This document shows, in pieces, positions 1 to 64,000 of a stretch of 64,000 bases of DNA. The translations under genes were made by a program, and so were the position numbers. Source of the stretch: Pediococcus acidilactici DSM 20284 (GTDB lineage Bacteria; Bacillota; Bacilli; Lactobacillales; Lactobacillaceae). The stretch spans positions 1,758,860 through 1,822,859 of the forward strand of contig NZ_GL397067.1 of NCBI RefSeq assembly GCF_000146325.1, given 5' to 3'. Each line of letters opens with the position of its first letter. Position 1 is the stretch's first letter. The notes below the pieces were generated by a model, which was given only the letters and a program-made list of their open reading frames with translations, had not been told where the DNA came from and made no database searches.

Positions 1-1130
1 CGCGCTTCATCCTTGAACAAGGTCCGAAGTGGTTCGATTAGTTCAAAGTGCATGTCTTCTGGCAATCCACCCACGTTATGATGGGATTTGATTGTTTGCG
101 CAGTATCCGTTCCACTTTCGATTACGTCAGTGTAAAGGGTACCTTGAGCCAAGAAATCAATCCCCTTAAGTTTTTGAGCTTCGTCATTGAAGACTTCGAT
201 AAATTCGTTACCGATGATCTTCCGTTTTTGTTCAGGATCAGTAACTCCGGCTAACTTGCTCAAGAAGCGGTCTTGTGCGTCAACCTTGATAATGTTCAAG
301 CCGAATTTGCCTTCTAGGCTATCCATAACTTGCTTTGCTTCACCTTTACGTAACAAACCATGATCCACAAAGATACATACTAGTTGATCACCAATTGCTT
401 TGTTCAGCAATACGCCGACAACGCTTGAGTCGACCCCACCAGAAAGTCCTAAGAGTACTTTACGGTCGCCAACTTCTTCGCGAATCTTTTCCACTTGCAT
501 GTCAATGAAGTCGTTCATTGACCAATTTGCTTGAGCTTGACAAACATCAAAGGCAAAGTGCCGTAAAATATCGTTACCATATTGCGTATTCCGCACTTCC
601 GCGTGGAATTGAACGCCGTAAAATTTCCGGTCGTCATCCGCCATGGAAGCGATTGGGCAATTTGCGCTAGTAGCTACCGTCTTAAAACCGGCTGGAACTT
701 CACGAACCAAGTCACCGTGGCTCATCCAAACCGTTTGAGTAGCTGGCAAGCCTTTAAACAATGCCGCCTGGTCATCAGTTACGTTAATGTCTGCGTGGCC
801 GTATTCCCGGTTATCCGCAGATTCAACCCGACCGCCCAAATTGTAGGCCATCAATTGCATTCCGTAACAAATCCCCAAAATTGGAATTCCTAATTGATAA
901 ATTTCAGGATCAACTCGAAAAGCATCGTCATCATAAACACTGTTCGGTCCCCCGGAGAAAATAATTCCCTTAGGATTAATCTGCTTAATTTCTTCCGCAG
1001 TGATTTTATGAGAAAGAAGCTCTGAGTAAACCCCAAATTCACGGATTCTGCGCGTAATCAATTGGTTGTATTGACTACCAAAATCCAAAACAATGATTTT
1101 ATCAAAATTTGATAAATCTGTGTTCGCCAA
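1..1130 (-). CDS. guaA: GMP synthase (glutamine-hydrolysing), 3' end cut by window edge
   Basis: Converts XMP to GMP with glutamine as nitrogen donor, the last step of guanine nucleotide synthesis. Reading from the start, the class I amidotransferase domain shows GICYG (nucleophile Cys) and GVQFHAE (catalytic His), followed by the ATP pyrophosphatase P-loop GLSGGVDSS; the C-terminal dimerisation domain lies beyond base 1. The start is a TTG (LANTDLSNF...) at 1130, preceded by AGGTGAAGG; the two upstream ATGs run straight into stops, so TTG is the only sensible start. No purine riboswitch fits in the roughly 70-base gap to the neighbouring ATPase gene. The product is certain; only the exact start is inferred. 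Confidence 0.95.
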
Positions 1131-1202
1131 GTCCTTCACCTCATCTTTTCATTCTTATCCTCTATCATACAGGAAAATTGTGAAAAACCATAGCCCTATC
1201 AC

Positions 1203-3119
1203 TTAGATAGTTTTACTGGAAGGGCTCTCACCGCCAGTTTTTGTGGAAAAATTTTCCCAGGCGGGACGTTTTAGTTTCAGTAATCGCATGGCGTTAAAAA
1301 TCACCACCAGGATACTAACTTCGTGGAAAAACATCCCGCTTGCCATATTTACCCAGCCTAAACTAACTCCTAACATCAGCAGCGCCACCGTACCAACCGC
1401 AATTCCCACGTTTTCCATCATGTTACGCAGCGTTGCTTGAGCAATTTGCCGCGCAAAAACGACGTTCTTAAAATCAGGATTAATCAGCACCACGTCCGAA
1501 GTTTCAATCGCGACGTCGGTGCCGCTCCCCATCGCGATTCCAACCGCTGCTTGGGCGATTGCGGGACTATCGTTAATTCCATCGCCAACGAATAGCACTG
1601 GTTGACCGCTTGCTTGGAGTTCCTTCAAAAACTGGGCCTTTTCGTTAGGCAACTGACCTGCTTTAACCTGGGTGATTCCCACGGTATGCGCAACGGACTG
1701 GGCAACCTTTAGTTGATCACCGGTCACCATCCACTGGTTCGTCACTCCGGTTTGGCGAAGTTGTTTAAGTGCGCTAGCTACGCCGGGTCGGACTTGGTCG
1801 GATAAGCCCATTGTCAACACTAAAGCACCGTCTACGATCATTAAAATTACCGATTGCCCATTTTCCCGCAGTTTTTGTAAATCAGCAGTCTGTTTATTAG
1901 AAAGTTTTTGGGCACTTGGTTCTAAAATCCGCGGGCTTCCCAATTTCACTTGGTGACCATGCCAAGTGGCGGTAACCCCGATTCCTTTAACGGTGGTGAT
2001 TGCGATATCATGGTTTTGCACAGGCTGACCCGTTCGTTGTTCATAAAATTCCACAACGGCCACTGCCAAAGGGTGGTTAGTTTGCTTTTCTAATTGGGCC
2101 GCCACTGCTAGCCAATCTTGTTGTGAATACTGATAGAAGCTCTGGACGGTCGGTTTACCAGTGGTAATCGTCCCGGTTTTATCCATGAGGATGGTACGCA
2201 CCTTGGCCAGTTGATCAATGACCTGACCGCCCTTAATCAAGATGCCGCTTTGCGCTCCCCGGCCAATTCCCGCGACGTTGGATACCGGTGTCCCAATTAC
2301 TAACGCTCCCGGACACGCCAGCACCAAAATTGTAATCGCCAACCGGAAGTCTTGCGTAACTAACTGTGTTAAGAGCGCTAACACTAAAACCAGTGGCGTG
2401 TAGTACCGGGCAAACTGATCAATAAAACGGCTTACCGGCGCCTGATTGTCTTGAGCTTCCTCCACGAGCTCAATTATTTTGCCAAACGTGGTTTCTTCCC
2501 CAACTTTTTGGGCTTCAACCACCATTTGTCCGTTTTCCACAATTGTACCTGTGTATACTTGATCCGTGGGCGTTTTATTAACCACCCGCGCTTCACCAGT
2601 AATGGCCGCTTCGTCGACGGCAGCCGTCCCGGTAACCACCCGCCCGTCAACTGGAACTTGGTCACCAATCCGCACTAATAACTGGTCGCCTACCTCAACA
2701 TCGTCAATTGCTACCGTGCGGGTTTGTCCTTCGCTCACTAAGAGTGCTTGTGTCGGCTGCATTTCCGTTAGGTTAGCTAACGCCCGGTGAGTCTGCTTTA
2801 AAGTACGGCGCTCTAAGTAATTACCTAGACCAAATAAAAAAGTGACCATCGCCGCTTCTTCTAGTTCCCCAATGATTAAAGCTCCTAGCACGGCAATGCT
2901 TACTAACAATTCAATGCTGGCCATCCGGGCACGTAACGCGCCGATTGCTTTCAACAGGATCGGCATCCCCGCTACCAACGTTGCTATGCCATACGCCATC
3001 CCAGCTGCTTCTGGGAAACTTCCACTATGATGCAGCAGCCATCCCACGGCGGTTAATAGCGCAGCCACCCCGAGCAGAGGGTTAGCAAACCTTGTGAACC
3101 AGCGTTGCATTTTAATCAT
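1203..3119 (-). CDS. P1B-type heavy-metal transporting ATPase with CPG motif, no N-terminal metal-binding domain
   Basis: Membrane pump that couples ATP hydrolysis to transition-metal transport. Seen: actuator TGEA, phosphorylation site DKTGT (D313), HP locus NHPLAV, hinge GDGINDSP. The transmembrane metal motif is CPG (C269-P270-G271), not the CPC of copper or SPC of Co/Fe pumps, so the metal cannot be assigned from it. There is no N-terminal HMA domain; a separate HMA protein is encoded two genes upstream in the same operon. Start: the second ATG in ATGAAGATG (3119) has AGAGGA at proper spacing and overlaps the end of the Dps-like gene, suggesting translational coupling; 3125 and 3110 are alternatives. 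The family is certain; copper specificity is only a guess from the HMA partner. Confidence 0.9.
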   Translation of the reverse strand: MIKMQRWFTRFANPLLGVAALLTAVGWLLHHSGSFPEAAGMAYGIATLVAGMPILLKAIGALRARMASIELLVSIAVLGALIIGELEEAAMVTFLFGLGNYLERRTLKQTHRALANLTEMQPTQALLVSEGQTRTVAIDDVEVGDQLLVRIGDQVPVDGRVVTGTAAVDEAAITGEARVVNKTPTDQVYTGTIVENGQMVVEAQKVGEETTFGKIIELVEEAQDNQAPVSRFIDQFARYYTPLVLVLALLTQLVTQDFRLAITILVLACPGALVIGTPVSNVAGIGRGAQSGILIKGGQVIDQLAKVRTILMDKTGTITTGKPTVQSFYQYSQQDWLAVAAQLEKQTNHPLAVAVVEFYEQRTGQPVQNHDIAITTVKGIGVTATWHGHQVKLGSPRILEPSAQKLSNKQTADLQKLRENGQSVILMIVDGALVLTMGLSDQVRPGVASALKQLRQTGVTNQWMVTGDQLKVAQSVAHTVGITQVKAGQLPNEKAQFLKELQASGQPVLFVGDGINDSPAIAQAAVGIAMGSGTDVAIETSDVVLINPDFKNVVFARQIAQATLRNMMENVGIAVGTVALLMLGVSLGWVNMASGMFFHEVSILVVIFNAMRLLKLKRPAWENFSTKTGGESPSSKTI

Positions 3120-3657
3120 CTTCATCGTCCTCTTCCAAACCTTCGCGCGGTTCTTTTCCCAAACGAGCCTGTAATTTTTGTGAAGCCCGGTCAAATTGTC
3201 CGTTAAGCTCAATTAAGTAGTTCGCTAAGGGAAACTTACTTTCTTGGTTAGCCAGCGCAACGGCGCGTTGAATAAACATCAAACTAGTTTGGCAATCTGC
3301 TACTAACCCCGCCAATATAGCTTCCGTCGAGTAATACTTAATCCGCGGATCTTCAGTAAGCATACTGTATTCGCTAAATTCTGCGGTGACGGAAGCGGGC
3401 TTTTCCCCTACCGCACGAAGCTGGTCGCCTAATTGCACGATATCATGGTTTAACGTTGCCTGTAACTGTAGCAAATATTCCCGGTCGGCAAAGTAGCTTG
3501 GCCCCTTAACGTACCAAGCAGCTTGCACCAATTTATTGGTCAACACGCGTAAATTTGCCAAAACATGGTCCGCCATCGCCCCCGCGGTTGGTTGGTGGTG
3601 GTCGATTTCAGCTTGCTTTTGCTCTGCTAAATAACGTTCCTCAATTGATTTTGCCAT
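3112..3657 (-). CDS. Dps/ferritin-like protein with degenerate ferroxidase site
   Basis: 181 residues. The segment WYVKGP (48-53), followed by F, a spaced acidic helix and RAVG, matches the Dps pattern (HWxVKGP..F...LG), so a four-helix ferritin-like fold is likely. The His that precedes W in iron-storing Dps proteins is Ala here (QAAWYV), and the second-helix His/Asp ligands are not evident. The C-terminus is strongly acidic (EEDDEDD). It sits between the HMA chaperone (TAATG stop/start overlap) and the metal ATPase (overlapping end), so it belongs to the metal operon. It may bind metal or act as a structural partner instead of oxidising iron. The fold is a family inference; the function is unknown. 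Confidence 0.75.
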   Translation of the reverse strand: MAKSIEERYLAEQKQAEIDHHQPTAGAMADHVLANLRVLTNKLVQAAWYVKGPSYFADREYLLQLQATLNHDIVQLGDQLRAVGEKPASVTAEFSEYSMLTEDPRIKYYSTEAILAGLVADCQTSLMFIQRAVALANQESKFPLANYLIELNGQFDRASQKLQARLGKEPREGLEEDDEDD

Positions 3658-3887
3658 TACTCAATAACCTCCTTGGTTTTCACGCTTTTTACCTGATATC
3701 CTAGTTCTTCAACGGTCCGTTTTAAATCCGCACTATCTAACCGATCATCAACGAGCGCCTTAACTTTGCTAGCGTTAAAAAGTACTTTAACGTTTTGGAC
3801 CCCCGCCAATTTAGTGAGGGCGCCTTGAATTTTCGTCATGCAACTTGGGCAAGTTAACGTATCTAATTGCAGAATAACCTTAGTCAT
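3657..3887 (-). CDS. HMA-domain metallochaperone, CopZ-like
   Basis: 76 residues forming one heavy-metal-associated domain with the metal-binding loop TCPSC (C13, C16) after the first beta strand. Such proteins hand Cu(I) or another soft metal to a P1B ATPase. It is the first gene of the operon HMA - Dps-like - ATPase; its TAA overlaps the next ATG (TAATG). The ribosome binding site is AAGGAGG just before the ATG. The promoter lies in the 120-base divergent region shared with the FLP gene (see the palindrome at 3946-3959). The ATPase itself lacks an HMA domain, so this protein probably supplies that function in trans. Confidence 0.88.
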   Translation of the reverse strand: MTKVILQLDTLTCPSCMTKIQGALTKLAGVQNVKVLFNASKVKALVDDRLDSADLKRTVEELGYQVKSVKTKEVIE

Positions 3888-3945
3888 TTTATATTTCCTC
3901 CTTGCTTTGATATATTAAGCATAGAAGTACCCGACCTTTTTGAAA

Positions 3946-3959
3946 TTGACCTTGGTCAA
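3946..3959. promoter_or_regulatory. FNR/FLP-type operator palindrome between divergent operon and flp
   Basis: TTGACCTTGGTCAA is a perfect 6-2-6 inverted repeat and resembles the Crp/Fnr-family site TTGAT-N4-ATCAA. For the leftward operon a -10-like TATGCT lies at 3923-3918 (minus strand); if transcription starts near 3911, the palindrome centre is at -41.5, the standard class II activator position for this family. The FLP gene begins 50 bases to the right, so autoregulation is also possible. The palindrome is seen; the binding protein is inferred from the neighbour. Confidence 0.7.
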
Positions 3960-4009
3960 GTTTTGACAAAAAAATTTGCACTTCACTAATGAAACAAAGG
4001 AGAAACATA

Positions 4010-4687
4010 ATGGCCACCCTCGTTAATGCGCACCATTGCGTGCCCTTAGTACCGATTTTTAAAAACTTAACCCCCGCTCAAAGCCAGCAAATTGAGGCAA
4101 TCGTTCGCCATCGTCACGTCCCGGCCCAACAAATTCTTTATCAAGCCGGGGACGCTGTTGACGCCTTGACCATCGTTGCCAAGGGACAAGTTAAGGTGGT
4201 TCGACTCGCAGAAAACGGTAAGGAACATCTGCTTTACCTGCTCCAAAGCGGTGACATCAACGGGGAAGCAGCCCTTTTCAACCAACTTGAGCACCATTCC
4301 ACGGCGACAACTTTAACCCCGACCACCGTGTGCACGATTGCGCGGGCGGATTTTCAACAGCTTCTAACCCGCAATCCTCAAATTGCCGTGAACGTGATGA
4401 ACACCCTGGGCAACCGGATATTGTCGCTCGAAGCTCAAGCCACCAAGACTAATACAGAATCGGTTGCTGAACGACTTGCCGATTACCTCGTCGAAACTTC
4501 TGCTAGTTTGCAAGCCAATCCTTTCACCCTGCCGCTCAAAAATAAGGACTTAGCCACCTTGTTAGGAACCACGCCGGAAACCATTAGCCGTTATCTAAAA
4601 CGTTGGGAAAGCCACCATTTGGTTAAAAAGCTTCCTGGACACCAGTTACAAATTCTTGATGCCGCCGGCTTAACGCTAATTGAATAA
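4010..4687 (+). CDS. flp: Crp/Fnr-family regulator, FLP type
   Basis: 225 residues: N-terminal cyclic-nucleotide-binding-like beta barrel and C-terminal winged helix (KDLATLLGTTPETISRYLKRW as the HTH core). It has only two cysteines, C10 near the N-terminus and C108 in the effector domain; FLP proteins of Lactobacillus use such a pair as a reversible disulfide, so redox or metal sensing is plausible. There is no iron-sulfur cysteine cluster as in E. coli FNR. Start: the ATG at 4010 follows AAAGGAG; an earlier in-frame ATG at 3989 would place that sequence inside the gene. It is divergent from the HMA/Dps/ATPase operon and probably controls it through the palindrome between them. Confidence 0.88.
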   Translation: MATLVNAHHCVPLVPIFKNLTPAQSQQIEAIVRHRHVPAQQILYQAGDAVDALTIVAKGQVKVVRLAENGKEHLLYLLQSGDINGEAALFNQLEHHSTATTLTPTTVCTIARADFQQLLTRNPQIAVNVMNTLGNRILSLEAQATKTNTESVAERLADYLVETSASLQANPFTLPLKNKDLATLLGTTPETISRYLKRWESHHLVKKLPGHQLQILDAAGLTLIE

Positions 4688-4760
4688 GTTATTTTTAGTT
4701 ATCCAATCACCAATTCATCAAACTAGCGCTTAAAAGATGACGTTTTTAATTAAAATAAAA

Positions 4761-4802
4761 AAGGACCATTTCAGAATCTAAAATTCCTGAAACGGTCCTT
4801 TA
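4761..4802. terminator. Bidirectional intrinsic terminator between flp and tcyP
   Basis: AAAGGACC-A-TTTCAG pairs with CTGAAA-C-GGTCCTTT around an AT-rich loop, with A-rich and T-rich flanks on both sides. It serves the convergent flp and tcyP genes. Confidence 0.85.
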
Positions 4803-4837
4803 ATTTAAAACACCAAAAACTAATTCATCTCACTCAA

Positions 4838-6223
4838 TTAAGCTTGTTCAATTTTTTCTTTCCCGTTAAAAACATCTTCATTGAACATGTCACTTCGTTT
4901 GGCAGTCACCAATCCGGCTAGGATACTATCGTTAACGTTCACTAACGTCCGACCCATATCGATAATCGGATCAATTGCCAAAACAATTCCCATGATGCCA
5001 ACCGGTAAATTCAACGTTCCTAAGACAATTAGGGCGGCAAAGGTCGCGCCGCCACCTGAGCCAGCCACCCCAAAGGATGAAATGGTGACGATAATAATCA
5101 ACGTTAAAATAAATTTAACCGATACGATGTTGATTCCCACTACCGGAGCCGTGATCGACGCAATCATGGCTGGGTAAATTCCTGCACATCCGTTTTGTCC
5201 AATACTGAGCCCTAAACTAGCAGAAAAATCTGCGATGGCCTTATTAATCCCCAGTTGCTTAGTTTGTACTTCGACGTTCATTGGCAACGTTCCCGCGCTG
5301 TTACGCGAAGTAAACGCAAAGATCAGAGTTGGCCACACTTTTTTGTAGTACTCAATCGGGTTGGTATGCGTTAATAATAAAATAACGGTATGGACTACCA
5401 ACACCAACAACAATGCCACGTAGACCGCCACAATAAAGTACGCTAAACTTACGATGGTTTTAATACTATTCACCGCAATTGTCTTTGCCATCAAAGAAAA
5501 GATTCCGTACGGAGTTAAATTGATGACGAGACGAACCATTCTGGATATTAATTTATCTAGAATATCGGTGCCCCGTTCGAAGGCAAGTGCGTCGTTGGGA
5601 TAGTGTTCTTTTAACCATATATACGCTAACCCAACAATTAGTGAAAAAATCACTACCGCAATCGTGCTGGTTGCCCGCGTTCCGGCAAGGTCTTCAAAAA
5701 TGTTTTGTGGTAAGAAACTTACAATTTTTTGCGGAACCGTTAATTCTGATAATGCGTGTTGGTGTTGTTGTAAAAAGGCCAGATTGTCTTTAGAGGCGGT
5801 CCCCTTTACAAACGACGCTCCTTGCAAGTTAAAAGCGATCACGGTAATTACCCCAATAAATGCCGCAATTGCCGTAGTTGTTAATAACACCGTTAGCACG
5901 TTTCTCGCGATCTTCCCCAGATTCTTAGTGTCTCCTAGCTTGGTGAACGCGCTGATTAACGATATTACGATTAGTGGAATTACCAGCATTTGTAATAACG
6001 AAATGTAGCCATTCCCCACAATTCCAATCCAATCAACTGCTGTAGCAACAACTTTACTTGTTGATCCAAAAATTGCTTGGGTGATTGCTCCAAAACTTAA
6101 TCCTAAAACCAAGCCAATCAAAACTAACTTATTGAAGCTTACGTTCTTTCGTTGTAATAAAGCTAAAACAAGCAGGATCACGCCAGCAATCCCCACGGTT
6201 GCCCAAATCATCAAATCATTCAT
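4838..6223 (-). CDS. tcyP: L-cystine:cation symporter of the DAACS family
   Basis: 461-residue membrane protein with eight or more hydrophobic segments. The second half carries FTSRNSAGTLPMN, SIGQNGCAGIYPA and GSGGGATFAALI, the substrate/cation loops typical of the TcyP/YdjN cystine branch, not of glutamate or C4-dicarboxylate carriers. It imports cystine as a sulfur source. The leader to its right contains a Cys-codon peptide and a terminator (6518-6550 and 6358-6394), which independently fits cystine as substrate. The start ATG at 6223 has GAGGGA upstream at somewhat wide spacing. Specificity is a family inference supported by the leader. Confidence 0.88.
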   Translation of the reverse strand: MNDLMIWATVGIAGVILLVLALLQRKNVSFNKLVLIGLVLGLSFGAITQAIFGSTSKVVATAVDWIGIVGNGYISLLQMLVIPLIVISLISAFTKLGDTKNLGKIARNVLTVLLTTTAIAAFIGVITVIAFNLQGASFVKGTASKDNLAFLQQHQHALSELTVPQKIVSFLPQNIFEDLAGTRATSTIAVVIFSLIVGLAYIWLKEHYPNDALAFERGTDILDKLISRMVRLVINLTPYGIFSLMAKTIAVNSIKTIVSLAYFIVAVYVALLLVLVVHTVILLLTHTNPIEYYKKVWPTLIFAFTSRNSAGTLPMNVEVQTKQLGINKAIADFSASLGLSIGQNGCAGIYPAMIASITAPVVGINIVSVKFILTLIIIVTISSFGVAGSGGGATFAALIVLGTLNLPVGIMGIVLAIDPIIDMGRTLVNVNDSILAGLVTAKRSDMFNEDVFNGKEKIEQA

Positions 6224-6282
6224 AAATCTTCATTCCCTCTTATTAATTATGGTATTACATGCATTTTTATCACTAACCATCA

Positions 6283-6342
6283 TTAACAAGATTGACCACC
6301 ACGATGTTTACCTAGTAGTTTAACTAATCTTTCATTCACCAT
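6283..6342 (-). CDS. Possible 19-residue small ORF between attenuator and tcyP
   Basis: ATG with AGGA nine bases upstream, then 19 codons (MVNERLVKLLGKHRGGQSC) ending in a Cys codon directly before TAA. It lies after the terminator hairpin and 59 bases before tcyP. It could be a second regulatory uORF or chance; nothing beyond the ribosome binding site supports translation. Confidence 0.3.
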   Translation of the reverse strand: MVNERLVKLLGKHRGGQSC

Positions 6343-6357
6343 AATTTTTCTTCCTAA

Positions 6358-6394
6358 CTAAAAAGAGTTGGGATCTATTCAAATAGACCCCAAC
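6358..6394 (-). terminator. Intrinsic terminator in the tcyP leader (proposed attenuator)
   Basis: On the minus strand GTTGGGGTCTATT and AATAGATCCCAAC form a 13-pair stem (one G-U) followed by CTCTTTTTAG. No gene needs a terminator here: coaA has its own at 6787-6825, and the only downstream gene is tcyP. This makes it a candidate attenuator. The reverse orientation also has a short T run. Confidence 0.8.
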
Positions 6395-6414
6395 CCCTTT
6401 TGCACGTCAAAAAA

Positions 6415-6442
6415 ATTATATAGAAGGTGTGTTGATGATCAA
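6415..6442 (-). promoter_or_regulatory. Possible sigma-A promoter inside the tcyP leader
   Basis: TTGATC (6442-6437), 16 bases, TATAAT (6420-6415) on the minus strand. A transcript from here would start just before the terminator hairpin and lack the Cys leader peptide. It overlaps the segment proposed to act in attenuation, so the match may be partly coincidental. Confidence 0.45.
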
Positions 6443-6517
6443 TATGAATTGCCCTTAAGATCCAAATAAGCTGGTTCGCTAACAAATAAGGGAATCCATA
6501 ATTTGATCACTTATTCA

Positions 6518-6550
6518 TTAGACTGATATCAAACAACAACACATCTTCAT
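6518..6550 (-). CDS. Leader peptide with three consecutive Cys codons (MKMCCCLISV)
   Basis: A 10-codon ORF with a strong ribosome binding site GAGGAG nine bases before ATG, three TGT codons at positions 4-6 and a TAA immediately followed by TGA. It lies 124 bases upstream of a terminator hairpin on the same strand and about 300 bases before the cystine transporter gene. The base run TGTGTTG over codons 3-5 is complementary to CAACACA at 6434-6428, which in turn neighbours a segment able to pair with the terminator's 5' arm. This is the layout of ribosome-stalling amino-acid attenuators. It is too short for ordinary ORF calling; its function is inferred from layout. Confidence 0.7.
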   Translation of the reverse strand: MKMCCCLISV

Positions 6551-6786
6551 AATAGTTAACTCCTCGTGGTATTTTTAGTAAGTGTATCACCATCATTCCA
6601 AAAAGAAAAGCATTTAGTACTGCCTTATTTACTATCCGTACTTGATTAGCTTTCCCATTTGCTAACATAAGCCTTTATCCATTGGTCGTATTAAGGCATT
6701 AGCAACTAAGCTAATCAGCCTTTCCTAGTCCAAGCCATCCTCTTGTTCTTCCGGACTTTTAGACAACTCAATTTATGCGCCTTAAC
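6551..6786. other. Non-coding stretch upstream of the Cys leader
   Basis: No credible ORF on either strand. It should contain the promoter of the leader transcript (minus strand); only weak -10-like GATACA/TACACT sequences near 6580 are visible. No T-box (no AGGGTGG-type core) or other recognised riboswitch was found. Confidence 0.4.
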
Positions 6787-6825
6787 TAAAAATCGACCAG
6801 TATGCCAAATTCAGGCACACTGATC
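6787..6825 (-). terminator. Terminator of the alsS-aldC-coaA unit
   Basis: On the minus strand GATCAGTGTGCC pairs with GGCATACTGGTC (12 pairs with two G-U) around a 7-base loop, followed by GATTTTTAG. It lies about 125 bases beyond the coaA stop. Confidence 0.8.
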
Positions 6826-6949
6826 AATTGGGGTTAAGCAAAACTAACTTTTTAGCACACGTTTGAGCTCTATTAAAGCCAATCGCAACAAGTTAGCCTC
6901 CTAATTTTTTAAAACGAATTTTTCCTTCGTTTCTTACGTAGAACGGCGC

Positions 6950-7867
6950 CTACACGCGCACTAAGATGTTGTCCATCACGTGCCCCTCCGTTTTGTGTAG
7001 AATCATATCGGCTCTAAAACGGGTTGGCAAAATGTATTCTTTTAAATTTTTCAAATCGATATCGCGCCAAATTTTTTTAGCGTAGGCAAAGGCTTCTTCC
7101 CGTGGCATCTGGGCGTACTGGTAGTAATAATTGCTCGGATCGTGGAATGCCGTATCCAATAACACGCCGAACCGTTCCAGGAACCATTTTTCAATCAAGT
7201 CCGCTTCCGCATCCACGTAAATCGACCAATCGAAAAAGTCGCTAACGTAAATCGTTTCGTTAGCCGGTAATTGGAGTACGTTAATGCCTTCCACAATTAA
7301 AATATCTGGCTGATCAATTACGTCATATTCATCCTTGATGACGTCATAAACTTGGTGTGAATACTTCGGCACCTTGATCTGTTTTTGGCCCGTTTTCACC
7401 GCGTTTAAAAAGTGGATTAATTCCTTCATGTTGTAACTTTCAGGAAATCCCTTCCGACTCATTAAATGACGCCGCTTTAATTCAGCATTAGGGTATAAAA
7501 AGCCATCCGTAGTAATCAACTGGGTCTTTAAATCGCTAAACCAGTTGCTTAACAACACTTGCAATAGGCGCGCAGTGGTGCTTTTACCTACCGCTACGCT
7601 TCCCGAAATTCCTACAATAAACGGCGTTTTTTTAACTGGAATCTGTAAAAAGTCCAGTTTATCGCGGTTCCATTTTTCAAAATCAGCGTACTTCTTCTGC
7701 AGTAACCGTACCAGTGGAACGTAAACGTCCTGGACGTCCTCTAAGGAAATCCGGTCGTTAAGCGCCTTAATGTCGGCTAATTGCTGCTGAGTCAGCGGTA
7801 ATTCTGCCCGATTTGATAAATTTTGCCACGCGGTGCGGTCAAACGTGAAATATCCTTGTGCCTGCAT
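6950..7867 (-). CDS. coaA: Type I pantothenate kinase
   Basis: Phosphorylates pantothenate, the committed step of coenzyme A synthesis in the cytosol. The 305-residue length fits the family. Walker A is GSVAVGKST (89-97) in a PRK/URK-type P-loop domain; downstream come TTDGFLYPN and the [10 protein letters not shown] strand characteristic of bacterial CoaA. The start ATG at 7867 has GAGGA upstream. The gene begins 35 bases after aldC and probably ends the alsS-aldC-coaA transcript. Confidence 0.95.
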
Positions 7868-7902
7868 GATTACTAAATCCTCGTCTTCGATTAATTCCTT
7901 AA

Positions 7903-8607
7903 CTATTCCGATTCAGCGATGGACTGTTGAATATCTCGCACGTCACTAGCTTGATGTTTCATAAATTCGGAGTCCTTAATCGGTAAACTCAAGTCAATCC
8001 CGTCCAGTATCTGCCAGGAAAGTTTCACTTGATCAGCCCTAAAATCTAATAAATGACCGCCGAATTGGTGTTGGTCGTCGATGAAATGCAAATGCATTCC
8101 GGCCACGCTCGCTCCGTGGAATAGTTTCGGACTATAGTATCCCACAACGGTTCCCTTAATGTTTTGTGCATCAAAGATTTGTTGCTTCGCAGCGGTCTCG
8201 CTCAACGTTGGGTAAGGGCGCTGTTGGCCTTTAACCACCCGGGTTTGCACCCGGGAGAAGAGTCCGCTAATTTTAATTGCCACAAATGTATTTTGGTATG
8301 ACAATTCTTTAGCTAATGTCGCATCTACTTCGGCCATTTCGATTTCTGGTAAAACCACGTGTCCCTCAAAATCCGCTTGGTTAACGTCGGCAAAGGGTAA
8401 CATGGCTTCGGGTTCTAAAATGCGAACACTCCCGTCAGCTAGGGCTTGGTAAGCAACCCCATCTAAAATAATGACTTCGCCATCAAGACCTTCCGCAGTC
8501 CCAATCCCAAAATCACCGTGTTCTAATAATGCTTCGGCAGTCAAAGTTCCGCCGAAAAGACCGTCTACTAACATTGCTAACGTGCCGTGTTGAAATAATT
8601 TTGCCAT
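7903..8607 (-). CDS. budA: Alpha-acetolactate decarboxylase
   Basis: Decarboxylates acetolactate to acetoin, helping to dispose of pyruvate without acid. 234 residues from [10 protein letters not shown]. The zinc ligands of the family are visible as H172-L-H174 and H185 in the MHLHF...GGH segment, and the N-terminal LVDGLFGG stretch is typical. Start: the ATG at 8607 has AAGGGGGG upstream; an earlier ATG at 8691 would overlap alsS and add 28 residues foreign to the family. It lies 28 bases after alsS, so the two form one operon that carries pyruvate to acetoin. Confidence 0.95.
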
Positions 8608-8635
8608 CTGCAATCCCCCCTTTTTTACAAATATT

Positions 8636-10312
8636 TTATAGTTGATCTGGTAGCAAGGATTGGCCCAACTTAACGTTATCTCGATAATCAACCGGAATGT
8701 CGACCACTACCGGTCCCTTCGTTTGAAACGCTTCGTCCAGTTTCTTTCCTAGATCTGCTGGTCCATCAACTCGCAAGCCCTTGGCACCATAACTTTCAGC
8801 CAGTTTAACAAAGTCAACCGGACCAAAGTTTACTCCCGCAGCTTTGCCATATTTCAATTCTTCTTGGAACTTAACCATGTCATAATGCCCATCGTTCCAG
8901 ATAATGTGCACAATATCTAGATTTTCCCGAACGGCCGTTTCCAATTCTTGCGCGGAGAACAGGAAGCCCCCGTCTCCAGAAACGGAAACTGATTTGTGAC
9001 CCGGACGTAACAACGCCGCTGAAATTGCCCATGGCAAGGCAACTCCAAGGGTTTGCATTCCGTTACTAAATAAGAGGTGCCGTGGTTGGTAACTTCTAAA
9101 GTGCCGTGCCATCCAAATATAAAAGCTTCCCACGTCAACTGAAACGGTCATTTCATCGTCGACCCGGTACTGCAGCGCTGAAATTAGTGATAACGGATGA
9201 ATTCGTTGGGTATCCGATTCCGCTTCGGGCGGTAAGTCCTGTTGATTTTGTTGTTCGCGTAACTGCTCTAAGTACTGCTCTCCGTCGTTACTAATTTGGT
9301 AACCCGCGAGGTGCGGTGTTAAGAGGTTAATGGTTTGGGCAATGTCGCCCACTAGTTCTTTTTCGGGTTCAAAGTTGTGGTCGATTTCGGATGGTGAATC
9401 GTCGATTACGAGAATCTTGCCATCCCCTTCCGCATTCCAGTTCCGCGGTTCGTATTCGATGGCATCGTATCCGACCGTAATAACCAAATCACTGTGTTTC
9501 AACAACTTATCCCCAGGTTGGTTGCGGAAAAGTCCGACCCGCCCGTAGAAATGGTCTTCTAAATCATGGGAAATAATTCCCGCGCCTTGGAAAGTTTCCA
9601 CAACTGGCAAATCAGATTCCTTAACTAACTGCCGTACCGCTTGGGTAACTTCTGGCGATGACGCCCGCATCCCTAGCAATAGTACGGGAAGTTGGGCGTT
9701 TTTAATGGCTTCCGCCAGTTTCTTAATTTCATCAGGGCTTGCTGGCCCTAAAATGGGCTTCTTCAAGGGTTGAATTGGCCGGGTGCTAACTGGTGCGTTC
9801 ACCACGTCTTGTGGAAAACTCACAAAACTTGCCCCTTGTTTAGAAGATTCCGCAGCCCGGTAGGCATTTGCCAAAACTTCTGAAATGTTTTCTGGTTCCT
9901 GCACTTCCACACTGTACTTGGTAATTGGTTCAAACAAATCCGCGTTGCGCATGCTTTGGTGCGTTAGTCTCAAAAGGTCGTTACGGGGAACTTGCCCACC
10001 GATAGCTAATACCGGATCCCCTTCCGCCGTCGCGGTAACTAATCCGGTAGCTAAATTTCCCACTCCGGGGCCGGAGGTGGTTAAAACCACCCCCGGTTTT
10101 CCGGTAATCCGGCCAACCGCTGCCGCCATAAAGGCCGCATTTTGTTCGTGCCGGGTAATAATTAACCGGGGCTTCCGGGCCCGATTAGAATGCTCTAACT
10201 GTTCGAATAACAAGTCAATTTTGGCACCTGGAATCCCAAAAATATATTCCACATCATGGTTAATGAGACTGTCCAGAATCGAATCCGCTCCCGTGTAACT
10301 GCTTTGAATCAT
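8636..10312 (-). CDS. alsS: Catabolic acetolactate synthase
   Basis: 558-residue ThDP enzyme condensing two pyruvates to acetolactate. Seen: the N-terminal pyrimidine-binding domain with the catalytic Glu in [12 protein letters not shown], a central domain, and the C-terminal ThDP motif [17 protein letters not shown]...WND. There is no sign of an IlvN regulatory partner nearby, and aldC follows directly, so this is the catabolic (acetoin) type and not the branched-chain biosynthetic one. Start ATG with AAGGAGG. A near-consensus cre site overlaps the expected transcription start, so carbon-catabolite control by CcpA is likely. Confidence 0.95.
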
Positions 10313-10334
10313 CTTTTTCCTCCTTAGGGGATCT

Positions 10335-10348
10335 TGAAAGTGTTTACA
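10335..10348 (-). promoter_or_regulatory. CcpA cre-like site at the alsS promoter
   Basis: TGTAAACACTTTCA matches TGWAANCGNTNWCA at all but one position (A for G at position 8). It lies just downstream of a -10-like TATAGT at 10359-10354, so the site would overlap the start of transcription. Confidence 0.6.
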
Positions 10349-10449
10349 TAACTACTATATCAGAATTTAACTACCATGGATCGGGTAAATATTACTTTTT
10401 GCACTCCTTGCAACTTGATTCCCATTATCCATCGTTTGCTGTGCATAAC

Positions 10450-12747
10450 TTAATTAATTGTTTGGTATAACGACTCGGGGATTTTAGCAATTAACGGACT
10501 AAGTTGTCCCTTGGCTACTACTAATAAACGATGCATTGCCCGTGAACAAATGGTGTATAACAACTGTTCGTCGCGGTGACTTTGATAATTTTCCACGTTG
10601 GCATCCCAAACAATCACTGAATCAAATTCCAGTCCCTTAGCTAGGAAGGATGGCACTACTAAAGTTCCTTCCACAAGTCGTTGATTTTCCGTGCGAATTA
10701 AAGTTACCTTTTCTCCAGCGGCCTGTAACTGCTCCGTGATTTGCTCACATTCTGCTAAACTACGACCAATAATTGCGGTAGTTTCGTGGTCTTGGCGGTC
10801 CCGTTCTAACTGGGCTTGGACCGTCTTAAGCATGGTAGCTTGATCTTGGGTAACGGCAACCCGGGGTAATTCGCCTTGGCGGTTGAACGCTTCGATTGCT
10901 TCGCCCTCTTCCAAAATCTCCTTCGTGAAGTCCGTAATTGGTTGCGTCGAACGGTACGACTTCGCCAACTGAACTACCTTAGTCTTTTCTGGATCAAACA
11001 TGGTCGAAAGTTCTGCCAAAAGGGTTTTACTGGTTTCGTTTGCGTAAATTGATTGGTTCAAATCCCCTAGCAAAGTAAACTTAGCCTTCGGGAAGTTATA
11101 CCGCAGATAAGCTAGTTGAAAGGCATTGTAATCTTGGATTTCATCGATAAACACGTAGCGCATCGAACGGTCGCCCCGTTTACCAGTAATTAAATCATAG
11201 AGGTACAGGTACGCTGACGTATCCACCATCGTTAATTGCCGATTTTTAAGATTTTCCACTAGTTTTTCCACATGGGCCTGCCACTGTGCTTCGGTAACCC
11301 CGATTTTTTCTAACTTATACCACTTTGGCAAAGTCCGAAGCATGTGGACGTACTGCGCGTTAATACTCAAGAAGCGGTTCCGCATAATTGCGTTCCGAAC
11401 CGGTTTTAACTCTTTAACCACAATTTGCCGAGCTAAAAACTTAAATTCTTCGTCATTGTCCTTGAATTCGCGAGGTTTATTCTTAAACAACTCGTGAATT
11501 TCTTCTTGGCTTAAGTTTTGCACCGCTTCTTCTACCCATTTCGTCCGTAGTTCGCTCCCAACCTTTTGGTTAAGCATGCGAATTAAGGTCTCTCGAGTTC
11601 CGTCGATCCGGTTACTTAAGCTATAAGTGTCGTTAAACGAATAGTAGATTTCCTTAATCTTTTCCCTGCTAGCGAACGGTTTTTCCTTGAACATGATATT
11701 TCTAAACCGCATGCCGCCCTTCCCAAGGTGCTGTGCATAACGGGTTAGGGCTTTAAAGAATTGCAAACTACCTTTAAATTGGTCGATTTTTCGTTCTGCG
11801 TCAGTAAGCTGCTTATCAAACCGTTGTTGTAAGTTTTCCACATCTAAGTTAGGAATCCGCCGCCGGGCAAATTGGTAATAGGTCATCTGCACCATGTTTT
11901 GTTCCCCTAATTCAGGTAACACTTGGTCCACATAGTCGTTAAACAACTGGTTTGGCGAGAACATAATCACTTGTCCTGCCGTCAATTTTCCCCGATAACG
12001 GTATAACAAGAACGCAACTCGTTGTAAAATTGCCGCCGTTTTTCCTGAACCAGCCGCCCCTTGCACAAATAAAAGGTCCGCGGACGTATTCCGGATAATT
12101 TGGTTTTGTTCGCGTTGAATGGTGGAAACGATGCTCTTCATCTTTACGTCCGACTGTGAACCTAAAGCGTTCAATAACATTTGATCGCCAATCGTTTCGT
12201 CAGTATCGTAAACCGAAATCAACTTACCGTCTTCAATCGTAAACTGGCGCTTCAACTTTAAATCCACGGATTGTTGCCCATCTGGGGTTGCGTACTCCAC
12301 GTGGCCCATTTTGCCATCGTAGTAAACACTTGAAATTGGCGCACGCCAATCGTAAATCAAAAAGTGGTCCGGAGTATCCGAAAAAGAGCCCAGTCCGATG
12401 TAGATGGTCTCGTCATTTTTCTCGCCCTCTTCGTGGAAGTCAATCCGGGCGAAGTAAGGCCGTTTTTGCATTTGTTTAAGTGTTTTAATTCGTTTGGTTG
12501 CGTGTTGCCAACTATTCTCGCGCTCTTCGAGCAACTGCTGTTGTTGGCGAATTGAAATTGCCGTGTCCATCATTCCTGAATAACTGGAAGTATTGATTCG
12601 GACATCGTTATAAAAATTATCTTGGATTGCTCCGCGATCATTTTCGGCATTCTTAGCATCTTTTTGGGCCTTATCCATAGCAATGTCTACCTTATCTAAG
12701 ACCTCTGCTAAATGTTTTTCTTCATATTTAAAAATTTCGTCTGCCAA
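10450..12747 (-). CDS. helD: HelD-type RNA polymerase-associated ATPase (superfamily 1 helicase fold)
   Basis: 765 residues. The N-terminal 90 residues form a coiled-coil arm (charged, Gln-rich), then Walker A GAAGSGKTA, Walker B FIDEIQDY, LLGDLNQSIY and the SF1 motif AKSYRS. This layout is that of Gram-positive HelD, which releases RNA polymerase from stalled complexes, and not of UvrD/PcrA. The start is TTG at 12747 with GAGAGGTG upstream. It is transcribed alone; no clear terminator is visible in the 137 bases to alsS. The family is certain; the cellular role is by analogy with Bacillus HelD. Confidence 0.9.
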   Translation of the reverse strand: MADEIFKYEEKHLAEVLDKVDIAMDKAQKDAKNAENDRGAIQDNFYNDVRINTSSYSGMMDTAISIRQQQQLLEERENSWQHATKRIKTLKQMQKRPYFARIDFHEEGEKNDETIYIGLGSFSDTPDHFLIYDWRAPISSVYYDGKMGHVEYATPDGQQSVDLKLKRQFTIEDGKLISVYDTDETIGDQMLLNALGSQSDVKMKSIVSTIQREQNQIIRNTSADLLFVQGAAGSGKTAAILQRVAFLLYRYRGKLTAGQVIMFSPNQLFNDYVDQVLPELGEQNMVQMTYYQFARRRIPNLDVENLQQRFDKQLTDAERKIDQFKGSLQFFKALTRYAQHLGKGGMRFRNIMFKEKPFASREKIKEIYYSFNDTYSLSNRIDGTRETLIRMLNQKVGSELRTKWVEEAVQNLSQEEIHELFKNKPREFKDNDEEFKFLARQIVVKELKPVRNAIMRNRFLSINAQYVHMLRTLPKWYKLEKIGVTEAQWQAHVEKLVENLKNRQLTMVDTSAYLYLYDLITGKRGDRSMRYVFIDEIQDYNAFQLAYLRYNFPKAKFTLLGDLNQSIYANETSKTLLAELSTMFDPEKTKVVQLAKSYRSTQPITDFTKEILEEGEAIEAFNRQGELPRVAVTQDQATMLKTVQAQLERDRQDHETTAIIGRSLAECEQITEQLQAAGEKVTLIRTENQRLVEGTLVVPSFLAKGLEFDSVIVWDANVENYQSHRDEQLLYTICSRAMHRLLVVAKGQLSPLIAKIPESLYQTIN

Positions 12748-12886
12748 TATGTTTCACCTCTCGGTTTTGTTAGACATAAATTTTACTCCTTTTTATGCGT
12801 TTTCACAAAGATTTAAGTCATTTTGGAAATTTAATTTATGATAGAATGGTTGAGGTTTTACAAAAAATAAGGAAGGACAGAAGCTG

Positions 12887-13534
12887 ATGAAACAACTAAA
12901 GCTGTACTTTGTTCGTCACGGACAAACCATTTTTAATAAGTACAATCGGATGCAAGGCTGGTCCGACTCACCCTTAACTGAAAAAGGGTACGCAGACGCC
13001 CACCAAGCTGGCGTTCGACTAAGCGATACTAAGTTCGACGCGGTGTACGCTTCGGATACCACCCGAGCAATGAACACTGCCCGCGCCATTTTAGCTGAAA
13101 ACAAGCACACTACCGCTGAAATCCAAGCAAAAACCGAATTTCGAGAAGAATTTTACGGTTATTTTGAAGGCAACGATTCTGCCCAAACTTGGTTTGAAGT
13201 TTTGATGCCGATTTCTGGAAAACGCTCGTTCCACGAATTTCTCGAAGAACGCCCGATTGCGGAAACTAAAGACGCTATTAAAGCGGCCGATCCTTTCCAC
13301 GATGCGGAAAATAACGCCGAATTTTGGGAAAGAATCAACCGTGGATTTAACGACTTGCTAGCGACCGCTAACGATGGCGATCAAATCCTCATCGTCAGTC
13401 ACGGAACGACAATCCGTTCCATCGCAGCTAAAGCAGATCCTGAACTAGACATCACTTGGGGTCCTAAAAATGGCAGCATTACCCGTTTTACCCTTGATGA
13501 AGATGGAATTCATTTAATCGAATATAACAATTAA
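12887..13534 (+). CDS. Histidine phosphatase (phosphoglycerate-mutase-like) family protein
   Basis: 215 residues. Catalytic RHG at 10-12 (FVRHGQT) with FNKYNRMQGWSDSPLTEKG, and the second His in IVSHGTTIR near residue 168. Such proteins dephosphorylate small metabolites; cofactor-dependent PGM is unlikely because this branch typically consists of broad phosphatases. Start ATG at 12887 after AAGGA. It is followed 45 bases later by a permease and then by a paralogous phosphatase, forming a three-gene unit. The substrate is unknown. Confidence 0.88.
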   Translation: MKQLKLYFVRHGQTIFNKYNRMQGWSDSPLTEKGYADAHQAGVRLSDTKFDAVYASDTTRAMNTARAILAENKHTTAEIQAKTEFREEFYGYFEGNDSAQTWFEVLMPISGKRSFHEFLEERPIAETKDAIKAADPFHDAENNAEFWERINRGFNDLLATANDGDQILIVSHGTTIRSIAAKADPELDITWGPKNGSITRFTLDEDGIHLIEYNN

Positions 13535-13579
13535 GATAGTAGAATTGAGATTTAAAATTTACATAGGAGAGACGTAAGA

Positions 13580-15211
13580 ATGGAAAATTCACCTTTAGAT
13601 GCAAAAAAAAGGTACATTAGCTGGCCGGTCGTTGCTCTGATGGACTTTGTTACCGTAATTGGCTTTGACGATTTAATTTACAATTTTCATAACCAAGGTT
13701 TAGCAATTGTTTCTACCTGGGTTTTGATGATTCTGCTTTTTGTTTGGCCATATGAAATGATGGTTGGCCAACTAGGCGGAACTTTCAACGAAGACGGTGG
13801 CGGATTAGCTTCCTGGGTTCGCGCAACTAACGGGGACCTTGCCGGATACATCGTGGCCTTCTTCTACTGGATTGCGGGATTACCATACGTAGTCGACGTT
13901 GCTAACTCCGTGGTAGTTTCAATTAGTTGGTTAGTTAAGGGTAACGGGGATTTACAATCCTACATGCCCACGATTGCCTTTGCCCTCTTCACCGCGGTGG
14001 TCTTTTTAGTTTTCATTTGGTTCCAGCACTTTTTCCGCAACCGCTCGTTGGAGATTCTCAGTACTTTAGGCGGCGGGGCCATGTTTGTAATGACGATTCT
14101 TTTCGTGGTAATGACGGTTGCCGCCCTAATGCATGGTCGTCACATTGCTACCCAGCCCTTTAATGCGAGGGCCTTCATCCCTAAAATTGATGGACACTTC
14201 CTATCTACCTTTGGGTTATTAATTTTCGCGATTAACGGTGCCGAACTTGCCGCACCATACGTTAAGGAAATGAAAGACGGTAAACGGGACTTTCCGAAAG
14301 CCATGATGATGCTCCTATTAATGACGATTTTTCTCACCGTCTTTGGTTCGTTCTCGTTGGCGGTGTTCTTTAACGCCCACCATCTTCCTTACGATTTGAA
14401 AATGAACGGTTCCTACTACGCCTTCCAAGCGTTAGGGAAGGAATTTGGAATTGGGGACACCCTCATGTACATCTTTGCGGTGAGTCAAGCCCTTTACATG
14501 TTTGCCCAATTGGCGGTTATTTTAGACGCCAGCACCCGGATTTTCTTGTCTGACGTCGCAATGAAGTACTTGCCTAAATCACTAGGTAAACTAAATAGCG
14601 ACGGTTTGCCAATCAATGGGTACTGGTTAACCACTGGAATCGTTTCGCTGGTACTCTTCCTCAGTAACTGGCTACCAAGTATTAACGACATGTTCAACTG
14701 GCTTTTGAACATCAACGGGATTGTTTCGCCATTCGTAACTAGTTTTGTCTTCTTTGCCTTCATGCGCATTCGGCAAAAGAGTAAAGAATTCCATAGTGAT
14801 TACGTCTTCATTAAAAACGACGTTCTTGCTTGGTTAGTGGGAGCATGGTGCTTTGTAATCACCATCGTATTTTCACTGTTAGGGGTTCGTCCAACCGACG
14901 CGACGCCAGGAACTGCTTTATACGACAAGGAATTAGCGTTGAACATCATCATTCCGGTAATTTTCATTGCCCTATCCGCGTTGCTTCCTTACATGGCGTG
15001 GGTAGAACGTAACCACTTGAAGAAGACTTCCCGGGCTTCCTACCCATTTGCAATCTTAACTTTCATTGTGGGCGCTTATCTAGTAATTAAGGGCCACTAC
15101 AGTGCTGACGTTTGGTCTGGCGTGATTGCTTGGGGAATTATCGTGGTCGCTACCTTAGCGGTTTACTTCCTCTTCTTTAACATCTTTAGAAAATCATTTA
15201 AGAAAGCATAG
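13580..15211 (+). CDS. APC-superfamily amino-acid permease
   Basis: 543 residues with about 12 hydrophobic segments and a short polar C-terminus. The first segments (VALMDFVTVIGFDDLIYN) and GGLASWVRA resemble the glutamate/GABA-antiporter-like branch of the APC superfamily, but the substrate cannot be read from the sequence. Start ATG after TAGGAGAG. It is sandwiched between two related histidine phosphatase genes (45 and 4 bases away), suggesting joint transcription. No glutamate decarboxylase is nearby, which argues against an acid-resistance GadC role. Confidence 0.85.
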   Translation: MENSPLDAKKRYISWPVVALMDFVTVIGFDDLIYNFHNQGLAIVSTWVLMILLFVWPYEMMVGQLGGTFNEDGGGLASWVRATNGDLAGYIVAFFYWIAGLPYVVDVANSVVVSISWLVKGNGDLQSYMPTIAFALFTAVVFLVFIWFQHFFRNRSLEILSTLGGGAMFVMTILFVVMTVAALMHGRHIATQPFNARAFIPKIDGHFLSTFGLLIFAINGAELAAPYVKEMKDGKRDFPKAMMMLLLMTIFLTVFGSFSLAVFFNAHHLPYDLKMNGSYYAFQALGKEFGIGDTLMYIFAVSQALYMFAQLAVILDASTRIFLSDVAMKYLPKSLGKLNSDGLPINGYWLTTGIVSLVLFLSNWLPSINDMFNWLLNINGIVSPFVTSFVFFAFMRIRQKSKEFHSDYVFIKNDVLAWLVGAWCFVITIVFSLLGVRPTDATPGTALYDKELALNIIIPVIFIALSALLPYMAWVERNHLKKTSRASYPFAILTFIVGAYLVIKGHYSADVWSGVIAWGIIVVATLAVYFLFFNIFRKSFKKA

Positions 15212-15215
15212 ATTC

Positions 15216-15896
15216 ATGAAAACAGTTAACTATTACTTTGTACGGCACGGGCAAACCCTCTTCAATCGGTACCGCCATTTACAGGGTTGGTCTGATTCGC
15301 CGCTTACCGAAAAAGGGGTGCACGACGCCCAACAAGCAGGCGACTTCTTAGCGGACGTGGATTTTGCCCACGCGTATTGTTCAGATACTACTCGGGCAAT
15401 CAAAACGGCCCGGTTCATTAACCAGCGAAATCACCACCCGTTACCCGAAAAAACCATCGAACCAATCGCAGCTTTTCGGGAACAATTCTTTGGTTATTTC
15501 GAAGGTGCTAATTCGGTAGAAACTGAATTTAAACTTTATCAACAACATTCCACAATTGAACCAACCCTTAACGCCATGACCGCTTTACATGGCATTAAGG
15601 CAGCCATCGACGTGTGGAAAAACGTGGATCCGTTCCACGATGCCGAAAGCTACACGGAAATCACCACCCGTTTGCAACAAGGTTTGGATTACACCTTTGA
15701 CCAAGCTAACGATGGTGATAACGTGTTGGTGGTATCGCACGGAACTTTGATTCGAATTTTGACGTCCATGTTCAACCCAGAAATTGACGTGTCCCATAGC
15801 CCCCGCAACGGGAGTGTTACCAAATTAAAATTGAGGGGCCAAGATGGAGTGGTGGAATATTTTGGCAGAGTGTCCCCAGCCCCGGGTAACTCGTGA
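15216..15896 (+). CDS. Second histidine phosphatase family protein
   Basis: 226 residues, clearly paralogous to the protein at 12887-13534 (shared FVRHGQTLFN, QGWSDSPLTEKG, SDTTRA and DGDN-VLVVSHGT segments). It starts 4 bases after the permease stop. The last ten codons and the TGA (GRVSPAPGNS) come from a structured repeat element that begins at the 3' end, so the original C-terminus may have been altered when the element arrived. The substrate is unknown. Confidence 0.88.
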   Translation: MKTVNYYFVRHGQTLFNRYRHLQGWSDSPLTEKGVHDAQQAGDFLADVDFAHAYCSDTTRAIKTARFINQRNHHPLPEKTIEPIAAFREQFFGYFEGANSVETEFKLYQQHSTIEPTLNAMTALHGIKAAIDVWKNVDPFHDAESYTEITTRLQQGLDYTFDQANDGDNVLVVSHGTLIRILTSMFNPEIDVSHSPRNGSVTKLKLRGQDGVVEYFGRVSPAPGNS

Positions 15897-15993
15897 GGAT
15901 TAATTGAGAAGTAGACCTAATTGTCTCGACAATTAGGTCTACTTTTTAGTTAACCGGAACGAGTTGGGGCTGGGTACACATTTCGACTAGGTT
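15868..15993 (+). repeat. Structured 3'-end element, copy 1 (single)
   Basis: In the direction of the phosphatase transcript: outer helix CCCAGCCCC / GGGGCTGGG, 4-base bulge GGGT (15884-15887), continued helix AACTCGT / ACGAGTT, then GAGGATTAA pairing with TTAACC with one bulged A, then an apical 16-pair hairpin (15910-15943), and the trailing box CACATTTCGACTA. The same architecture with different stem sequences recurs at 36722-36850, 41071-41183 and 46289-46411. The host gene's TGA is the first triplet of the conserved TGAGGA. Confidence 0.85.
15910..15948 (+). terminator. Apical hairpin with T run, likely terminator
   Basis: AGTAGACCTAATTGTC and its exact complement with almost no loop, followed by TTTTT. 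It forms the tip of the structured element and probably ends the phosphatase-permease-phosphatase transcript. Confidence 0.8.
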
Positions 15994-16097
15994 GCATATC
16001 CAACTTTTGTCCCACTCTCATTTTCTTATTACGACAGAGAAATTCGCGTGGTTCACCCCATAAAATGCTTATTTTTCTACCCCCGCCTAATCCATGA

Positions 16098-16119
16098 TAT
16101 AATTATATAAACGTTTTCA
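16098..16119 (+). promoter_or_regulatory. hflX -10 box and overlapping cre-like site
   Basis: TATAAT at 16098-16103; immediately downstream TATAAACGTTTTCA (16106-16119) matches the CcpA cre consensus TGWAANCGNTNWCA with one mismatch. A weak or missing -35 makes this tentative. hflX starts at 16142 after TTGGAGG. Confidence 0.45.
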
Positions 16120-16141
16120 ATAATTTGGAGGCCATTCTTAT

Positions 16142-17125
16142 ATGAACGAAGAAATCAATGAAGAACCAATTATTATTGCCGGTCTAGAACTTCCTGGCGT
16201 TAACCTGGATTACGCCATGGCAGAACTTAAGTCGTTAGCATCTGCTAACCACATGAGGGTGATGGACCAGCTTACCCAAAAATTAGAACGGCCTAATGCC
16301 GCAACCTATTTTGGAAAAGGAAAAATTGAAGAACTGACCCAAGTAGCTGCGGCTCGCGAAGTCGAAACCCTGGTGGTTAATGACGAATTAACCCCCAGTC
16401 AGCTTAGTAACTTAGAAAAGGAAACCCAGTTACGAGTCATCGACCGCACCGGTTTGATTTTAGAAATCTTTGCTAACCGGGCTCGTTCAAAAGAGGCCCG
16501 TCTCCAAGTTGAACTTGCCAAGTTGCAATATCAGCTTCCCCGCTTGCGGACTAGCGCTACCCAGCGACTTGACCAACAAACTGCCGGAAATACCGGCGGT
16601 GGATTTACTAACCGGGGTGCCGGTGAAACTAAGCTAGAATTAAACCGGCGGACGATTCGTAACCGAATCAACCACATCAACCAGGAACTTAAGGAAATGT
16701 CCACTTCGGCCAACGTGCAACGCCAGCGTCGGGATAAAAAGGACATCCCTAGCGTAGCCTTGGTTGGGTACACCAATACTGGAAAGTCAACCACGATGAA
16801 TGGTTTAATCAGTATGTACGGCCGCAATGAAGACAAGCAAGTTTTCGAAAAAGACATGCTGTTTGCCACCTTGGACACTAGTGTGCGCAAACTAACCTTC
16901 CCAGACCAAAAAGAACTGATTCTTAGCGATACGGTTGGGTTTGTCAGCAATTTGCCACACCAGTTGGTAAAGGCCTTTCGTTCCACCCTATCGGAAGCTG
17001 CTAAAGCGGACCTCCTTGTACAAGTTGTGGACGTATCCGACCCGCATTACCGGGATACGATAACCCGTTCGCCCGAGCGCCTTCCATCTGGCCTTTATCG
17101 ATCGAAACAATCCCGCCCCGAATAA
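16142..17125 (+). pseudogene. hflX: GTPase HflX, truncated after the G3 region
   Basis: HflX is a ribosome-binding GTPase. The N-terminal HflX domain and coiled linker (LQVELAKLQYQLPRL, GGGFTNRGAGETKLE) are intact, followed by G1 GYTNTGKST and G3 DTVGF. After DPHYRD (about base 17055) the reading frame enters antisense sequence of an ABC permease gene and ends in an unrelated tail (RSPERLPSGLYRSKQSRPE). The G4 NKxD motif and about 100 residues of the C-terminal part are missing. The downstream sequence has no continuation in another frame, so this is a junction, not a frameshift. GTP hydrolysis and specificity should be lost. The cause is either a genomic deletion or a mis-assembly. Confidence 0.85.
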
Positions 17126-17444
17126 TTTCCGCAATCATGGCTGATTCAAACACCGTTAGCGCCAAAATTGAAGATGGCAAGATTCCCAACCGAATTCCCA
17201 AGTTAGGCAATCCAAAGTAAACGAAGAAGAACATTAACAAGAGGGGCAAGTTTCGGATTACGTCAATCACCACTCCCACCAACGCTGACAAGTAGCGTAC
17301 GTTAAGGTAACGGATTAGTCCCAGTATTCCACCGAGCACGTAGCTAAAAATAATCGAAATCACCGAAACTTCAATAGTTATCCACAGTCCCTTTAACAAG
17401 AACGCTAAATTTACCGCGGAATAGGCTTCCATAAATGCGTGCAT
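17001..17444 (-). pseudogene. Polar amino-acid ABC transporter permease, C-terminally truncated
   Basis: 147-residue ORF with the N-terminal transmembrane segments of a His/Gln-type permease (LLKGLWITIEVSVISII, RNLPLLLMFFFVYFG) and the start of the EAA loop, DKGQMEGARANGLSY. The family then expects a QALRxIVLPQA stretch and two more helices; instead the frame enters antisense hflX sequence at about 17055-17060 and stops at 17001. It overlaps the previous permease gene's start by one base (ATG/stop at 17444). The transporter is presumably crippled unless the other permease homodimerises. Confidence 0.85.
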
Positions 17445-18094
17445 TAGGCGACACCTCGATTCGTCCGTTTTTCTAGGTACCGCATGTAGTAACTTAGCGG
17501 CATCGTGATAATGAGATACAATACTCCCACTACTAGATAAGAGTTAATCGTGTCAAAGGTGGTGGAGGCAATGTCGTTACCCACATACATCAGGTCAAAT
17601 CCAGCCACGAAAGCTAACACTGACGAATTCTTAACTAGGTTAATAAATTGGTTTCCTAAAGGTGGAATCACAATCTTAAAGGCCTGGGGCAAAACAATGT
17701 AACGCATCGCTTGGCTAAACGTCATTCCGTTTGACCGGGCCGCTTCCATTTGCCCCCCGCTTACCGATTGGATTCCCGCCCGCACCGTTTCGGCAATGAA
17801 AGCCGAAGTGTAGATGGTCAATCCAATGGTACCAGCGGTAAAACCGTTTACCGCGGGGACATACCGTGGAATCACAATGTAAAAGAACATGGTCACTACC
17901 AGTAGCGGAATGTTTCGAACCACTTCCACATAAATGCGGCCAATGGTCCGTGCTAACCGACTAGGCAAAACTTCCATGATGGCAAACAGCGATCCGATTA
18001 CTAAACTAAAAAATAACGCAATCAAACTACAAAGTAGCGTCTGTCCCAGTCCGCTAAAGAGCTCCGCACTATGATTAGTTAAAATATTAATCAT
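17444..18094 (-). CDS. Polar amino-acid ABC transporter permease
   Basis: 216 residues with about five transmembrane helices and a complete EAA loop (GQMEAARSNGMTFSQAMRYI) that docks to the ATPase. It belongs to the His/Glu/Gln/Arg permease family. The start overlaps the end of the binding-protein gene by 4 bases (18091-18094). It normally pairs with the second permease, which is truncated here. The likely substrate is glutamine, glutamate or a related polar amino acid; the sequence does not decide which. Confidence 0.9.
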   Translation of the reverse strand: MINILTNHSAELFSGLGQTLLCSLIALFFSLVIGSLFAIMEVLPSRLARTIGRIYVEVVRNIPLLVVTMFFYIVIPRYVPAVNGFTAGTIGLTIYTSAFIAETVRAGIQSVSGGQMEAARSNGMTFSQAMRYIVLPQAFKIVIPPLGNQFINLVKNSSVLAFVAGFDLMYVGNDIASTTFDTINSYLVVGVLYLIITMPLSYYMRYLEKRTNRGVA

Positions 18095-18924
18095 CGTTCC
18101 ACCTCCCGGTAATTAAATCCAGGAATATCGCCAAACCATTTCTTGATGAGTCGGTTATACTCCCCGTTTGCGATAATCTCTTCCAACGCTTGGTTAAGGT
18201 GTTTTTTCAACGCCGGTTGGTTTTGGTTAATGGCAATTCCGTAAGGTTCCTTAGTGAACGCCTTTCCGACCACTTTAAATTGGGGATTATCAACCGCCAT
18301 TCCAAATAAAATACCGTTATCCGTAGTTAAAGCCGCTCCCTGCCCGGATTTTAGTGCCGTAAGGGCTTGAGCATAGTCTTGCAACTGAATTACCTGTGCT
18401 TTAGGGGCAAATTTTTTAACGTTGCTGACCGAATTAGCACCAACCACCCCAATCACTTTGGTACCCGGATGGTTTAGATCCTTTACGCTATGAATCTTAC
18501 TATCTTTAGGAACTAACAGGGATTGTCCGGCATCAAAATAGGAGTCTGAAAAATCAACTACTTTTTGCCGGTCCTTAGTGATCGTCATCGTCGCAATCAC
18601 TGCATCCAAATTGCCATTCTTCAGCAGTGGAATCCGCGTTTGGCTAGTTACTTGAACAAACTCGGCCCGCGCATCCTTTCCCAACATCTGCTTCGTCAGC
18701 GCTTTAGCAATGTCAATATCAAACCCCTTAATCTGGGAGTCCTTTACGTCCATTAACCCAAACAACTTGGTATCGGCCTTTACCCCCCAAGTGAGGGTTT
18801 TAGTTTGCTGGGCGGTTTGCCAAGCGTCACGTTGTTTAGCTTCTTGCTTTGTACAACCACCTAGAATGCCCAGAAAAAGTACGGCTGTCAGTCCCAAGAA
18901 AAGCATTTTAAACCTTCTACGCAT
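18091..18924 (-). CDS. Amino-acid ABC transporter substrate-binding lipoprotein
   Basis: 277 residues. A lipoprotein signal (RRRFKMLFLGLTAVLFLG..LGGC) is followed by a SBP_bac_3 periplasmic-binding fold: ADTKLFGLMD, GFDIDIAKAL, DAVIATMTITKDRQKVVDFS and YGIAINQ. After lipidation it captures a polar amino acid outside the membrane. Start: the ATG at 18924 has AGGAGGT seven bases upstream; the GTG three codons earlier overlaps that ribosome binding site and is less likely. Third-last gene of the glnQ-like operon. Confidence 0.9.
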   Translation of the reverse strand: MRRRFKMLFLGLTAVLFLGILGGCTKQEAKQRDAWQTAQQTKTLTWGVKADTKLFGLMDVKDSQIKGFDIDIAKALTKQMLGKDARAEFVQVTSQTRIPLLKNGNLDAVIATMTITKDRQKVVDFSDSYFDAGQSLLVPKDSKIHSVKDLNHPGTKVIGVVGANSVSNVKKFAPKAQVIQLQDYAQALTALKSGQGAALTTDNGILFGMAVDNPQFKVVGKAFTKEPYGIAINQNQPALKKHLNQALEEIIANGEYNRLIKKWFGDIPGFNYREVER

Positions 18925-18936
18925 GGGGACCACCTC

Positions 18937-19677
18937 CTAGTGTTTGATAATCTTGCTGAGAAATTGGCGTGCCCGTTCGTTAGATGGTTGCCCGTCAAAG
19001 AATTCTTCCTTGCGGTCGTCTTCGAGGATCCGACCACCATCCATGAAAATCACCCGGTCCCCCACTTCACGAGCAAAGCCCATTTCGTGAGTCACCACTA
19101 CCATGGTCATGGCGGAATCGCGGGCAATTTGCTTCATAACGTTTAAAACATCATCGATCATTTCAGGATCGAGCGCGGACGTTGGCTCATCAAATAAAAT
19201 ACATTTAGGCTGCATCGCTAAACTACGGGCAATCGCAATACGTTGTTTTTGCCCCCCTGATAGCATGGCAGGCATGCTGTCTGCCTTTTCAGCTAGCCCA
19301 ACCCGGTCCAGCAGTTCCATTGCTAGTTGGCGGTTCTGCTCTTCAGGTCGTTTAAGCACGACCCGGGGAGCTAGCATAATGTTCTCTAAAACAGACTTGT
19401 TATCGTACAAGTTAAAATGTTGGAAAACCATTCCCACTTCTCGGCGAATTTTGTTGATATTGGTTTGGCGGTTGGCCAAGTCAAATCCGTTGACAATTAA
19501 TTGACCACCGTCAATACTTTCTAATCCGTTAATGGTTCGAATCAAGGTGCTTTTTCCTGAACCAGACGGTCCAATCAATACCACCGTTTCTCCCTTTTCG
19601 ATCGTTAGATTAACGTCGGTTAGGGCATGAAACTTACCGTAATACTTTTCCACATTATGAAATTCGATCATCGACAT
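18937..19677 (-). CDS. Polar amino-acid ABC transporter ATP-binding protein
   Basis: 246 residues. Walker A GPSGSGKST, Q-loop MVFQHFNLY, signature LSGGQKQR, Walker B CILFDEPTSALD, switch His in VVVTHEMGF: all intact. It is of the GlnQ/HisP type. It is the first gene of the operon ATPase - binding protein - permease - truncated permease, with very short intergenic gaps. Start ATG with GGAGGG. Confidence 0.93.
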   Translation of the reverse strand: MSMIEFHNVEKYYGKFHALTDVNLTIEKGETVVLIGPSGSGKSTLIRTINGLESIDGGQLIVNGFDLANRQTNINKIRREVGMVFQHFNLYDNKSVLENIMLAPRVVLKRPEEQNRQLAMELLDRVGLAEKADSMPAMLSGGQKQRIAIARSLAMQPKCILFDEPTSALDPEMIDDVLNVMKQIARDSAMTMVVVTHEMGFAREVGDRVIFMDGGRILEDDRKEEFFDGQPSNERARQFLSKIIKH

Positions 19678-19762
19678 CTTGATCCCTCCGTTTCCATTTA
19701 CCCGATTACATTAACGAAAGATTAAAATTAGATAAATTTTTGGTTATATTGACTATACTGGA

Positions 19763-19802
19763 CAAAAAAAGACCTGTCAAAGTAAATACATTGACAGGTC
19801 TT
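19763..19802 (-). terminator. Intrinsic terminator after the 19820-21193 gene pair
   Basis: AAGACCTGTCAA / TTGACAGGTCTT, 12 perfect pairs with a 10-base loop and seven T's on the minus strand. It separates the unknown envelope operon from the ABC transporter promoter. Confidence 0.85.
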
Positions 19803-19819
19803 AATAATTTATCATCAAA

Positions 19820-20668
19820 TCACTTCGAAAGTGAGGTTTGGCGCCGTTTATAAGCAATATTAATTTTTAAGCGGTATGGTTCATTTTCCACAATCATTCC
19901 AGAGCGACCGCGTACTTTCTTTTCGCCACCAATTAAAAACGCGTTTGCTAAATACAAGTGGTTTTCAGCTTTAGCGGCTTGGTAACTGGATAAGCCCACC
20001 TTGGTAATTTCGCCCACTGGAACGGCCTCCATTTGGTTCATTCCAGCTACCACAGTGGGTTTGCCAGCAACGAGTTGGACTTCCGCATACGGGATCGCCA
20101 CTCCCAAGTCGCCGATTGCGTACGTTTCGGTTTGCTGAGCAGGCATTTCTGCCCGTAATTCTTCGTCAGTCCGGCCCCCATAATCCATGAAGACCATCCC
20201 TGATTGAATCATCTTTTCCGCAATTTGTTCAATATTTTTTTGTTGGCGCGCAGATGAAACGATCGTGGCGGGTAACAGGGCCTTCTGGTCGAAAACTCCG
20301 CCTGGACTAGCAACTTGGCGGCTTTGTCGTTCTACCCGCGTAAGGCGGCGTCGGAATTCTTCTTTTTCCCGCACTTCTTCTGGCGTGCCCCCAATGTATT
20401 TTTCTAAAATTGGGGAAATATCAAACGGAGCCTGCTTATTAGTGAAATAGTAATAAATGTTCATAATTGAGAAATACAAGAAAATCAAAAAGATTGCTAA
20501 TAGCAGTAATCCTCTTGTATATGCGCCATTTTGGATAAAGCGAATCCCAATGTATAACAAATACCAATTCCCTACAAAGGCTGTGATAGTGTAAATTTGG
20601 TTCTTCAACTTACTCTTAACACTAATCATGCCCATGTAATGACTTACTAATGTTAGAAATGAAATCAC
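19820..20668 (-). CDS. Uncharacterised membrane-anchored protein
   Basis: 282 residues from a GTG start with GGGGGA upstream. Two hydrophobic helices occur near residues 28-45 and 52-72, then a charged linker (EEVREKEEFRRRLTRVERQSRQ) and a roughly 150-residue soluble domain, probably cytoplasmic by the positive-inside rule, rich in beta-type segments (VAIPYAEVQLVAGKPTVVAG). I do not recognise a characterised family; similar conserved hypothetical proteins occur in lactobacilli. It follows the Ser-rich envelope protein by 12 bases and ends at a strong terminator, so the two genes form an operon. Confidence 0.7.
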   Translation of the reverse strand: MISFLTLVSHYMGMISVKSKLKNQIYTITAFVGNWYLLYIGIRFIQNGAYTRGLLLLAIFLIFLYFSIMNIYYYFTNKQAPFDISPILEKYIGGTPEEVREKEEFRRRLTRVERQSRQVASPGGVFDQKALLPATIVSSARQQKNIEQIAEKMIQSGMVFMDYGGRTDEELRAEMPAQQTETYAIGDLGVAIPYAEVQLVAGKPTVVAGMNQMEAVPVGEITKVGLSSYQAAKAENHLYLANAFLIGGEKKVRGRSGMIVENEPYRLKINIAYKRRQTSLSK

Positions 20669-20680
20669 GTTTATCCCCCC

Positions 20681-21193
20681 TTATTGACCTGTATTAGTAT
20701 CAGTGGTCGTGGCCTTTTGGACGGCAGCCTGTTGGTTAGTATCCTGCTGCGAACTTGCTTGCCCTTGCGATGCAGCAGCTCCTGATCCTGAACTTGCATC
20801 TCCGGAACTATCCGTCGTGGTCTGGTCCTCATCATTTGCCCCACTAGAGGCCTTATCATTGCCAGTCGAATCCTTAGTCGTTTTCGAAGAAGAATTGTCT
20901 TGAGTTTGATCATCAGTTGGTTGTGAAGTTTCCCCACTGCTTGAAGTATCTTCACTCGGCTTGCTGCTTTCTTCAGAACTCGATGACGACTCTTCCGATT
21001 TATCTTTAGAATGTTCATCGTCGCTTGAAGGTTTCTTTTCTGGTTCACTGCTTTCAACTACTTTTGAAGAACGCACCGGCGCTCCTTCAGAAGTGTTGGT
21101 AGCTTTATTAACAATTACGTTTGTCGCACTTAGCGCAATTATCATCGTCACGATGGCAATCGGCGTTAAAAAAGGTGGTGTTCTGTATGCCAT
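20681..21193 (-). CDS. Ser/Thr/Asp-rich extracytoplasmic protein with N-terminal membrane anchor
   Basis: 170 residues from ATG at 21193 (GGAGGGAG upstream; an earlier ATG at 21226 puts this site inside the gene). Residues about 10-30 are hydrophobic (PIAIVTMIIALSATNVIV); there is no lipobox or sortase signal. The rest is low-complexity Ser, Thr, Asp, Glu, Gln and Gly with no Cys, resembling wall-spanning linkers. It may be a secreted or tethered stalk, or a glycosylation substrate. The function is unknown. A long antisense-like ORF in another frame of the same strand is an artefact of the biased composition. Confidence 0.7.
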   Translation of the reverse strand: MAYRTPPFLTPIAIVTMIIALSATNVIVNKATNTSEGAPVRSSKVVESSEPEKKPSSDDEHSKDKSEESSSSSEESSKPSEDTSSSGETSQPTDDQTQDNSSSKTTKDSTGNDKASSGANDEDQTTTDSSGDASSGSGAAASQGQASSQQDTNQQAAVQKATTTDTNTGQ

Positions 21194-21319
21194 TCTATCT
21201 CCCTCCATATTTCCAAACGTTAGCATACCAAAAAAACGCGCTCAGGTAAGCAAAACTCCCCCAAGTTTGCAATAACTTTAATATTTTATCTGATAAAGTT
21301 AACATTTAACTTATCCACA

Positions 21320-21766
21320 CTATGCGTGAACTTTTTTTGCACACTCTGCACAGATCCCATATAACTCAAAATGGTGTCCGGTAATCTCAGCACCCGGTAA
21401 CTGGTCGCTAAAAAAACTCAACGGACACATTTTTAATTCCTGCACTTTTCCACACTGGTTGCAAATAAAGTGATGGTGATGTGCATGCTGCTCGTTACAG
21501 TCCAGTTTTACTTCTGTTTTTCCGTCATTTTCGTTTTGATTTTCTTCCACAATTCCTAGTGCCGCAAATTCCTTAACGTTTCGGTAAATCGTGTTATGAC
21601 TCATCTTAGGAAATTGTAGCCGCATCAAGCGGTCTAATTCGGTTAATTCCAAATACCGATCACCGCTTTGCGCAAGCAACTCTAATAAACTCTGCCGCTG
21701 ACGCGTAATTTTATAGCCGTTCGCTTTTAAAATTTTAACCGCAATTGCAATTGGACTTTTATCCAC
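21320..21766 (-). CDS. Fur-family metalloregulator, probably Zur-like
   Basis: 148 residues: N-terminal winged helix (KITRQRQSLLELL, MSHNTIYRNVKEFAALGI) and C-terminal dimer domain with HAHHHHF, CNQCGK and a terminal CAEC, the structural zinc site shared by Fur, Zur and PerR. The PerR oxidation-sensing pattern cannot be judged reliably. The start is GTG with GAGGTGG. A 7-1-7 inverted repeat very close to the Zur box lies just upstream of the gene, which favours a zinc-responsive, self-regulated role. Confidence 0.85.
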   Translation of the reverse strand: MDKSPIAIAVKILKANGYKITRQRQSLLELLAQSGDRYLELTELDRLMRLQFPKMSHNTIYRNVKEFAALGIVEENQNENDGKTEVKLDCNEQHAHHHHFICNQCGKVQELKMCPLSFFSDQLPGAEITGHHFELYGICAECAKKVHA

Positions 21767-21784
21767 AGTTTGCCACCTCGTAAA

Positions 21785-21799
21785 TAGTAATTATTACGC
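21785..21799 (-). promoter_or_regulatory. Zur-box-like 7-1-7 operator upstream of the Fur-family gene
   Basis: Minus strand GCGTAAT-A-ATTACTA matches the Bacillus Zur box TCGTAAT-N-ATTACGA at 12 of 14 arm positions; it fits PerR or Fur boxes less well. It is 18 bases before the regulator's start codon. Confidence 0.6.
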
Positions 21800-21826
21800 T
21801 TTACATTAACATATTTAGGGGCGCAT

Positions 21827-22396
21827 TTAAACGTCCAAAGTTTGCTTTTTGACCTGCAAATAAAATGCGTCAAGTTTTTGCTTAGTAGCCTGCCAATCGT
21901 CGTTATCAATCACGGTTGCCTTTCCTTGTAGTTCACTTGGCAATTCCATATCTCGGCGATACTCAGGGCTGTTAATTCTTTTAGTGATTGAATCCATACT
22001 ATCCCCACGCTTTAACAGCCTTTGCTTCAATGTAGCTTCTTTTTGCACCCGCAAAAACAAAATTTCCACTTGGTCACCCAATTTTTGCTGGTAAGTAATT
22101 GCCCCGGCCGTGTCTAACACAATGCAAGCAATCGGGTTCTTTTGCCACGCCTGGGTGAGCCCTTCGTAGGAAGAGCCGTACCGGTAGTGAGCGTACTGAA
22201 CTTGTTCCAAATAATGATTTTGGTCGAACGAATCCGCCGTTTCAAAATAATAGTCCACCCCTTGCTTTTCATTAGTCCTTTGGGGGCGGGTGGTGTGCGT
22301 GATCACCTTCACAACGCCATAACGTTGGTTAAGATAGTCTGCTACCGTGGTTTTCCCCGAACCCGTAGGCCCCGCTATTACAATAATCTTATTCAT
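21827..22396 (-). CDS. Guanylate-kinase-like P-loop kinase
   Basis: 189 residues from MNKIIVIAGP. Walker A AGPTGSGKTT, then THTTRPQR..E.GVDYYF, the GMP-binding region of guanylate kinases, and RL.KRGD..SI.KRI lid residues. It is shorter and more divergent than a standard Gmk, so it may be a second, non-essential nucleotide kinase of the kind found in lactic acid bacteria. Start: the ATG at 22396 has GGAG at proper spacing; the ATG at 22426 would add ten residues before the P-loop. It ends about 60 bases before the Fur-family gene. Confidence 0.8.
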   Translation of the reverse strand: MNKIIVIAGPTGSGKTTVADYLNQRYGVVKVITHTTRPQRTNEKQGVDYYFETADSFDQNHYLEQVQYAHYRYGSSYEGLTQAWQKNPIACIVLDTAGAITYQQKLGDQVEILFLRVQKEATLKQRLLKRGDSMDSITKRINSPEYRRDMELPSELQGKATVIDNDDWQATKQKLDAFYLQVKKQTLDV

Positions 22397-22516
22397 TTCC
22401 CTTACTCCAAGCTTAAATATTTGCATTTTTGTTTAAAATGTTGTAAATTAAGGTATCGTATCAATTGGAAGCGCTTTTCCCGCTTCTAAAATTCATGATT
22501 TAGGAGGTTTATCATT

Positions 22517-22693
22517 ATGCAATTTAAAAAGTACAGCACAGCTTGGTACAGTATCGCACTTGATACTGAAAAGCAGGTTTTTATCGCTAATGATAAAGCC
22601 CAACCAGAGTTTCAAGCTACAGGCGTAACGATTGAAGAAGCAATTCAAAATCTTCAAAGCCTCGAAGAAAATTCATTCAGCAAGTTAGCATAA
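22517..22693 (+). CDS. Small orphan protein, 58 residues
   Basis: MQFKKYSTAWYSIALD... to ENSFSKLA, with a strong ribosome binding site TAGGAGG and its own terminator 36 bases downstream. Composition is soluble with a predicted beta start (AWYSIALDTEKQVFIA) and a C-terminal helix (IEEAIQNLQSLEEN); the shape recalls the HicB-like/short alpha-beta fold, but no toxin gene is adjacent. The function is unknown. A good ribosome binding site and terminator argue that it is a real monocistronic gene. Confidence 0.75.
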   Translation: MQFKKYSTAWYSIALDTEKQVFIANDKAQPEFQATGVTIEEAIQNLQSLEENSFSKLA

Positions 22694-22729
22694 CTTAACT
22701 CTTAAAAAGCTTTATCAAATGCAAGTAAG

Positions 22730-22764
22730 GAGGCCATGACCCGCGATGTCATGGCCTCTTTTTT
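22730..22764 (+). terminator. Terminator of the 58-residue protein gene
   Basis: GAGGCCATGAC / GTCATGGCCTC with a 7-base loop and six T's. It may also act in reverse for nothing evident. Confidence 0.9.
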
Positions 22765-22794
22765 GTTTGCTTTGCGCGCGCCCAATTTTTATTA

Positions 22795-23211
22795 CTATTG
22801 TTCTGCTTTCCGAATATATTGGTCCGCGTTATCTAACGCCTGCTTTAAGTTTAGGTAGGTTAGCCGCTTTCTAGCAGCTGCGTAATCAAGCCACGCCGCC
22901 ATGCTAATTTCTTCCTTCTGCAATCGAACTACCGTATCTTCAGGAACCTTTGCCGTAAATAGGGTCACTTTCTTGTCATTTTCGCCAACTCGATAATTTA
23001 AAACGTCGTAAAAACGATCGTCGACCGTGGCGATAATCCCAGTCTCCTCCCTAATCTCCCGCTCGGCGGCTTCAAGAGCCGATTCCGTATTTTCTAAATG
23101 TCCTTTAGGGAATCCCCAAAAACCGCTCGTAGCGCTTTTTAGCAATAAGTAATACGGCTCTTTTGCCCGCATTTGGTAAACTACTGCTCCGCCATCCAAT
23201 TCTAAAGCCAT
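22795..23211 (-). CDS. NUDIX hydrolase, Ap4A-hydrolase-like
   Basis: 138 residues. The complete Nudix box G-x5-E-x7-REUXEE is visible from [23 protein letters not shown], preceded by FWGFPKG, the pattern of bis(5'-nucleosyl)-tetraphosphatases. It probably cleaves dinucleoside polyphosphates, a housecleaning role. Start: the ATG at 23211 (MALELDGG) has GGAGGA six bases away; the ATG two codons earlier abuts the ribosome binding site directly. Confidence 0.85.
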
Positions 23212-23364
23212 CGTCATTCCTCCGTTTTTTGCTTACTTTTTTAATTATACCAGTCTCTAATTGCACTAGTTTAGCAAATTTAATCTAGGTGGATTTCTTG
23301 ATTTTCGTTGACAGTATTAACTTCATCCCGTATTATTAGAAAAACATTAGAGAGGAAGTGGCGT

Positions 23365-24753
23365 ATGCAACTAAAACATAATATTTTTCGTAAAGAATCA
23401 CTAGCTAATTATCTGAAGGTAGATTCTCAATTTGAAAAAACGCTGGGTGCTAAAGACCTCTTAGCCCTCGGAATCGGGGCAGTAATCGGTACCGGAATTT
23501 TCATTCTCCCCGGCACCGTGGCAGCGTTAAAAGCTGGTCCCTCAATCACCCTATCATTTGTGATTGCCGCCTTGGTTTGTGCTCTAGCAGGAATGTGTTA
23601 CGCAGAGTTTGCCGCCTCGATTCCCGTGGCGGGCAGCGCCTACTCCTACGGAACCATTATTTACGGGGAACTGCTCGGCTGGTTATTAGGTTGGGCGTTA
23701 ATTCTAGAGTACGTACTGGCCGTCGCGGCGGTTTCCACCGGGTGGTCTGCTTACTTTGGTTCCTTAATTAAGGGATTTGGCGGCCACCTCCCTGCAGCAA
23801 TTGCCGGGCCATTTGATCCCCAGCATGGGACTTATATTAATTTGTTTGCGGTAATCATTGTGCTTTTAATTGGCTTTCTATTAAACCGTGGTTTTAAGTC
23901 TTCAATCCGCATTAACAACTTAATGGTTTTCGTTAAAATTGCAATTATTTTAATTTTTATCGGCGTGGGTATTTTTTACGTTAAACCCAGCAACTGGCAA
24001 CCATACTTTCCATTTGGGATTCATGGAACCTTAGCTGGCGCATCCACCGTCTTCTTTGCTTATTTAGGATTCGACACCGTTTCGGCATCTGCAGCGGAAG
24101 TAAAAAATCCGGCTAAGAACATGCCTATTGGAATCATCGGTACGCTGATCGTTGCCACCATCTTTTACGTGGCGGTGGCAGTGGTACTAACTGGGATGGT
24201 GCCTTATAACGAGCTTAACGTGGCAAACCCCGTATCCTTTGCTTTACAATTAGTTCACCAGAACTGGATTGCGGGATTGCTATCCGTGGGTGCCCTAGCA
24301 GGGATGACCACCATGATGATTTCCATGATTTACGGTAGTTCTCGTTTAGTTTACGCAACCGGGCGGGACGGACTCCTGCCACGCTTGTTAGGCCAACTAG
24401 AAGGGCCGCACCGTTCACCCAAAAACGCTTTGATCGTCGTTACGATTTTTATCGCGTTACTTGGCGGATTCGTACCCCTTGATCAACTTACCAACCTAGT
24501 AAACATGGGAACCCTGTTTGCCTTCGGACTAATCTCGTTAGGGGTAATCCCCCTTCGTCGCCGCACCGACATCCCGGGGAACGGCTTTAAGGTACCTGGT
24601 TATCCAGTGATTCCGATCATTTCAGTTATCGCCTGTGTTTACTTGATTTCGACCCTTTCCTTAGAAACTTGGATTGGTTCAGCAATCTGGTTTGCAATCG
24701 GCTTAATCATTTACTTTAGCTATGGGATGCGGCATAGTAAACTGGCTGAATAA
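23365..24753 (+). CDS. Cationic-type amino-acid permease, APC family
   Basis: 462 residues, 12 hydrophobic segments. LLALGIGAVIGTGIFILPG in helix 1 and the FFAYLGFDTVSASAAEVKNP loop are hallmarks of the CAT/YfnA branch of APC transporters. Start: the ATG at 23365 follows AGAGGAAG; the upstream in-frame ATG at 23308 adds 19 polar residues with no ribosome binding site. It is transcribed alone and ends at the bidirectional terminator shared with the adenine deaminase gene. The substrate is uncertain. Confidence 0.87.
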   Translation: MQLKHNIFRKESLANYLKVDSQFEKTLGAKDLLALGIGAVIGTGIFILPGTVAALKAGPSITLSFVIAALVCALAGMCYAEFAASIPVAGSAYSYGTIIYGELLGWLLGWALILEYVLAVAAVSTGWSAYFGSLIKGFGGHLPAAIAGPFDPQHGTYINLFAVIIVLLIGFLLNRGFKSSIRINNLMVFVKIAIILIFIGVGIFYVKPSNWQPYFPFGIHGTLAGASTVFFAYLGFDTVSASAAEVKNPAKNMPIGIIGTLIVATIFYVAVAVVLTGMVPYNELNVANPVSFALQLVHQNWIAGLLSVGALAGMTTMMISMIYGSSRLVYATGRDGLLPRLLGQLEGPHRSPKNALIVVTIFIALLGGFVPLDQLTNLVNMGTLFAFGLISLGVIPLRRRTDIPGNGFKVPGYPVIPIISVIACVYLISTLSLETWIGSAIWFAIGLIIYFSYGMRHSKLAE

Positions 24754-24834
24754 AAATTATTCACCAATCTCCAGTTAATTTATGAACCTTAATTACCTTT
24801 GCTTGATTCTAAAAAAATAATTTACGTATAAAAA

Positions 24835-24876
24835 ATTGGAGCCTCTGGAAATTTATCTAGAGGCTCCAATTTTTTA
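24835..24876. terminator. Bidirectional terminator between permease and ade
   Basis: AATTGGAGCCTCT / AGAGGCTCCAATT, 13 pairs, with A and T runs on the two sides, between convergent genes. Confidence 0.9.
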
Positions 24877-24880
24877 TTTG

Positions 24881-26659
24881 CTACTTTGTAAGGTCAAGAA
24901 TAGGATCAAAGTATTCTAATTTCGTGTAATCAACGTTTCCGCCATCCGTAATTGCTAAATCTGGGATGGCCGTGATTGGCAAGAAGGACAGGTAAAATAA
25001 TGGATCCGGAAGTTTACATCCTAATTGATTAGCAGCATTTTTTAACTCTACTTCTTTTCGAGCTAATTCGTTTGGCTGCAAATCAGTTACTATTCCAGCA
25101 ACCGGCAATTCCAACAAGGCGAGCACTTCGCCCTTATTAACCACGACTTGTCCTCCGCCGTGTTTAACTAATTCGTTGACTGCTAACGCCATATCCGCTT
25201 CATCCATCCCCGCCACGACAATGTTATTATCATCTGGCGAAGCAGAAGTAGCTATTGCTCCGGACTGCAATCCCCATCCCGAGATAAATCCCCGAGAGTG
25301 TTGGTGGTTAATGCCATATCTTTCAACCACAGACACTAACGCAACGTCCCGTTTGGCATCGGGAAGGATGCACCCGTCCTTAATTTTTAAATCAACTTTT
25401 CTCGATTTACGGACAAACGGCCCCACGCTCTTGATGCTTCGAACCGTCGCCATTCCCGTTGGCTGATCAACTTGGTATTTAAAACTCTCAGCCGTTATTT
25501 CCGCACATTTAACCGAATTCGTAATCTCTACAGATCTTTTTGGTGGCACAAATTCCAACTGTTCCGCTTGTCGTTCAACTACCACCACGCCCTTACTGAT
25601 CACCGTTTCAATATTAAAGGTTCCTGGCTGGTCAATTAGCAAAATATCCGCTTCCTTGCCAGGCGCAATCGAACCCACTTGGTCGTCAATATGGTACGCT
25701 TCGGCACTGTTTAAAGTTGCCATCTGAATGGCGGTCATGGGCGAAATTCCTGCCTTAATCGCTAACCGAACCAGATGATCAACATGTCCTTTTTCCAAAA
25801 TATCACGCGCCGTTATGTCGTCCGTACAAAAACTAGTGTGGCGGGCTACACCCGGAGCACCTTCCGTAATGGCTTTAACGTTTTCAGCTAAAAATTTGGT
25901 AACCGAAGATTCCCGAATTATCGTGTGGATTCCTTTCCGAGCTTTTTCTAAAAATTCTTCATGAGAATAACTTTCGTGATCAACCCGCACCCTAGTCATT
26001 AAGAATTGATTTAGATCTTTCCCCTTGGCCATCGGAGAACAGCCAAAAATCGGCTTATGCAATTTTTGTGCCGTTAAAACAGCTGACAAGGTATCTTTAT
26101 CTTTGGTTTGGACCGCTTCTCGGACGGTTTCCCAAACACCGTAACTACGCTCCTGAGGTTGAAACTTTTGGTGATCTTGCGCGTTGACGTTATAAGCTAC
26201 CGTTGACTGCGGGATTGTGTATGGCGTTTTATACGGAACCCCCCAGAAAACTTTTAGGGGAAGCTGATCAATTTCCGCAAAAATTTCGTCTAGCCCGGCT
26301 AATCCAATCACTGAAATATATTCATCCAATCCAGAGACAATGCTAGTCGTTCCTTTGGGCACCACTGCTCGAGCAAAGCGCGTCATTGACATTTTGCTGC
26401 ATTCAACGTGAATATGTCCGTCAATCAAACCAGGGGCTAGATATTGGTCGGTCGCATCTACGTGTCGGGTATGCTCTCCGACATAGTCCGAGACGTCTTT
26501 ATCAACTGCCACAATTCTACCCTTGTAGATTGCTACGTCTGCACGATAATATTCGGCCGTATCCACATTAATTAACGTACCATTTTCAATAACCAGGTCT
26601 GCTGGAATTTCAGCTGCCCCCGCATCAATATATTTTTCTAACTCCGTCGTAGTATCCAT
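24881..26659 (-). CDS. ade: Adenine deaminase (AdeC type)
   Basis: Converts adenine to hypoxanthine and ammonia. 592 residues of the amidohydrolase superfamily: DQYLAPGLIDGHIHVE with the metal-binding HxH, then CTDDIT in the barrel and the C-terminal adenine deaminase domain (GINHQHSRGFISGWGLQSGAIA). Start: the ATG at 26659 (MDTTTELEK) has GGGAG; an earlier start at 26692 would overlap the permease gene. It lies 16 bases after the purine permease gene, so import and deamination are co-transcribed. Confidence 0.93.
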   Translation of the reverse strand: MDTTTELEKYIDAGAAEIPADLVIENGTLINVDTAEYYRADVAIYKGRIVAVDKDVSDYVGEHTRHVDATDQYLAPGLIDGHIHVECSKMSMTRFARAVVPKGTTSIVSGLDEYISVIGLAGLDEIFAEIDQLPLKVFWGVPYKTPYTIPQSTVAYNVNAQDHQKFQPQERSYGVWETVREAVQTKDKDTLSAVLTAQKLHKPIFGCSPMAKGKDLNQFLMTRVRVDHESYSHEEFLEKARKGIHTIIRESSVTKFLAENVKAITEGAPGVARHTSFCTDDITARDILEKGHVDHLVRLAIKAGISPMTAIQMATLNSAEAYHIDDQVGSIAPGKEADILLIDQPGTFNIETVISKGVVVVERQAEQLEFVPPKRSVEITNSVKCAEITAESFKYQVDQPTGMATVRSIKSVGPFVRKSRKVDLKIKDGCILPDAKRDVALVSVVERYGINHQHSRGFISGWGLQSGAIATSASPDDNNIVVAGMDEADMALAVNELVKHGGGQVVVNKGEVLALLELPVAGIVTDLQPNELARKEVELKNAANQLGCKLPDPLFYLSFLPITAIPDLAITDGGNVDYTKLEYFDPILDLTK

Positions 26660-26675
26660 GTCTGCTCCCGTCTGC

Positions 26676-28028
26676 TTAAGCTTTAGGTACAATATTTAAA
26701 ATGTATAGCAATACAATGAAGATTACTAACATTGCCCACATAATGTAGTTAATTTCTTTTCGCCGCCCGGCAGCCACCATGAGGATGGGATAGGTTAGGA
26801 AACCAAAGGCAATTCCGTACGAGATGTTATACGTTAATGGCATGCCAATCACGGTTAAGAAGGCTGGCATTGCAATTTCAAATTTATCCCATTCAATTTC
26901 ACGTAATGCTGACGCCATTAATACCCCCACCACAATTAGTGCTGGTGCAGTAACTTGGTTAGTAACTACGGTTAGGAGCGGCGAAAATAGCATACTAAAC
27001 CCAAACAATACCGCAACTGTTAAAGAAGTTAACCCCGTCTTTCCTCCAACCGCAATTCCTGCTGAAGACTCTACGTAAGCTGCGGTAGGTGTCGTTCCCA
27101 TTACTGATCCAGCTAACATTGAAACCGAATCCGCTACTAATGCTTGCCCAATTCTAGGCATTTTATTATCCTTCATAATTCCAGCTTGTTGCGCTAACCC
27201 AATCAAGGTTCCTGCGGTATCAAAGAAGGCGACTAACAGGAAGATTAAAACTACCGCCCACATTTGAGGGTCCATCATTGAAGATAAATGATAAACTCCG
27301 ACCCCAAAAGTCGGCTTCATGCTTGGTGCAAGAGAGATGATGCTCGCCGGCATTTTGATTAGCCCAGTGATCAATCCTAACAAGGCGGTCGACACTAAAC
27401 CAATAAAAATGGAGCCCGGCACCCTTTTTGCCATTAAAATGGCAATCACAAAGATTCCAAAAATTGTTAGCCAAGTGGTTGGAACGGTCAAAGAGCCAAT
27501 TTCAACCAACGAAGTTTTGCTAGCGGTAACTAGTCCGCCACCTTGGAGACCAACAAAAGCGATGAAAATACCGATTCCCGCCGCCATTGCTAGTTTCAAA
27601 TCTTTTGGAATTGCATTAATTACCACTTCCCGAACTTTAAGAAACGAAAGGATGGTAAAAAGGACCGAAGCGACAAATACACCCGCCATTGCTTTTTGCC
27701 AAGAAATTCCCATTCCCAAAACTACTGAGAAAGTAAAGAAAGCGTTGTCGCCTAACCCAGGGGCTACAGCAATTGGATAATTTGCTAAAAATGCCATTAA
27801 AGCACTTCCTAAAATTGCCGATAAAGCAGTTGCCGTAAAGACCGCTCCCTTATCCATTCCAGCTGCTCCTAAAATGCTAGGATTAACAAACAAAATGTAG
27901 GCCATTGAAACAAACGTTGTTAGGCCTGCTAACATTTCCCTCTTAATCGTGGTTCCATGACCGCTTAAATGAAATACTTTTTCTAACATATTGTCATCCG
28001 CCAAAATTTGATCGTTCGCCTTTTGCAT
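26676..28028 (-). CDS. pbuG: Purine (hypoxanthine/guanine/adenine) permease, AzgA/PbuG type
   Basis: 450 residues, 12 or more membrane segments. LAGLTTFVSMAYILFVNP, APGLGDNAFFTF and GTTPTAAYVESSAGIAVGGKTG are the AzgA-family signature regions, distinct from NCS2 xanthine/uracil permeases. It imports purine bases by proton symport. First gene of pbuG-ade. No purine riboswitch is recognisable in the 172 bases to the divergent deaminase gene; a CGAA-N4-TTCG palindrome is present there. Confidence 0.9.
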   Translation of the reverse strand: MQKANDQILADDNMLEKVFHLSGHGTTIKREMLAGLTTFVSMAYILFVNPSILGAAGMDKGAVFTATALSAILGSALMAFLANYPIAVAPGLGDNAFFTFSVVLGMGISWQKAMAGVFVASVLFTILSFLKVREVVINAIPKDLKLAMAAGIGIFIAFVGLQGGGLVTASKTSLVEIGSLTVPTTWLTIFGIFVIAILMAKRVPGSIFIGLVSTALLGLITGLIKMPASIISLAPSMKPTFGVGVYHLSSMMDPQMWAVVLIFLLVAFFDTAGTLIGLAQQAGIMKDNKMPRIGQALVADSVSMLAGSVMGTTPTAAYVESSAGIAVGGKTGLTSLTVAVLFGFSMLFSPLLTVVTNQVTAPALIVVGVLMASALREIEWDKFEIAMPAFLTVIGMPLTYNISYGIAFGFLTYPILMVAAGRRKEINYIMWAMLVIFIVLLYILNIVPKA

Positions 28029-28100
28029 GGTAAGTACCGTCCTCCAAATATTTTTTAGCTTTCTCCACTAATTATTCCATACTTTATTTCAATTTACAAT

Positions 28101-28112
28101 CGAAAATATTCG
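28101..28112. promoter_or_regulatory. CGAA-N4-TTCG palindrome between divergent purine genes
   Basis: CGAAAATATTCG sits between pbuG-ade (left) and the second deaminase gene (right), 73 bases from the pbuG start and 89 from the other. It contains the CGAA/TTCG halves seen in Gram-positive purine-repressor sites, but only as one compact palindrome. Candidate operator, regulator unknown. Confidence 0.4.
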
Positions 28113-28121
28113 TATTTAGCT

Positions 28122-28149
28122 TTAACAATAACTCAAAAAATGCTAAAAT
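28122..28149 (+). promoter_or_regulatory. Promoter of the second deaminase gene
   Basis: TTAACA (28122-28127), 16 bases, TAAAAT (28144-28149). It begins 10 bases downstream of the CGAA palindrome. Confidence 0.55.
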
Positions 28150-28200
28150 AGCCCTCACAAGGCCCTAATGACGAACTACCTACCAGAAAGGAAACAGATT

Positions 28201-29214
28201 ATGGATAAAATAACCAAGGAGTTTATTCAGGGACTCCCCAAAGCTGAACTACACTTACATATCGAAGGAACCCTCGAACCTCAGTTGAAGTTAAAATTAG
28301 CCAAACGAAACCACGTGGATATCGGACAAAATACGGTTGAAGAGGTCCAAAAGACCTACCAATACGATGATTTGGCCTCGTTTTTAGCCGTTTACTACCC
28401 CGCAATGAACGTCTTACAAACGGAAGCGGACTTTTATGACTTAGCTTTTGATTACTTAAAACGTGCCGCCCAAAATAACGTCCGCCACGTTGAAATCTTT
28501 TTTGATCCCCAAGCGCACACTAGTCGTGGGATTAGTTTTGCGACCGTAATTAACGGATTATATCGGGCAACGGTTGACGCGCGAGCCCTAAATATCGATG
28601 CCGGATTAATTATGTGTTTCCTGCGTGATTTCTCAAAAGAATCCGCACGAAAAACTTTAGCGGAAGCTTTGAAATATCAAGATAAGATTATTGGAATCGG
28701 CTTAGATTCAGACGAACACAATAATCCACCATTAAAATTTGCACGCCAGTTTGAAGATGCAGCTGCTGCCGGTTTACATCGCACCGTTCACTGCGACATC
28801 GACCAAAAAGATTCCATTGAGCATATTCGTCAAGCACTTGAAATTATGGAAGTTGAACGCATCGACCATGGTACCAACATCGTTGAAGACCCCGATCTGG
28901 TTGATTTGGTTGCTAAACGAGGAATCGGTCTAACTTCGTGTCCGCTTTCTAATTCTTTCGTATCTCCAGAAATGAAGGGTCAAGAGGTTTTAGAACTCCT
29001 ATCAAAAAACGTCAAAGTTTCAATTCACTCTGACGATCCTGCCTATTTTGGTGGCTACATCAGTGACAACTACACCGCGATTGCTAGCCAATTCAAATTA
29101 ACTAAACCACAAATTATCCAATTAGCTAGAAATTCATTTGAAAGCTCTTGGATCAGCGATCAACAAAAAGAAATTTATCTCAACGAATTAAACAACTACG
29201 TAAATAGTAATTAA
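28201..29214 (+). CDS. Adenosine/adenine deaminase family protein, type-2 adenine deaminase-like with altered HAGE motif
   Basis: 337 residues. ELHLHIEGTLEP (metal His pair), FFDPQAHTSRGIS, IDHGTN and SIHSDDPAYFGGY match the eukaryotic/bacterial type-2 adenine deaminases (Aah1-like) better than adenosine deaminases. The usual HAGE, whose Glu is the catalytic acid, reads HCDI (VHCDIDQKDS) here, so activity or substrate may differ. Start: the ATG at 28201 follows AAAGGA; the ATG at 28168 has none. Divergent from pbuG-ade, hence purine salvage is the likely context. Automated annotation would probably call it add. Confidence 0.8.
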   Translation: MDKITKEFIQGLPKAELHLHIEGTLEPQLKLKLAKRNHVDIGQNTVEEVQKTYQYDDLASFLAVYYPAMNVLQTEADFYDLAFDYLKRAAQNNVRHVEIFFDPQAHTSRGISFATVINGLYRATVDARALNIDAGLIMCFLRDFSKESARKTLAEALKYQDKIIGIGLDSDEHNNPPLKFARQFEDAAAAGLHRTVHCDIDQKDSIEHIRQALEIMEVERIDHGTNIVEDPDLVDLVAKRGIGLTSCPLSNSFVSPEMKGQEVLELLSKNVKVSIHSDDPAYFGGYISDNYTAIASQFKLTKPQIIQLARNSFESSWISDQQKEIYLNELNNYVNSN

Positions 29215-29218
29215 ACTT

Positions 29219-29297
29219 AAAAATCCTTCCACGGCGGTAAATGTTCGTATGCTTTAGGCGTATAATATGAACCATAAACCACTGTGGAGGATTTTTT
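29219..29297 (+). other. Inverted repeat enclosing the pepX promoter region and sequestering its ribosome binding site
   Basis: AAAAATCCTTCCAC (29219-29232) is complementary to GTGGAGGATTTTTT (29284-29297), which contains the pepX GGAGG and ends at its ATG. A TATAAT lies in the loop. Read-through RNA from the deaminase gene would fold and either terminate (T run) or hide the ribosome binding site; RNA started inside the loop would not. Confidence 0.5.
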
Positions 29298-31754
29298 ATG
29301 AAAAACAACCAATTTGGTCGCATTGACGTTGACCAAGATGAAGAAATTACCGAATTGAAAGCAATTCATTTTATTGACCAGGACCTGATTGCCGATCCTA
29401 AGGCACAATTTGAGGATTTTCTCCGGCGTTCTTTTTTAATCAGCAATCAAGAGTCCACGTTTCAACAAAAGTTAGGCAACCTACTTGCGACGCCTAACCA
29501 AACTGCAGCAGACTTTTTTGCGAGCGCAGAGCCGCTAACCCTGGATATTTTTTATTTAATTGCCTTACAGCTATTACAATTTGAATCAGGAATTGATTTT
29601 TCTGTTATTGACCCGCAGGCTGCAACTGCCAAAATCAACTTACCGCGCCTTGCCCTTGACGCTCTTGAAACTAGCGCAGACGTGGCACACGCTTGGTATT
29701 CAATTTTGACGGCGCACACGAAAAATGGGGAAACTTACCTTGATCACCTTACCCAACAAGGCTACTTCACCCCGTTCTACGCGACCACAACCGCCCCGTT
29801 ATTCTTCAACGGAAAAGCCCAAGCCGTCTTTGACCCGCATCAAATCATTCGGGAAGTCGTTTACGTAGAAGCTCCCTTAGATACTGATCACGATGGTAAA
29901 CGCGACCTGTTAAAAGCAGAAATTTTACGTCCTGCCCAAACTGAGCAAGGATACAAGGCCCCCGTTTTGTACACTGCCAGTCCCTATAACCAAGGAACTA
30001 ACGATCATTGGGGTGAACAAGTAACCCATAATGTCGACGTCCCGTTAACTGAAAAAACAGTTAACCACCTTACTCGCGAAGACGTGACGGCTAAACCGTA
30101 TGATCCAGAACTACCACCCGAACGACAAGTTAAGGGTCAAGCTGAACACGCTTGCGAACACTTTGCCCGCGAACAACCCTACACCTTAAATAACTACTTC
30201 CTAACCCGTGGGTTTGCGGTAGTTTATGCGGCCGGAATCGGAACCCGGGATTCAGAAGGTTTGCGGGATACTGGTTCGGTGGCGGAAACCATTTCCACCA
30301 CGGCAATTATTGAATGGCTCGCGGGAAATCGTCGCGCGTTTACTAACAAAACCGATAACATTGAAATCAAGGCCAACTGGAGTAACCATAAAATTGCCAT
30401 GACCGGACGTTCCTACTTAGGTACGTTAGCCACTGCAGCAGCTACTACCGGGGTCGAAGGTCTTGAAACCATTATTTCGGAAGCGGCCATTTCCAGTTGG
30501 TACGATTATTATCGGGATGGCGGTTTAGTTGCCGCTCCGGACACCTTCCAGGGTGAAGACATGGACGTCCTCGCTGCCGAAGTCTTTAGTCGACAAAAAG
30601 ACCTTGGGGATGCTTTAAAAGTTCGTAGTAAATTTGACCAAGTTTTAAACCGGATTAACCACGACCAAGACCGGCAAAGCGGCAACTATTCTCGCTACTG
30701 GGACAGCCGCAACTATCTCAACCAAGCCAAAAATATTAAGGCCGATCTAATTTTAGTGCACGGTTTGAACGATTGGAACGTCAAGCCCCGTAACGTCGCT
30801 AACTTGTGGAACGCGGTCCGTGACTTGCCAATTAACAAGAAGATTATTCTTCACCAAGGTCAGCACATTTACATTAATAATTTCCGTTCGATTGACTTTA
30901 CCGACATGATGAACTTATGGCTAAGTTACAAGTTGTTTGGCGTGGAAAATAACGCTCCAGAAGTTTTACCAAACGTCATCATTCAAGATAACGTAGAACC
31001 CGAAACGTGGCATACCTACCCTGACTGGCAGGATGCTGATGATGAAGTACGGGAATTCACCCTCCAAGCCAAAACACTGGTGGACGCTGCTTTACCAACT
31101 AAAAACGAGGCCGCCTCGTTTAAAGACGTCCTCGATCCAGAAGTTTTTGAAATGTACAAAAATAACCTTACGCAGTGGCATACCGACCTGCTTAACACGG
31201 AACACGCCACCAATGGTAAAAACCAGATGCGTGATAACCGGTTAATCTTCAAGTCTGCCCAACTCGATCACGATTGGTATATTGATGGGGCTGCGGAAGT
31301 TAAGGTTAACGTGGCGGTTAATAAACCATTTGGAATGCTTAGTTTTCAACTAGTTGACTTTGGCGATGCCCGGCGCTTAAACGTCACCCCAAGCCTCATC
31401 CAACCTCGCTCGTTAAGCGGCAGTTACGATTGGCGCACCGACGACTTACGGGAATTTACGCAACAAAAGAGCGTTACCCCGTGGAAAATGATTAGTAAGG
31501 GTCACATTAATTTGCAAAATCGGACTAACAACTATCGCGTTGATAAAGTTGTGCCTAACCAATTCTACGACGTAACTTTACAGTTACAGCCGACGTTCTA
31601 CCACCTTCCTGCAGGTCACCAATTAGGATTGGTAATTTACGCAACTGATTTTGAAACCACCATCCGGGGCAACCAGGATTTGCAATATTCATTGCAGCTT
31701 AATCAAAGTCATTTAAAGGTTCGGCTTGCCAACGTAATATCCGACCGTTCGTAA
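29298..31754 (+). CDS. pepX: Xaa-Pro dipeptidyl-peptidase
   Basis: 818 residues, close to the usual length. Removes X-Pro dipeptides from casein-derived and other peptides in the cytosol. The catalytic Ser lies in MTGRSYLGT, Asp in LILVHGLNDWNV and His in HQGQHIY, with the N-terminal helical domain and C-terminal jelly roll (LPAGHQLGLVIYATDFE) of family S15. Start ATG after GGAGG. Its last 56 bases overlap the convergent birA gene. Confidence 0.96.
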   Translation: MKNNQFGRIDVDQDEEITELKAIHFIDQDLIADPKAQFEDFLRRSFLISNQESTFQQKLGNLLATPNQTAADFFASAEPLTLDIFYLIALQLLQFESGIDFSVIDPQAATAKINLPRLALDALETSADVAHAWYSILTAHTKNGETYLDHLTQQGYFTPFYATTTAPLFFNGKAQAVFDPHQIIREVVYVEAPLDTDHDGKRDLLKAEILRPAQTEQGYKAPVLYTASPYNQGTNDHWGEQVTHNVDVPLTEKTVNHLTREDVTAKPYDPELPPERQVKGQAEHACEHFAREQPYTLNNYFLTRGFAVVYAAGIGTRDSEGLRDTGSVAETISTTAIIEWLAGNRRAFTNKTDNIEIKANWSNHKIAMTGRSYLGTLATAAATTGVEGLETIISEAAISSWYDYYRDGGLVAAPDTFQGEDMDVLAAEVFSRQKDLGDALKVRSKFDQVLNRINHDQDRQSGNYSRYWDSRNYLNQAKNIKADLILVHGLNDWNVKPRNVANLWNAVRDLPINKKIILHQGQHIYINNFRSIDFTDMMNLWLSYKLFGVENNAPEVLPNVIIQDNVEPETWHTYPDWQDADDEVREFTLQAKTLVDAALPTKNEAASFKDVLDPEVFEMYKNNLTQWHTDLLNTEHATNGKNQMRDNRLIFKSAQLDHDWYIDGAAEVKVNVAVNKPFGMLSFQLVDFGDARRLNVTPSLIQPRSLSGSYDWRTDDLREFTQQKSVTPWKMISKGHINLQNRTNNYRVDKVVPNQFYDVTLQLQPTFYHLPAGHQLGLVIYATDFETTIRGNQDLQYSLQLNQSHLKVRLANVISDRS

Positions 31755-32481
31755 CGGTTCGGAGCTGATGACCATCGTTGACAAGTAGTTCATTTTCAGG
31801 TGTGACCCCCGTTACTTTTCCGGTAAGCCGACTTGCGACCTGATCAATGATCACCCATTGGTCTTGTAAAATCGATAAATCTAAATACTTTGGATTAATT
31901 GCGTCAGACGCCAGTGTCTGGCGCTTTTTTTGGATAGCTTGGTTGATCTTAATCAACAGGTCGGTTACTTGCGTTGCGTTTGCTTGTTCGACAATCGGCC
32001 CTCCCGTCCGCAACATCGTTTGGGGAAAGGTCGTGGTTAAGATGTTCAACCCCATTCCCAGCACCAGCCCGATTAGTTGATTATCATCATTAGACACGGC
32101 TTCGCACAGAATGCCGCCCACCTTTTGATCATGTAAATATAAATCGTTCACCCATTTAATACCAAGCGGTTGTCCAAAAACGCGGTGCACCGCTTCGGCA
32201 ACAATCACGCCCACGTTTGCCGTTACCCGTCCGGGATGTAAAACGGTGGCTGGGGCTAGAGGAAGGTAAATCGAACAGTAAATCCCCGAAGTCGGTGAAT
32301 AAAACTGGCGCTGGTTAGTCCCTCGTCCAGCCGTTTGTTGATTGGCAACTACCATACCCGCTATTCCAGGATTTTGTTGCACGCGCGTAAAAGCTACGTC
32401 ATTAGTAGAGCCAACTTGGTCAAAATATTCAATTTTTTCATCCGGAAATTCATTTTGTAATCGTGCGACATTAATTTGCAT
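31699..32481 (-). CDS. birA: Biotin-[acetyl-CoA-carboxylase] ligase, short form
   Basis: 260 residues without an N-terminal DNA-binding domain. QQTAGRGTNQR is the biotinyl-5'-AMP loop, KWVNDLY and KVGGILCEA complete the active site, and the C-terminal SH3-like domain is present. It attaches biotin to the carboxylase carrier protein. Start ATG after AAGGAG. The 3' end overlaps pepX by 56 bases; both reading frames look intact to the end. Confidence 0.93.
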   Translation of the reverse strand: MQINVARLQNEFPDEKIEYFDQVGSTNDVAFTRVQQNPGIAGMVVANQQTAGRGTNQRQFYSPTSGIYCSIYLPLAPATVLHPGRVTANVGVIVAEAVHRVFGQPLGIKWVNDLYLHDQKVGGILCEAVSNDDNQLIGLVLGMGLNILTTTFPQTMLRTGGPIVEQANATQVTDLLIKINQAIQKKRQTLASDAINPKYLDLSILQDQWVIIDQVASRLTGKVTGVTPENELLVNDGHQLRTVTNGRILRWQAEPLNDFD

Positions 32482-32665
32482 TAAAATTACTCCTTAATCA
32501 ACTGCAGAAAATAATTAATTTTTTCTAATTTTTTAATTTAAGCACTAAGTCGGTTATACCAGTATTTTCGCGGAACTTTACTCCTAAACGCTTCTCATTT
32601 AATCTGGTCACTTTCTAATAAATCTGCTATTATAGGCTTAAATTTAAGAAACTAGGTGAAATATC

Positions 32666-33580
32666 TTGAAACAAGGTACAACAATTTTAACACTAGATAA
32701 CGGATATCACTTATGGTCACATACGGATGGGACTAACGACTCCATCCACCTTTTGGCCCTTCATGGTGGTCCCGGTGGCAATCACGAATACTGGGAAAAC
32801 TTCCACGATGAACTTTTAAAACAAGGTTTGGACGTCCAAGTTCACTACTACGACCAATTGGGTTCGTGGTATTCTGACCAACCCGACTACTCCGACCCTG
32901 AAATTGCTGAAAAGTACCTCAGCTACGACTACTTCCTTGACGAAGTGGAAGAAGTTCGTCAAAAACTCGGCATTGACCACTTCTACTTGATCGGTCAATC
33001 TTGGGGTGGCGCGTTGACCATGATGTACGCATTGAAGTATGGTGAACACTTAAAAGGTGCCATCATCTCTTCCATGGTTGATAATATCGATGAATACCTT
33101 GAACATCAAGACGCAATTCGAGACGAAGCCCTTGCTCCCGAAGATGCTCAGTTCATGCGTGACTGTGAAAAGTCCGGTGATTGGGATAACGAACGTTACC
33201 AAAAATTAGTCGACGTACTTAACGCTGGTTACGTAGATCGTAAACAACCAGTGGCAATTCGTCACTTGGTTCCAACTATGGCAACTCCCGTTTACAACGC
33301 TTTCCAAGGCGACAACGAATTCGTTGTTACTGGTAAGTTGAAGGAATGGGACGTTCGCGACCAAATCCATAACATCAAGGTCCCAACCTTGTTGACCTTC
33401 GGCGAACACGAAACCATGCCGTTGAAGTCGGCACAACGGATGGCTGAAGTAATCCCTAACGCTAAGTTAGTTACTACTCCAGATGGCGGTCACCACCACA
33501 TGATCGACAACGCCCCCGTTTACTTCAAGCATCTTGCTGATTACCTTCGCGAAGTAGAAGCAGGCACTTTTAATAAATAA
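32666..33580 (+). CDS. pepI: Proline iminopeptidase (alpha/beta hydrolase)
   Basis: Releases N-terminal proline from peptides. 304 residues: oxyanion segment LHGGPGG, YDQLGSWYSD typical of PepI/Pip, nucleophile S in GQSWGG, acid in TFGEHE, and His in GGHHHM. The start is TTG at 32666 with TAGGTGAA. A strong terminator follows. It complements PepX nearby in proline-peptide use, although the two are transcribed separately. Confidence 0.92.
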   Translation: MKQGTTILTLDNGYHLWSHTDGTNDSIHLLALHGGPGGNHEYWENFHDELLKQGLDVQVHYYDQLGSWYSDQPDYSDPEIAEKYLSYDYFLDEVEEVRQKLGIDHFYLIGQSWGGALTMMYALKYGEHLKGAIISSMVDNIDEYLEHQDAIRDEALAPEDAQFMRDCEKSGDWDNERYQKLVDVLNAGYVDRKQPVAIRHLVPTMATPVYNAFQGDNEFVVTGKLKEWDVRDQIHNIKVPTLLTFGEHETMPLKSAQRMAEVIPNAKLVTTPDGGHHHMIDNAPVYFKHLADYLREVEAGTFNK

Positions 33581-33589
33581 TAGATTTCA

Positions 33590-33627
33590 AAATAGAGGTT
33601 AGGATTGCTCCTAGCCCCTATTTTTTT
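33590..33627 (+). terminator. Terminator of pepI
   Basis: AATAGAGGTTAGGA / TCCTAGCCCCTATT stem with TTGC loop and seven T's. Confidence 0.85.
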
Positions 33628-33745
33628 ATCTCGGCCACCCTTTTCTTTACAAAACGCCTGACAAATTTTCGGGCTTATGGCTGGTTATTGCTAAAGAAAA
33701 AAGCTATCATATAGTAAGTAAGGTTAAATAAAGGAGGAATTTCTC

Positions 33746-34597
33746 ATGAATAAACTCACCGATACCTATACATTAAATAACGGGGTTAAGATTCCCGTAA
33801 TCGGTTTTGGAACTTGGCAATCTAAAGATGGTGAAGAAGCATACCAAGCAGTTAAGGCTGCCCTAGATGCTGGCTACCGTCATATCGATACTGCCGCAGC
33901 TTACGGTAACGAAGAAAGCGTGGGAAAAGCCATTAAAGACAGTGGCGTAGCTCGCGAAGACCTCTTTGTCACCTCTAAGCTATGGAACGAAGACCACGGT
34001 TACGAAGCAACGAAAAAAGCCCTTGATTTAAGTTTGCAAAAACTTGGTTTAGACTACCTCGACCTCTACTTAATTCACTGGCCAAATCCCGTTAAATTCC
34101 GTGACGAATGGCAACAAAAGAACGCAGAATCTTGGCGGGCAATGGAAGAAGCCCTAGAAGCCGGCAAAGTGCGGGCAATTGGGGTTTCCAACTTCCGGCC
34201 TCACCACCTAGACGAATTGTTGAAGACTGCTAAGGTAACTCCCGCAGTTAACCAAATTTTCCTCAATCCTAGCGATACTGAAGACGAAGTGGTTGCTTAT
34301 AATAAAGAACACGGTATCCTCTCCGAAGCTTACAGCCCACTAGGAACTGGTAAAATCTTTAGCATTCCAGAACTTAAGGAAATTGCTGAAAAGTACCACA
34401 AGTCGGTCGCTCAAGTAGTTATTCGTTGGTCATTACAACACGGCTTCTTGCCACTACCTAAGTCTGTTCATGCAGAACGGATTCAACAAAACACCGAAGT
34501 ATTTGATTTCGAGCTATCTGCTGACGACATGAAAACCATTGATGGTTTCCATGGCCAAGCAGGTGCCCCAACCGATCCCGATACAGCAACATTCTAA
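33746..34597 (+). CDS. Aldo/keto reductase
   Basis: 283 residues, NADPH-dependent (beta/alpha)8 barrel. The tetrad is visible: D48 and Y53 in IDTAAAYGNE, K78 in TSKLW, His in LIHWPNP. The 2,5-diketo-gluconate-reductase-like branch (VGKAIKDSG, GVSNF, VIRWSLQHG) has broad carbonyl substrates. Start ATG with AAGGAGG. Monocistronic, with a terminator shared with the ABC-F gene. Confidence 0.92.
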   Translation: MNKLTDTYTLNNGVKIPVIGFGTWQSKDGEEAYQAVKAALDAGYRHIDTAAAYGNEESVGKAIKDSGVAREDLFVTSKLWNEDHGYEATKKALDLSLQKLGLDYLDLYLIHWPNPVKFRDEWQQKNAESWRAMEEALEAGKVRAIGVSNFRPHHLDELLKTAKVTPAVNQIFLNPSDTEDEVVAYNKEHGILSEAYSPLGTGKIFSIPELKEIAEKYHKSVAQVVIRWSLQHGFLPLPKSVHAERIQQNTEVFDFELSADDMKTIDGFHGQAGAPTDPDTATF

Positions 34598-34623
34598 TTA
34601 ATATTACTAATCGCTAAACAAAA

Positions 34624-34661
34624 CGGAGCCCAACATCTTATTGATGTTAGGCTCCGTTTTT
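34624..34661. terminator. Bidirectional terminator between AKR and ABC-F genes
   Basis: CGGAGCC-C-AACATC / GATGTT-A-GGCTCCG with A/T runs on both sides. Confidence 0.9.
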
Positions 34662-34676
34662 GATTGTAATTAAGTT

Positions 34677-36224
34677 CTAGCGATCCAAACGTAATTTTTC
34701 CACGTTGATCACTTTATCAATCCAGCTGTTATAAAAACTACTTTCGTGAGATACCACGATTAAGTTTCCCTTAAAGCGTTGCAAAGCTTCACTTAGGGCT
34801 TGCTTGGTTTCGTCATCAAGATGATTGGTGGGTTCGTCCATGATCAAGAAGTTAGATTCAATCAATTCCATCAAGGCTAACTTGACTTTAGTTTGCTCGC
34901 CACCACTTAGTTGATGCATAGGTTTTTGGGTATCCGCCGCGTTAATCCCACACTTGGCTAACTTAGTCCGAATCGTTTTTGGTAACATGGTTGGATATTT
35001 TTCTTGAATTGTTTGTAATGGTGTTAGGTCGGGGTTATCCCAAACTAATTCTTGGCTAAAATAGTTTACCTTAGCTGATGGTGAGAAATGAGCTTCCCCA
35101 CCTAAAGCCGGAATCAAGCCTAAGATACTCTTAATTAACGTCGACTTTCCGGCTCCGTTAAACCCAGAAAAGGCCACCTTTTCGCCCGCCACCATGGAGA
35201 ACGTCACTGGTTCCAAAAGCTGCTTTTTACCATAACCAACGGCCAACTTATTAACCGCCACGGCGTTTTGTGAGCCCGTATCTAGGTAAGGAAAATCGAA
35301 ATGCCCCTTCAAGTTTTCACTAGGCGGATCGATCTTGTCCATCCGATTAAGCATCTTTTCCCGGGATTTCGCCATTGTTGAACGTTGGCCAGCCTTATTC
35401 TTGCGGATAAAGTTTTCCGCCTTTTCAATGACTACTTGTTGCTTTTCGTAAGCCTTTAATTGTGCTTCTTGCCGCGCTTCCTTTTGTCGCATTGCGGATT
35501 GGAAATCGCCCCGGTACTTAGTAATTTTGTTAAATGAAACGTCGCAAATACAATTGGTTACCTTTTGCAAAAACTCATAGTCGTGAGAAACTACCATGAA
35601 AGCTCCCTCGAAGCCGTTAAGGTAGTCTGCCAACCAATTAATGTGCGCGGTATCCAAATAGTTGGTCGGTTCGTCTAGGATCAATACGTCAGGATCTTGT
35701 AGTAGGAGCTTTGCCAAAATGATTTTGGAACGCTGGCCCCCACTCATCTCGCTGACAATGTGATCCTTACCGATATCATCAAGTCCTAAACCGGTCATTA
35801 CCCGGTTAATTTCGGTATCGATTTCGTAAAAATTGTTAGCGTCCAGATTTTCTTGGATCCGCCCCGCCTTTTCCAACAACTTATCATCCAAATTTTCGGC
35901 ATATTCGGCATAGTATTTTTCCATTAAATCACGTTGCTTGAACAAATCTGCGTACGCAGTGGTTAAAAATTCGTACAACGTGTCATTTTGCGGAATATCC
36001 GCATACTGGTCTAAATAACCATAAGTGACCTTATTTTGCCAAACAATCCGGCCCTTATCTGGTAAAGTTTCGCCAGTCAAAATCTTAATTAGCGTACTTT
36101 TACCAGCACCATTTTGCCCGACAATTCCCATGTGATCTTCTTTATTCAGTTCGAAACTTGCATCTTCATACAGTTCTTTGTCCGCAAAACCGTGGCTCAG
36201 ATGTTCAACTGATAGCAAACTCAT
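34677..36224 (-). CDS. ABC-F family ATPase
   Basis: 515 residues with two fused ABC domains and no membrane segment. First: Walker A GQNGAGKST, signature MSGGQRSK, Walker B VLILDEPTNYLD; second: GFNGAGKST, LSGGEQTK, FLIMDEPTNHLD; a charged interdomain linker (KKNKAGQRSTMAKSREKML region) would reach the ribosomal P-site tRNA. Family members act on translating ribosomes; antibiotic protection or translation-factor roles cannot be told apart here. Start ATG at 36224 with AGGGTG; a GTG three codons upstream overlaps that site. Confidence 0.9.
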   Translation of the reverse strand: MSLLSVEHLSHGFADKELYEDASFELNKEDHMGIVGQNGAGKSTLIKILTGETLPDKGRIVWQNKVTYGYLDQYADIPQNDTLYEFLTTAYADLFKQRDLMEKYYAEYAENLDDKLLEKAGRIQENLDANNFYEIDTEINRVMTGLGLDDIGKDHIVSEMSGGQRSKIILAKLLLQDPDVLILDEPTNYLDTAHINWLADYLNGFEGAFMVVSHDYEFLQKVTNCICDVSFNKITKYRGDFQSAMRQKEARQEAQLKAYEKQQVVIEKAENFIRKNKAGQRSTMAKSREKMLNRMDKIDPPSENLKGHFDFPYLDTGSQNAVAVNKLAVGYGKKQLLEPVTFSMVAGEKVAFSGFNGAGKSTLIKSILGLIPALGGEAHFSPSAKVNYFSQELVWDNPDLTPLQTIQEKYPTMLPKTIRTKLAKCGINAADTQKPMHQLSGGEQTKVKLALMELIESNFLIMDEPTNHLDDETKQALSEALQRFKGNLIVVSHESSFYNSWIDKVINVEKLRLDR

Positions 36225-36342
36225 TTTTTTCACCCTGTCTTTTTAAAATAACTAGTAACCACCGTAGCATGAATTACCACAAAACGTCAATTGAATTTAC
36301 CTATGCTATACTTGTACAGGTTATAAGGAGGATTTATAGATT

Positions 36343-36717
36343 ATGAATATTCGAGAAATTGATCATATTACCCTAACCGTGGCAGACGTTGCTCGTAGTG
36401 AACGTTTTTACCACGAGGTTTTTGATATGCCGATCCTAACCGACGCTCCGTATCCAGGTGTGCGTGCGGGGAAGCAGCGAATCTATTTTACAACTAAGGA
36501 GACCCAGCCGGCAATTGCTCCAGCGCAACCAACCTCCGGAAGCATTGCGTTGTCACTGGTTGCCAAAAATCCGATGAACGAAATTGTCAACCACTTAAAG
36601 AGCTACTTTGTGGAAATCGTCGATGAACCAAAGCAACGCCAAGGAACTCACGGAAAGGTCCAGTCGCTGTTGATAAAGGACCCGGACGGAAATGTGGTGG
36701 AAGTGGCGAATTATTAA
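36343..36717 (+). CDS. VOC-family (glyoxalase/bleomycin-resistance fold) protein
   Basis: 124 residues: two beta-alpha-beta-beta-beta modules, beginning REIDHITLTVADVARSERFY and ending LLIKDPDGNVVEV, with the metal positions H8 and a C-terminal Glu of the family. The substrate is unknown; virulence-associated/fosfomycin-type relatives are possible. Start ATG with AAGGAGG. A structured 3'-end element begins about 10 bases after the stop. Confidence 0.85.
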   Translation: MNIREIDHITLTVADVARSERFYHEVFDMPILTDAPYPGVRAGKQRIYFTTKETQPAIAPAQPTSGSIALSLVAKNPMNEIVNHLKSYFVEIVDEPKQRQGTHGKVQSLLIKDPDGNVVEVANY

Positions 36718-36721
36718 AAAG

Positions 36722-36850
36722 TGTGGAAGCCCTCGGGCAGAGTTTGAGGAATAACTGGATTGGGTCCTTAACCGCGGGTCCCGCGGTTAAGAACCCAATC
36801 TGGTTATCCGCAGGACTCTGAGGGCTGGAGCACGTCTCGACTATCTCGCA
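36722..36850 (+). repeat. Structured 3'-end element, copy 2 (single)
   Basis: In the VOC transcript direction: outer helix AGCCCTC (36728-36734) / GAGGGCT (36820-36826), bulge GGGC (36735-36738), AGAGT / ACTCT, then GGA-ATAAC / GTTATCC with one bulged A, and an apical helix ending in AACCGCGGG-T-CCCGCGGTT, then CACGTCTCGACTA. The sequence of every stem differs from the other copies, but geometry and boxes agree. It is the most GC-rich copy. Confidence 0.85.
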
Positions 36851-36883
36851 ACCCAACAGATCCACACCCATATTACAAAAATA

Positions 36884-36917
36884 GAGGCTGGGAACGCCAA
36901 ATTCCCAGCCTCTTTTA
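36884..36917. terminator. Terminator between VOC gene element and map
   Basis: GAGGCTGGGAA / TTCCCAGCCTC with a 7-base loop and TTTTATT; usable from both sides. Confidence 0.85.
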
Positions 36918-36937
36918 TTAATAATTAATCATTTTCA

Positions 36938-37729
36938 TTAAAGGTACTTAGCGTCCCCCACTGGATCCTGTGAAGTTAAAATTTTAGGACCATCTGGCGT
37001 AACCACTAAAGTATGTTCGTATTGGCAAGATAAACTGCCGTCCATGGTGGTAACTGTCCAACCGTCTGGAGCAGAAGTATCACATTGCCAACTTCCGGTA
37101 TTTACCATTGGTTCAATAGTGATGGTCATTCCGTTCCGGAGCCGCGGACCGTGACCAGCTTCACCATAGCCAGGAACCATGGGATCTTCGTGCATTGTTG
37201 GTTGAATACCATGACCAACAAATTCCCGGACGTCGCCATAACCCATTTCGTCTTCTACGTAAGTTTGGATTGCGTGACCGATGTCGCCGATTCGGTTTCC
37301 TTCAACGGCTTGATCAATTCCGAGGTACAAAGCTTTCTTAGTAACTTCCATTAATTTCTTAACTTCGTCACTAACTTCACCAACCGCAAATGCCCAGCAA
37401 GAATCGGCCATGTAACCATCCACACTGACTACGGTATCAACCTTAACCAAGTCGCCTTCCTTTAAAATCAAATCTTTCCGCGGAAAGCCGTGACATACTT
37501 CGTTGTTAACACTCACGCAAGTTGCGTATTCGTAACCTTCAAAGCCCTTTTCTTCAGGAACTGCGCCGTGTTCATCTAAATAACGAAGCGCGAATTTCTC
37601 GATATCCCAGCTAGAAATTCCTGGCTTAATAACATCGCGAAGTCCAATATGCATTCCTGCTAGAACTGCACCTGCTTTCCGCATTCCTTCAATTTCACGT
37701 TCTGATTTCAATGTAATCATTTTATCCAC
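36938..37729 (-). CDS. map: Methionine aminopeptidase, type I
   Basis: Removes the initiator methionine from nascent proteins. 263 residues, pita-bread fold with the five metal ligands in VKVDTVVSVDGYMAD (two Asp), GHGI (His), TIEPM (Glu) and YEHT (Glu). No N-terminal zinc-finger extension. Start ATG at 37729. Confidence 0.95.
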   Translation of the reverse strand: MDKMITLKSEREIEGMRKAGAVLAGMHIGLRDVIKPGISSWDIEKFALRYLDEHGAVPEEKGFEGYEYATCVSVNNEVCHGFPRKDLILKEGDLVKVDTVVSVDGYMADSCWAFAVGEVSDEVKKLMEVTKKALYLGIDQAVEGNRIGDIGHAIQTYVEDEMGYGDVREFVGHGIQPTMHEDPMVPGYGEAGHGPRLRNGMTITIEPMVNTGSWQCDTSAPDGWTVTTMDGSLSCQYEHTLVVTPDGPKILTSQDPVGDAKYL

Positions 37730-37760
37730 CCGTTTCTTAATTAACCTAACTACTATGGTA

Positions 37761-38627
37761 TCACAACTTTGGTGACCAAATTAACCCAATTGCCTTGCTT
37801 CCCGTATAGGTTCCCACGTACGGACCAATTGGACAAGATTCTACGTGTAAGCCCGGGTATTGGACCTTCAGTTCACTTTGCCATTGCATGCTGCGATCCA
37901 CATCGTCAGCATCGACCACCGTCACCGTCAGATGGCGATAATCAACCACTTGTTGCGCAAAAATTTCACTAATCGCTTCCATAGCGTTTTTTATCTTACG
38001 CTCTTTACCGACCATTTCTAAGCGGCCTTGCCGATTAATCGTTAAAATTGGGCGCATCCCAAAAAATGAGCTTACCAACGAAGTTCGACTGGCAATGTTC
38101 CCCGAAATCTGGAGTTCTTTAACGTTGTTGACCGCTAAGTACACTTCCGTTTGACTACGATACTTACGCAACTGCCGCAAAACTTCGTGGATGTCCACGC
38201 CACTATCTAACAGGTTGGCCGCCAAAATAGCTGCGTTGCTTTGCCCAGCCAAAATTGAGCCCGAATCATAAGGGTAAACTTGTAGTTCCTTAATTACCGG
38301 CACGGAAGCTGAAAGACTATTGATGAACCCGCTCAAGCCTCCCGACAACCCGATGCACAAGGCTGCTTTATAACCCTTCGCAGCAAGTTCAGCAAAAACC
38401 CTTTGCATTTCCTTAATCGGAATCTGCGAAGTGGTGGGGTGGTACTTTTCTAATTTCAACATGCGATAAAATTCATCCGCATCAATATCAACATTTTCGT
38501 GATAGACGTGCTTGCCAAACATAATTGGCTGGTTAACCACCGTAATGTTGTACTTCCGCGCTATCGCAGGATCAAGGTTAGCCGAACTATCGATCACAAT
38601 TGCCGTTTTACTTTGATTCATTTTCAT
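37761..38627 (-). CDS. DegV family fatty-acid-binding protein
   Basis: 288 residues. Two-domain DegV fold: IVIDSSANLD at the start, TSQIP and SGGLSGFINS lining the ligand pocket, and the C-terminal EDD domain. DegV proteins bind fatty acids, and FakB paralogues hand them to FakA kinase; no fakA is in view, so the role is uncertain. The start overlaps the trxA end by 20 bases, implying co-transcription. Confidence 0.9.
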   Translation of the reverse strand: MKMNQSKTAIVIDSSANLDPAIARKYNITVVNQPIMFGKHVYHENVDIDADEFYRMLKLEKYHPTTSQIPIKEMQRVFAELAAKGYKAALCIGLSGGLSGFINSLSASVPVIKELQVYPYDSGSILAGQSNAAILAANLLDSGVDIHEVLRQLRKYRSQTEVYLAVNNVKELQISGNIASRTSLVSSFFGMRPILTINRQGRLEMVGKERKIKNAMEAISEIFAQQVVDYRHLTVTVVDADDVDRSMQWQSELKVQYPGLHVESCPIGPYVGTYTGSKAIGLIWSPKL

Positions 38628-38937
38628 TAATCTTCTTCTCTATATATTTCGCTAATTTTGCTTCGGGATAAACGCCGGTAACCTTTTCGATTGCCTTGCC
38701 GTCCTTAAACAAAACTAATGAAGGAATACTCATTACCTTAAATGATTGGGCCAATTCTTGGTTATGGTCAACGTTAAGCTTGCCAAAATGAACTTGGTCC
38801 CCGTAACTTTGCTCCAGATTTTCTAAAATAGGTTCCATCATCTTGCAGGGTCCGCACCAAGGGGCCCAGAAATCAACGATGGTCAATCCATCTTTAGTTA
38901 CTTCAGCTAAATTTTCACTTGTTACCGTAGCTGCCAT
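38608..38937 (-). CDS. trxA: Thioredoxin
   Basis: 109 residues, general disulfide reductant. Active site W27-C28-G29-P30-C31 in FWAPWCGPCKMM, with the cis-Pro in MSIPSLVLF. Start ATG with GAGGAG. It is the first gene of a trxA-degV unit. Confidence 0.96.
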   Translation of the reverse strand: MAATVTSENLAEVTKDGLTIVDFWAPWCGPCKMMEPILENLEQSYGDQVHFGKLNVDHNQELAQSFKVMSIPSLVLFKDGKAIEKVTGVYPEAKLAKYIEKKINENESK

Positions 38938-38977
38938 GAGGAGTCTCCTTTTTATTTATAGTATATAGATTATAGCA

Positions 38978-39712
38978 TTATTTGCGTACGCTTTTTCTGA
39001 GGTAGTGAATTGCGATCGTAATCAAGAATGCCAGCACTACGATTCCGGCAAAAATTCCCGAATTAATTTCAATATCAATCGCGGGAATCGACAAGAATAA
39101 TTTAAGGGCAATAATCCCAATCAGCACGTAGGCCATTGTCTCTAGTTCAGGAATCCGGTGCATTAATTTCATAATCACCTCGGCAATTCCCCGCATCGCT
39201 AAGATTCCAATTAAGCCTCCCAGCAGCACAATGACCGGGTTAGAAGAAATCGCCAGCGAAGCCAATACCGAATCGATTGAAAAGACAATGTCCATAAATT
39301 CGATTTGGATTACCACCCGCCAAAAAAGCGAAATTTTACCCCGTGGTTTCACCAATTTACGGGTTCGACGCCCCCGTTTCCGTTTGTCAAAATAGCGAAA
39401 CACTAGGTATGCTAGATAAAGTGCTCCAATGATTTTAATTTCCCATAGGTGAATGAGGTAAGTCCCAATTCCGATTACTAAAAATCGAAATAGGTACGCG
39501 CCCCACAAACCGTAAAATAAGGATTTTTCCCGTTCGACCTTATCCCCCAACACTTGGGTTTGGGTTGCAAGAACTACGGCATTATCCACCGATAGTAAAC
39601 ACTCGATCATCACCAGTGACAAAATCACTAACCAGTCCGAACTAGACTCTAATACCGTCTTCCAGTTGTTGAGATCGAAGAAGGGACCGTATAAATTTGT
39701 TAAAATATTCAA
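38978..39712 (-). CDS. TerC family membrane protein, possible manganese exporter
   Basis: 244 residues, about seven helices. Conserved acidic residues of the family appear in ECLLSVDNAVVLA and FMDIVFSIDSVLA. Bacillus relatives MeeF/MeeY export Mn2+ to metallate secreted enzymes; LtaS, an Mn-dependent enzyme, is encoded in this window. The start is TTG at 39712 after GGGGAG. No yybP-ykoY manganese riboswitch is recognisable upstream. Divergent from the CorA-like gene. Confidence 0.88.
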   Translation of the reverse strand: MNILTNLYGPFFDLNNWKTVLESSSDWLVILSLVMIECLLSVDNAVVLATQTQVLGDKVEREKSLFYGLWGAYLFRFLVIGIGTYLIHLWEIKIIGALYLAYLVFRYFDKRKRGRRTRKLVKPRGKISLFWRVVIQIEFMDIVFSIDSVLASLAISSNPVIVLLGGLIGILAMRGIAEVIMKLMHRIPELETMAYVLIGIIALKLFLSIPAIDIEINSGIFAGIVVLAFLITIAIHYLRKSVRK

Positions 39713-39821
39713 TATAAATTTCTCCCCTTAAATTCCAAATAATATATTTTAAACGATTTAGTATATTTTTTCACCCATTAAGGGTTACACTTAGGTTAAT
39801 ACAAACAACGAGGTCCAGATT

Positions 39822-40760
39822 ATGTTAAAAGTAAGCAAAACCGTGAATGATTTTTCGCTAATTCAAGTCTCGAACCCGAGTACTTTAGAATTACAGACCC
39901 TAGTAAAAACTTACCACGCCACTTCCGAAACGTTGAGTTACGCAATTGACCCTAACGAACGTGCTCGGGCAGAAATCGACGAAGAAAATAACAGCTTTTT
40001 GATTATTTTCCACGCTTTAAGCTCGCTATATAATGCCGGTATTCAGACCGAACCGGCCGCTTTTTTGTTTCTGCCTAAGGCGCTGGTAATTTTTACTCAC
40101 GATTCTACCCACTACGTTAATAAAATTATGGATCGCAATTTAAAAACTTTATTACGTAAAACTTTAAATAAACCTGTCCAGTTAAATAGTTCGCTGATGG
40201 TTAACGCCGTTTTCAACACGATTTACGAACTTACAATGCGGTTTAACGACGCGGTCTCCCGAATTAATTATGATCGTCAGGCAATTCAGGATAAATTTAA
40301 AACCCGCCTGAACCACAGCGGCATCCAAAGCATGTTGCAATTAGAAACCAGTTTAATCTACTTACTGACTTCTCTAAAGTCGAATACGTCGTTGCTTAAC
40401 AGCATGATGCGCCTCCCCAACCTAAACCTGACCAAGGCCCAACGTAATCGGCTTGAGGAGATCATTATTGAATCAGAGCAGAGTCAAGAAATGGCCCAGC
40501 TATCTTCAGACATTATCGAACAAGTTTCTAAATCCTATTCGGATATTCTAGACAATAACTTGAATAATACCATGAAATTCCTGACAATTCTTTCAATTGT
40601 TTTAGCAGTTCCTAACATTGTTTTTGGTTTCTTCGGTCAAAACGTTAAATTACCGCTTGCCGATCAAGGCTGGAGTTGGCTCGTTACCTTAGAAATTTCG
40701 TCCCTATTAATTCTAATTGTTTATCTAATCGTTAACTGGAGTAACTTTTTTAAAAAATAA
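39822..40760 (+). CDS. CorA-like divalent cation transporter with GQN in place of GMN
   Basis: 312 residues: a soluble alpha/beta domain, a long helix and two C-terminal membrane helices, the CorA layout. The pore signature between the helices is usually YGMNF or GMN; here it reads GFFGQNVKLP, so Met is replaced by Gln. CorA homologues with changed GMN often have changed ion preference (e.g. ZntB), so Mg2+ should not be assumed. The loop after it (LPLADQGWSW) is typical. Start ATG at 39822. Confidence 0.85.
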   Translation: MLKVSKTVNDFSLIQVSNPSTLELQTLVKTYHATSETLSYAIDPNERARAEIDEENNSFLIIFHALSSLYNAGIQTEPAAFLFLPKALVIFTHDSTHYVNKIMDRNLKTLLRKTLNKPVQLNSSLMVNAVFNTIYELTMRFNDAVSRINYDRQAIQDKFKTRLNHSGIQSMLQLETSLIYLLTSLKSNTSLLNSMMRLPNLNLTKAQRNRLEEIIIESEQSQEMAQLSSDIIEQVSKSYSDILDNNLNNTMKFLTILSIVLAVPNIVFGFFGQNVKLPLADQGWSWLVTLEISSLLILIVYLIVNWSNFFKK

Positions 40761-40776
40761 TCTCGCAAAAATACAG

Positions 40777-40830
40777 CATTTCAGACCGGCATTGAGTAAA
40801 ACCGCGCCGGCTTGAAATACTGTATTTTTT
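40777..40830 (+). terminator. Terminator of the CorA-like gene
   Basis: AAAATACAG-ATTTCA-CCGGC / GCCGG-TGAAAT-CTGTATTTT with small bulges and a T run; separate from the repeat array that follows. Confidence 0.8.
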
Positions 40831-40849
40831 ATTATAGTTTGCTGTTGCC

Positions 40850-41183
40850 TGCCGAAACGTGCAAAAAACTCAATCTTCTCCGGCTAACCAAATTAAGGCA
40901 TCAATCGCTCAAACCGCGATTAATGCCTTAATTCTGTGGGCCTTCTTTGCTGTGTAGTCAAAACGTGCTCCGAAACCCAAGACTCTCCGGCTAACCAAAT
41001 TACGGGACCAATTGCTAAACCCGCAATTAGTCCCGTAATTCAGTGACGCTTCTTTGCTGCCTTGTCGAAACGTGCAAAAAAACTCAGTCTTCTCCGGCTA
41101 ACCAAATTAAGGCATCAATCGCTCAAACCGCGATTAATGCCTTAATTCCGTTAGTCCTCAAAGACTACCCGAGTTTTTTCGCA
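40850..41183 (-). repeat. Structured 3'-end element array, three units, with complete copy 3
   Basis: Three units of about 105 bases. The unit nearest the YibE/F gene is complete: AAAAAACTC (41077-41085) / GAGTTTTTT (41171-41179), bulge ACCC on the plus strand (GGGT in the gene's sense, 41167-41170), AGTCTT / AAGACT, P2 GG-A-CTAAC / GTTAGCC in the gene's sense, apical hairpin. The two outer units repeat only the hairpin plus CTCCGGYTAACCAAATT and a GAAACGTG/AAAACGTG box. The middle unit's hairpin (ACGGGAC...AATTGC / GCAATT...GTCCCGT) shows compensating changes against its neighbours (AAGGCAT...AATCGC / GCGATT...ATGCCTT), with the same C-A mismatch kept. Confidence 0.88.
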
Positions 41184-41922
41184 CTCTTAATTGCGTTACC
41201 CATGCCGTCAACGGCACCGCACTAATTACCCCGATGAAACCAATCAAAATCATCGAAAATTCTGCCGCAAATATCTTATTATTAAAGAATTCGCTAAAGC
41301 GGTAATTCAACTTCACGTACCAAATAAATAAACCTAGGAAACTTCCAAAGAAGCCAAAAAACAAGGTATTCAAAGCGGTCCCGATAATTTCTTTTCCAAT
41401 TTCGTAACCGTGGCTAAAAAGCTTGGTCAAATCTAAATCCGGCGTTGTTTCAATCAGTTCCTGAATCCCCGTCGATACGGCAATCGAAGCTTCCGCAACC
41501 GCCCCCAACGAACTAATAATCATTGTCGACGTAATTACGTCACTAAACTTAATCCCAATTAACAACGACATCCCTTCAAGGTCCTCGTTATTCTCGTTAC
41601 CGAATCCTTGAATCATTAAATGGGGATGAATGATCAGAATCAGCCCAATCAAAACTACTAATACTAATACCGAACTGTAAAAAGCATTCTGTGTAATCTG
41701 GTCGTCGTCACTGCCCATGAAAATTGTAATGGCTAAAATCACCAAACTGCTGATAATGGTCACCGTCAACGCCGGAAAGCCCCACGAAATTAAAGCAATG
41801 TTTACGAACAATACCGCAAAATTCAAAATTATGCTTAAAAAGGCCCGCAATCCGGTCGCTCCCCCCACGATAACCATTAAAACCGCCAAGATGATCATTA
41901 AAATTAACGTCGCGCTAACCAT
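41158..41922 (-). CDS. YibE/F family membrane protein
   Basis: 254 residues, about seven helices; GIKFSDVITSTMIISSLGAVAEASIAVSTGIQ is the family's core, related to the larger protein encoded upstream. The function is unknown. Start ATG with GGGGGGT, overlapping the upstream gene by 8 bases. The last codons (KNSGSL) and the TGA lie inside the structured repeat element, so the C-terminus is element-derived. Confidence 0.85.
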   Translation of the reverse strand: MVSATLILMIILAVLMVIVGGATGLRAFLSIILNFAVLFVNIALISWGFPALTVTIISSLVILAITIFMGSDDDQITQNAFYSSVLVLVVLIGLILIIHPHLMIQGFGNENNEDLEGMSLLIGIKFSDVITSTMIISSLGAVAEASIAVSTGIQELIETTPDLDLTKLFSHGYEIGKEIIGTALNTLFFGFFGSFLGLFIWYVKLNYRFSEFFNNKIFAAEFSMILIGFIGVISAVPLTAWVTQLRVRKNSGSL

Positions 41923-43024
41923 TAGTCGGTACCCCCTTATTTTTGAAAAAGACGCCCGTTAGCCAACTCGCAATCGGTACCGTCAACACGATTCCAATTC
42001 CACTGATTAAGCTTTGCACGAAACCTAACTGCATGTTCATTTCAAAGGCGTACTGCCAACTGTTCCCGTTGCGTAAATAAAGCACCATCATGGAAAAGGT
42101 ATCGGCCATAAAAATCATGAACAACACGTTTAAAAGGGGACCCATAATGGTTTTACCGATGTTTCGTCCCGAAATCCACAGCTGTTTCATTGAAATCTGC
42201 GGGTTTTCTTTTCGCAGCTTAGCCAAACTGACAATGATGTCGGTAGACTCATCCATTACGGCCCCTAACGAACCTAGCACCGTTTCTGCTAAAAAGAGCG
42301 GCTCGGGATTTTGGGTCACGTACTCCATGGTTTCAAAATGAAGCCCACCGTTGCCCGTCAAACTAAATACAAGTCCGCCAATCAACATTGCGCTAAAAGT
42401 TCCTGCTAAAGTCGTTAACAGACTAACCATCATTTTCTTGTTCCAGCCTAAAACTAAGGCAAGGGTAATGGCGCTAAACAACACCGCAACTACGCTAAAA
42501 ATTGCCAATACTGCATATCCAGATTCTTGCACGTCAATTTCCACGGCAATAAAAAAGAGCACCATGTTTAATAACACACTGACAATTGCGTGAATTCCGG
42601 TTCGTCGCATTAAAATCAACAGTCCTACGGCAATCACTACCAATATCGTGATGGCGACGTCCCGCTTCAAATCTAATATTGTCGCCCCCTTCACCCGCTG
42701 CCCGGTGCCATTAAAATGTAACAGTACCGTTTGGCCCGGGCGATATTTTAAATCGGTCGCTTGGGAACCACTATATTCGTTCTTCACGGACACCGTTTGC
42801 CCCCGGTGTTTTCCGTTTAAAATTTTAATCTGGAGGCGTTGCTTGGCACGATAATCGTGATTATTAAAATTGTCGGTTTGCGGAACCTTTTTTAAATTAG
42901 TAGCCCGTTCAATTCGACCTAACGGGGTCCGGTAAATCACGTCGTCATGCTGTACTAAGCCCACCACGAGTAGGCCAGTCAATATAACTACCAATATTAA
43001 CCCAATTTGAGATTTCCAACGCAT
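41915..43024 (-). CDS. YibE/F family membrane protein, larger partner
   Basis: 369 residues: one N-terminal helix, an extracytoplasmic beta-rich stretch (about residues 30-115 with KILNGKHRGQTVSVKNEYSG), then a helical YibE/F domain with ETVLGSLGAVMDESTDIIVSLAKL, which mirrors the partner's core. The ATG at 43024 overlaps the stop of the acetyltransferase gene (TAATG); a TTG seven codons earlier is unlikely. The two proteins probably form a hetero-oligomer; the substrate is unknown. Confidence 0.85.
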   Translation of the reverse strand: MRWKSQIGLILVVILTGLLVVGLVQHDDVIYRTPLGRIERATNLKKVPQTDNFNNHDYRAKQRLQIKILNGKHRGQTVSVKNEYSGSQATDLKYRPGQTVLLHFNGTGQRVKGATILDLKRDVAITILVVIAVGLLILMRRTGIHAIVSVLLNMVLFFIAVEIDVQESGYAVLAIFSVVAVLFSAITLALVLGWNKKMMVSLLTTLAGTFSAMLIGGLVFSLTGNGGLHFETMEYVTQNPEPLFLAETVLGSLGAVMDESTDIIVSLAKLRKENPQISMKQLWISGRNIGKTIMGPLLNVLFMIFMADTFSMMVLYLRNGNSWQYAFEMNMQLGFVQSLISGIGIVLTVPIASWLTGVFFKNKGVPTNG

Positions 43025-43455
43025 TAGAGTTTTTTCTCCATCCAATAATGTAATAGGCCCGCTTCCATTTCTGGACCGCCAGTGCGCTCGTAATTCAACG
43101 CAAAGTAGAAGGGTTCCGCAGTTGCTTGGGCGTGTAACCGAATCTTTTCAATGCCCGCTTGGCGTCCTTGGGTTTCAATGTATTCAAAAAGTTCTTGGGC
43201 AAGGCCGTGACGTCGCGATTCCTTGGCAGTTGCCACCCGTTGTACTGTCCAAGTATTGGGCTCCGTTCGCCGAGTCCGGGCCGTCACGACCGGCGTATCG
43301 TCTTCGTAGCCCACAAAGTATGTATAAAAATCTTCGTCAGCACCAAATTCAAGTGCGGGATCAATCCCCTGCTCCTCCACAAAAACTTGTCGCCGGAGTG
43401 CTAACGCGTCCATGTAAATTGGGCCTGTCGCTCCCTTAACCATTTTAGCTTCCAT
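43024..43455 (-). CDS. GNAT family N-acetyltransferase
   Basis: 143 residues: LRRQVFVEEQGID at the start (typical of the ElaA/YjcF-like branch), V-A-T..ESRRHGLAQEL as the acetyl-CoA loop (R/Q-x-x-G-x-G/A variant), LHAQATAEPFYFALNYE at the end. Start ATG at 43455 with GGAAGG. First gene in a three-gene unit with the YibE/F pair. The acceptor substrate is unknown. Confidence 0.85.
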   Translation of the reverse strand: MEAKMVKGATGPIYMDALALRRQVFVEEQGIDPALEFGADEDFYTYFVGYEDDTPVVTARTRRTEPNTWTVQRVATAKESRRHGLAQELFEYIETQGRQAGIEKIRLHAQATAEPFYFALNYERTGGPEMEAGLLHYWMEKKL

Positions 43456-43642
43456 CGTGACCTTCCTTTCCAAATCCAAATTATTAAGCCCATCTTACAA
43501 CAATTTCTTCCCAGATTTGAAAATTTATTAAAATTTTATTTTATTCTTTCTTTAGTACCGACCCCTTAAGATTTCTTTAAACAATCTATGGTAAAATTGC
43601 ATTTATATTTGTAAAGAACGTACTTTTGAAAGGTCTTTGAAA

Positions 43643-45799
43643 ATGAAATCTCTTAAATCAAGAATTGACACGCGGTTCGGGTTCTTTATCCTGATCAGCG
43701 TCCTATTTTGGTTAAAAACTTTATTCGCTTACTTTACCGACATTTCTTTAGGAGTGTCTGGTATTTTCCAGTGGATCATTTTATTAATCAACCCCATTGC
43801 CACCACTCTGCTAATCTTCGGGCTAGCCCTCTATGTCCGTCCTAAACGAGCTTTTTACTGGACGGCGATGCTTTTAGATTTAGCTAATACAGTTTTACTT
43901 TACTTAAACGTAATTTATTTTCGGGAATTTTCCGATTTTATGACCGTCAACACGATGCTCGGATATTCCAAGGTAAACCAAGGACTCAGCGCAAGTTCCA
44001 TGTCGCTAACCAACTTTCACGACATCTTTTATTGGTTGGATCTACTGGTCATCTTTTTACTATTAGCCTTGAAAAAAATTAAGATGGATCCCCATCCGTT
44101 ACCGAAAAAATTTGGTTTTCAAATTACTTCGGTAGGGATTTTATTCTTTGCGTTTAACCTCATGCTTGCCGAAATGGACCGTCCCCAATTAATCACCCGG
44201 ACTTTTGACCGCTCCTACGTGGTTAAATACATGGGCATTGACGCCTTTACGGCTTACGACGGCGTTCAACTGGAACGCAACATTAAGATGCGTTCCGAAG
44301 CTAAAAAAAGTGAGCTTACCTCGATTGAAAAATACGTTAAACAACACTATGCTAAGCCATCCGACGTTAGTTTTGGGAAGGCTAAGGGCAAAAACGTCAT
44401 TATTATTCATTTAGAAAGTTTCCAACAGTTTTTAATTGACGATAAGGTTGAAGGACAGACGGTAACCCCGTTCTTAAACAGTATTTACCATAGTAAATCA
44501 ACCTATTCCTTCAGCAATTTCTTCCACCAAGTGGGCCAAGGAAAAACTAGCGACGCGGAAAACATGCTGGAAACCAGTACGTTTGGAACCCCGCAAGGTT
44601 CCCTGTTTGCCCAACTAGGTTCGGACCAAACTTTCCAAGCGGCTCCGGCAATTTTAAAACAGCACGGTAACTATACTTCCGCCGTTTTCCACGGAAACAC
44701 CGCATCGTTCTGGAACCGCAATAACACTTATAAAAACATGGGTTATGAAAACTTCTTCTCCGCTAGCGACTTTGACGTTTCTGGGGATAAATCGACTACT
44801 TACGGACTAAAAGATAAGCTGTTGTTTAAAGACTCTGTGAAGTACTTACAACATCTGCAACAACCGTTTTACGCTAAGTACATTACCGTAAGTAATCACA
44901 TTCCGTACACGTTGGACGCAGAAGACAGCGACTTCAAAACTCCCGACACTGGCGATGCAACCGTGGACGGTTACTTCAAAACCGCTAACTATCTCGACCA
45001 ATCCATTGAAGAATTCTTCAACTTCTTAAAGAAATCGGGATTGTATGATAACTCAATGATTGTGCTGTATGGTGACCATTATGGGATTTCGAACTCGTCT
45101 AACAAAGCTTTAGCGAAAACTTTTGCTCAAGATCCAAATCACTTTAAACAGTTCGGCGATAATCCCACCGAAAACTGGAATAGTTGGGATAACGCCCAGT
45201 TACAACGGGTTCCCCTAATGATTCACATCCCAGGAATGAAAGATGGCGGAATTCAAAACCAATATGGGGGCGAAATTGACGTATTGCCAACCCTCCTTCA
45301 TTTACTAGGGATTTCAAACAAGAACTATATTCAATTCGGTACCGACTTGTTGTCCAAACAACATAGCCAAATCGTAGCGTTCCGCAACAACGACTTCGTG
45401 ACGCCTACGTATAGTTCGATTGGCAACACCCTGTACGACCAAAACGGTAACGAGATTACCGATCCTAGCGACGCTTTCTTAAAGAAGGTCAAGAAGGACC
45501 GTAAAGCCGCCCATAAACAATTAGAGATGTCGGATTCCTTGAACGAAAAGAACCTTTTACGCTTTTACAAGAATCCCGACTTTAAGAAGGTCAATTCCGC
45601 AGATTACAACTATTCTGACGGTTTAGACAAAGCTATCAAGATTGAGGACAAACTAAAATTAAAATCTACTTCAATGTATTCGCGTAATCAAGATAAGTCG
45701 TTGGAAGACCTTTATAAAACTGACGCGCCTGAAGTAAACCATAAGTCAACCAGTGAAAATCGGATTAAGATTACTAATCCGGATTCAAATGGTAGCTGA
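43643..45799 (+). CDS. ltaS: Lipoteichoic acid synthase family phosphoglycerol transferase
   Basis: 718 residues. Five N-terminal membrane helices, then an extracellular sulfatase-fold domain: IIHLESFQQF (metal Glu), GQGKTSDAEN with the catalytic Thr, YGDHYG (Asp-His). It transfers glycerol phosphate from phosphatidylglycerol to growing lipoteichoic acid and needs Mn2+. The C-terminal tail is long and polar (residues about 600-718). The start ATG at 43643 follows AAAGG; the TTG two codons earlier is possible. Monocistronic with a strong terminator. Confidence 0.92.
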   Translation: MKSLKSRIDTRFGFFILISVLFWLKTLFAYFTDISLGVSGIFQWIILLINPIATTLLIFGLALYVRPKRAFYWTAMLLDLANTVLLYLNVIYFREFSDFMTVNTMLGYSKVNQGLSASSMSLTNFHDIFYWLDLLVIFLLLALKKIKMDPHPLPKKFGFQITSVGILFFAFNLMLAEMDRPQLITRTFDRSYVVKYMGIDAFTAYDGVQLERNIKMRSEAKKSELTSIEKYVKQHYAKPSDVSFGKAKGKNVIIIHLESFQQFLIDDKVEGQTVTPFLNSIYHSKSTYSFSNFFHQVGQGKTSDAENMLETSTFGTPQGSLFAQLGSDQTFQAAPAILKQHGNYTSAVFHGNTASFWNRNNTYKNMGYENFFSASDFDVSGDKSTTYGLKDKLLFKDSVKYLQHLQQPFYAKYITVSNHIPYTLDAEDSDFKTPDTGDATVDGYFKTANYLDQSIEEFFNFLKKSGLYDNSMIVLYGDHYGISNSSNKALAKTFAQDPNHFKQFGDNPTENWNSWDNAQLQRVPLMIHIPGMKDGGIQNQYGGEIDVLPTLLHLLGISNKNYIQFGTDLLSKQHSQIVAFRNNDFVTPTYSSIGNTLYDQNGNEITDPSDAFLKKVKKDRKAAHKQLEMSDSLNEKNLLRFYKNPDFKKVNSADYNYSDGLDKAIKIEDKLKLKSTSMYSRNQDKSLEDLYKTDAPEVNHKSTSENRIKITNPDSNGS

Positions 45800-45810
45800 T
45801 TTTAAAATTT

Positions 45811-45857
45811 AAAAGAGGATTTTCGTTGCGTGATGCAACTGAAAATCCTCTTTTTTG
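45811..45857 (+). terminator. Terminator of ltaS
   Basis: AGAGGATTTTC-G-TTGC / GCAA-CT-GAAAATCCTCT and a six-T run. Confidence 0.9.
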
Positions 45858-45892
45858 TGGTTTGATTTAGTTAATTTTGGCATTCTACTGCT

Positions 45893-46411
45893 ATGTAGTT
45901 GAAACGCGTGAAAAAACTAGCTCTCTCCGGCTAACTAAATTAAGGCATCAATCGCTAAACCCGCGATTAATGCCTCTGCGTTCTGTTGCTATGTAGTCGA
46001 AACGTGTTTTCGGCCCCAACTTCCTCCGGTTAACCAAATTAAGGCACCAATTGCTAAACCCGCGATTAGTGCCTGGCGTGCTACTGATAGATAGGCGAAA
46101 CGCGCGGAAATCCCCAGCTCTCTCCGGTTAACTAAATTAAGGCATCAATCGCTAAACCCGCGATTAATGCCTCTGCGTTCTGTTGCTAGGTAGTCGAAAC
46201 GTGTTTTCGGCCCCAACTTCCTCCGGTTAACCAAATTAAGGCACCAATTGCTAAACCCGCAATTAGTGCCTGGCGTGCTACTGATAGATAGGCGAAACGC
46301 GCGGAAATCCCCAGCTCTCTCCGGTTAGCTAAATTAAGGCATCAATCGCTAAAACCGCGATTAATGCCTTAATTCTGTTAGTCCTCAAGAGCTACCCGGG
46401 GATTTCCACGC
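45893..46411 (-). repeat. Structured 3'-end element array, five units, with complete copy 4
   Basis: Five units of about 98 bases; units 2+3 and 4+5 form a near-identical 197-base higher-order repeat (TAGTCGAAACGTGTTTTCGG at 45994 and 46191). Only the unit next to the reductase gene is complete: GGAAATCCCC (46303-46312) / GGGGATTTCC (46398-46407), plus-strand bulge ACCC (46394-46397), AGCTCT / AGAGCT. Inner hairpins alternate AAGGCAT-C-AATCGC and AAGGCAC-C-AATTGC with matching changes in the partner arms. The array fills the gap between ltaS and the reductase. Confidence 0.9.
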
Positions 46412-46415
46412 TCTA

Positions 46416-47399
46416 TCATTTAAACATCGACGTACTATGTACCGGGCCCCTCTTTCCCGGATACAACTTTTTCATAATTTGATCTACCGCAATCGGCCCC
46501 TCTCCAAACGCCGTGGCTATCAATCTTAATTTTCCTTGATATTCAATTCCATCACCAATTGCATATACGTTCGGCAAATTTGTTTTCATCAAGTTGTCCA
46601 CCGCGAACATCCGGTGCGCTTGTTCTAATTCTACATCCCATTGCTTAATAATCTTATTGCTCGACGTAAATCCGTAGTTAACCACTACTTGGTTAAACTT
46701 CCGGGTCGTTAGCTCCTCGGTACCGACTTCCTTTAAGTCCACCGTTACGCCCGCGGCTTCTTCCCGAACGTCATGAATCAAAAACGGCGTTAGGATTTCT
46801 ACCGAAGACTCCTTCAATCTTTGCACACTTAGTTCAAGCCCGCGGAATTGTTCCCGCCGGTGAACTAGGCTAACTTGGTGTGCGACCTTCTCCAACATCA
46901 ACGCCACGTCAATCGCGGAATCTCCGCCGCCAGCAACCAACACGTCTTGGTCCTTAAACTGAGCTAATTCCGGAACGTGGTAAAAAATCTTGTCGCCTTC
47001 CAATTTTTCAAGGCCCTTCACCGCTAGTTTACGCGGATTGAACGCTCCGTTTCCGGTGGCCAACAGAATTGCCCGCGACTGATACTTTGCCTTCGTGGTT
47101 TCCACGTCGTATAGTTCCCCGTTAGGCGTAATGTTCACAACCGTTTCGTTAAGCCGGATCGGTACGTTAACCAAGCGAGTCTGCTTTTCCAATGACTTTG
47201 CTAAATCAGCAGCCTTCACGCCTGCGTAACCGCCCACGTCGTAAATTACTTTTTCTGGGTATAAAGCAGCTGCTTGTCCACCCACTTGGGCCAAACTTTC
47301 AATAATCTGCGTTTTTGCAGTCCGCATTCCTGCGTAAAATCCTGCAAACAACCCCGCAGGACCGCCCCCCACAATCGTAATGTCGTATATTTCAGTCAT
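46416..47399 (-). CDS. Ferredoxin/flavodoxin-NADP+ reductase, thioredoxin-reductase-like (FNR type 2)
   Basis: 327 residues from MTEIYDITIVGGGPAG. FAD-binding GGGPAGLFAG, NADP-binding GGGDSAIDVA and C-terminal YAIGD are present, but the CxxC of thioredoxin reductase is absent, placing it with YumC-type reductases. Start: the ATG at 47399 has GAGGATG upstream; a longer frame to 47618 would overlap the nucleoside hydrolase gene. It is divergent from that gene and runs into repeat array 2. Confidence 0.93.
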   Translation of the reverse strand: MTEIYDITIVGGGPAGLFAGFYAGMRTAKTQIIESLAQVGGQAAALYPEKVIYDVGGYAGVKAADLAKSLEKQTRLVNVPIRLNETVVNITPNGELYDVETTKAKYQSRAILLATGNGAFNPRKLAVKGLEKLEGDKIFYHVPELAQFKDQDVLVAGGGDSAIDVALMLEKVAHQVSLVHRREQFRGLELSVQRLKESSVEILTPFLIHDVREEAAGVTVDLKEVGTEELTTRKFNQVVVNYGFTSSNKIIKQWDVELEQAHRMFAVDNLMKTNLPNVYAIGDGIEYQGKLRLIATAFGEGPIAVDQIMKKLYPGKRGPVHSTSMFK

Positions 47400-47483
47400 G
47401 ATTTCTGCATCCTCTTTAATACAATAATTTTTTAGTTTACTAAATATCTTAACAGTTTCTCCAGCAAAAAAGAAAGCCAAGCA

Positions 47484-47512
47484 TTGTTTTTTAACAACGA
47501 GTTTCGTATGAT
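47484..47512 (+). promoter_or_regulatory. Promoter of nucleoside hydrolase gene
   Basis: TTGTTT (47484-47489), 17 bases, TATGAT (47507-47512). The palindrome at 47531-47542 lies just downstream. Confidence 0.6.
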
Positions 47513-47530
47513 TAATTTGTACTACAGTAC

Positions 47531-47542
47531 ATAAACGTTTAT
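47531..47542. promoter_or_regulatory. LacI-family-type operator ATAAACGTTTAT
   Basis: Perfect 12-base palindrome with the central AAACGTTT found in RbsR/CcpA-like operators, about 12 bases after the expected start of transcription and 17 before the start codon. It differs from the cre consensus at the outer positions, so a dedicated ribose/nucleoside repressor is more likely than CcpA. Confidence 0.5.
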
Positions 47543-47559
47543 TTAACGGAGGGGTTCTT

Positions 47560-48516
47560 TTGGCAAGTAAAAAAATGATTCTAGATCTTGATACTGGTAT
47601 TGACGACGCAATGGCCATAGCCTACGCGTTAGCTGCTCCAGACGTCGATTTGATTGGTATTATTTCCACATATGGTAACGTACTAACACCCGATGCAGGA
47701 ATTAACAGCTTAAAAATTCTCGAATTGCTCGGGCACACCGACATCCCCGTTTTCTTGGGCGATGAACATTCGCAAACAACCGACCATTTTGAAGTAATGC
47801 CAATTAGCGCACAAATCCACGGAAAAAATGGGATTGGCGAAGTGGACCTACCTACTCCGCAACGTAAATTAGAAGAACAATCTGGGATCGACTTCCTAAT
47901 CGAAGCTGCCCACCAATATAACTCAGATTTAATCTTAGTTCCTACTGGTCCACTGACTAACCTCGCGGCCGCAATTCGGAAGGATCCGGAAATTACGGAC
48001 TTGATTGGCAAGGTAACGCTAATGGGAGGCGCCCTCACCGTACCAGGCAATGTGTCCCCAGTGGCTGAAGCTAACATTAACCAAGATCCGCACGCGGCTA
48101 ACGAAGTCTTTACTCGTCAAAAGAACCTTACCATGGTTGGCCTAGACGTTACCCTAAGAACGTTGCTTACTAAAAAAGAAACCCAACAATGGCGTGATTT
48201 AGGCACCAACGCCGGACGGAAATTTGCTGACATCGTTGACTACTACATTGATGTTTATAAAATTACCAGTCCGCACTTAGGCGGCTGTGCGCTCCACGAT
48301 CCGCTAGCAGTCGGCGTGGCCTTAGATCCTAGCCTAGTTCAAACGCTGGCCTTAAACATGTTTGTAGATACCACTGACGCCATGTGGGGCCGTACCATTG
48401 GTGATCCTGCTCGTCTAACCGATCCAGAACCCAACGTCAACGTAGCAATTAACGTAGACGCCGACCGTTATCTACAACGTTTCATGGAATATTTAACTAA
48501 CTTATTCAGTAAATAA
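47560..48516 (+). CDS. Nucleoside hydrolase (IunH/RihA-type)
   Basis: 318 residues. Calcium-site signature LDLDTGIDDAMA at the N-terminus, and VPTGPLTNLA, GGALTVPGNVSPVAEANI with the ribose-binding Asn/Glu, then LHDPLAV with the catalytic His and Asp. Splits ribonucleosides into base and ribose, feeding purine salvage and the pentose/phosphoketolase route. The start is TTG at 47560 after GGAGGGG. Confidence 0.93.
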   Translation: MASKKMILDLDTGIDDAMAIAYALAAPDVDLIGIISTYGNVLTPDAGINSLKILELLGHTDIPVFLGDEHSQTTDHFEVMPISAQIHGKNGIGEVDLPTPQRKLEEQSGIDFLIEAAHQYNSDLILVPTGPLTNLAAAIRKDPEITDLIGKVTLMGGALTVPGNVSPVAEANINQDPHAANEVFTRQKNLTMVGLDVTLRTLLTKKETQQWRDLGTNAGRKFADIVDYYIDVYKITSPHLGGCALHDPLAVGVALDPSLVQTLALNMFVDTTDAMWGRTIGDPARLTDPEPNVNVAINVDADRYLQRFMEYLTNLFSK

Positions 48517-48534
48517 CTAAATTACTATTAATAA

Positions 48535-48568
48535 AAACGCGAAAATCGATTTTTCCGCGTTTTTTTGT
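48535..48568 (+). terminator. Terminator of nucleoside hydrolase gene
   Basis: AAAACGCG-AAAATCGATTTTT-CCGCGTTTTTTT; GC-poor stem with long T run. Confidence 0.8.
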
Positions 48569-48607
48569 TACGCTAATTAACATAAAACAAAGAAAGGAGG
48601 ACACGTA

Positions 48608-50584
48608 TTGAACGTTTTATTTTTCATTTTAACTTTAATGTTGGCAGTTATTGTTGCTAACATTTTAGATTCTCGAATTAAGTTCCTACCTCGAGCAATT
48701 GTGCAAATCTTAGTGGGTTTGCTGCTATCATTTGTCCCGAACTTTAATCACTTTGTTTTGGAACCCGAAATATTCATGCTGGCAATCATTGCACCACTGA
48801 TGTTTCATGACGGTGCCAATACCGATATTAACAAATTAAAGCTAACCCTCGGAAACACGTTCTCGTTAGCCGTCGGTTTAGCCTTAACCACCATCTTAGG
48901 TGTGGGTTACCTAAGTTACTTAATGCTTCCCCACATCCCGCTCGCACTAGCATTTGCTTTGGCAGCAATCATCACCCCAACTGATGCGGTTGCCGTTTCA
49001 TCCGTAACCGACAACTTAGAAATCCCCCCGGACGCAATGCTTAACCTAAAAAATGAATCTCTTTTTAACGACGCTAGCGGAATCGTGGCCTTTGACTTAG
49101 CACTCACTGCTTTTCAAACTGGGCACTTTTCACCTTTAATAAGCATTTTCGACTACTTATACGTATTCTTAGGCGGGTTGATAATTGGTTGGATAATTGG
49201 CTGGGCATTTCTGCGACTCCAATTTTTACTGATTGAATCTAATATTGACGACGCTAACATTGTCGTCCCCATTAACTTGATCAAGCCCTTCGCCATCTAT
49301 TTAGCTGCCGAACTTTGTGGTACTTCAGGAATTTTAGCCGCGGTTGCCGCTGGGCTAGTCCAGAGTACGCAAACCCCATTTTTACGCTTAACTTCCACTA
49401 AGATTCAAATCGTTTCTAAGACCACTACCGAAAATCTAAACGAACTGTTAAATGGTTTTGTTTTTATCCTTTTAGGAGTTTCGCTACCTACCGTAATTTA
49501 CGACATTGTTAATAACAGTCGTCAGGTGGCCTCGTTAACGGATTTAGTATTGATCGGTATCGTGCTGTACGTCACCATGATCGTGATTCGTTACGTTTGG
49601 GTGAGCTTGCGACTTGCTAGCATCCGGATTCGTCCCCAAGAACGATTTCTCAACCGTTTCTTAATCGCCATCAATGGCATTCACGGGACGATTACCCTAG
49701 CAATGGCCTTCTCAATCCCTTTGGTCTTCAAAAAGGCCGCTTTTCCGTTTCGTAACGACCTAATTTTTATCGCCGCTACGGTAATTGTCCTCAGTCTATG
49801 CGTGCCTAGCATTATTTTGCCGCTCGTCTTGCCTAAAAAAACGGTTTCGTATAGCGCCGACGACATTAGCAAATACCGGCAGCAAATGATTAATTACGCT
49901 ATTCAACAGGTTAAGGACGCTAACGAAGATCCGATTGAAACCCAAGCGGTCATTGCAACCTTACAAAGCCAAGAATCGATGTTCCAGCGTCCAAAGAGAC
50001 GAACCATTTTTAAACTGTTGCAAAAGTGCTTCAGCTTAGAAGAACAACTGCTACAAGAAATGGTGGACCAAGGCGAAATTAGCTCCAAGTTGCAAACTTT
50101 GTACGAACGAATGACCTTTTTCCAAAGCTACCAGCTGCGTCAATCGCTGTTCTACCAAATTTTATACCGAATTAAGTACTCCTTAATACGTTTGAAACAC
50201 CGGCTCCGACATAAGGCGGTTCACGTTAATAATCAAGCCATTAAACGCAAAATCAAAATTGCGCGAGATGACATTGCGAACGTGGAAGCTAAAATCATCC
50301 CCCGGATCCTAGAAGAATTGCACAACCAAATTACCGAAGAAAATCAAGCTGAAGTTCATTGGATTGAAAGCTATTACCGCGAACGTCACCGCCGTTTGCA
50401 GAATAATAAGCAGGCTAATCGGATTCAAGACGAACTCTTCATTAGCGCGTTTCAAAATGAATACAATTTTATTCAAAATCAATTAAGTAAGCAAAATATT
50501 TCTCGTGAGCTAGCTAACCTGCTATATGAACAGGTAGCTAACGACGAATGGATTTACATGCAAAACGATTACATTTACGCGTAA
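48608..50584 (+). CDS. Na+/H+ antiporter, CPA1 family
   Basis: 658 residues. About 12 membrane helices with ITPTDAVAVSSV and NESLFNDASGIVAF, the ion-binding helix motifs of NhaP/NhaK-type antiporters, then a cytoplasmic, charged C-terminal domain of some 240 residues (helical, many Gln and Arg). It exports Na+ or K+ in exchange for protons. The start is TTG at 48608 with AAAGGAGG. Confidence 0.9.
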   Translation: MNVLFFILTLMLAVIVANILDSRIKFLPRAIVQILVGLLLSFVPNFNHFVLEPEIFMLAIIAPLMFHDGANTDINKLKLTLGNTFSLAVGLALTTILGVGYLSYLMLPHIPLALAFALAAIITPTDAVAVSSVTDNLEIPPDAMLNLKNESLFNDASGIVAFDLALTAFQTGHFSPLISIFDYLYVFLGGLIIGWIIGWAFLRLQFLLIESNIDDANIVVPINLIKPFAIYLAAELCGTSGILAAVAAGLVQSTQTPFLRLTSTKIQIVSKTTTENLNELLNGFVFILLGVSLPTVIYDIVNNSRQVASLTDLVLIGIVLYVTMIVIRYVWVSLRLASIRIRPQERFLNRFLIAINGIHGTITLAMAFSIPLVFKKAAFPFRNDLIFIAATVIVLSLCVPSIILPLVLPKKTVSYSADDISKYRQQMINYAIQQVKDANEDPIETQAVIATLQSQESMFQRPKRRTIFKLLQKCFSLEEQLLQEMVDQGEISSKLQTLYERMTFFQSYQLRQSLFYQILYRIKYSLIRLKHRLRHKAVHVNNQAIKRKIKIARDDIANVEAKIIPRILEELHNQITEENQAEVHWIESYYRERHRRLQNNKQANRIQDELFISAFQNEYNFIQNQLSKQNISRELANLLYEQVANDEWIYMQNDYIYA

Positions 50585-50634
50585 AAAAAGTCTTAAAAGG
50601 ATTGTCGTTAAAACGATTCTTTTAAGACTTTTTT
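50584..50634. terminator. Terminator after the antiporter gene
   Basis: AAAGTCTTAAAAG...CTTTTAAGACTTT with an inner ATTGTCG/CGAT pairing; T run on the plus strand. May serve the convergent hydrolase gene too. Confidence 0.85.
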
Positions 50635-50702
50635 TCTTTTTACAAATTTATTCACACTTTGTCTGGGTGCGTAGTTTTCAACATTCCTTGTTGAAAAATC
50701 TG

Positions 50703-51635
50703 CTAAACGTTCTTTTCTAAAAATTGCTTAACTCGGTCGCGGTATTGCTGATAGTCCGTTTGCATAGCCTTCGCGTGCCCCGCGTCCTTCACCACGTACT
50801 TTTCTTTAGGCCCCTTCGTGGCAGCGTACAGCTGGTCAATCATTTTGGTAGGAACAAAGTCATCTTTTCCACCGTGAATGAACATCATCGGTTGATGATT
50901 TTTTGCCAATTGCTTCATGGCACTAGCTTCGCCATAACTGTAGCCCGCCCGAACCTTCGAAATTAAACTAACCGTCGGTACCAGTGGCCACTTCGGGAGG
51001 TGGTACATCGATTTGGCTTGGTAAGTAATTTCATCTTCCACGCTCGTATAACCACAATCCTCGATGTACGCCTTCACCTGGTGCGGAACGTCAGGCTCCC
51101 CACTGATCATCATCGTGGTTGCACCACCCATGCTAACCCCGTACATCACCAGCTTTTGATGTTCGCCCTTCTCACGCAATAGTTTGTTCATCCATTTGAT
51201 ATAGTCACGCCGGTCTAACCAACCGTATCCAATTAGCTTCCCCTCGCTATTACCGTGAGCCCGATCATCCGGAGCCAGTACGTTATAACCTAAATCATGA
51301 AACATGGCTGCCGGGGCGCCTTCACCGTCTTTATTTTGTAGAAAACCATGCGCTAAAATGACCGTTTTATTTGTGGGATGGGCCGCTGGAATGTAATAAG
51401 CTTCCAGCTTCAAGTTACCGGACGCCGATTTCATCGTCCACTTTTCCTTTTTTACCCGTTGATACCATAATTTTTGGGTCCGCAACGGATCGTTTTTAGT
51501 GATTTTTCCGTCGTTCTTAATAAAACTTTTGGTACCGCGAACTTCCGCAACGTGGAAAAAATACATCCCCGCGCCTAAGTCCACCACGAGCAAAACCGCT
51601 AGTACCACCAAAAGCCATTTCCAAAATTTTTTCAT
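50703..51635 (-). CDS. Membrane-anchored alpha/beta hydrolase
   Basis: 310 residues: one N-terminal anchor helix (residues about 5-28), then an alpha/beta hydrolase domain facing outward with ILAHGFLQNK, nucleophile S in YGVSMGG, acid in HGGKDDFVP and His in AGHAKA. DRAHGNSEG is typical of the BAAT/S9-like esterase group. The substrate is unknown. Start ATG with AGGAGG. Confidence 0.88.
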   Translation of the reverse strand: MKKFWKWLLVVLAVLLVVDLGAGMYFFHVAEVRGTKSFIKNDGKITKNDPLRTQKLWYQRVKKEKWTMKSASGNLKLEAYYIPAAHPTNKTVILAHGFLQNKDGEGAPAAMFHDLGYNVLAPDDRAHGNSEGKLIGYGWLDRRDYIKWMNKLLREKGEHQKLVMYGVSMGGATTMMISGEPDVPHQVKAYIEDCGYTSVEDEITYQAKSMYHLPKWPLVPTVSLISKVRAGYSYGEASAMKQLAKNHQPMMFIHGGKDDFVPTKMIDQLYAATKGPKEKYVVKDAGHAKAMQTDYQQYRDRVKQFLEKNV

Positions 51636-51810
51636 CGTATTCCTCCTAAACCAACTTTTTTAGTATAGCGTTTTTTTTACTGTCCTTGGCGGAAAATTAC
51701 GCTAATCCCGAATTTGGCCCCAATTTGCTTGTGACATTTACTTTAATTTGTCGCATACCCTCGAACTGTATTAAAATAGGTCTAGAATATTATTCACAGG
51801 AGGACGGTCT

Positions 51811-52230
51811 ATGTTTCCAGAACGTTTGCGCGCTTTACGCCACGGTAAGCACATCACTTTGGAGGTGCTTGCTCAAGAATTAAATGAATTATTTCCGGAT
51901 GAAAATCCAAACACCGCTAATCAAATTGGGAATTGGGAACGGGGAATCCGCACCCCATCCTATCTGGAAGTGAAAAAATTAGCCGAATATTTCGACGTAA
52001 GCATGGACTATCTGTGTGGTCGCTCCGCGCTTAACGCCTATGATTTAAGCAAACTATTCCTATCTGGCCGTCAATTAAGCTTTGATCATAAAACGTTGAG
52101 TAGTGACGACCGCTACGAAGTTTTTCAATTAATCAACGGCTATTTCCACGGTAAGAAACGACGCCCAATTAACTCATCCACGGAACAAGAAGAGCTTGAT
52201 TTAAATTGGCAGAAAAGGAACGATGACTAA
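51811..52230 (+). CDS. XRE-family helix-turn-helix regulator
   Basis: 139 residues. N-terminal HTH_3 domain (FPERLRALRHGKHITLEVLA...NPNTANQIGNWERGIRTPSYLEVKKLAEYFDVSMDYL), then a divergent C-terminal part. The HTH contains an unusually long insertion between the first helices (NELFPDENPN). Start ATG with AGGAGG. It is followed after 3 bases by a predicted methyltransferase gene, so the two are co-transcribed. Confidence 0.88.
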   Translation: MFPERLRALRHGKHITLEVLAQELNELFPDENPNTANQIGNWERGIRTPSYLEVKKLAEYFDVSMDYLCGRSALNAYDLSKLFLSGRQLSFDHKTLSSDDRYEVFQLINGYFHGKKRRPINSSTEQEELDLNWQKRNDD

Positions 52231-52233
52231 GCA

Positions 52234-53085
52234 ATGAACCCGAAAAAATTGAAAAAGCTTCGGCGACAATTAAAAAAGGCGCAAACAACGCAATCGTCTG
52301 ATCGTTACCTTCGCCAATTAACCAATTATCGCAATTTATTTAAAGATTATGGTTCAATTGTTTTTTTGATTAACCAAGTATTGGAAAGCGAGCGTTTAAT
52401 TCGACAAAATCTATTGCCCCAGCAATTGCCGCTTTTAGAATTGCCCGACGACGTTCAAGAACAAATTTTTAACCGCCTCAAAGAACGCTTTCCGTTAGGT
52501 GATCCGCGGGGAGATCGTCTTTGGGAAAAATTAACTCGCGAACTACCCAAGTTAGATAAACTTTTGCGTTCGTACCGGGATTTCTTGGAAGAAAGGTACG
52601 GAATGTGGGCTTACATTTCCGCACCGTTAATTAACGATCTTACCGCCTATTTAGCCGGACGTCCCACCCTAGAAATCATGGCTGGCAACGGCTATATTAG
52701 TCACGGATTGCGGATGAAAGACCAGCCCATAATTGCTACAGACTCGCTTGCGTGGCAATCCGAAAATGAAACTGGTCGACATTTGGTGACCGAAGTGGAG
52801 CCTTTGGATGCCCTCGCTGCCATCGAAAAGTATGGCCCGCAAGTTGATTACGTAATTATGGCTTGGGCTCCCGATGGGCTGGACATTGATGTCCAAGTTT
52901 TGAAAAAACTGCGTAGTTTGCCTAACCAGCCCCTATTAATCTGCATTGGCGAACAAAACGGCGCCACCAACAGTAACGAGTTTTGGCAAATTGCTCAATT
53001 GGTTGAACCACAAGCCGCTGCTAAGTTAAACCAACATTTTCAGCCGTTTGATTTAATTCATGACCAAGTATACCTAATCAAATAA
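52234..53085 (+). CDS. Predicted SAM-dependent methyltransferase-like protein, unknown target
   Basis: 283 residues. Basic N-terminus (KKLKKLRRQLKKA), a helical middle, then a Rossmann-like segment LEIMAGNGYISHGL (motif I, GxGx variant), an acidic end of beta 2 (ATDSLAW) and VDYVIMAWAPDG in place of the NPPY/DPPF motif. The latter suggests that it is not a typical DNA adenine methylase. No signal or membrane segment. Partner of the XRE regulator gene. Function not recognised. Confidence 0.65.
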   Translation: MNPKKLKKLRRQLKKAQTTQSSDRYLRQLTNYRNLFKDYGSIVFLINQVLESERLIRQNLLPQQLPLLELPDDVQEQIFNRLKERFPLGDPRGDRLWEKLTRELPKLDKLLRSYRDFLEERYGMWAYISAPLINDLTAYLAGRPTLEIMAGNGYISHGLRMKDQPIIATDSLAWQSENETGRHLVTEVEPLDALAAIEKYGPQVDYVIMAWAPDGLDIDVQVLKKLRSLPNQPLLICIGEQNGATNSNEFWQIAQLVEPQAAAKLNQHFQPFDLIHDQVYLIK

Positions 53086-53102
53086 ACTAAAAAAGCGGAC
53101 AA

Positions 53103-53143
53103 AAAAGACCATGACGTAACCGAAATTACGTCATGGTCTTTTA
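53103..53143 (+). terminator. Terminator of the XRE/methyltransferase unit
   Basis: AAGACCATGACGTAA / TTACGTCATGGTCTT with 6-base loop and TTTTA. Confidence 0.9.
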
Positions 53144-53312
53144 TAAACCGGTCATCAGCAAAATTGCTGAATTGGTCGTTGAGTGGCTCACACACCCAAA
53201 TTGACCCACACCTACAAAATCCGGTAGTTAATGTGTGCCGGTGAAATGGTCACTAGTCGCCGCAGCGAAACAGCCGAAGCTGCCTGACCCATCTCGACTC
53301 ATCGCATGTAAC
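53144..53312 (+). repeat. Possible degenerate member of the 3'-end element family
   Basis: The gap between the terminator and the DedA gene holds no ORF. It contains small inverted repeats (GGTCATCAGC.. / GCTGCCTGACC and ATCAGCA / TGCTGAAT) and ends in CCCATCTCGACTCATCGCA, close to the closing box of element copy 2 (CACGTCTCGACTATCTCGCA) and in the same orientation relative to the upstream gene. The helical core and GGGU bulge are not clear. Confidence 0.35.
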
Positions 53313-53422
53313 TAATGTATCACAAAAATGGTTGCACAACAACCAGCTTGGACCTAAAAATTGCAATCTCGCCCAAAAAACTCTATCATGAGACTACCAT
53401 AAAAACGATAAGGAGGTGTACG

Positions 53423-54067
53423 ATGCTAAATTTAATTTGGGGATTTCTAATTCATCCGTTATCCTACCTAACCCCCTTAACAACCCAATTAAATCAGTGG
53501 GTTTACTTGATCTTGTTTATCTGGATATTCTTGGAAACTGCCTTTATTTTCTTCTCTTTTTTACCGGGGCAATCCGTTTTATTCTTAACTGGAACGATTG
53601 CTTCTACGGCCCCAGCACATTTAAATATTTTTCTGTTGCTGCTAACTTTCATCGCTGCCGCAACTACCGGAGCCATGGTTAAGTATTGGTACGGTGTGAA
53701 TTTGGAATCGAAAAATAAAATCGCTCAAAAAATCAGCGATTCTCCGCAGTTAGATCAAACCCAAAAGCTGTTTGATAAGAACACTAAAAAATCGCTGGTC
53801 TTTTCCCGGTTCATCCCCTTCGTGGGATTGTTCGTTCCCATTATTGCGGGAACGACCCAGATGGATTGGCGCCGTTTCAATAAGCTCAACTTCGCCGGCG
53901 TGTTACTGTGGGTATTGACTTGCTGTTTTGCCGGTTACTTCTTCGGTCGCACCGCTTTTGTTCGCCAATACTTCACCTTAATTTTCCTAATGCTAATTTT
54001 CGTTCCGTTCATGATCGAATTAATTTGGCGCAAAATAAAAGGACGGGTTCAAACCGATGCCACCTAA
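53423..54067 (+). CDS. DedA family membrane protein
   Basis: 214 residues. ETAFIFFSFLPGQSVLFLTG and FSRFIPFVGLFVPIIAGTTQMDWRRF are the DedA (VTT domain) core with the re-entrant loop residues and R/F-x-R pattern. DedA proteins flip polyprenyl-phosphate or phospholipids and support the proton-motive force. Start: the ATG at 53423 follows AAGGAGGTG; the longer frame from 53315 has no ribosome binding site. Its last codons form the left arm of the terminator. Confidence 0.88.
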   Translation: MLNLIWGFLIHPLSYLTPLTTQLNQWVYLILFIWIFLETAFIFFSFLPGQSVLFLTGTIASTAPAHLNIFLLLLTFIAAATTGAMVKYWYGVNLESKNKIAQKISDSPQLDQTQKLFDKNTKKSLVFSRFIPFVGLFVPIIAGTTQMDWRRFNKLNFAGVLLWVLTCCFAGYFFGRTAFVRQYFTLIFLMLIFVPFMIELIWRKIKGRVQTDAT

Positions 54068-54103
54068 CAATTACTCAGGTGGTTCCGGGAACCCGTCTTT
54101 TTT
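54042..54103. terminator. Nested terminator overlapping the DedA stop
   Basis: GACGGGTTC (54042-54050) / GAACCCGTC (54089-54097) encloses CCACCT / AGGTGG and is followed by six T's. The first arm lies in the coding region, so termination and the final codons are linked. Confidence 0.75.
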
Positions 54104-54332
54104 ATTTGCGTAATTTAATTTCTAAAGCACGTAAGCCAAAAATAATTACTAGGTAAAGTACCATCACGCCAAGGATGGTACCAAAGCCAATGAAGGTAGT
54201 GTGCAAAACTAAACGACCAATGATTTTCACCACTAACAGCAGTCCTAACAAAAGTCCTAGGCCCCACCCTACTTCTACAATAAAATGTCGGGGCCGGTGT
54301 AGCCATTCTTGAATCATCTTAATGTATTTCAA
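54102..54332 (-). CDS. Small membrane protein, two helices
   Basis: 76 residues with hydrophobic segments VGWGLGLLLGLLLVV and FGTILGVMVLYLVIIFGL and a basic N-terminus. The start is probably TTG at 54332, which has GGAGGG at good spacing inside the end of the L,D-transpeptidase gene; the ATG at 54317 has no ribosome binding site. Overlap by 14 bases suggests coupled translation with the cell-wall enzyme. Function unknown. Confidence 0.7.
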   Translation of the reverse strand: MKYIKMIQEWLHRPRHFIVEVGWGLGLLLGLLLVVKIIGRLVLHTTFIGFGTILGVMVLYLVIIFGLRALEIKLRK

Positions 54333-54993
54333 CTTTCATACCCTCCGGAACGTTCTTATAAATCCATTTTGCATCTGGAACCGATAACCTTACACAGCCA
54401 TGTGATTGAGCTTCCTTACCCAGTTGTTGCGCTTCTTTAGGGATAAATTTACCGTTCTTATCCGTCGGAACGGTGTGGAAAAGGTAAATCCCGTGATCCT
54501 TAAACGAAACCCAGTACTTAGCCCCTTCCTTAGAAGCCGCGTTATAGAAGAAGTCGCCCCGTTCTTTTTGGATGTGGAAAGTTCCGGTTGGGGTCGGACT
54601 ATCCTTGGATCCGGTAGATGCGTACATGGTGTATAAGACATTTTTTCCGTCCATTACGTAAACCCGTTGCTTGGCAATGGAAACCTTCAAGTAAGCCTGG
54701 GGATGCTTATCTAAATCAGGGTATTCATTTTTTTGCGAGGACTTTTTCCAATTTACGGGGTTCATTTTCGTCTTGGTAGAAGCTTTCGCCGTTTCTGCCG
54801 TGGGGGCTTCATCCCCAGCTAGTCCGGTATCCTTGGCCGAACTTTTGGGTAAAGCCTTTTGCTTAGCTGATTTTTGTAGTTCAACTTTAGCATCGTGGCG
54901 AACTTGTTTTTGGTATGCTCGTGCGCTAGTAAAAACCGCCCCCACAAATAAGACGATTGCCAAACCAATAATCAATTCAAATCTTCTTTTCAT
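54319..54993 (-). CDS. L,D-transpeptidase (YkuD domain), membrane anchored
   Basis: 224 residues: signal anchor (LIIGLAIVLFVGAVFTSA), a 60-residue disordered linker rich in Ala, Lys and Ser, then the YkuD domain with STGSKDSPTPTGTF and the catalytic SHGCVRLSV near the C-terminus. It cross-links or modifies peptidoglycan outside the membrane. Start ATG with GGAGGG. Overlaps the small membrane protein gene. Confidence 0.92.
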   Translation of the reverse strand: MKRRFELIIGLAIVLFVGAVFTSARAYQKQVRHDAKVELQKSAKQKALPKSSAKDTGLAGDEAPTAETAKASTKTKMNPVNWKKSSQKNEYPDLDKHPQAYLKVSIAKQRVYVMDGKNVLYTMYASTGSKDSPTPTGTFHIQKERGDFFYNAASKEGAKYWVSFKDHGIYLFHTVPTDKNGKFIPKEAQQLGKEAQSHGCVRLSVPDAKWIYKNVPEGMKVEIH

Positions 54994-55006
54994 AATCTCC
55001 CTCCTG

Positions 55007-55471
55007 CTATTCGGTAGTCGATTTTGCAGCTGGTTGATCTAAGCGTTCAAACTGTTCTTTAACCCAGTCCCGGAAATTTAAACGTAAGTCCGGGTTGTCA
55101 TTTAGCAGATCATCCGCCGTTCCAATTTGATCAATTCGTAAATGTGAAGAATTAATCTTCTCAGCTTCGATGACTGCATATACGTTCAAATCGTATTCTT
55201 GGCCAGCCTCGGTTAATTTTTCGACGGCTGCGGGGTATAATAGCGGTAGGTTAATTACGTTTGATTGTAACTTAATCACCACGTCTTTGTTAACGTTGAT
55301 GACCGCTTCGGCAATTCCGTGCTGGTTAACCGCCGTTTTTAAGTAGTTAAACGCCTCATCTGCACCGGTCCCGTCAGCTTTTTTAAGCGTTGCTTTTCCG
55401 ATTTTAAACGTTTGACTGGCAAAGTCGCCCGCTTTTAAGGTTTGAATCACGTCGTTGGCTAGAATTTTCAT
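55007..55471 (-). CDS. Conserved hypothetical soluble protein
   Basis: 154 residues from MKILANDV (ATG at 55471 with GAGGGA). No signal peptide, membrane segment or Cys. It alternates predicted helices and strands (AVINVNKDVVIKLQSNVINLPLLYP) and has an acidic bias. I do not recognise the family. It lies 13 bases upstream of the L,D-transpeptidase gene and may be co-transcribed with it. Confidence 0.65.
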   Translation of the reverse strand: MKILANDVIQTLKAGDFASQTFKIGKATLKKADGTGADEAFNYLKTAVNQHGIAEAVINVNKDVVIKLQSNVINLPLLYPAAVEKLTEAGQEYDLNVYAVIEAEKINSSHLRIDQIGTADDLLNDNPDLRLNFRDWVKEQFERLDQPAAKSTTE

Positions 55472-55596
55472 TTTATCCCTCACTAGTTAAGTTTCTAAAT
55501 AAAAGTTTAACATTCATAACTCGTTTTTTACATACATACATTGTTTTCCCATTGCGCTGATTTAATGCGCTTGATTTAAGACAGGAGGAAATTTAC

Positions 55597-56460
55597 ATGA
55601 AAATTGGATTTATCGGTACTGGAGTAATGGGTACGGGAATTATTAATAATTTGTTAAAGCACCATCATCAGGTATTTGTCTACAACCGGACTAAGGCTCA
55701 CGCCCAAGAAGTAATTGACCACGGGGCAATTTGGGTTGACTCGCCCGCTCAGTTGACCACCCAAGCACCCATCGTCATTACCATGGTTGGTTTCCCGCAA
55801 GACGTTAAGGAAATTTACTTTGGGGAAAACGGTATTTTTACAACGTTGAAAGCCGACCAGTTAGTTGTTGATATGACCACCAGTTCACCAACCCTCGCTG
55901 AAGAAATTGGTCACCGGGCTGAAGAAATCGGGGCGTTGGCACTCGATGCTCCCGTTTCTGGCGGTGACATTGGTGCTAAAAACGCTACCTTAACCGTCAT
56001 GGCTGGCGGGCACCAGGAGGCGTTTAAAAAAATGGAACCCCTCTTCCCCGAAATTTCACAAGCGGCGAATTACTTTGGGGACTTTGGTACCGGACAACAC
56101 GCTAAGATGGCTAACCAAATCATGATTGCCGGCACGATGACCGGCTTAACTGAAATGCTGGTTTACGCGAAGGCCGCTAATTTAGATTTACAAAAAGTCT
56201 TAGATACCGTTTCCCACGGAAGCGCCGATAACTGGAGCCTGGATAATTACGTACCGCGGATTCTGAAGAATGATTACACGCCGGGATTCTTTGCTAAACA
56301 CTTTTTAAAGGACCTCAACATCACCTTAACCGAAGCTAAGCGAATGCACATTGATTTACCAGCCACTCGTTTAGCCACCCAGCTTTACGACAATTTAGTT
56401 AATGCTCAAGGTCTTGGCGACGACGGTACCCAAGCTTTAATCAAACTATGGTGGAAATAA
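55597..56460 (+). CDS. NAD(P)-dependent beta-hydroxyacid dehydrogenase family protein
   Basis: 287 residues. Rossmann GFIGTGVMGTGI with following NRTK (NADP-type), substrate motif APVSGGDIGAKNATLTVMAGG, catalytic Lys in GQHAKMANQ. 3-hydroxyisobutyrate dehydrogenase/tartronate semialdehyde reductase/GarR superfamily; the natural substrate is not determinable. Start ATG with CAGGAGG. Monocistronic. Confidence 0.9.
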   Translation: MKIGFIGTGVMGTGIINNLLKHHHQVFVYNRTKAHAQEVIDHGAIWVDSPAQLTTQAPIVITMVGFPQDVKEIYFGENGIFTTLKADQLVVDMTTSSPTLAEEIGHRAEEIGALALDAPVSGGDIGAKNATLTVMAGGHQEAFKKMEPLFPEISQAANYFGDFGTGQHAKMANQIMIAGTMTGLTEMLVYAKAANLDLQKVLDTVSHGSADNWSLDNYVPRILKNDYTPGFFAKHFLKDLNITLTEAKRMHIDLPATRLATQLYDNLVNAQGLGDDGTQALIKLWWK

Positions 56461-56481
56461 CCCCGAGCTTCTTAAATTAAA

Positions 56482-56527
56482 CAACCCTCACAACTAGGTG
56501 GACACCTTGCTGTGAGGGTTATTTTTT
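56482..56527. terminator. Terminator between dehydrogenase and LysR genes
   Basis: AACCCTCACA / TGTGAGGGTT with inner AGGTG/CACCT pairing and T run; convergent genes on both sides. Confidence 0.85.
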
Positions 56528-56532
56528 ACCTG

Positions 56533-57423
56533 CTATTTTTTTGCTTGCTCAATTTCCCGTTTTGCAAAGTCCCAAAACAGATTAACCACTGGTGCAGTCC
56601 GGTCCCTTCTTTTTAAGAAGACTAGGCGACTACAGATTTCAGGAACCAGTGGTACGGCCTTGACGTTATCAAAACCCGTCAAATCAAACGACTTGTTCAT
56701 CACTACCGAAACGCCCATCCCTTGGTTTAACATTTCTAAAATCAAATCAATTCGCTGTCCTTCATAAACAATCCGCGGAGTAACTAACGAACGTTTCAAA
56801 ACTTCGTTTAAGGGGTTCGCAACGGTAATTGTGTTCCGGAGTAAAAGGAGCTGTTGGTCCTTGATCATCTCAATGCTTAGTTGTTTAGCTTGCGCCAACG
56901 GACTATTCTTCGGCACCAACACCACGTAATGGTCTGTTTCGTTAACGATTGTGTCATAGCGCGGATCGTTATCCTCGTAAATTCGAGTAAAAATCACGTC
57001 AACGTCCTGCCGTTTTAAATCTTCATTTAGGTCCGGCACCTCCGCTTCACTGAACTTCAGTTTTACGTTCGGATACTGGCTAGTAAATTTAGTAATGATG
57101 TTAAAAGCTTGGTACTGGGCAATGGAAGCAATTCCGTGAATAACTAGCGTCTGAGCGTGGTTGGCGTTTGCGATTGCCACCGTGGTTTGTAATTCTTTTT
57201 CCTGTCGCAATAATTGTTGAACCGCGGGCAAAATCTTTTTTCCTGCCGCGGTTAACTGTACTTGCCGGTGAGCGCGCGAAAAAAGCTTAACGTCCCATTC
57301 CTTTTCTAAAGTCATGATGTGTTTTGACACGGTTGATTGCGACAAAAATAACCTTTCCGCAGTCTCGCTGTAACTTTGGGTTTCTGCCAAGTCAACCAAC
57401 GTCGTTAATTTTTTTGTATCCAT
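56533..57423 (-). CDS. LysR-family transcriptional regulator
   Basis: 296 residues. N-terminal winged HTH (LVDLAETQSYSETAERLFLSQSTVSKHI) and C-terminal effector domain with PKNSPLAQAKQLSIEMI. Divergent from the DUF554 gene across 117 bases, the most likely target; the effector is unknown. Start ATG with GGGAG. Confidence 0.92.
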   Translation of the reverse strand: MDTKKLTTLVDLAETQSYSETAERLFLSQSTVSKHIMTLEKEWDVKLFSRAHRQVQLTAAGKKILPAVQQLLRQEKELQTTVAIANANHAQTLVIHGIASIAQYQAFNIITKFTSQYPNVKLKFSEAEVPDLNEDLKRQDVDVIFTRIYEDNDPRYDTIVNETDHYVVLVPKNSPLAQAKQLSIEMIKDQQLLLLRNTITVANPLNEVLKRSLVTPRIVYEGQRIDLILEMLNQGMGVSVVMNKSFDLTGFDNVKAVPLVPEICSRLVFLKRRDRTAPVVNLFWDFAKREIEQAKK

Positions 57424-57540
57424 TGCTTTCTCCCGACCTATTCCTATTTGGAATATTTTAGCACATAAAAAGGAATTGCGCTTTTCCGAGTCAATGACTA
57501 AACTAATCTTTTGTGAGTAAAAAAAGAGGGAGGATTTAAT

Positions 57541-58278
57541 TTGCCAATTGGAATCATAGTTAACGTTTCAGCAATTTTCTTTGGGGGAATCATTGGGGCC
57601 TTAAGTGGCGGCGCGATGTCCGAACGGTTCAAAGAAGGTCTAAACATGGCCTTTGGGATTTGTTCCATGACCATGGGAATTTACGCAATTGCCCCCATGA
57701 AAAACTTAGCCGCGGTAATTTTCGCGGTAATCATCGGAACTGGATTGGGTCTCCTATTCCGACTCGGCGTGTTAATTAACCGGGGCGCAGAAAATATGCA
57801 ACGTCTCATTTCACGCTTGCTCCCCTCCAATAAAACGGGTAACGGTAGTTGGGACAAGATCACTTACGACGCTAATTTGGTTACCGTAATCGTCCTTTTC
57901 TGTGCGAGCGGAACTGGTATTTACGGTTCTTTGATTGAAGGAATGAGTGGTGATCCGTCGATTTTAATTTCCAAAGCAATTTTGGATTTCTTTACGGCAT
58001 TGATTTTTGCGGCCAATTTAGGATACGTGGTTTCCTTAATTGCGATCCCGCTTTTAATCATTCTAACTGCCCTATTCCTCGCTGCTCACGTGATCTTCCC
58101 CCTCACCACCCCAGATATGATTCTGGACTTTAAAGCTGGAGGCGGAGTTTTAATGTTAGCGAGCGGTTTCCGAATTATCCAAGTTAAGATGTTCCCAACT
58201 GCCGACATGATCCCGATTATGATCGTTATCATGCCAATTTCTTGGTTATGGACCAACGTGATTTTACCGCTGCTATAG
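57541..58278 (+). CDS. DUF554 family membrane protein (YdfK/YqgA type)
   Basis: 245 residues, about seven membrane helices; GIIVNVSAIFFGGIIGA and MAFGICSMTMGIYAI at the start and the GGGVLMLASGFRIIQVK stretch near the end are typical of the family. Function unknown, proposed transporter. The start is TTG at 57541 with GGGAGG. Divergent from a LysR regulator gene. Confidence 0.9.
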   Translation: MPIGIIVNVSAIFFGGIIGALSGGAMSERFKEGLNMAFGICSMTMGIYAIAPMKNLAAVIFAVIIGTGLGLLFRLGVLINRGAENMQRLISRLLPSNKTGNGSWDKITYDANLVTVIVLFCASGTGIYGSLIEGMSGDPSILISKAILDFFTALIFAANLGYVVSLIAIPLLIILTALFLAAHVIFPLTTPDMILDFKAGGGVLMLASGFRIIQVKMFPTADMIPIMIVIMPISWLWTNVILPLL

Positions 58279-58317
58279 GAAATTTTTGAACGATATCCCA
58301 CACTCAGTACTAAAAAA

Positions 58318-58368
58318 TAATAGTCGCCTAGCTACTGCACAACCAAGCAGTAGTTAAGCGACTATTTT
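58318..58368. terminator. Terminator between DUF554 and fructokinase genes
   Basis: TAGTCGC-TA-CTACTGC / GCAGTAG-TA-GCGACTA with 7-base loop and T run. Confidence 0.9.
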
Positions 58369-58442
58369 TATTTCAAGTCCTTACGTTGCATTGTTTAAAT
58401 CGTAAAACCAATTGAACAGTCTGTTTCTAGCAAAAAAGCTTA

Positions 58443-59315
58443 TTAAACTTCTAATAATTTTTCAGCTAACGCAAAGTTACCCAGGGTGGCTGAACCATTA
58501 TTGGCAACTTCCGGCATCACGAGGTACTTATCAAGATCCGGAACTTGTACGTAGCCATTCAAGAGTTCTTTAAATGATTTGCGAACCTTCTCCAAGAAAT
58601 CCGGGTTGGTTACCCCGCCACCAAAAACGATCTTTCCCGGACGTAGCGTAAGGGTCGTTTGAATAGCGGCTTGTGCCGTATAGTAAGCCATAATGTCCCA
58701 GACGGGATCTGAATGCGGAACTTCTGCGCCCTTAACGCCTAAGCGAGCCTCAAACGTTGGCCCAGCAACCAATCCTTCTAAACAGTCCCCGTGGTACGGG
58801 CAAACACCCTTAAAATCTAGATCGTCAGGGTGCCGCTTTACTAAAACATGGCCCATTTCAGGATGACCGATTCCCCCGATCAAGTGGCCGTTCACGATTG
58901 CTCCCGCACCCACACCGGTACCAATTGTATAATACGTCAACGAATTGATTTTTTCGTTAGCGAGGGTAGCCATTACGTATTCCCCGTACGCCGAACCATT
59001 GACGTCGGTAGTCCAAAAAATCGGAATATCAAATTCCTTTTTAATGTACCCTACAAAATCCGTATCCGCCCAACCTGGCTTTGGCGTAGTGGTTACATAG
59101 CCATACTTTGGCGAACTGTGCCGAATTTCAATTGGTCCAAACGACGCAATGCTTAACGCCGCAATGTCAAATTTTTTAAAGTAATCGACCGTTCGTTGTA
59201 AGGTTTCCTCCGGAGTAGTCGTTGGAAATTGCGTTTGATCCTGTACTTGATAATTTTCATTTCCCACGGCACACACAAATTTGGTACCGCCGGCTTCAAT
59301 ACTACCCAATAACAT
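58443..59315 (-). CDS. scrK: Fructokinase, ROK family
   Basis: 290 residues. ATP site GSIEAGGTKFVCAVG, sugar site TDVNGSAYGE and GTGVGAGAIVNG, and zinc site GHVLVKRHP...CPYHGDC. The SIASFGPIEI segment is typical of Gram-positive fructokinases rather than glucokinase. It phosphorylates fructose for entry into the phosphoketolase pathway. No sucrose operon is adjacent. Start ATG with GGAG. Confidence 0.92.
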   Translation of the reverse strand: MLLGSIEAGGTKFVCAVGNENYQVQDQTQFPTTTPEETLQRTVDYFKKFDIAALSIASFGPIEIRHSSPKYGYVTTTPKPGWADTDFVGYIKKEFDIPIFWTTDVNGSAYGEYVMATLANEKINSLTYYTIGTGVGAGAIVNGHLIGGIGHPEMGHVLVKRHPDDLDFKGVCPYHGDCLEGLVAGPTFEARLGVKGAEVPHSDPVWDIMAYYTAQAAIQTTLTLRPGKIVFGGGVTNPDFLEKVRKSFKELLNGYVQVPDLDKYLVMPEVANNGSATLGNFALAEKLLEV

Positions 59316-59538
59316 TATGTATCGCTCCTAATTTAAATTAGCATGGGGAACCATTCCCCGTTGCCCGTTTACCATACCAATATACCACTGTTTCGGGCGT
59401 TGTAATAAACCGATTTCATTTTTTGTTTCTTTACCTTTGCCAAAGCGAAAATATCCAGAATTTAAAGGTAAAAAGGCTTACAATTCATTTTGAAAATGAT
59501 ATTATTAGTATAAGAAATGATGATTGGATGGTGGGAAC

Positions 59539-60000
59539 ATGCTACAACAATACAAAAATATCTTGGCACCTGTTGACGGTTCAAAAATGACAGAGGTTGT
59601 CGTTGACCGGGCAATTGAAGTTGCTAAACGGAATAACACTCATCTAGATATCCTAAATGTCTTAGAAGTTAACCAATTTAGTGACACCTATGGTGGAGCG
59701 GTTAGTGGAGATGTAATCTACAAGCTTTCTGAAGACGTCCAACATCGCTTAGAAGAACTAAAGAAAAGAGCTGAAGATGCTGGGGTTACCGACGTTAGCA
59801 TTCATATCCGCTTTGGTAATCCTAAGCCGGTAATTGCTCGTGAATTTCCAAAGGATCACAAAAACGAATTGATTATGATTGGTTCTACTGGTTTAAACGC
59901 GCTAGAACGGCTAATGGTTGGTTCAGTTGCTACTTACGTAAGCCGGAACGCGGTTTGTGATGTGTTAGTAGTTAAACCCGAAAAGAAAGCCAAAAAATAA
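59539..60000 (+). CDS. Universal stress protein UspA family
   Basis: 153 residues from MLQQYKNILAPVDGS. The ATP-binding G-2x-G-9x-G-S/T motif is visible as GSTGLNALERLMVGSVATYV. It probably binds ATP and acts in stress adaptation. Start: the ATG at 59539 has GGTGGG; the frame from 59524 adds only five residues. Monocistronic. Confidence 0.9.
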   Translation: MLQQYKNILAPVDGSKMTEVVVDRAIEVAKRNNTHLDILNVLEVNQFSDTYGGAVSGDVIYKLSEDVQHRLEELKKRAEDAGVTDVSIHIRFGNPKPVIAREFPKDHKNELIMIGSTGLNALERLMVGSVATYVSRNAVCDVLVVKPEKKAKK

Positions 60001-60065
60001 TTAAGTATGTAAAAAAGCGGTCCATAATTTTATGGGTCGTTTTTTTATGGCAAAAAGGAGTTTTT

Positions 60066-60980
60066 ATGACCTGGACGTACCATATTAAACTAGACCAATC
60101 TTATTCTCCCCAAACTTTACGAGAACTACTGCAAAAAACTTGGTGGCTTTCTCGGAAGGTCGTCCATTTTTTACGCACTGAACGCCGAGTTTTGGTAAAC
60201 CAACGGTACCAACCGGTTAGCACCGTTGTCCGCACCGGAGACTTGATTTCGTTAACCTTCAAAGAAAGTGACTTTTCTACCCCGCTTCCGCCGTTTGACC
60301 CGGATTCTTCCCAAAGTCCTGACGTTTTGTTTGAAAATGACGACCTTCTTGTGGTTAATAAACCCGCGGGGATTAAAACACACGCTAACCAACCACACGA
60401 GTTGGGAAGCATGATTAACTTCTTACAGGCGTACTTTGCCAAGAAGGATTCCAACGCGTATAACGTTCATCGTTTGGACCAGTGGACTAGTGGCGCCCTT
60501 TTGGTAGCCAAAAATCCAGTTGTTGTCCCAATTCTTAGTCGGCAAATCAGTCAAAAATTAATTCAACGGACGTACTTGTGCATGGTAGAAGGTCACTTGA
60601 AAAGCCGTAGCGGAACCATCACGCTTCCCATTGGACTTGACCCTCACGACCAGCGTAAACGACAAATCAACGGTCCGGGAGCGCAACCGGCCACTACTCA
60701 CTACCAAGTGGTTCGTGAATTTGTTGAACGGAGCCTACTACGCGTTCAGTTAGCAACCGGCCGTACCCACCAAATTCGGGTTCACCTTGCAGCCTTAGGA
60801 CATCCTATCGTGGGAGACCCTTTGTATAATTCACTTGCTGACGGAGCTCCCATGCGGCTGCACTCTTGGCAAGTAAAATTTCCCTTACCCTTTAGCCAAA
60901 GTTGGCAAACGGTAACTGCACCGGTACCCAATTACTTTGGAATTTCGTTGGCTGAGCCAGCTTTTGATGTTGGAGATTAA
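60066..60980 (+). CDS. RluA-family pseudouridine synthase
   Basis: 304 residues: S4-like N-terminus (SRKVVHFLRTERRVLVNQ..), catalytic Asp in HRLDQWTSGALLVAKN, and ATGRTHQIRVHLAALGHPI late. The two bases after HRLD vary from HRLDxxTSG only at x. Modifies uridines in rRNA or tRNA; the target is not predictable. Start ATG with AAAAGGAG. Followed by the NUDIX gene. Confidence 0.92.
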   Translation: MTWTYHIKLDQSYSPQTLRELLQKTWWLSRKVVHFLRTERRVLVNQRYQPVSTVVRTGDLISLTFKESDFSTPLPPFDPDSSQSPDVLFENDDLLVVNKPAGIKTHANQPHELGSMINFLQAYFAKKDSNAYNVHRLDQWTSGALLVAKNPVVVPILSRQISQKLIQRTYLCMVEGHLKSRSGTITLPIGLDPHDQRKRQINGPGAQPATTHYQVVREFVERSLLRVQLATGRTHQIRVHLAALGHPIVGDPLYNSLADGAPMRLHSWQVKFPLPFSQSWQTVTAPVPNYFGISLAEPAFDVGD

Positions 60981-61005
60981 TTTGTAAGTAAAGGTGGCAT
61001 CTATT

Positions 61006-61599
61006 TTGGAAGAACTTTTTTTCATTCGTCGAATATTAGCAATTAGCGAAGCTGGATTAGCTTACGCAAGCGATCGCTTTGATATCGAACGTTATCAAGA
61101 TCTCCGTCAGCTTGCGATGCAACGTTTGAGTGAGCTTGGAAATGTGCAAGTAACCACCGTGGCGGAACTCTTTAAGGACGAGGCGGGGTATCCAACTCCC
61201 AAAGTGGACGTGCGAGCCTTTATTCGCCAAAAAAATCAGGTATTGCTCGTGGAAAACTCACACGGTGAATGGGCTCTCCCCGGCGGTTTTGCAGAAATTG
61301 GCTGGACCTTAAAAGAAAACGTCATTAAAGAAGTGCACGAAGAAACTGGGCTGACCGTAAACACGGCTACCCTTCGCGCTGTCTATGATACCTCCCTAAG
61401 AAAAGACGTCCCGCAAACTTTTCAGTATTATAAATTTATTTTCGCTTGTACAGTGGAAAGTGGTGAATTCGTTAAGAACAGTGAAACGGTTGCGATGCAA
61501 TGGTTTGATAAAGACCAGCTTCCACCGCTTTCCATGAAGCGAACCACTCCTGAACAAATTGCACAATTATTTGACTCTGTAGATTTACACGTGGATTAA
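61006..61599 (+). CDS. NUDIX hydrolase with N-terminal helical domain
   Basis: 197 residues. Residues 1-60 form the helical Nudix_N domain (SEAGLAYASDRFDIERYQDLRQLA), then the Nudix box GGFAEIGWTLKENVIKEVHEETG with intact REUXEE variant (KEVHEE). This pattern is typical of ADP-ribose/NADH-type or FMN pyrophosphatases; the substrate is unknown. The start is probably TTG at 61006 with AAAGGTGG; the GTG at 60994 overlaps that site. It follows the RluA gene by 25 bases. Confidence 0.85.
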   Translation: MEELFFIRRILAISEAGLAYASDRFDIERYQDLRQLAMQRLSELGNVQVTTVAELFKDEAGYPTPKVDVRAFIRQKNQVLLVENSHGEWALPGGFAEIGWTLKENVIKEVHEETGLTVNTATLRAVYDTSLRKDVPQTFQYYKFIFACTVESGEFVKNSETVAMQWFDKDQLPPLSMKRTTPEQIAQLFDSVDLHVD

Positions 61600-61650
61600 C
61601 TTCTCTAAGCTCTTGTTTGCAATAGTTACTTCCATTATTACTACAACACA

Positions 61651-61698
61651 AAAAAGCTGAAAGCAGCCGCCCGTAAGGGCCTTTGCTTTCAGCTTTTA
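61651..61698. terminator. Terminator between NUDIX and phosphoketolase genes
   Basis: AAAAGCTGAAAGCA / TGCTTTCAGCTTTT with an inner GCCC/GGGC pairing; runs on both sides. Confidence 0.9.
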
Positions 61699-61720
61699 TT
61701 GTTTAATCTTTAAGCTTTAA

Positions 61721-64000
61721 TTATTTAACGTCTTTCCATACCCAGTCTTTAACTTCTGGAAGGTCGTCACCATGGTCACGAATGTATTCGTGATGGCGAG
61801 CAAGGATATTGTCCATTTCTTGGGCAAAGTCTGCACCCTTTTCGTTAAATTCTGAAATTGAGTTGATTACGTCTTGAGCCAAGTGGAAGCGGTCAAGTTC
61901 GTTAAGAACTCGCATATCAAACGGAGTAGTAATGTCCCCTTCTTCACGGTAACCATGAACGTGTAAGTTATGGTTGTGACGGTCAAAGAAGATTGAACGA
62001 ATCAAGTCTTCGAAACCATGGAAGGCGAAGATTACTGGTTTGTCCTTAGTGAAGTAGCGATCGAATTCTTCGTCACTCAAGCCGTTAGGGTTAACCTTTG
62101 GACTTTGTAACTTCAATAGGTCAATAACATTGATAAAGCGAATCTTCAATTCTGGGAAGCGGTCGTGCAAGATGTTAATTGCAGCCAAGCTTTCCATGTT
62201 TGGTTCAGTACCAGCAGCAGCGATAACTACGTCTGGTTCTTCACCATTCGTGGTGCTTGCCCAGTCGATAATTCCCAAACCGTTGTTAGCAAGCATTTCT
62301 GCTTCAGCCATTGAGTAGAATTGTGGACGTGGTTGCTTAGATGCAATAATCAAGTTAACTTTACCACGATCGTTCATTACTAATGGGCTGATTGCTAACA
62401 ATGAATTTGCGTCAGCTGGCAAGTATTCGCGAATGAATTCTGGTTTCTTTTCAGCTAAGTGAGTTAAGATACCTGGGTCTTGGTGAGTGTAACCATTATG
62501 ATCTTGTTGGAAACTTGTTGAAGTTGAAACAATATTCAATGATGGGTAATCACGACGCCAGTCTAATTCAGAAGCCTTCCGTAACCACTTGAAGTGTTGG
62601 GTAAGCATTGAGTCAACTACCCGAAGGAATGCTTCATAACTAGTGAAGATTCCGTGACGACCAGTTAAGGTGTATGCTTCAAGCCAGCCTTCTGCAGAGT
62701 GTTCGGAAAGTTGTGCATCAAGAATGCGACCTTCTGGAGCAACTGCTTCATCCCAGTCCTTCTTAACTGAATCCATCCATTGACGGTTAGTTACTTCGAA
62801 TAGGCCATAGAGACGGTTTGACATCGTTTCGTCAGGACCAAACATTCTGAAGTTCTTTGGATTCTTAGTAACCACGTCACGCAAGTAGTCGGACCATACC
62901 AACATATCTTGCTTCATGTTGAGACCACGCTTGCTTGTGTCAACCGCGTATTGACGGAAGTCAGGCAAGTTCAAGTCAGTTGGGTGAACCCCACCATTAG
63001 TGATTGGGTTAGCAGCCATCCGCTTGTCACCCTTTGGCACGAAGTCAAGAATGTCTTGGTCGATGTGACCATCTTCGTCAAACAATTCTTCTGGTTTGTA
63101 TGACTTCATCCAGTCAACTAGTGCATCAACGTGTTCCATGTTGTTTTGGTCAACAGGAATTGGAATTTGGTGAGCACGGAAAGTACCTTCGATAACCTTA
63201 CCGTCCCAAGTCTTTGGACCAGTCCAGCCCTTTGGTGAACGGAAGACGATTACTGGCCAGTATGGCAATGATTCGTCATGGTTTTCACGAGCATTCTTTT
63301 GAATTTCTTGGATCTTTTCGATTGCCTTGTCCATTACTTCAGCCATCTTAGGATCCATTGCTTCAGAATCGTCGCCTTCAACAAAGTATGGGTCCCAATG
63401 TTGACTGTGGAAGAATTCAGCTAATTCTTCATCCGTCATCCGGGAAGTAAGGGTTGGGTTACTCAACTTGTAACCGTTGATGTCCAAGATTGGCAATACC
63501 GCACCGTCAGTAATTGGGTTGATGAAACGGTTGTGGTTCCATGATGTTGCCAAAGGACCAGTTTCAGCTTCCCCATCACCAATTACTACTGCAGCAATTT
63601 GGTCTGGGTTATCTAAGATAGCACCCACACCGTGAGAAAGTGAGTAACCAAGTTCGCCACCTTCGTGGATTGAACCTGGTGTTACAGGAGCGGCATGAGA
63701 AGCAACCCCGCCTGGCCAAGAGAATTGTTTGAAGAGTTTCTTCATTCCTTCTTCGTCTTGGGTAATTGCTGGGTAAGCTTCAGTGTATGAACCGTCAAGG
63801 TATGAAGTAGAAACCATTACTTGTCCACCATGACCTGGTCCTTCGATATAGAACATGTTAACGCCGTACTTGTTAATAACCCGGTTCAAGTGAGCGTAAA
63901 TGTAGTTTTGACCAGGAATCGTTCCCCAGTGTCCGATTGGGTGAACCTTAACGTCGGAGGCCTTAACGTCACGCTTCAATAATGGGTTGTCTTTTAAATA
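61721..64000 (-). CDS. xpkA: Xylulose-5-phosphate/fructose-6-phosphate phosphoketolase, N-terminus beyond window
   Basis: At least 759 residues; reading starts inside the protein ([15 protein letters not shown]...), so about 30-40 N-terminal residues lie outside. ThDP motif [15 protein letters not shown], the family signature EGPGHGGQ and SLSHGVG, and [15 protein letters not shown]. It cleaves xylulose-5-P with phosphate to acetyl-P and glyceraldehyde-3-P, the core reaction of heterolactic fermentation. The codons are noticeably more biased than those of its neighbours, as expected for a highly expressed gene. Confidence 0.97.

Follow-up and report, generated by a model that had tools for sequence, protein, structure and literature searches.

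Leader-peptide attenuators for trp and his are known in enterobacteria. The accessible parts of later papers describe a Leu-rich leader ahead of ilv in Staphylococcus aureus (PMC5794164) as well as His leaders in Bacillus and other bacteria (PMC2965389; PMC9413887). For cysteine, leaders with Cys codons were predicted in mycobacteria (PMC1262725), and polycysteine short ORFs of these bacteria are cysteine-responsive (Canestrari 2020, via PMC9094748 and PMC13236596, according to the accessible text). In Rhodobacterales the uORFC-8-2 motif ahead of cysS was predicted to be a Cys-codon uORF attenuator (PMC8632094, accessible section on this motif).

The window analysed here is a stretch of 64,000 nucleotides from Pediococcus acidilactici DSM 20284. 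Its minus strand harbours a leader ahead of tcyP (Table 1) that very probably acts by ribosome-mediated transcription attenuation in response to charged tRNA-Cys. Such Cys-codon attenuation ahead of a cystine importer had been proposed in a sequence-only reading, with comparison of relatives as the check, and it is supported here: both the Cys codons and the complementary segments are kept in relatives. The 10-codon ORF MKMCCCLISV behind its Shine-Dalgarno (SD) sequence and the terminator with T run upstream of tcyP, as named in that reading, were confirmed at the positions in Table 1. Its pairing of segments 1 and 2 is right and extends further than noted, over 18 alignment columns. The antiterminator pairing of segments 2 and 3 exists as well, but the part described covers the lower half of the helix, which extends further and reaches the terminator loop. 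Four elements were absent from that reading: helix a:a', helix b:b', a second leader ORF (uORF2) and the extended -10 element.

Like the amino acid attenuators mentioned above, the leader combines an SD-led short ORF, consecutive codons that match the pathway's amino acid, helices that exclude one another and an intrinsic terminator. Unlike these, it precedes a gene predicted for cysteine/cystine import, its antiterminator engages the loop as well as the upper arm of the terminator, and it has an extra helix starting at the leader stop codon and a second conserved leader ORF. It shares the run of Cys codons in a short upstream ORF with the mycobacterial ORFs, which in the accessible parts of the sources are leaderless, have no terminators and precede cys biosynthesis operons, whereas the ORF studied here is SD-led, is followed by a terminator and an antiterminator, and belongs to transport genes. 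Tandem Cys codons in a uORF, a stem that includes them, a U-tract terminator and predicted attenuation are common to this leader and the uORFC-8-2 motif, which differs in having two stems, in its phylum and gene, and, in the accessible section on it, in having no second ORF. The leader would place ribosome-mediated attenuation with a cysteine signal in Lactobacillaceae, where T-boxes usually act. Lactobacilli are often thought to depend on external cysteine, and the leader would therefore give a direct handle on cysteine sensing.

Table 1 Features of the tcyP leader in the P. acidilactici window
Feature	Position	Strand	Basis or remark
Extended -10 TGATACACT, predicted, for the leader transcript	6589-6581	minus	39 nt before the leader ATG
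GAGGAG, Shine-Dalgarno of uORF1	6565-6560	minus	Read from sequence; 9 nt 5' of ATG
uORF1 ATGAAGATGTGTTGTTGTTTGATATCAGTCTAA = MKMCCCLISV, 10 codons	6550-6518	minus	294 nt upstream of tcyP
Segment 1, Cys codons; partner is segment 2	6543-6526	minus	10-leader alignment
Arm a, 5' arm of the helix starting at the uORF1 stop codon	6521-6510	minus	10-leader alignment, folding snapshots
Arm b, 5' arm of the competing helix b:b'	6502-6488	minus	10-leader alignment
Arm a', 3' arm; first bases common to b	6490-6479	minus	10-leader alignment
Arm b', 3' arm; overlaps the antiterminator strand	6456-6442	minus	10-leader alignment
Antiterminator strand AATTCATATTGATCATCAAC	6450-6431	minus	Partner is the upper 5' arm and loop of the terminator (6394-6377)
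Segment 2, partner of the Cys codons	6445-6428	minus	10-leader alignment
Intrinsic terminator (attenuator) with T run, hairpin AAAAGGGGTTGGGGTCTATTTGAATAGATCCCAACTCTTTTT	6401-6360	minus	Folding, -24.7 kcal/mol
AGGAAG, Shine-Dalgarno-like, of uORF2	6355-6350	minus	Read from sequence
uORF2, second leader ORF MVNERLVKLLGKHRGGQSC	6342-6283	minus	Between terminator and tcyP
tcyP, predicted cystine symporter, 461 aa	6223-4838	minus	Pfam SDF, annotated relatives

The protein encoded behind the leader matches the Pfam family SDF (E 8.9e-94), and its closest annotated relatives, found in plasmid records, are L-cystine transporters sharing 54% identity. It scores far below the cut-offs of the NCBIfam models for glutamate, C4-dicarboxylate and Ser/Thr transporters. 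The gene is TcyP-like, in agreement with its earlier naming as tcyP, and cystine is its predicted substrate. The predicted function of this gene and the terminator placed before it both count for attenuation by Cys codons.

Homologous cassettes occupy 11 loci from three genera of Lactobacillaceae, ahead of tcyP at three of them and ahead of a gene for an NlpA/MetQ-like binding protein at eight. All 11 contain two to four consecutive Cys codons, while the N-terminal length of the leader peptide varies; the last Cys codon lies 4 codons from the stop in seven cassettes, 5 in two, 3 in one and 2 in one. An SD sequence with a short ORF can be read in the window leader and in its relatives, translation being predicted. 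In a genus comparison of 12 genomes a close tcyP occurred in one other species only (G001), with 92% identity to that of the window and an identical leader peptide. Lactobacillus acetotolerans (L010 = L046) carries MKMCCCIMSK ahead of tcyP and F. lindneri (L038 = L045) MKMCCCFMSKK ahead of the NlpA/MetQ-like gene; uORF1 of six further loci contains CC or CCC. The TcyP of L. acetotolerans is 71% identical to that of the window versus 57-59% to other TcyP proteins from its genus, suggesting that gene and leader were transferred laterally.

These loci were collected by several searches. A DNA pattern scan gave six stretches, two of them in lactobacilli (L045 of F. lindneri and L046 of L. acetotolerans); the other four, in unrelated bacteria, were judged chance matches by organism and peptide. 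The pattern ATGAARATGTGYTGYTGY had five matches in 397 family genomes, of which the one in G091 was rejected since it lies inside a long ORF. A covariance model (R1), built from 10 leaders, recovered these 10 in the 397 genomes together with one new locus that had not been among them, G127 (E 3.4e-15). This cassette, from the genus of F. lindneri, has the leader MKTCCCCMSK and an NlpA/MetQ-like gene; uORF2 was not found in it. The sole other R1 match in the window genome is the same place on the opposite strand. Among weaker R1 matches L098, the best (E 9.6e-6) and the one inspected, has no Cys leader; L099-L106 and the unlisted remainder were left out. A TcyP protein search of the whole genome-contig collection gave no confirmed relatives. 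The remaining six loci came from a search with the uORF2 peptide; all belong to the genus of F. lindneri, and in each of them uORF2 is preceded by a Cys-run ORF and a terminator, although neither had been used in that search. Five cassettes (window, G001, L. acetotolerans, F. lindneri and G127) had been located independently of uORF2, and four of these contain it.

The NlpA/MetQ-like gene of the eight cassettes was identified by Pfam on the G210 protein and by likeness in the remaining ones. At L011 and L012 the ORF immediately before tcyP looks by eye like one for a binding protein of the NlpA type. In G241 (L054, L084 544-2185) the cassette and the NlpA/MetQ-like gene are followed by a gene nearest to those of cystine-binding proteins, its product scoring 156 of 312 bits and thus under the curated cut-off. 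The gene after the NlpA-like one is an HTH-like ORF in G210, G150 and G226 and an opposite-strand gene in G036. Since these next genes differ, the substrate of the NlpA-like protein is only putative.

Upstream of the leader, a strong terminator-like hairpin (6829-6791, minus strand) follows a gene (6950-7867) which we take to be coaA-like; with this hairpin in place tcyP probably forms its own transcription unit. It was the sole site listed by a consensus scan for terminator-like sites. Hairpin 6401-6360 was absent, probably because its T run is absorbed in the A-U part of the stem. A generic sigma-70 scan did not pick the extended -10 element of the leader. A regular expression for this element, composed after the sequences had been seen, matches in 8 of 10 leaders; in its place TATACT lacking the TG is seen in L. 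acetotolerans, and in G036 no extended -10 was found in the 80 nt inspected. In G127, TGATATACT was found by eye at this site. Transcription of tcyP mainly from a promoter 3' of the terminator, which would make the leader a relic, is hardly credible. A weak sigma-70-like site (6273-6246, 9/12) does lie downstream of the terminator, but with a second one upstream of it (6442-6415, 10/12) such sites number two, at the shuffled mean of 2.9, and conservation across genera extends to the leader, its extended -10 and both ORFs.

The RNA structure of the leader was studied by folding and in an alignment of 10 leaders (A3) with four groups of helices. In the window, the region 6340-6500 folds at -51.8 kcal/mol (z -5.94), and none of 200 shuffles was equally low. 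The helices form two sets. The OFF set consists of helix 1:2, between the Cys codons and the downstream segment, helix b:b' and the terminator. The ON set consists of helix a:a', starting at the leader stop codon, and the antiterminator, a duplex formed by AAUUCAUAUUGA plus its 3' flank with the loop and upper arm of the terminator. In the OFF set 84.0% of the alignment cells are paired, versus 40.8-48.3% when the strands are slid, and 18 of 42 pairs show changes on both sides; its covariation is 0.363 versus 0.228 +/- 0.018 in shuffled alignments, none of 500 being as high. The ON set has 78.7% of cells paired versus 29.2-45.7% slid, both-side changes in 8 of 30 pairs and a covariation of 0.190 versus 0.120 +/- 0.016 (0/500 as high); its further pair types are not above the shuffles (216/500) and its number of pairs with both-side changes was matched in 16/500. 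The helices were picked by eye on the same sequences, and the slide control is therefore partly biased in their favour. Values per helix are 18 pairs with 75.6% of cells paired and 4 pairs with both-side changes for 1:2; 10 pairs counted, 91.0% and 3 for b:b'; 14, 89.9% and 11 for the terminator; 12, 78.3% and 3 for a:a'; and 18, 78.9% and 5 for the antiterminator. Columns 24, 132, 175 and 201, representing the third base of a Cys codon, segment 2 and both terminator arms, are linked by U-A, C-G and U-G changes. The antiterminator duplexes range from -9.6 to -15.8 kcal/mol in all 10 leaders, each being equalled by 0 to 21 of 500 shuffles. That of the window (-15.8 kcal/mol) is reached by 15 of 500 shuffles, so the window alone is only suggestive. 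When antiterminators and terminators were swapped between species the cognate pairs did not stand out, because the antiterminator strand itself is conserved. Antiterminator and anti-antiterminator are mutually exclusive and are conserved with compensatory changes.

These data bear on the suggestion that the Cys-run ORF is translated but that control is translational or Rho-dependent, the hairpin 6401-6360 being a plain terminator or processing site. Mycobacterial Cys leaders offer a precedent, since in the accessible parts of the sources they are without terminators (PMC1262725) and are described as translational attenuators (PMC13236596), and the consensus scan had missed the hairpin. However, the hairpin and its T run are conserved, with compensatory changes at the 11 of 14 pairs mentioned above, and so is the complementary antiterminator strand. 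Furthermore, in a finer scan each of the 13 other Cys leaders ahead of tcyP, treated below, has a terminator after its Cys ORF (5/13 in a coarser one). Control of this other kind is improbable, and transcription attenuation is the reading followed here.

From the elements, their conservation and the compensatory changes, all of them observed, we infer a kinetic order of events, read-through and a response to cysteine as follows. Without translation, or just after departure of the ribosome, segment 1 would pair with segment 2, aided by b:b'; together these helices would hide the antiterminator strand, so that the terminator forms and tcyP is left untranscribed. When charged tRNA-Cys is scarce the ribosome would stop on the Cys codons, 2-5 codons ahead of the stop codon, covering segment 1 and leaving the stop-codon region free. 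Helix a:a' could then form once transcribed and take the edge of b, and the freed antiterminator AAUUCAUAUUGA.. would anneal to the loop and upper 5' arm of the terminator, allowing polymerase to continue through uORF2 into tcyP. With the ribosome at the stop codon, arm a would instead be covered, in which case b:b' can form and mask half of the antiterminator strand. The helix at the leader stop codon thus probably reads the position of the ribosome, a design that departs from the textbook four-segment case.

Folding with the ribosome at different positions is in part consistent with this model. In snapshots of the RNA up to a', with the ribosome at the last Cys codon, a:a' has 6.4-12.9 expected pairs in all 10 leaders, versus at most 0.1 in 9 of 10 with the ribosome at the stop codon (5.2 in G226). 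When a:a' is kept the antiterminator reaches 10.3-15.2 pairs in 10 of 10 leaders. Without a ribosome a:a' forms too, in 9 of 10. With no ribosome on the RNA, equilibrium folding hides the antiterminator strand in nine of the 10 leaders and leaves it free in G226 (12.3). Mean numbers of antiterminator pairs at equilibrium are 9.1 with the ribosome at the first Cys codon (at least 5 in 7/10), 6.9 at the last Cys codon (at least 5 in 5/10) and 8.8 at the stop codon (at least 5 in 9/10). Upon a stall at the first Cys codon, the window (2.9 pairs), F. lindneri (0.8) and G210 (1.7) show no switching at equilibrium. Equilibrium folding alone cannot separate a Cys stall from a ribosome at the stop codon, and the distinction therefore rests on kinetics and a short dwell at the stop; the switch, if real, would be kinetic. 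G127, which was not used to build R1, has 1.6 antiterminator pairs without ribosome, 15.4 and 13.3 with the ribosome at the first and last Cys codon and 5.0 at the stop codon, and an antiterminator duplex of -13.0 kcal/mol matched by 2 of 500 shuffles.

Leaders ahead of tcyP were surveyed in 301 family genomes, 32 of which had a match at E <= 1e-60; 30 loci were read, G126 and the split G195 being left out. An SD-preceded short ORF with adjacent Cys codons was found in 16 of the 30 upstream regions, in six genera, where dinucleotide shuffles give 0.89 expected. For other residues the top counts were 12/30 (Ser-Ser) and 6/30 (Ile-Ile). Thirteen of the 16 are other types of leader, such as MFNVRQANSCCCNCQK.. 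in seven Lactobacillus loci. In these 13 the pairing of segments 1 and 2 is absent, and duplexes with the Cys run are no better than shuffles except in L025 (10/200); they are a separate, looser set. Within this set (L023, L026-L028, L030-L032, L020, L022, L024, L025, L029 and L013) at least five unrelated-looking Cys-rich leader ORFs with terminators can be told apart, which look like separate origins of the same device. The sequence-only reading had known of no such attenuator for a cystine importer in lactobacilli. Its view of the literature holds in that no paper on a Cys leader in lactobacilli was among the matches listed, subscription literature being mostly outside coverage, and that the terms leader peptide, attenuation and tcyP are absent from the text of a regulon survey of lactic acid bacteria (PMC3616900). 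The setting itself is not isolated, as Cys-run leaders precede tcyP in six Lactobacillaceae genera.

T-boxes do control some tcyP genes of Lactobacillaceae. A T-box motif is present in 4 of the 30 upstream regions, and the Rfam T-box model (RF00230) exceeds its gathering score at L021 (103.5 bits) and stays below it at L018, L015 and L017 (79.6, 57.8 and 57.0 bits). These leaders act on the same gene, probably with the same signal, uncharged tRNA-Cys (putative specificity), but read the tRNA directly, without an ORF. In related genera the same transporter gene is thus found under either device, attenuator or T-box. A metabolite riboswitch or T-box might accordingly be considered for the window leader as well, its short ORFs being incidental, and the strong conservation of the primary sequence AATTCATATTGA would fit; this conservation is explained by the four pairing partners of the strand. 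However, no Rfam family, RF00230 included, reached its gathering score in the window leader, nor did any in L002, L010, L038, L053 or L055-L058, and the Cys codons are retained in 11 of 11 cassettes, which makes this explanation very unlikely indeed compared with Cys-codon attenuation. Elsewhere in the window, distant from the leader, Rfam places a Ref68 / Lacto-3 RNA (RF02840) at 53182-53306 (minus strand, 92.4 bits).

The second leader ORF, uORF2, is present between terminator and gene in 10 of the 11 cassettes, those of G001, L. acetotolerans and F. lindneri as well as that of the window among them. With these four peptides as queries, 301 family genomes yielded 10 strong matches (E 1.8e-13 to 5.8e-8). 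The hit ranked below them (E 0.006, window genome) was rejected as chance, lying out of frame within a gene resembling cysS. In the genus of F. lindneri 7 of 10 genomes contain the peptide, and in the genus Lactobacillus 1 of 75. Across 299 phylum genomes none was found beyond the window, apart from one match at E 0.007 that lies within a reading frame of 123 residues. In Pfam and NCBIfam no family matched uORF2, the best NCBIfam hit (E 0.083) being far under the cut-off. All 8 distinct peptides agree at nine residues (N, L, L, G, K, R, G, G and C) and share the motif GK[YHF]RGGx[SAT]C; in 7 of 10 sequences the single Cys immediately precedes the stop codon. Over 45 pairs of the 10 sequences pS is 0.740 and pN 0.185, while pN/pS is 0.351/0.371 and 0.343/0.266 in the other two frames. 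Selection on uORF2 is strong and acts on the peptide rather than on the RNA. A translational role by way of a helix over the tcyP start was considered and rejected: accessibility of the SD sequence shifts in no single direction over 10 loci, rising from 0.04 to 0.62 in G036 only. RNAalifold found no conserved structure from uORF2 to the gene start (-1.09 kcal/mol, 8 pairs). Given the lack of both a consistent accessibility shift and a conserved structure, no RNA mechanism is claimed for uORF2.

Among known systems, TnaC-type arrest peptides (PMC10941005, accessible part) are close counterparts of uORF2. In common with TnaC, uORF2 is short, is selected at the level of its peptide and often carries a key residue immediately ahead of its stop codon, arrest being putative for uORF2. 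A further step, through its peptide, would be added by uORF2, and a two-stage sensor is conceivable, though rather doubtful. Here uORF1 would read charged tRNA-Cys by codon and set transcription, uORF2 would act as a nascent-peptide sensor after read-through, and the pair would move between genes as one cassette; arrest or release at uORF2, perhaps tuned by free cysteine, sulfide or redox, would set translation or decay of the transporter mRNA. As a short and strongly conserved peptide, uORF2 could be a new cysteine-linked arrest peptide; it is the most novel part of the leader and could make the system more than a cysteine attenuator. The Cys codon of uORF2 is UGU in all 10 sequences, while synonymous sites elsewhere in this ORF vary freely.
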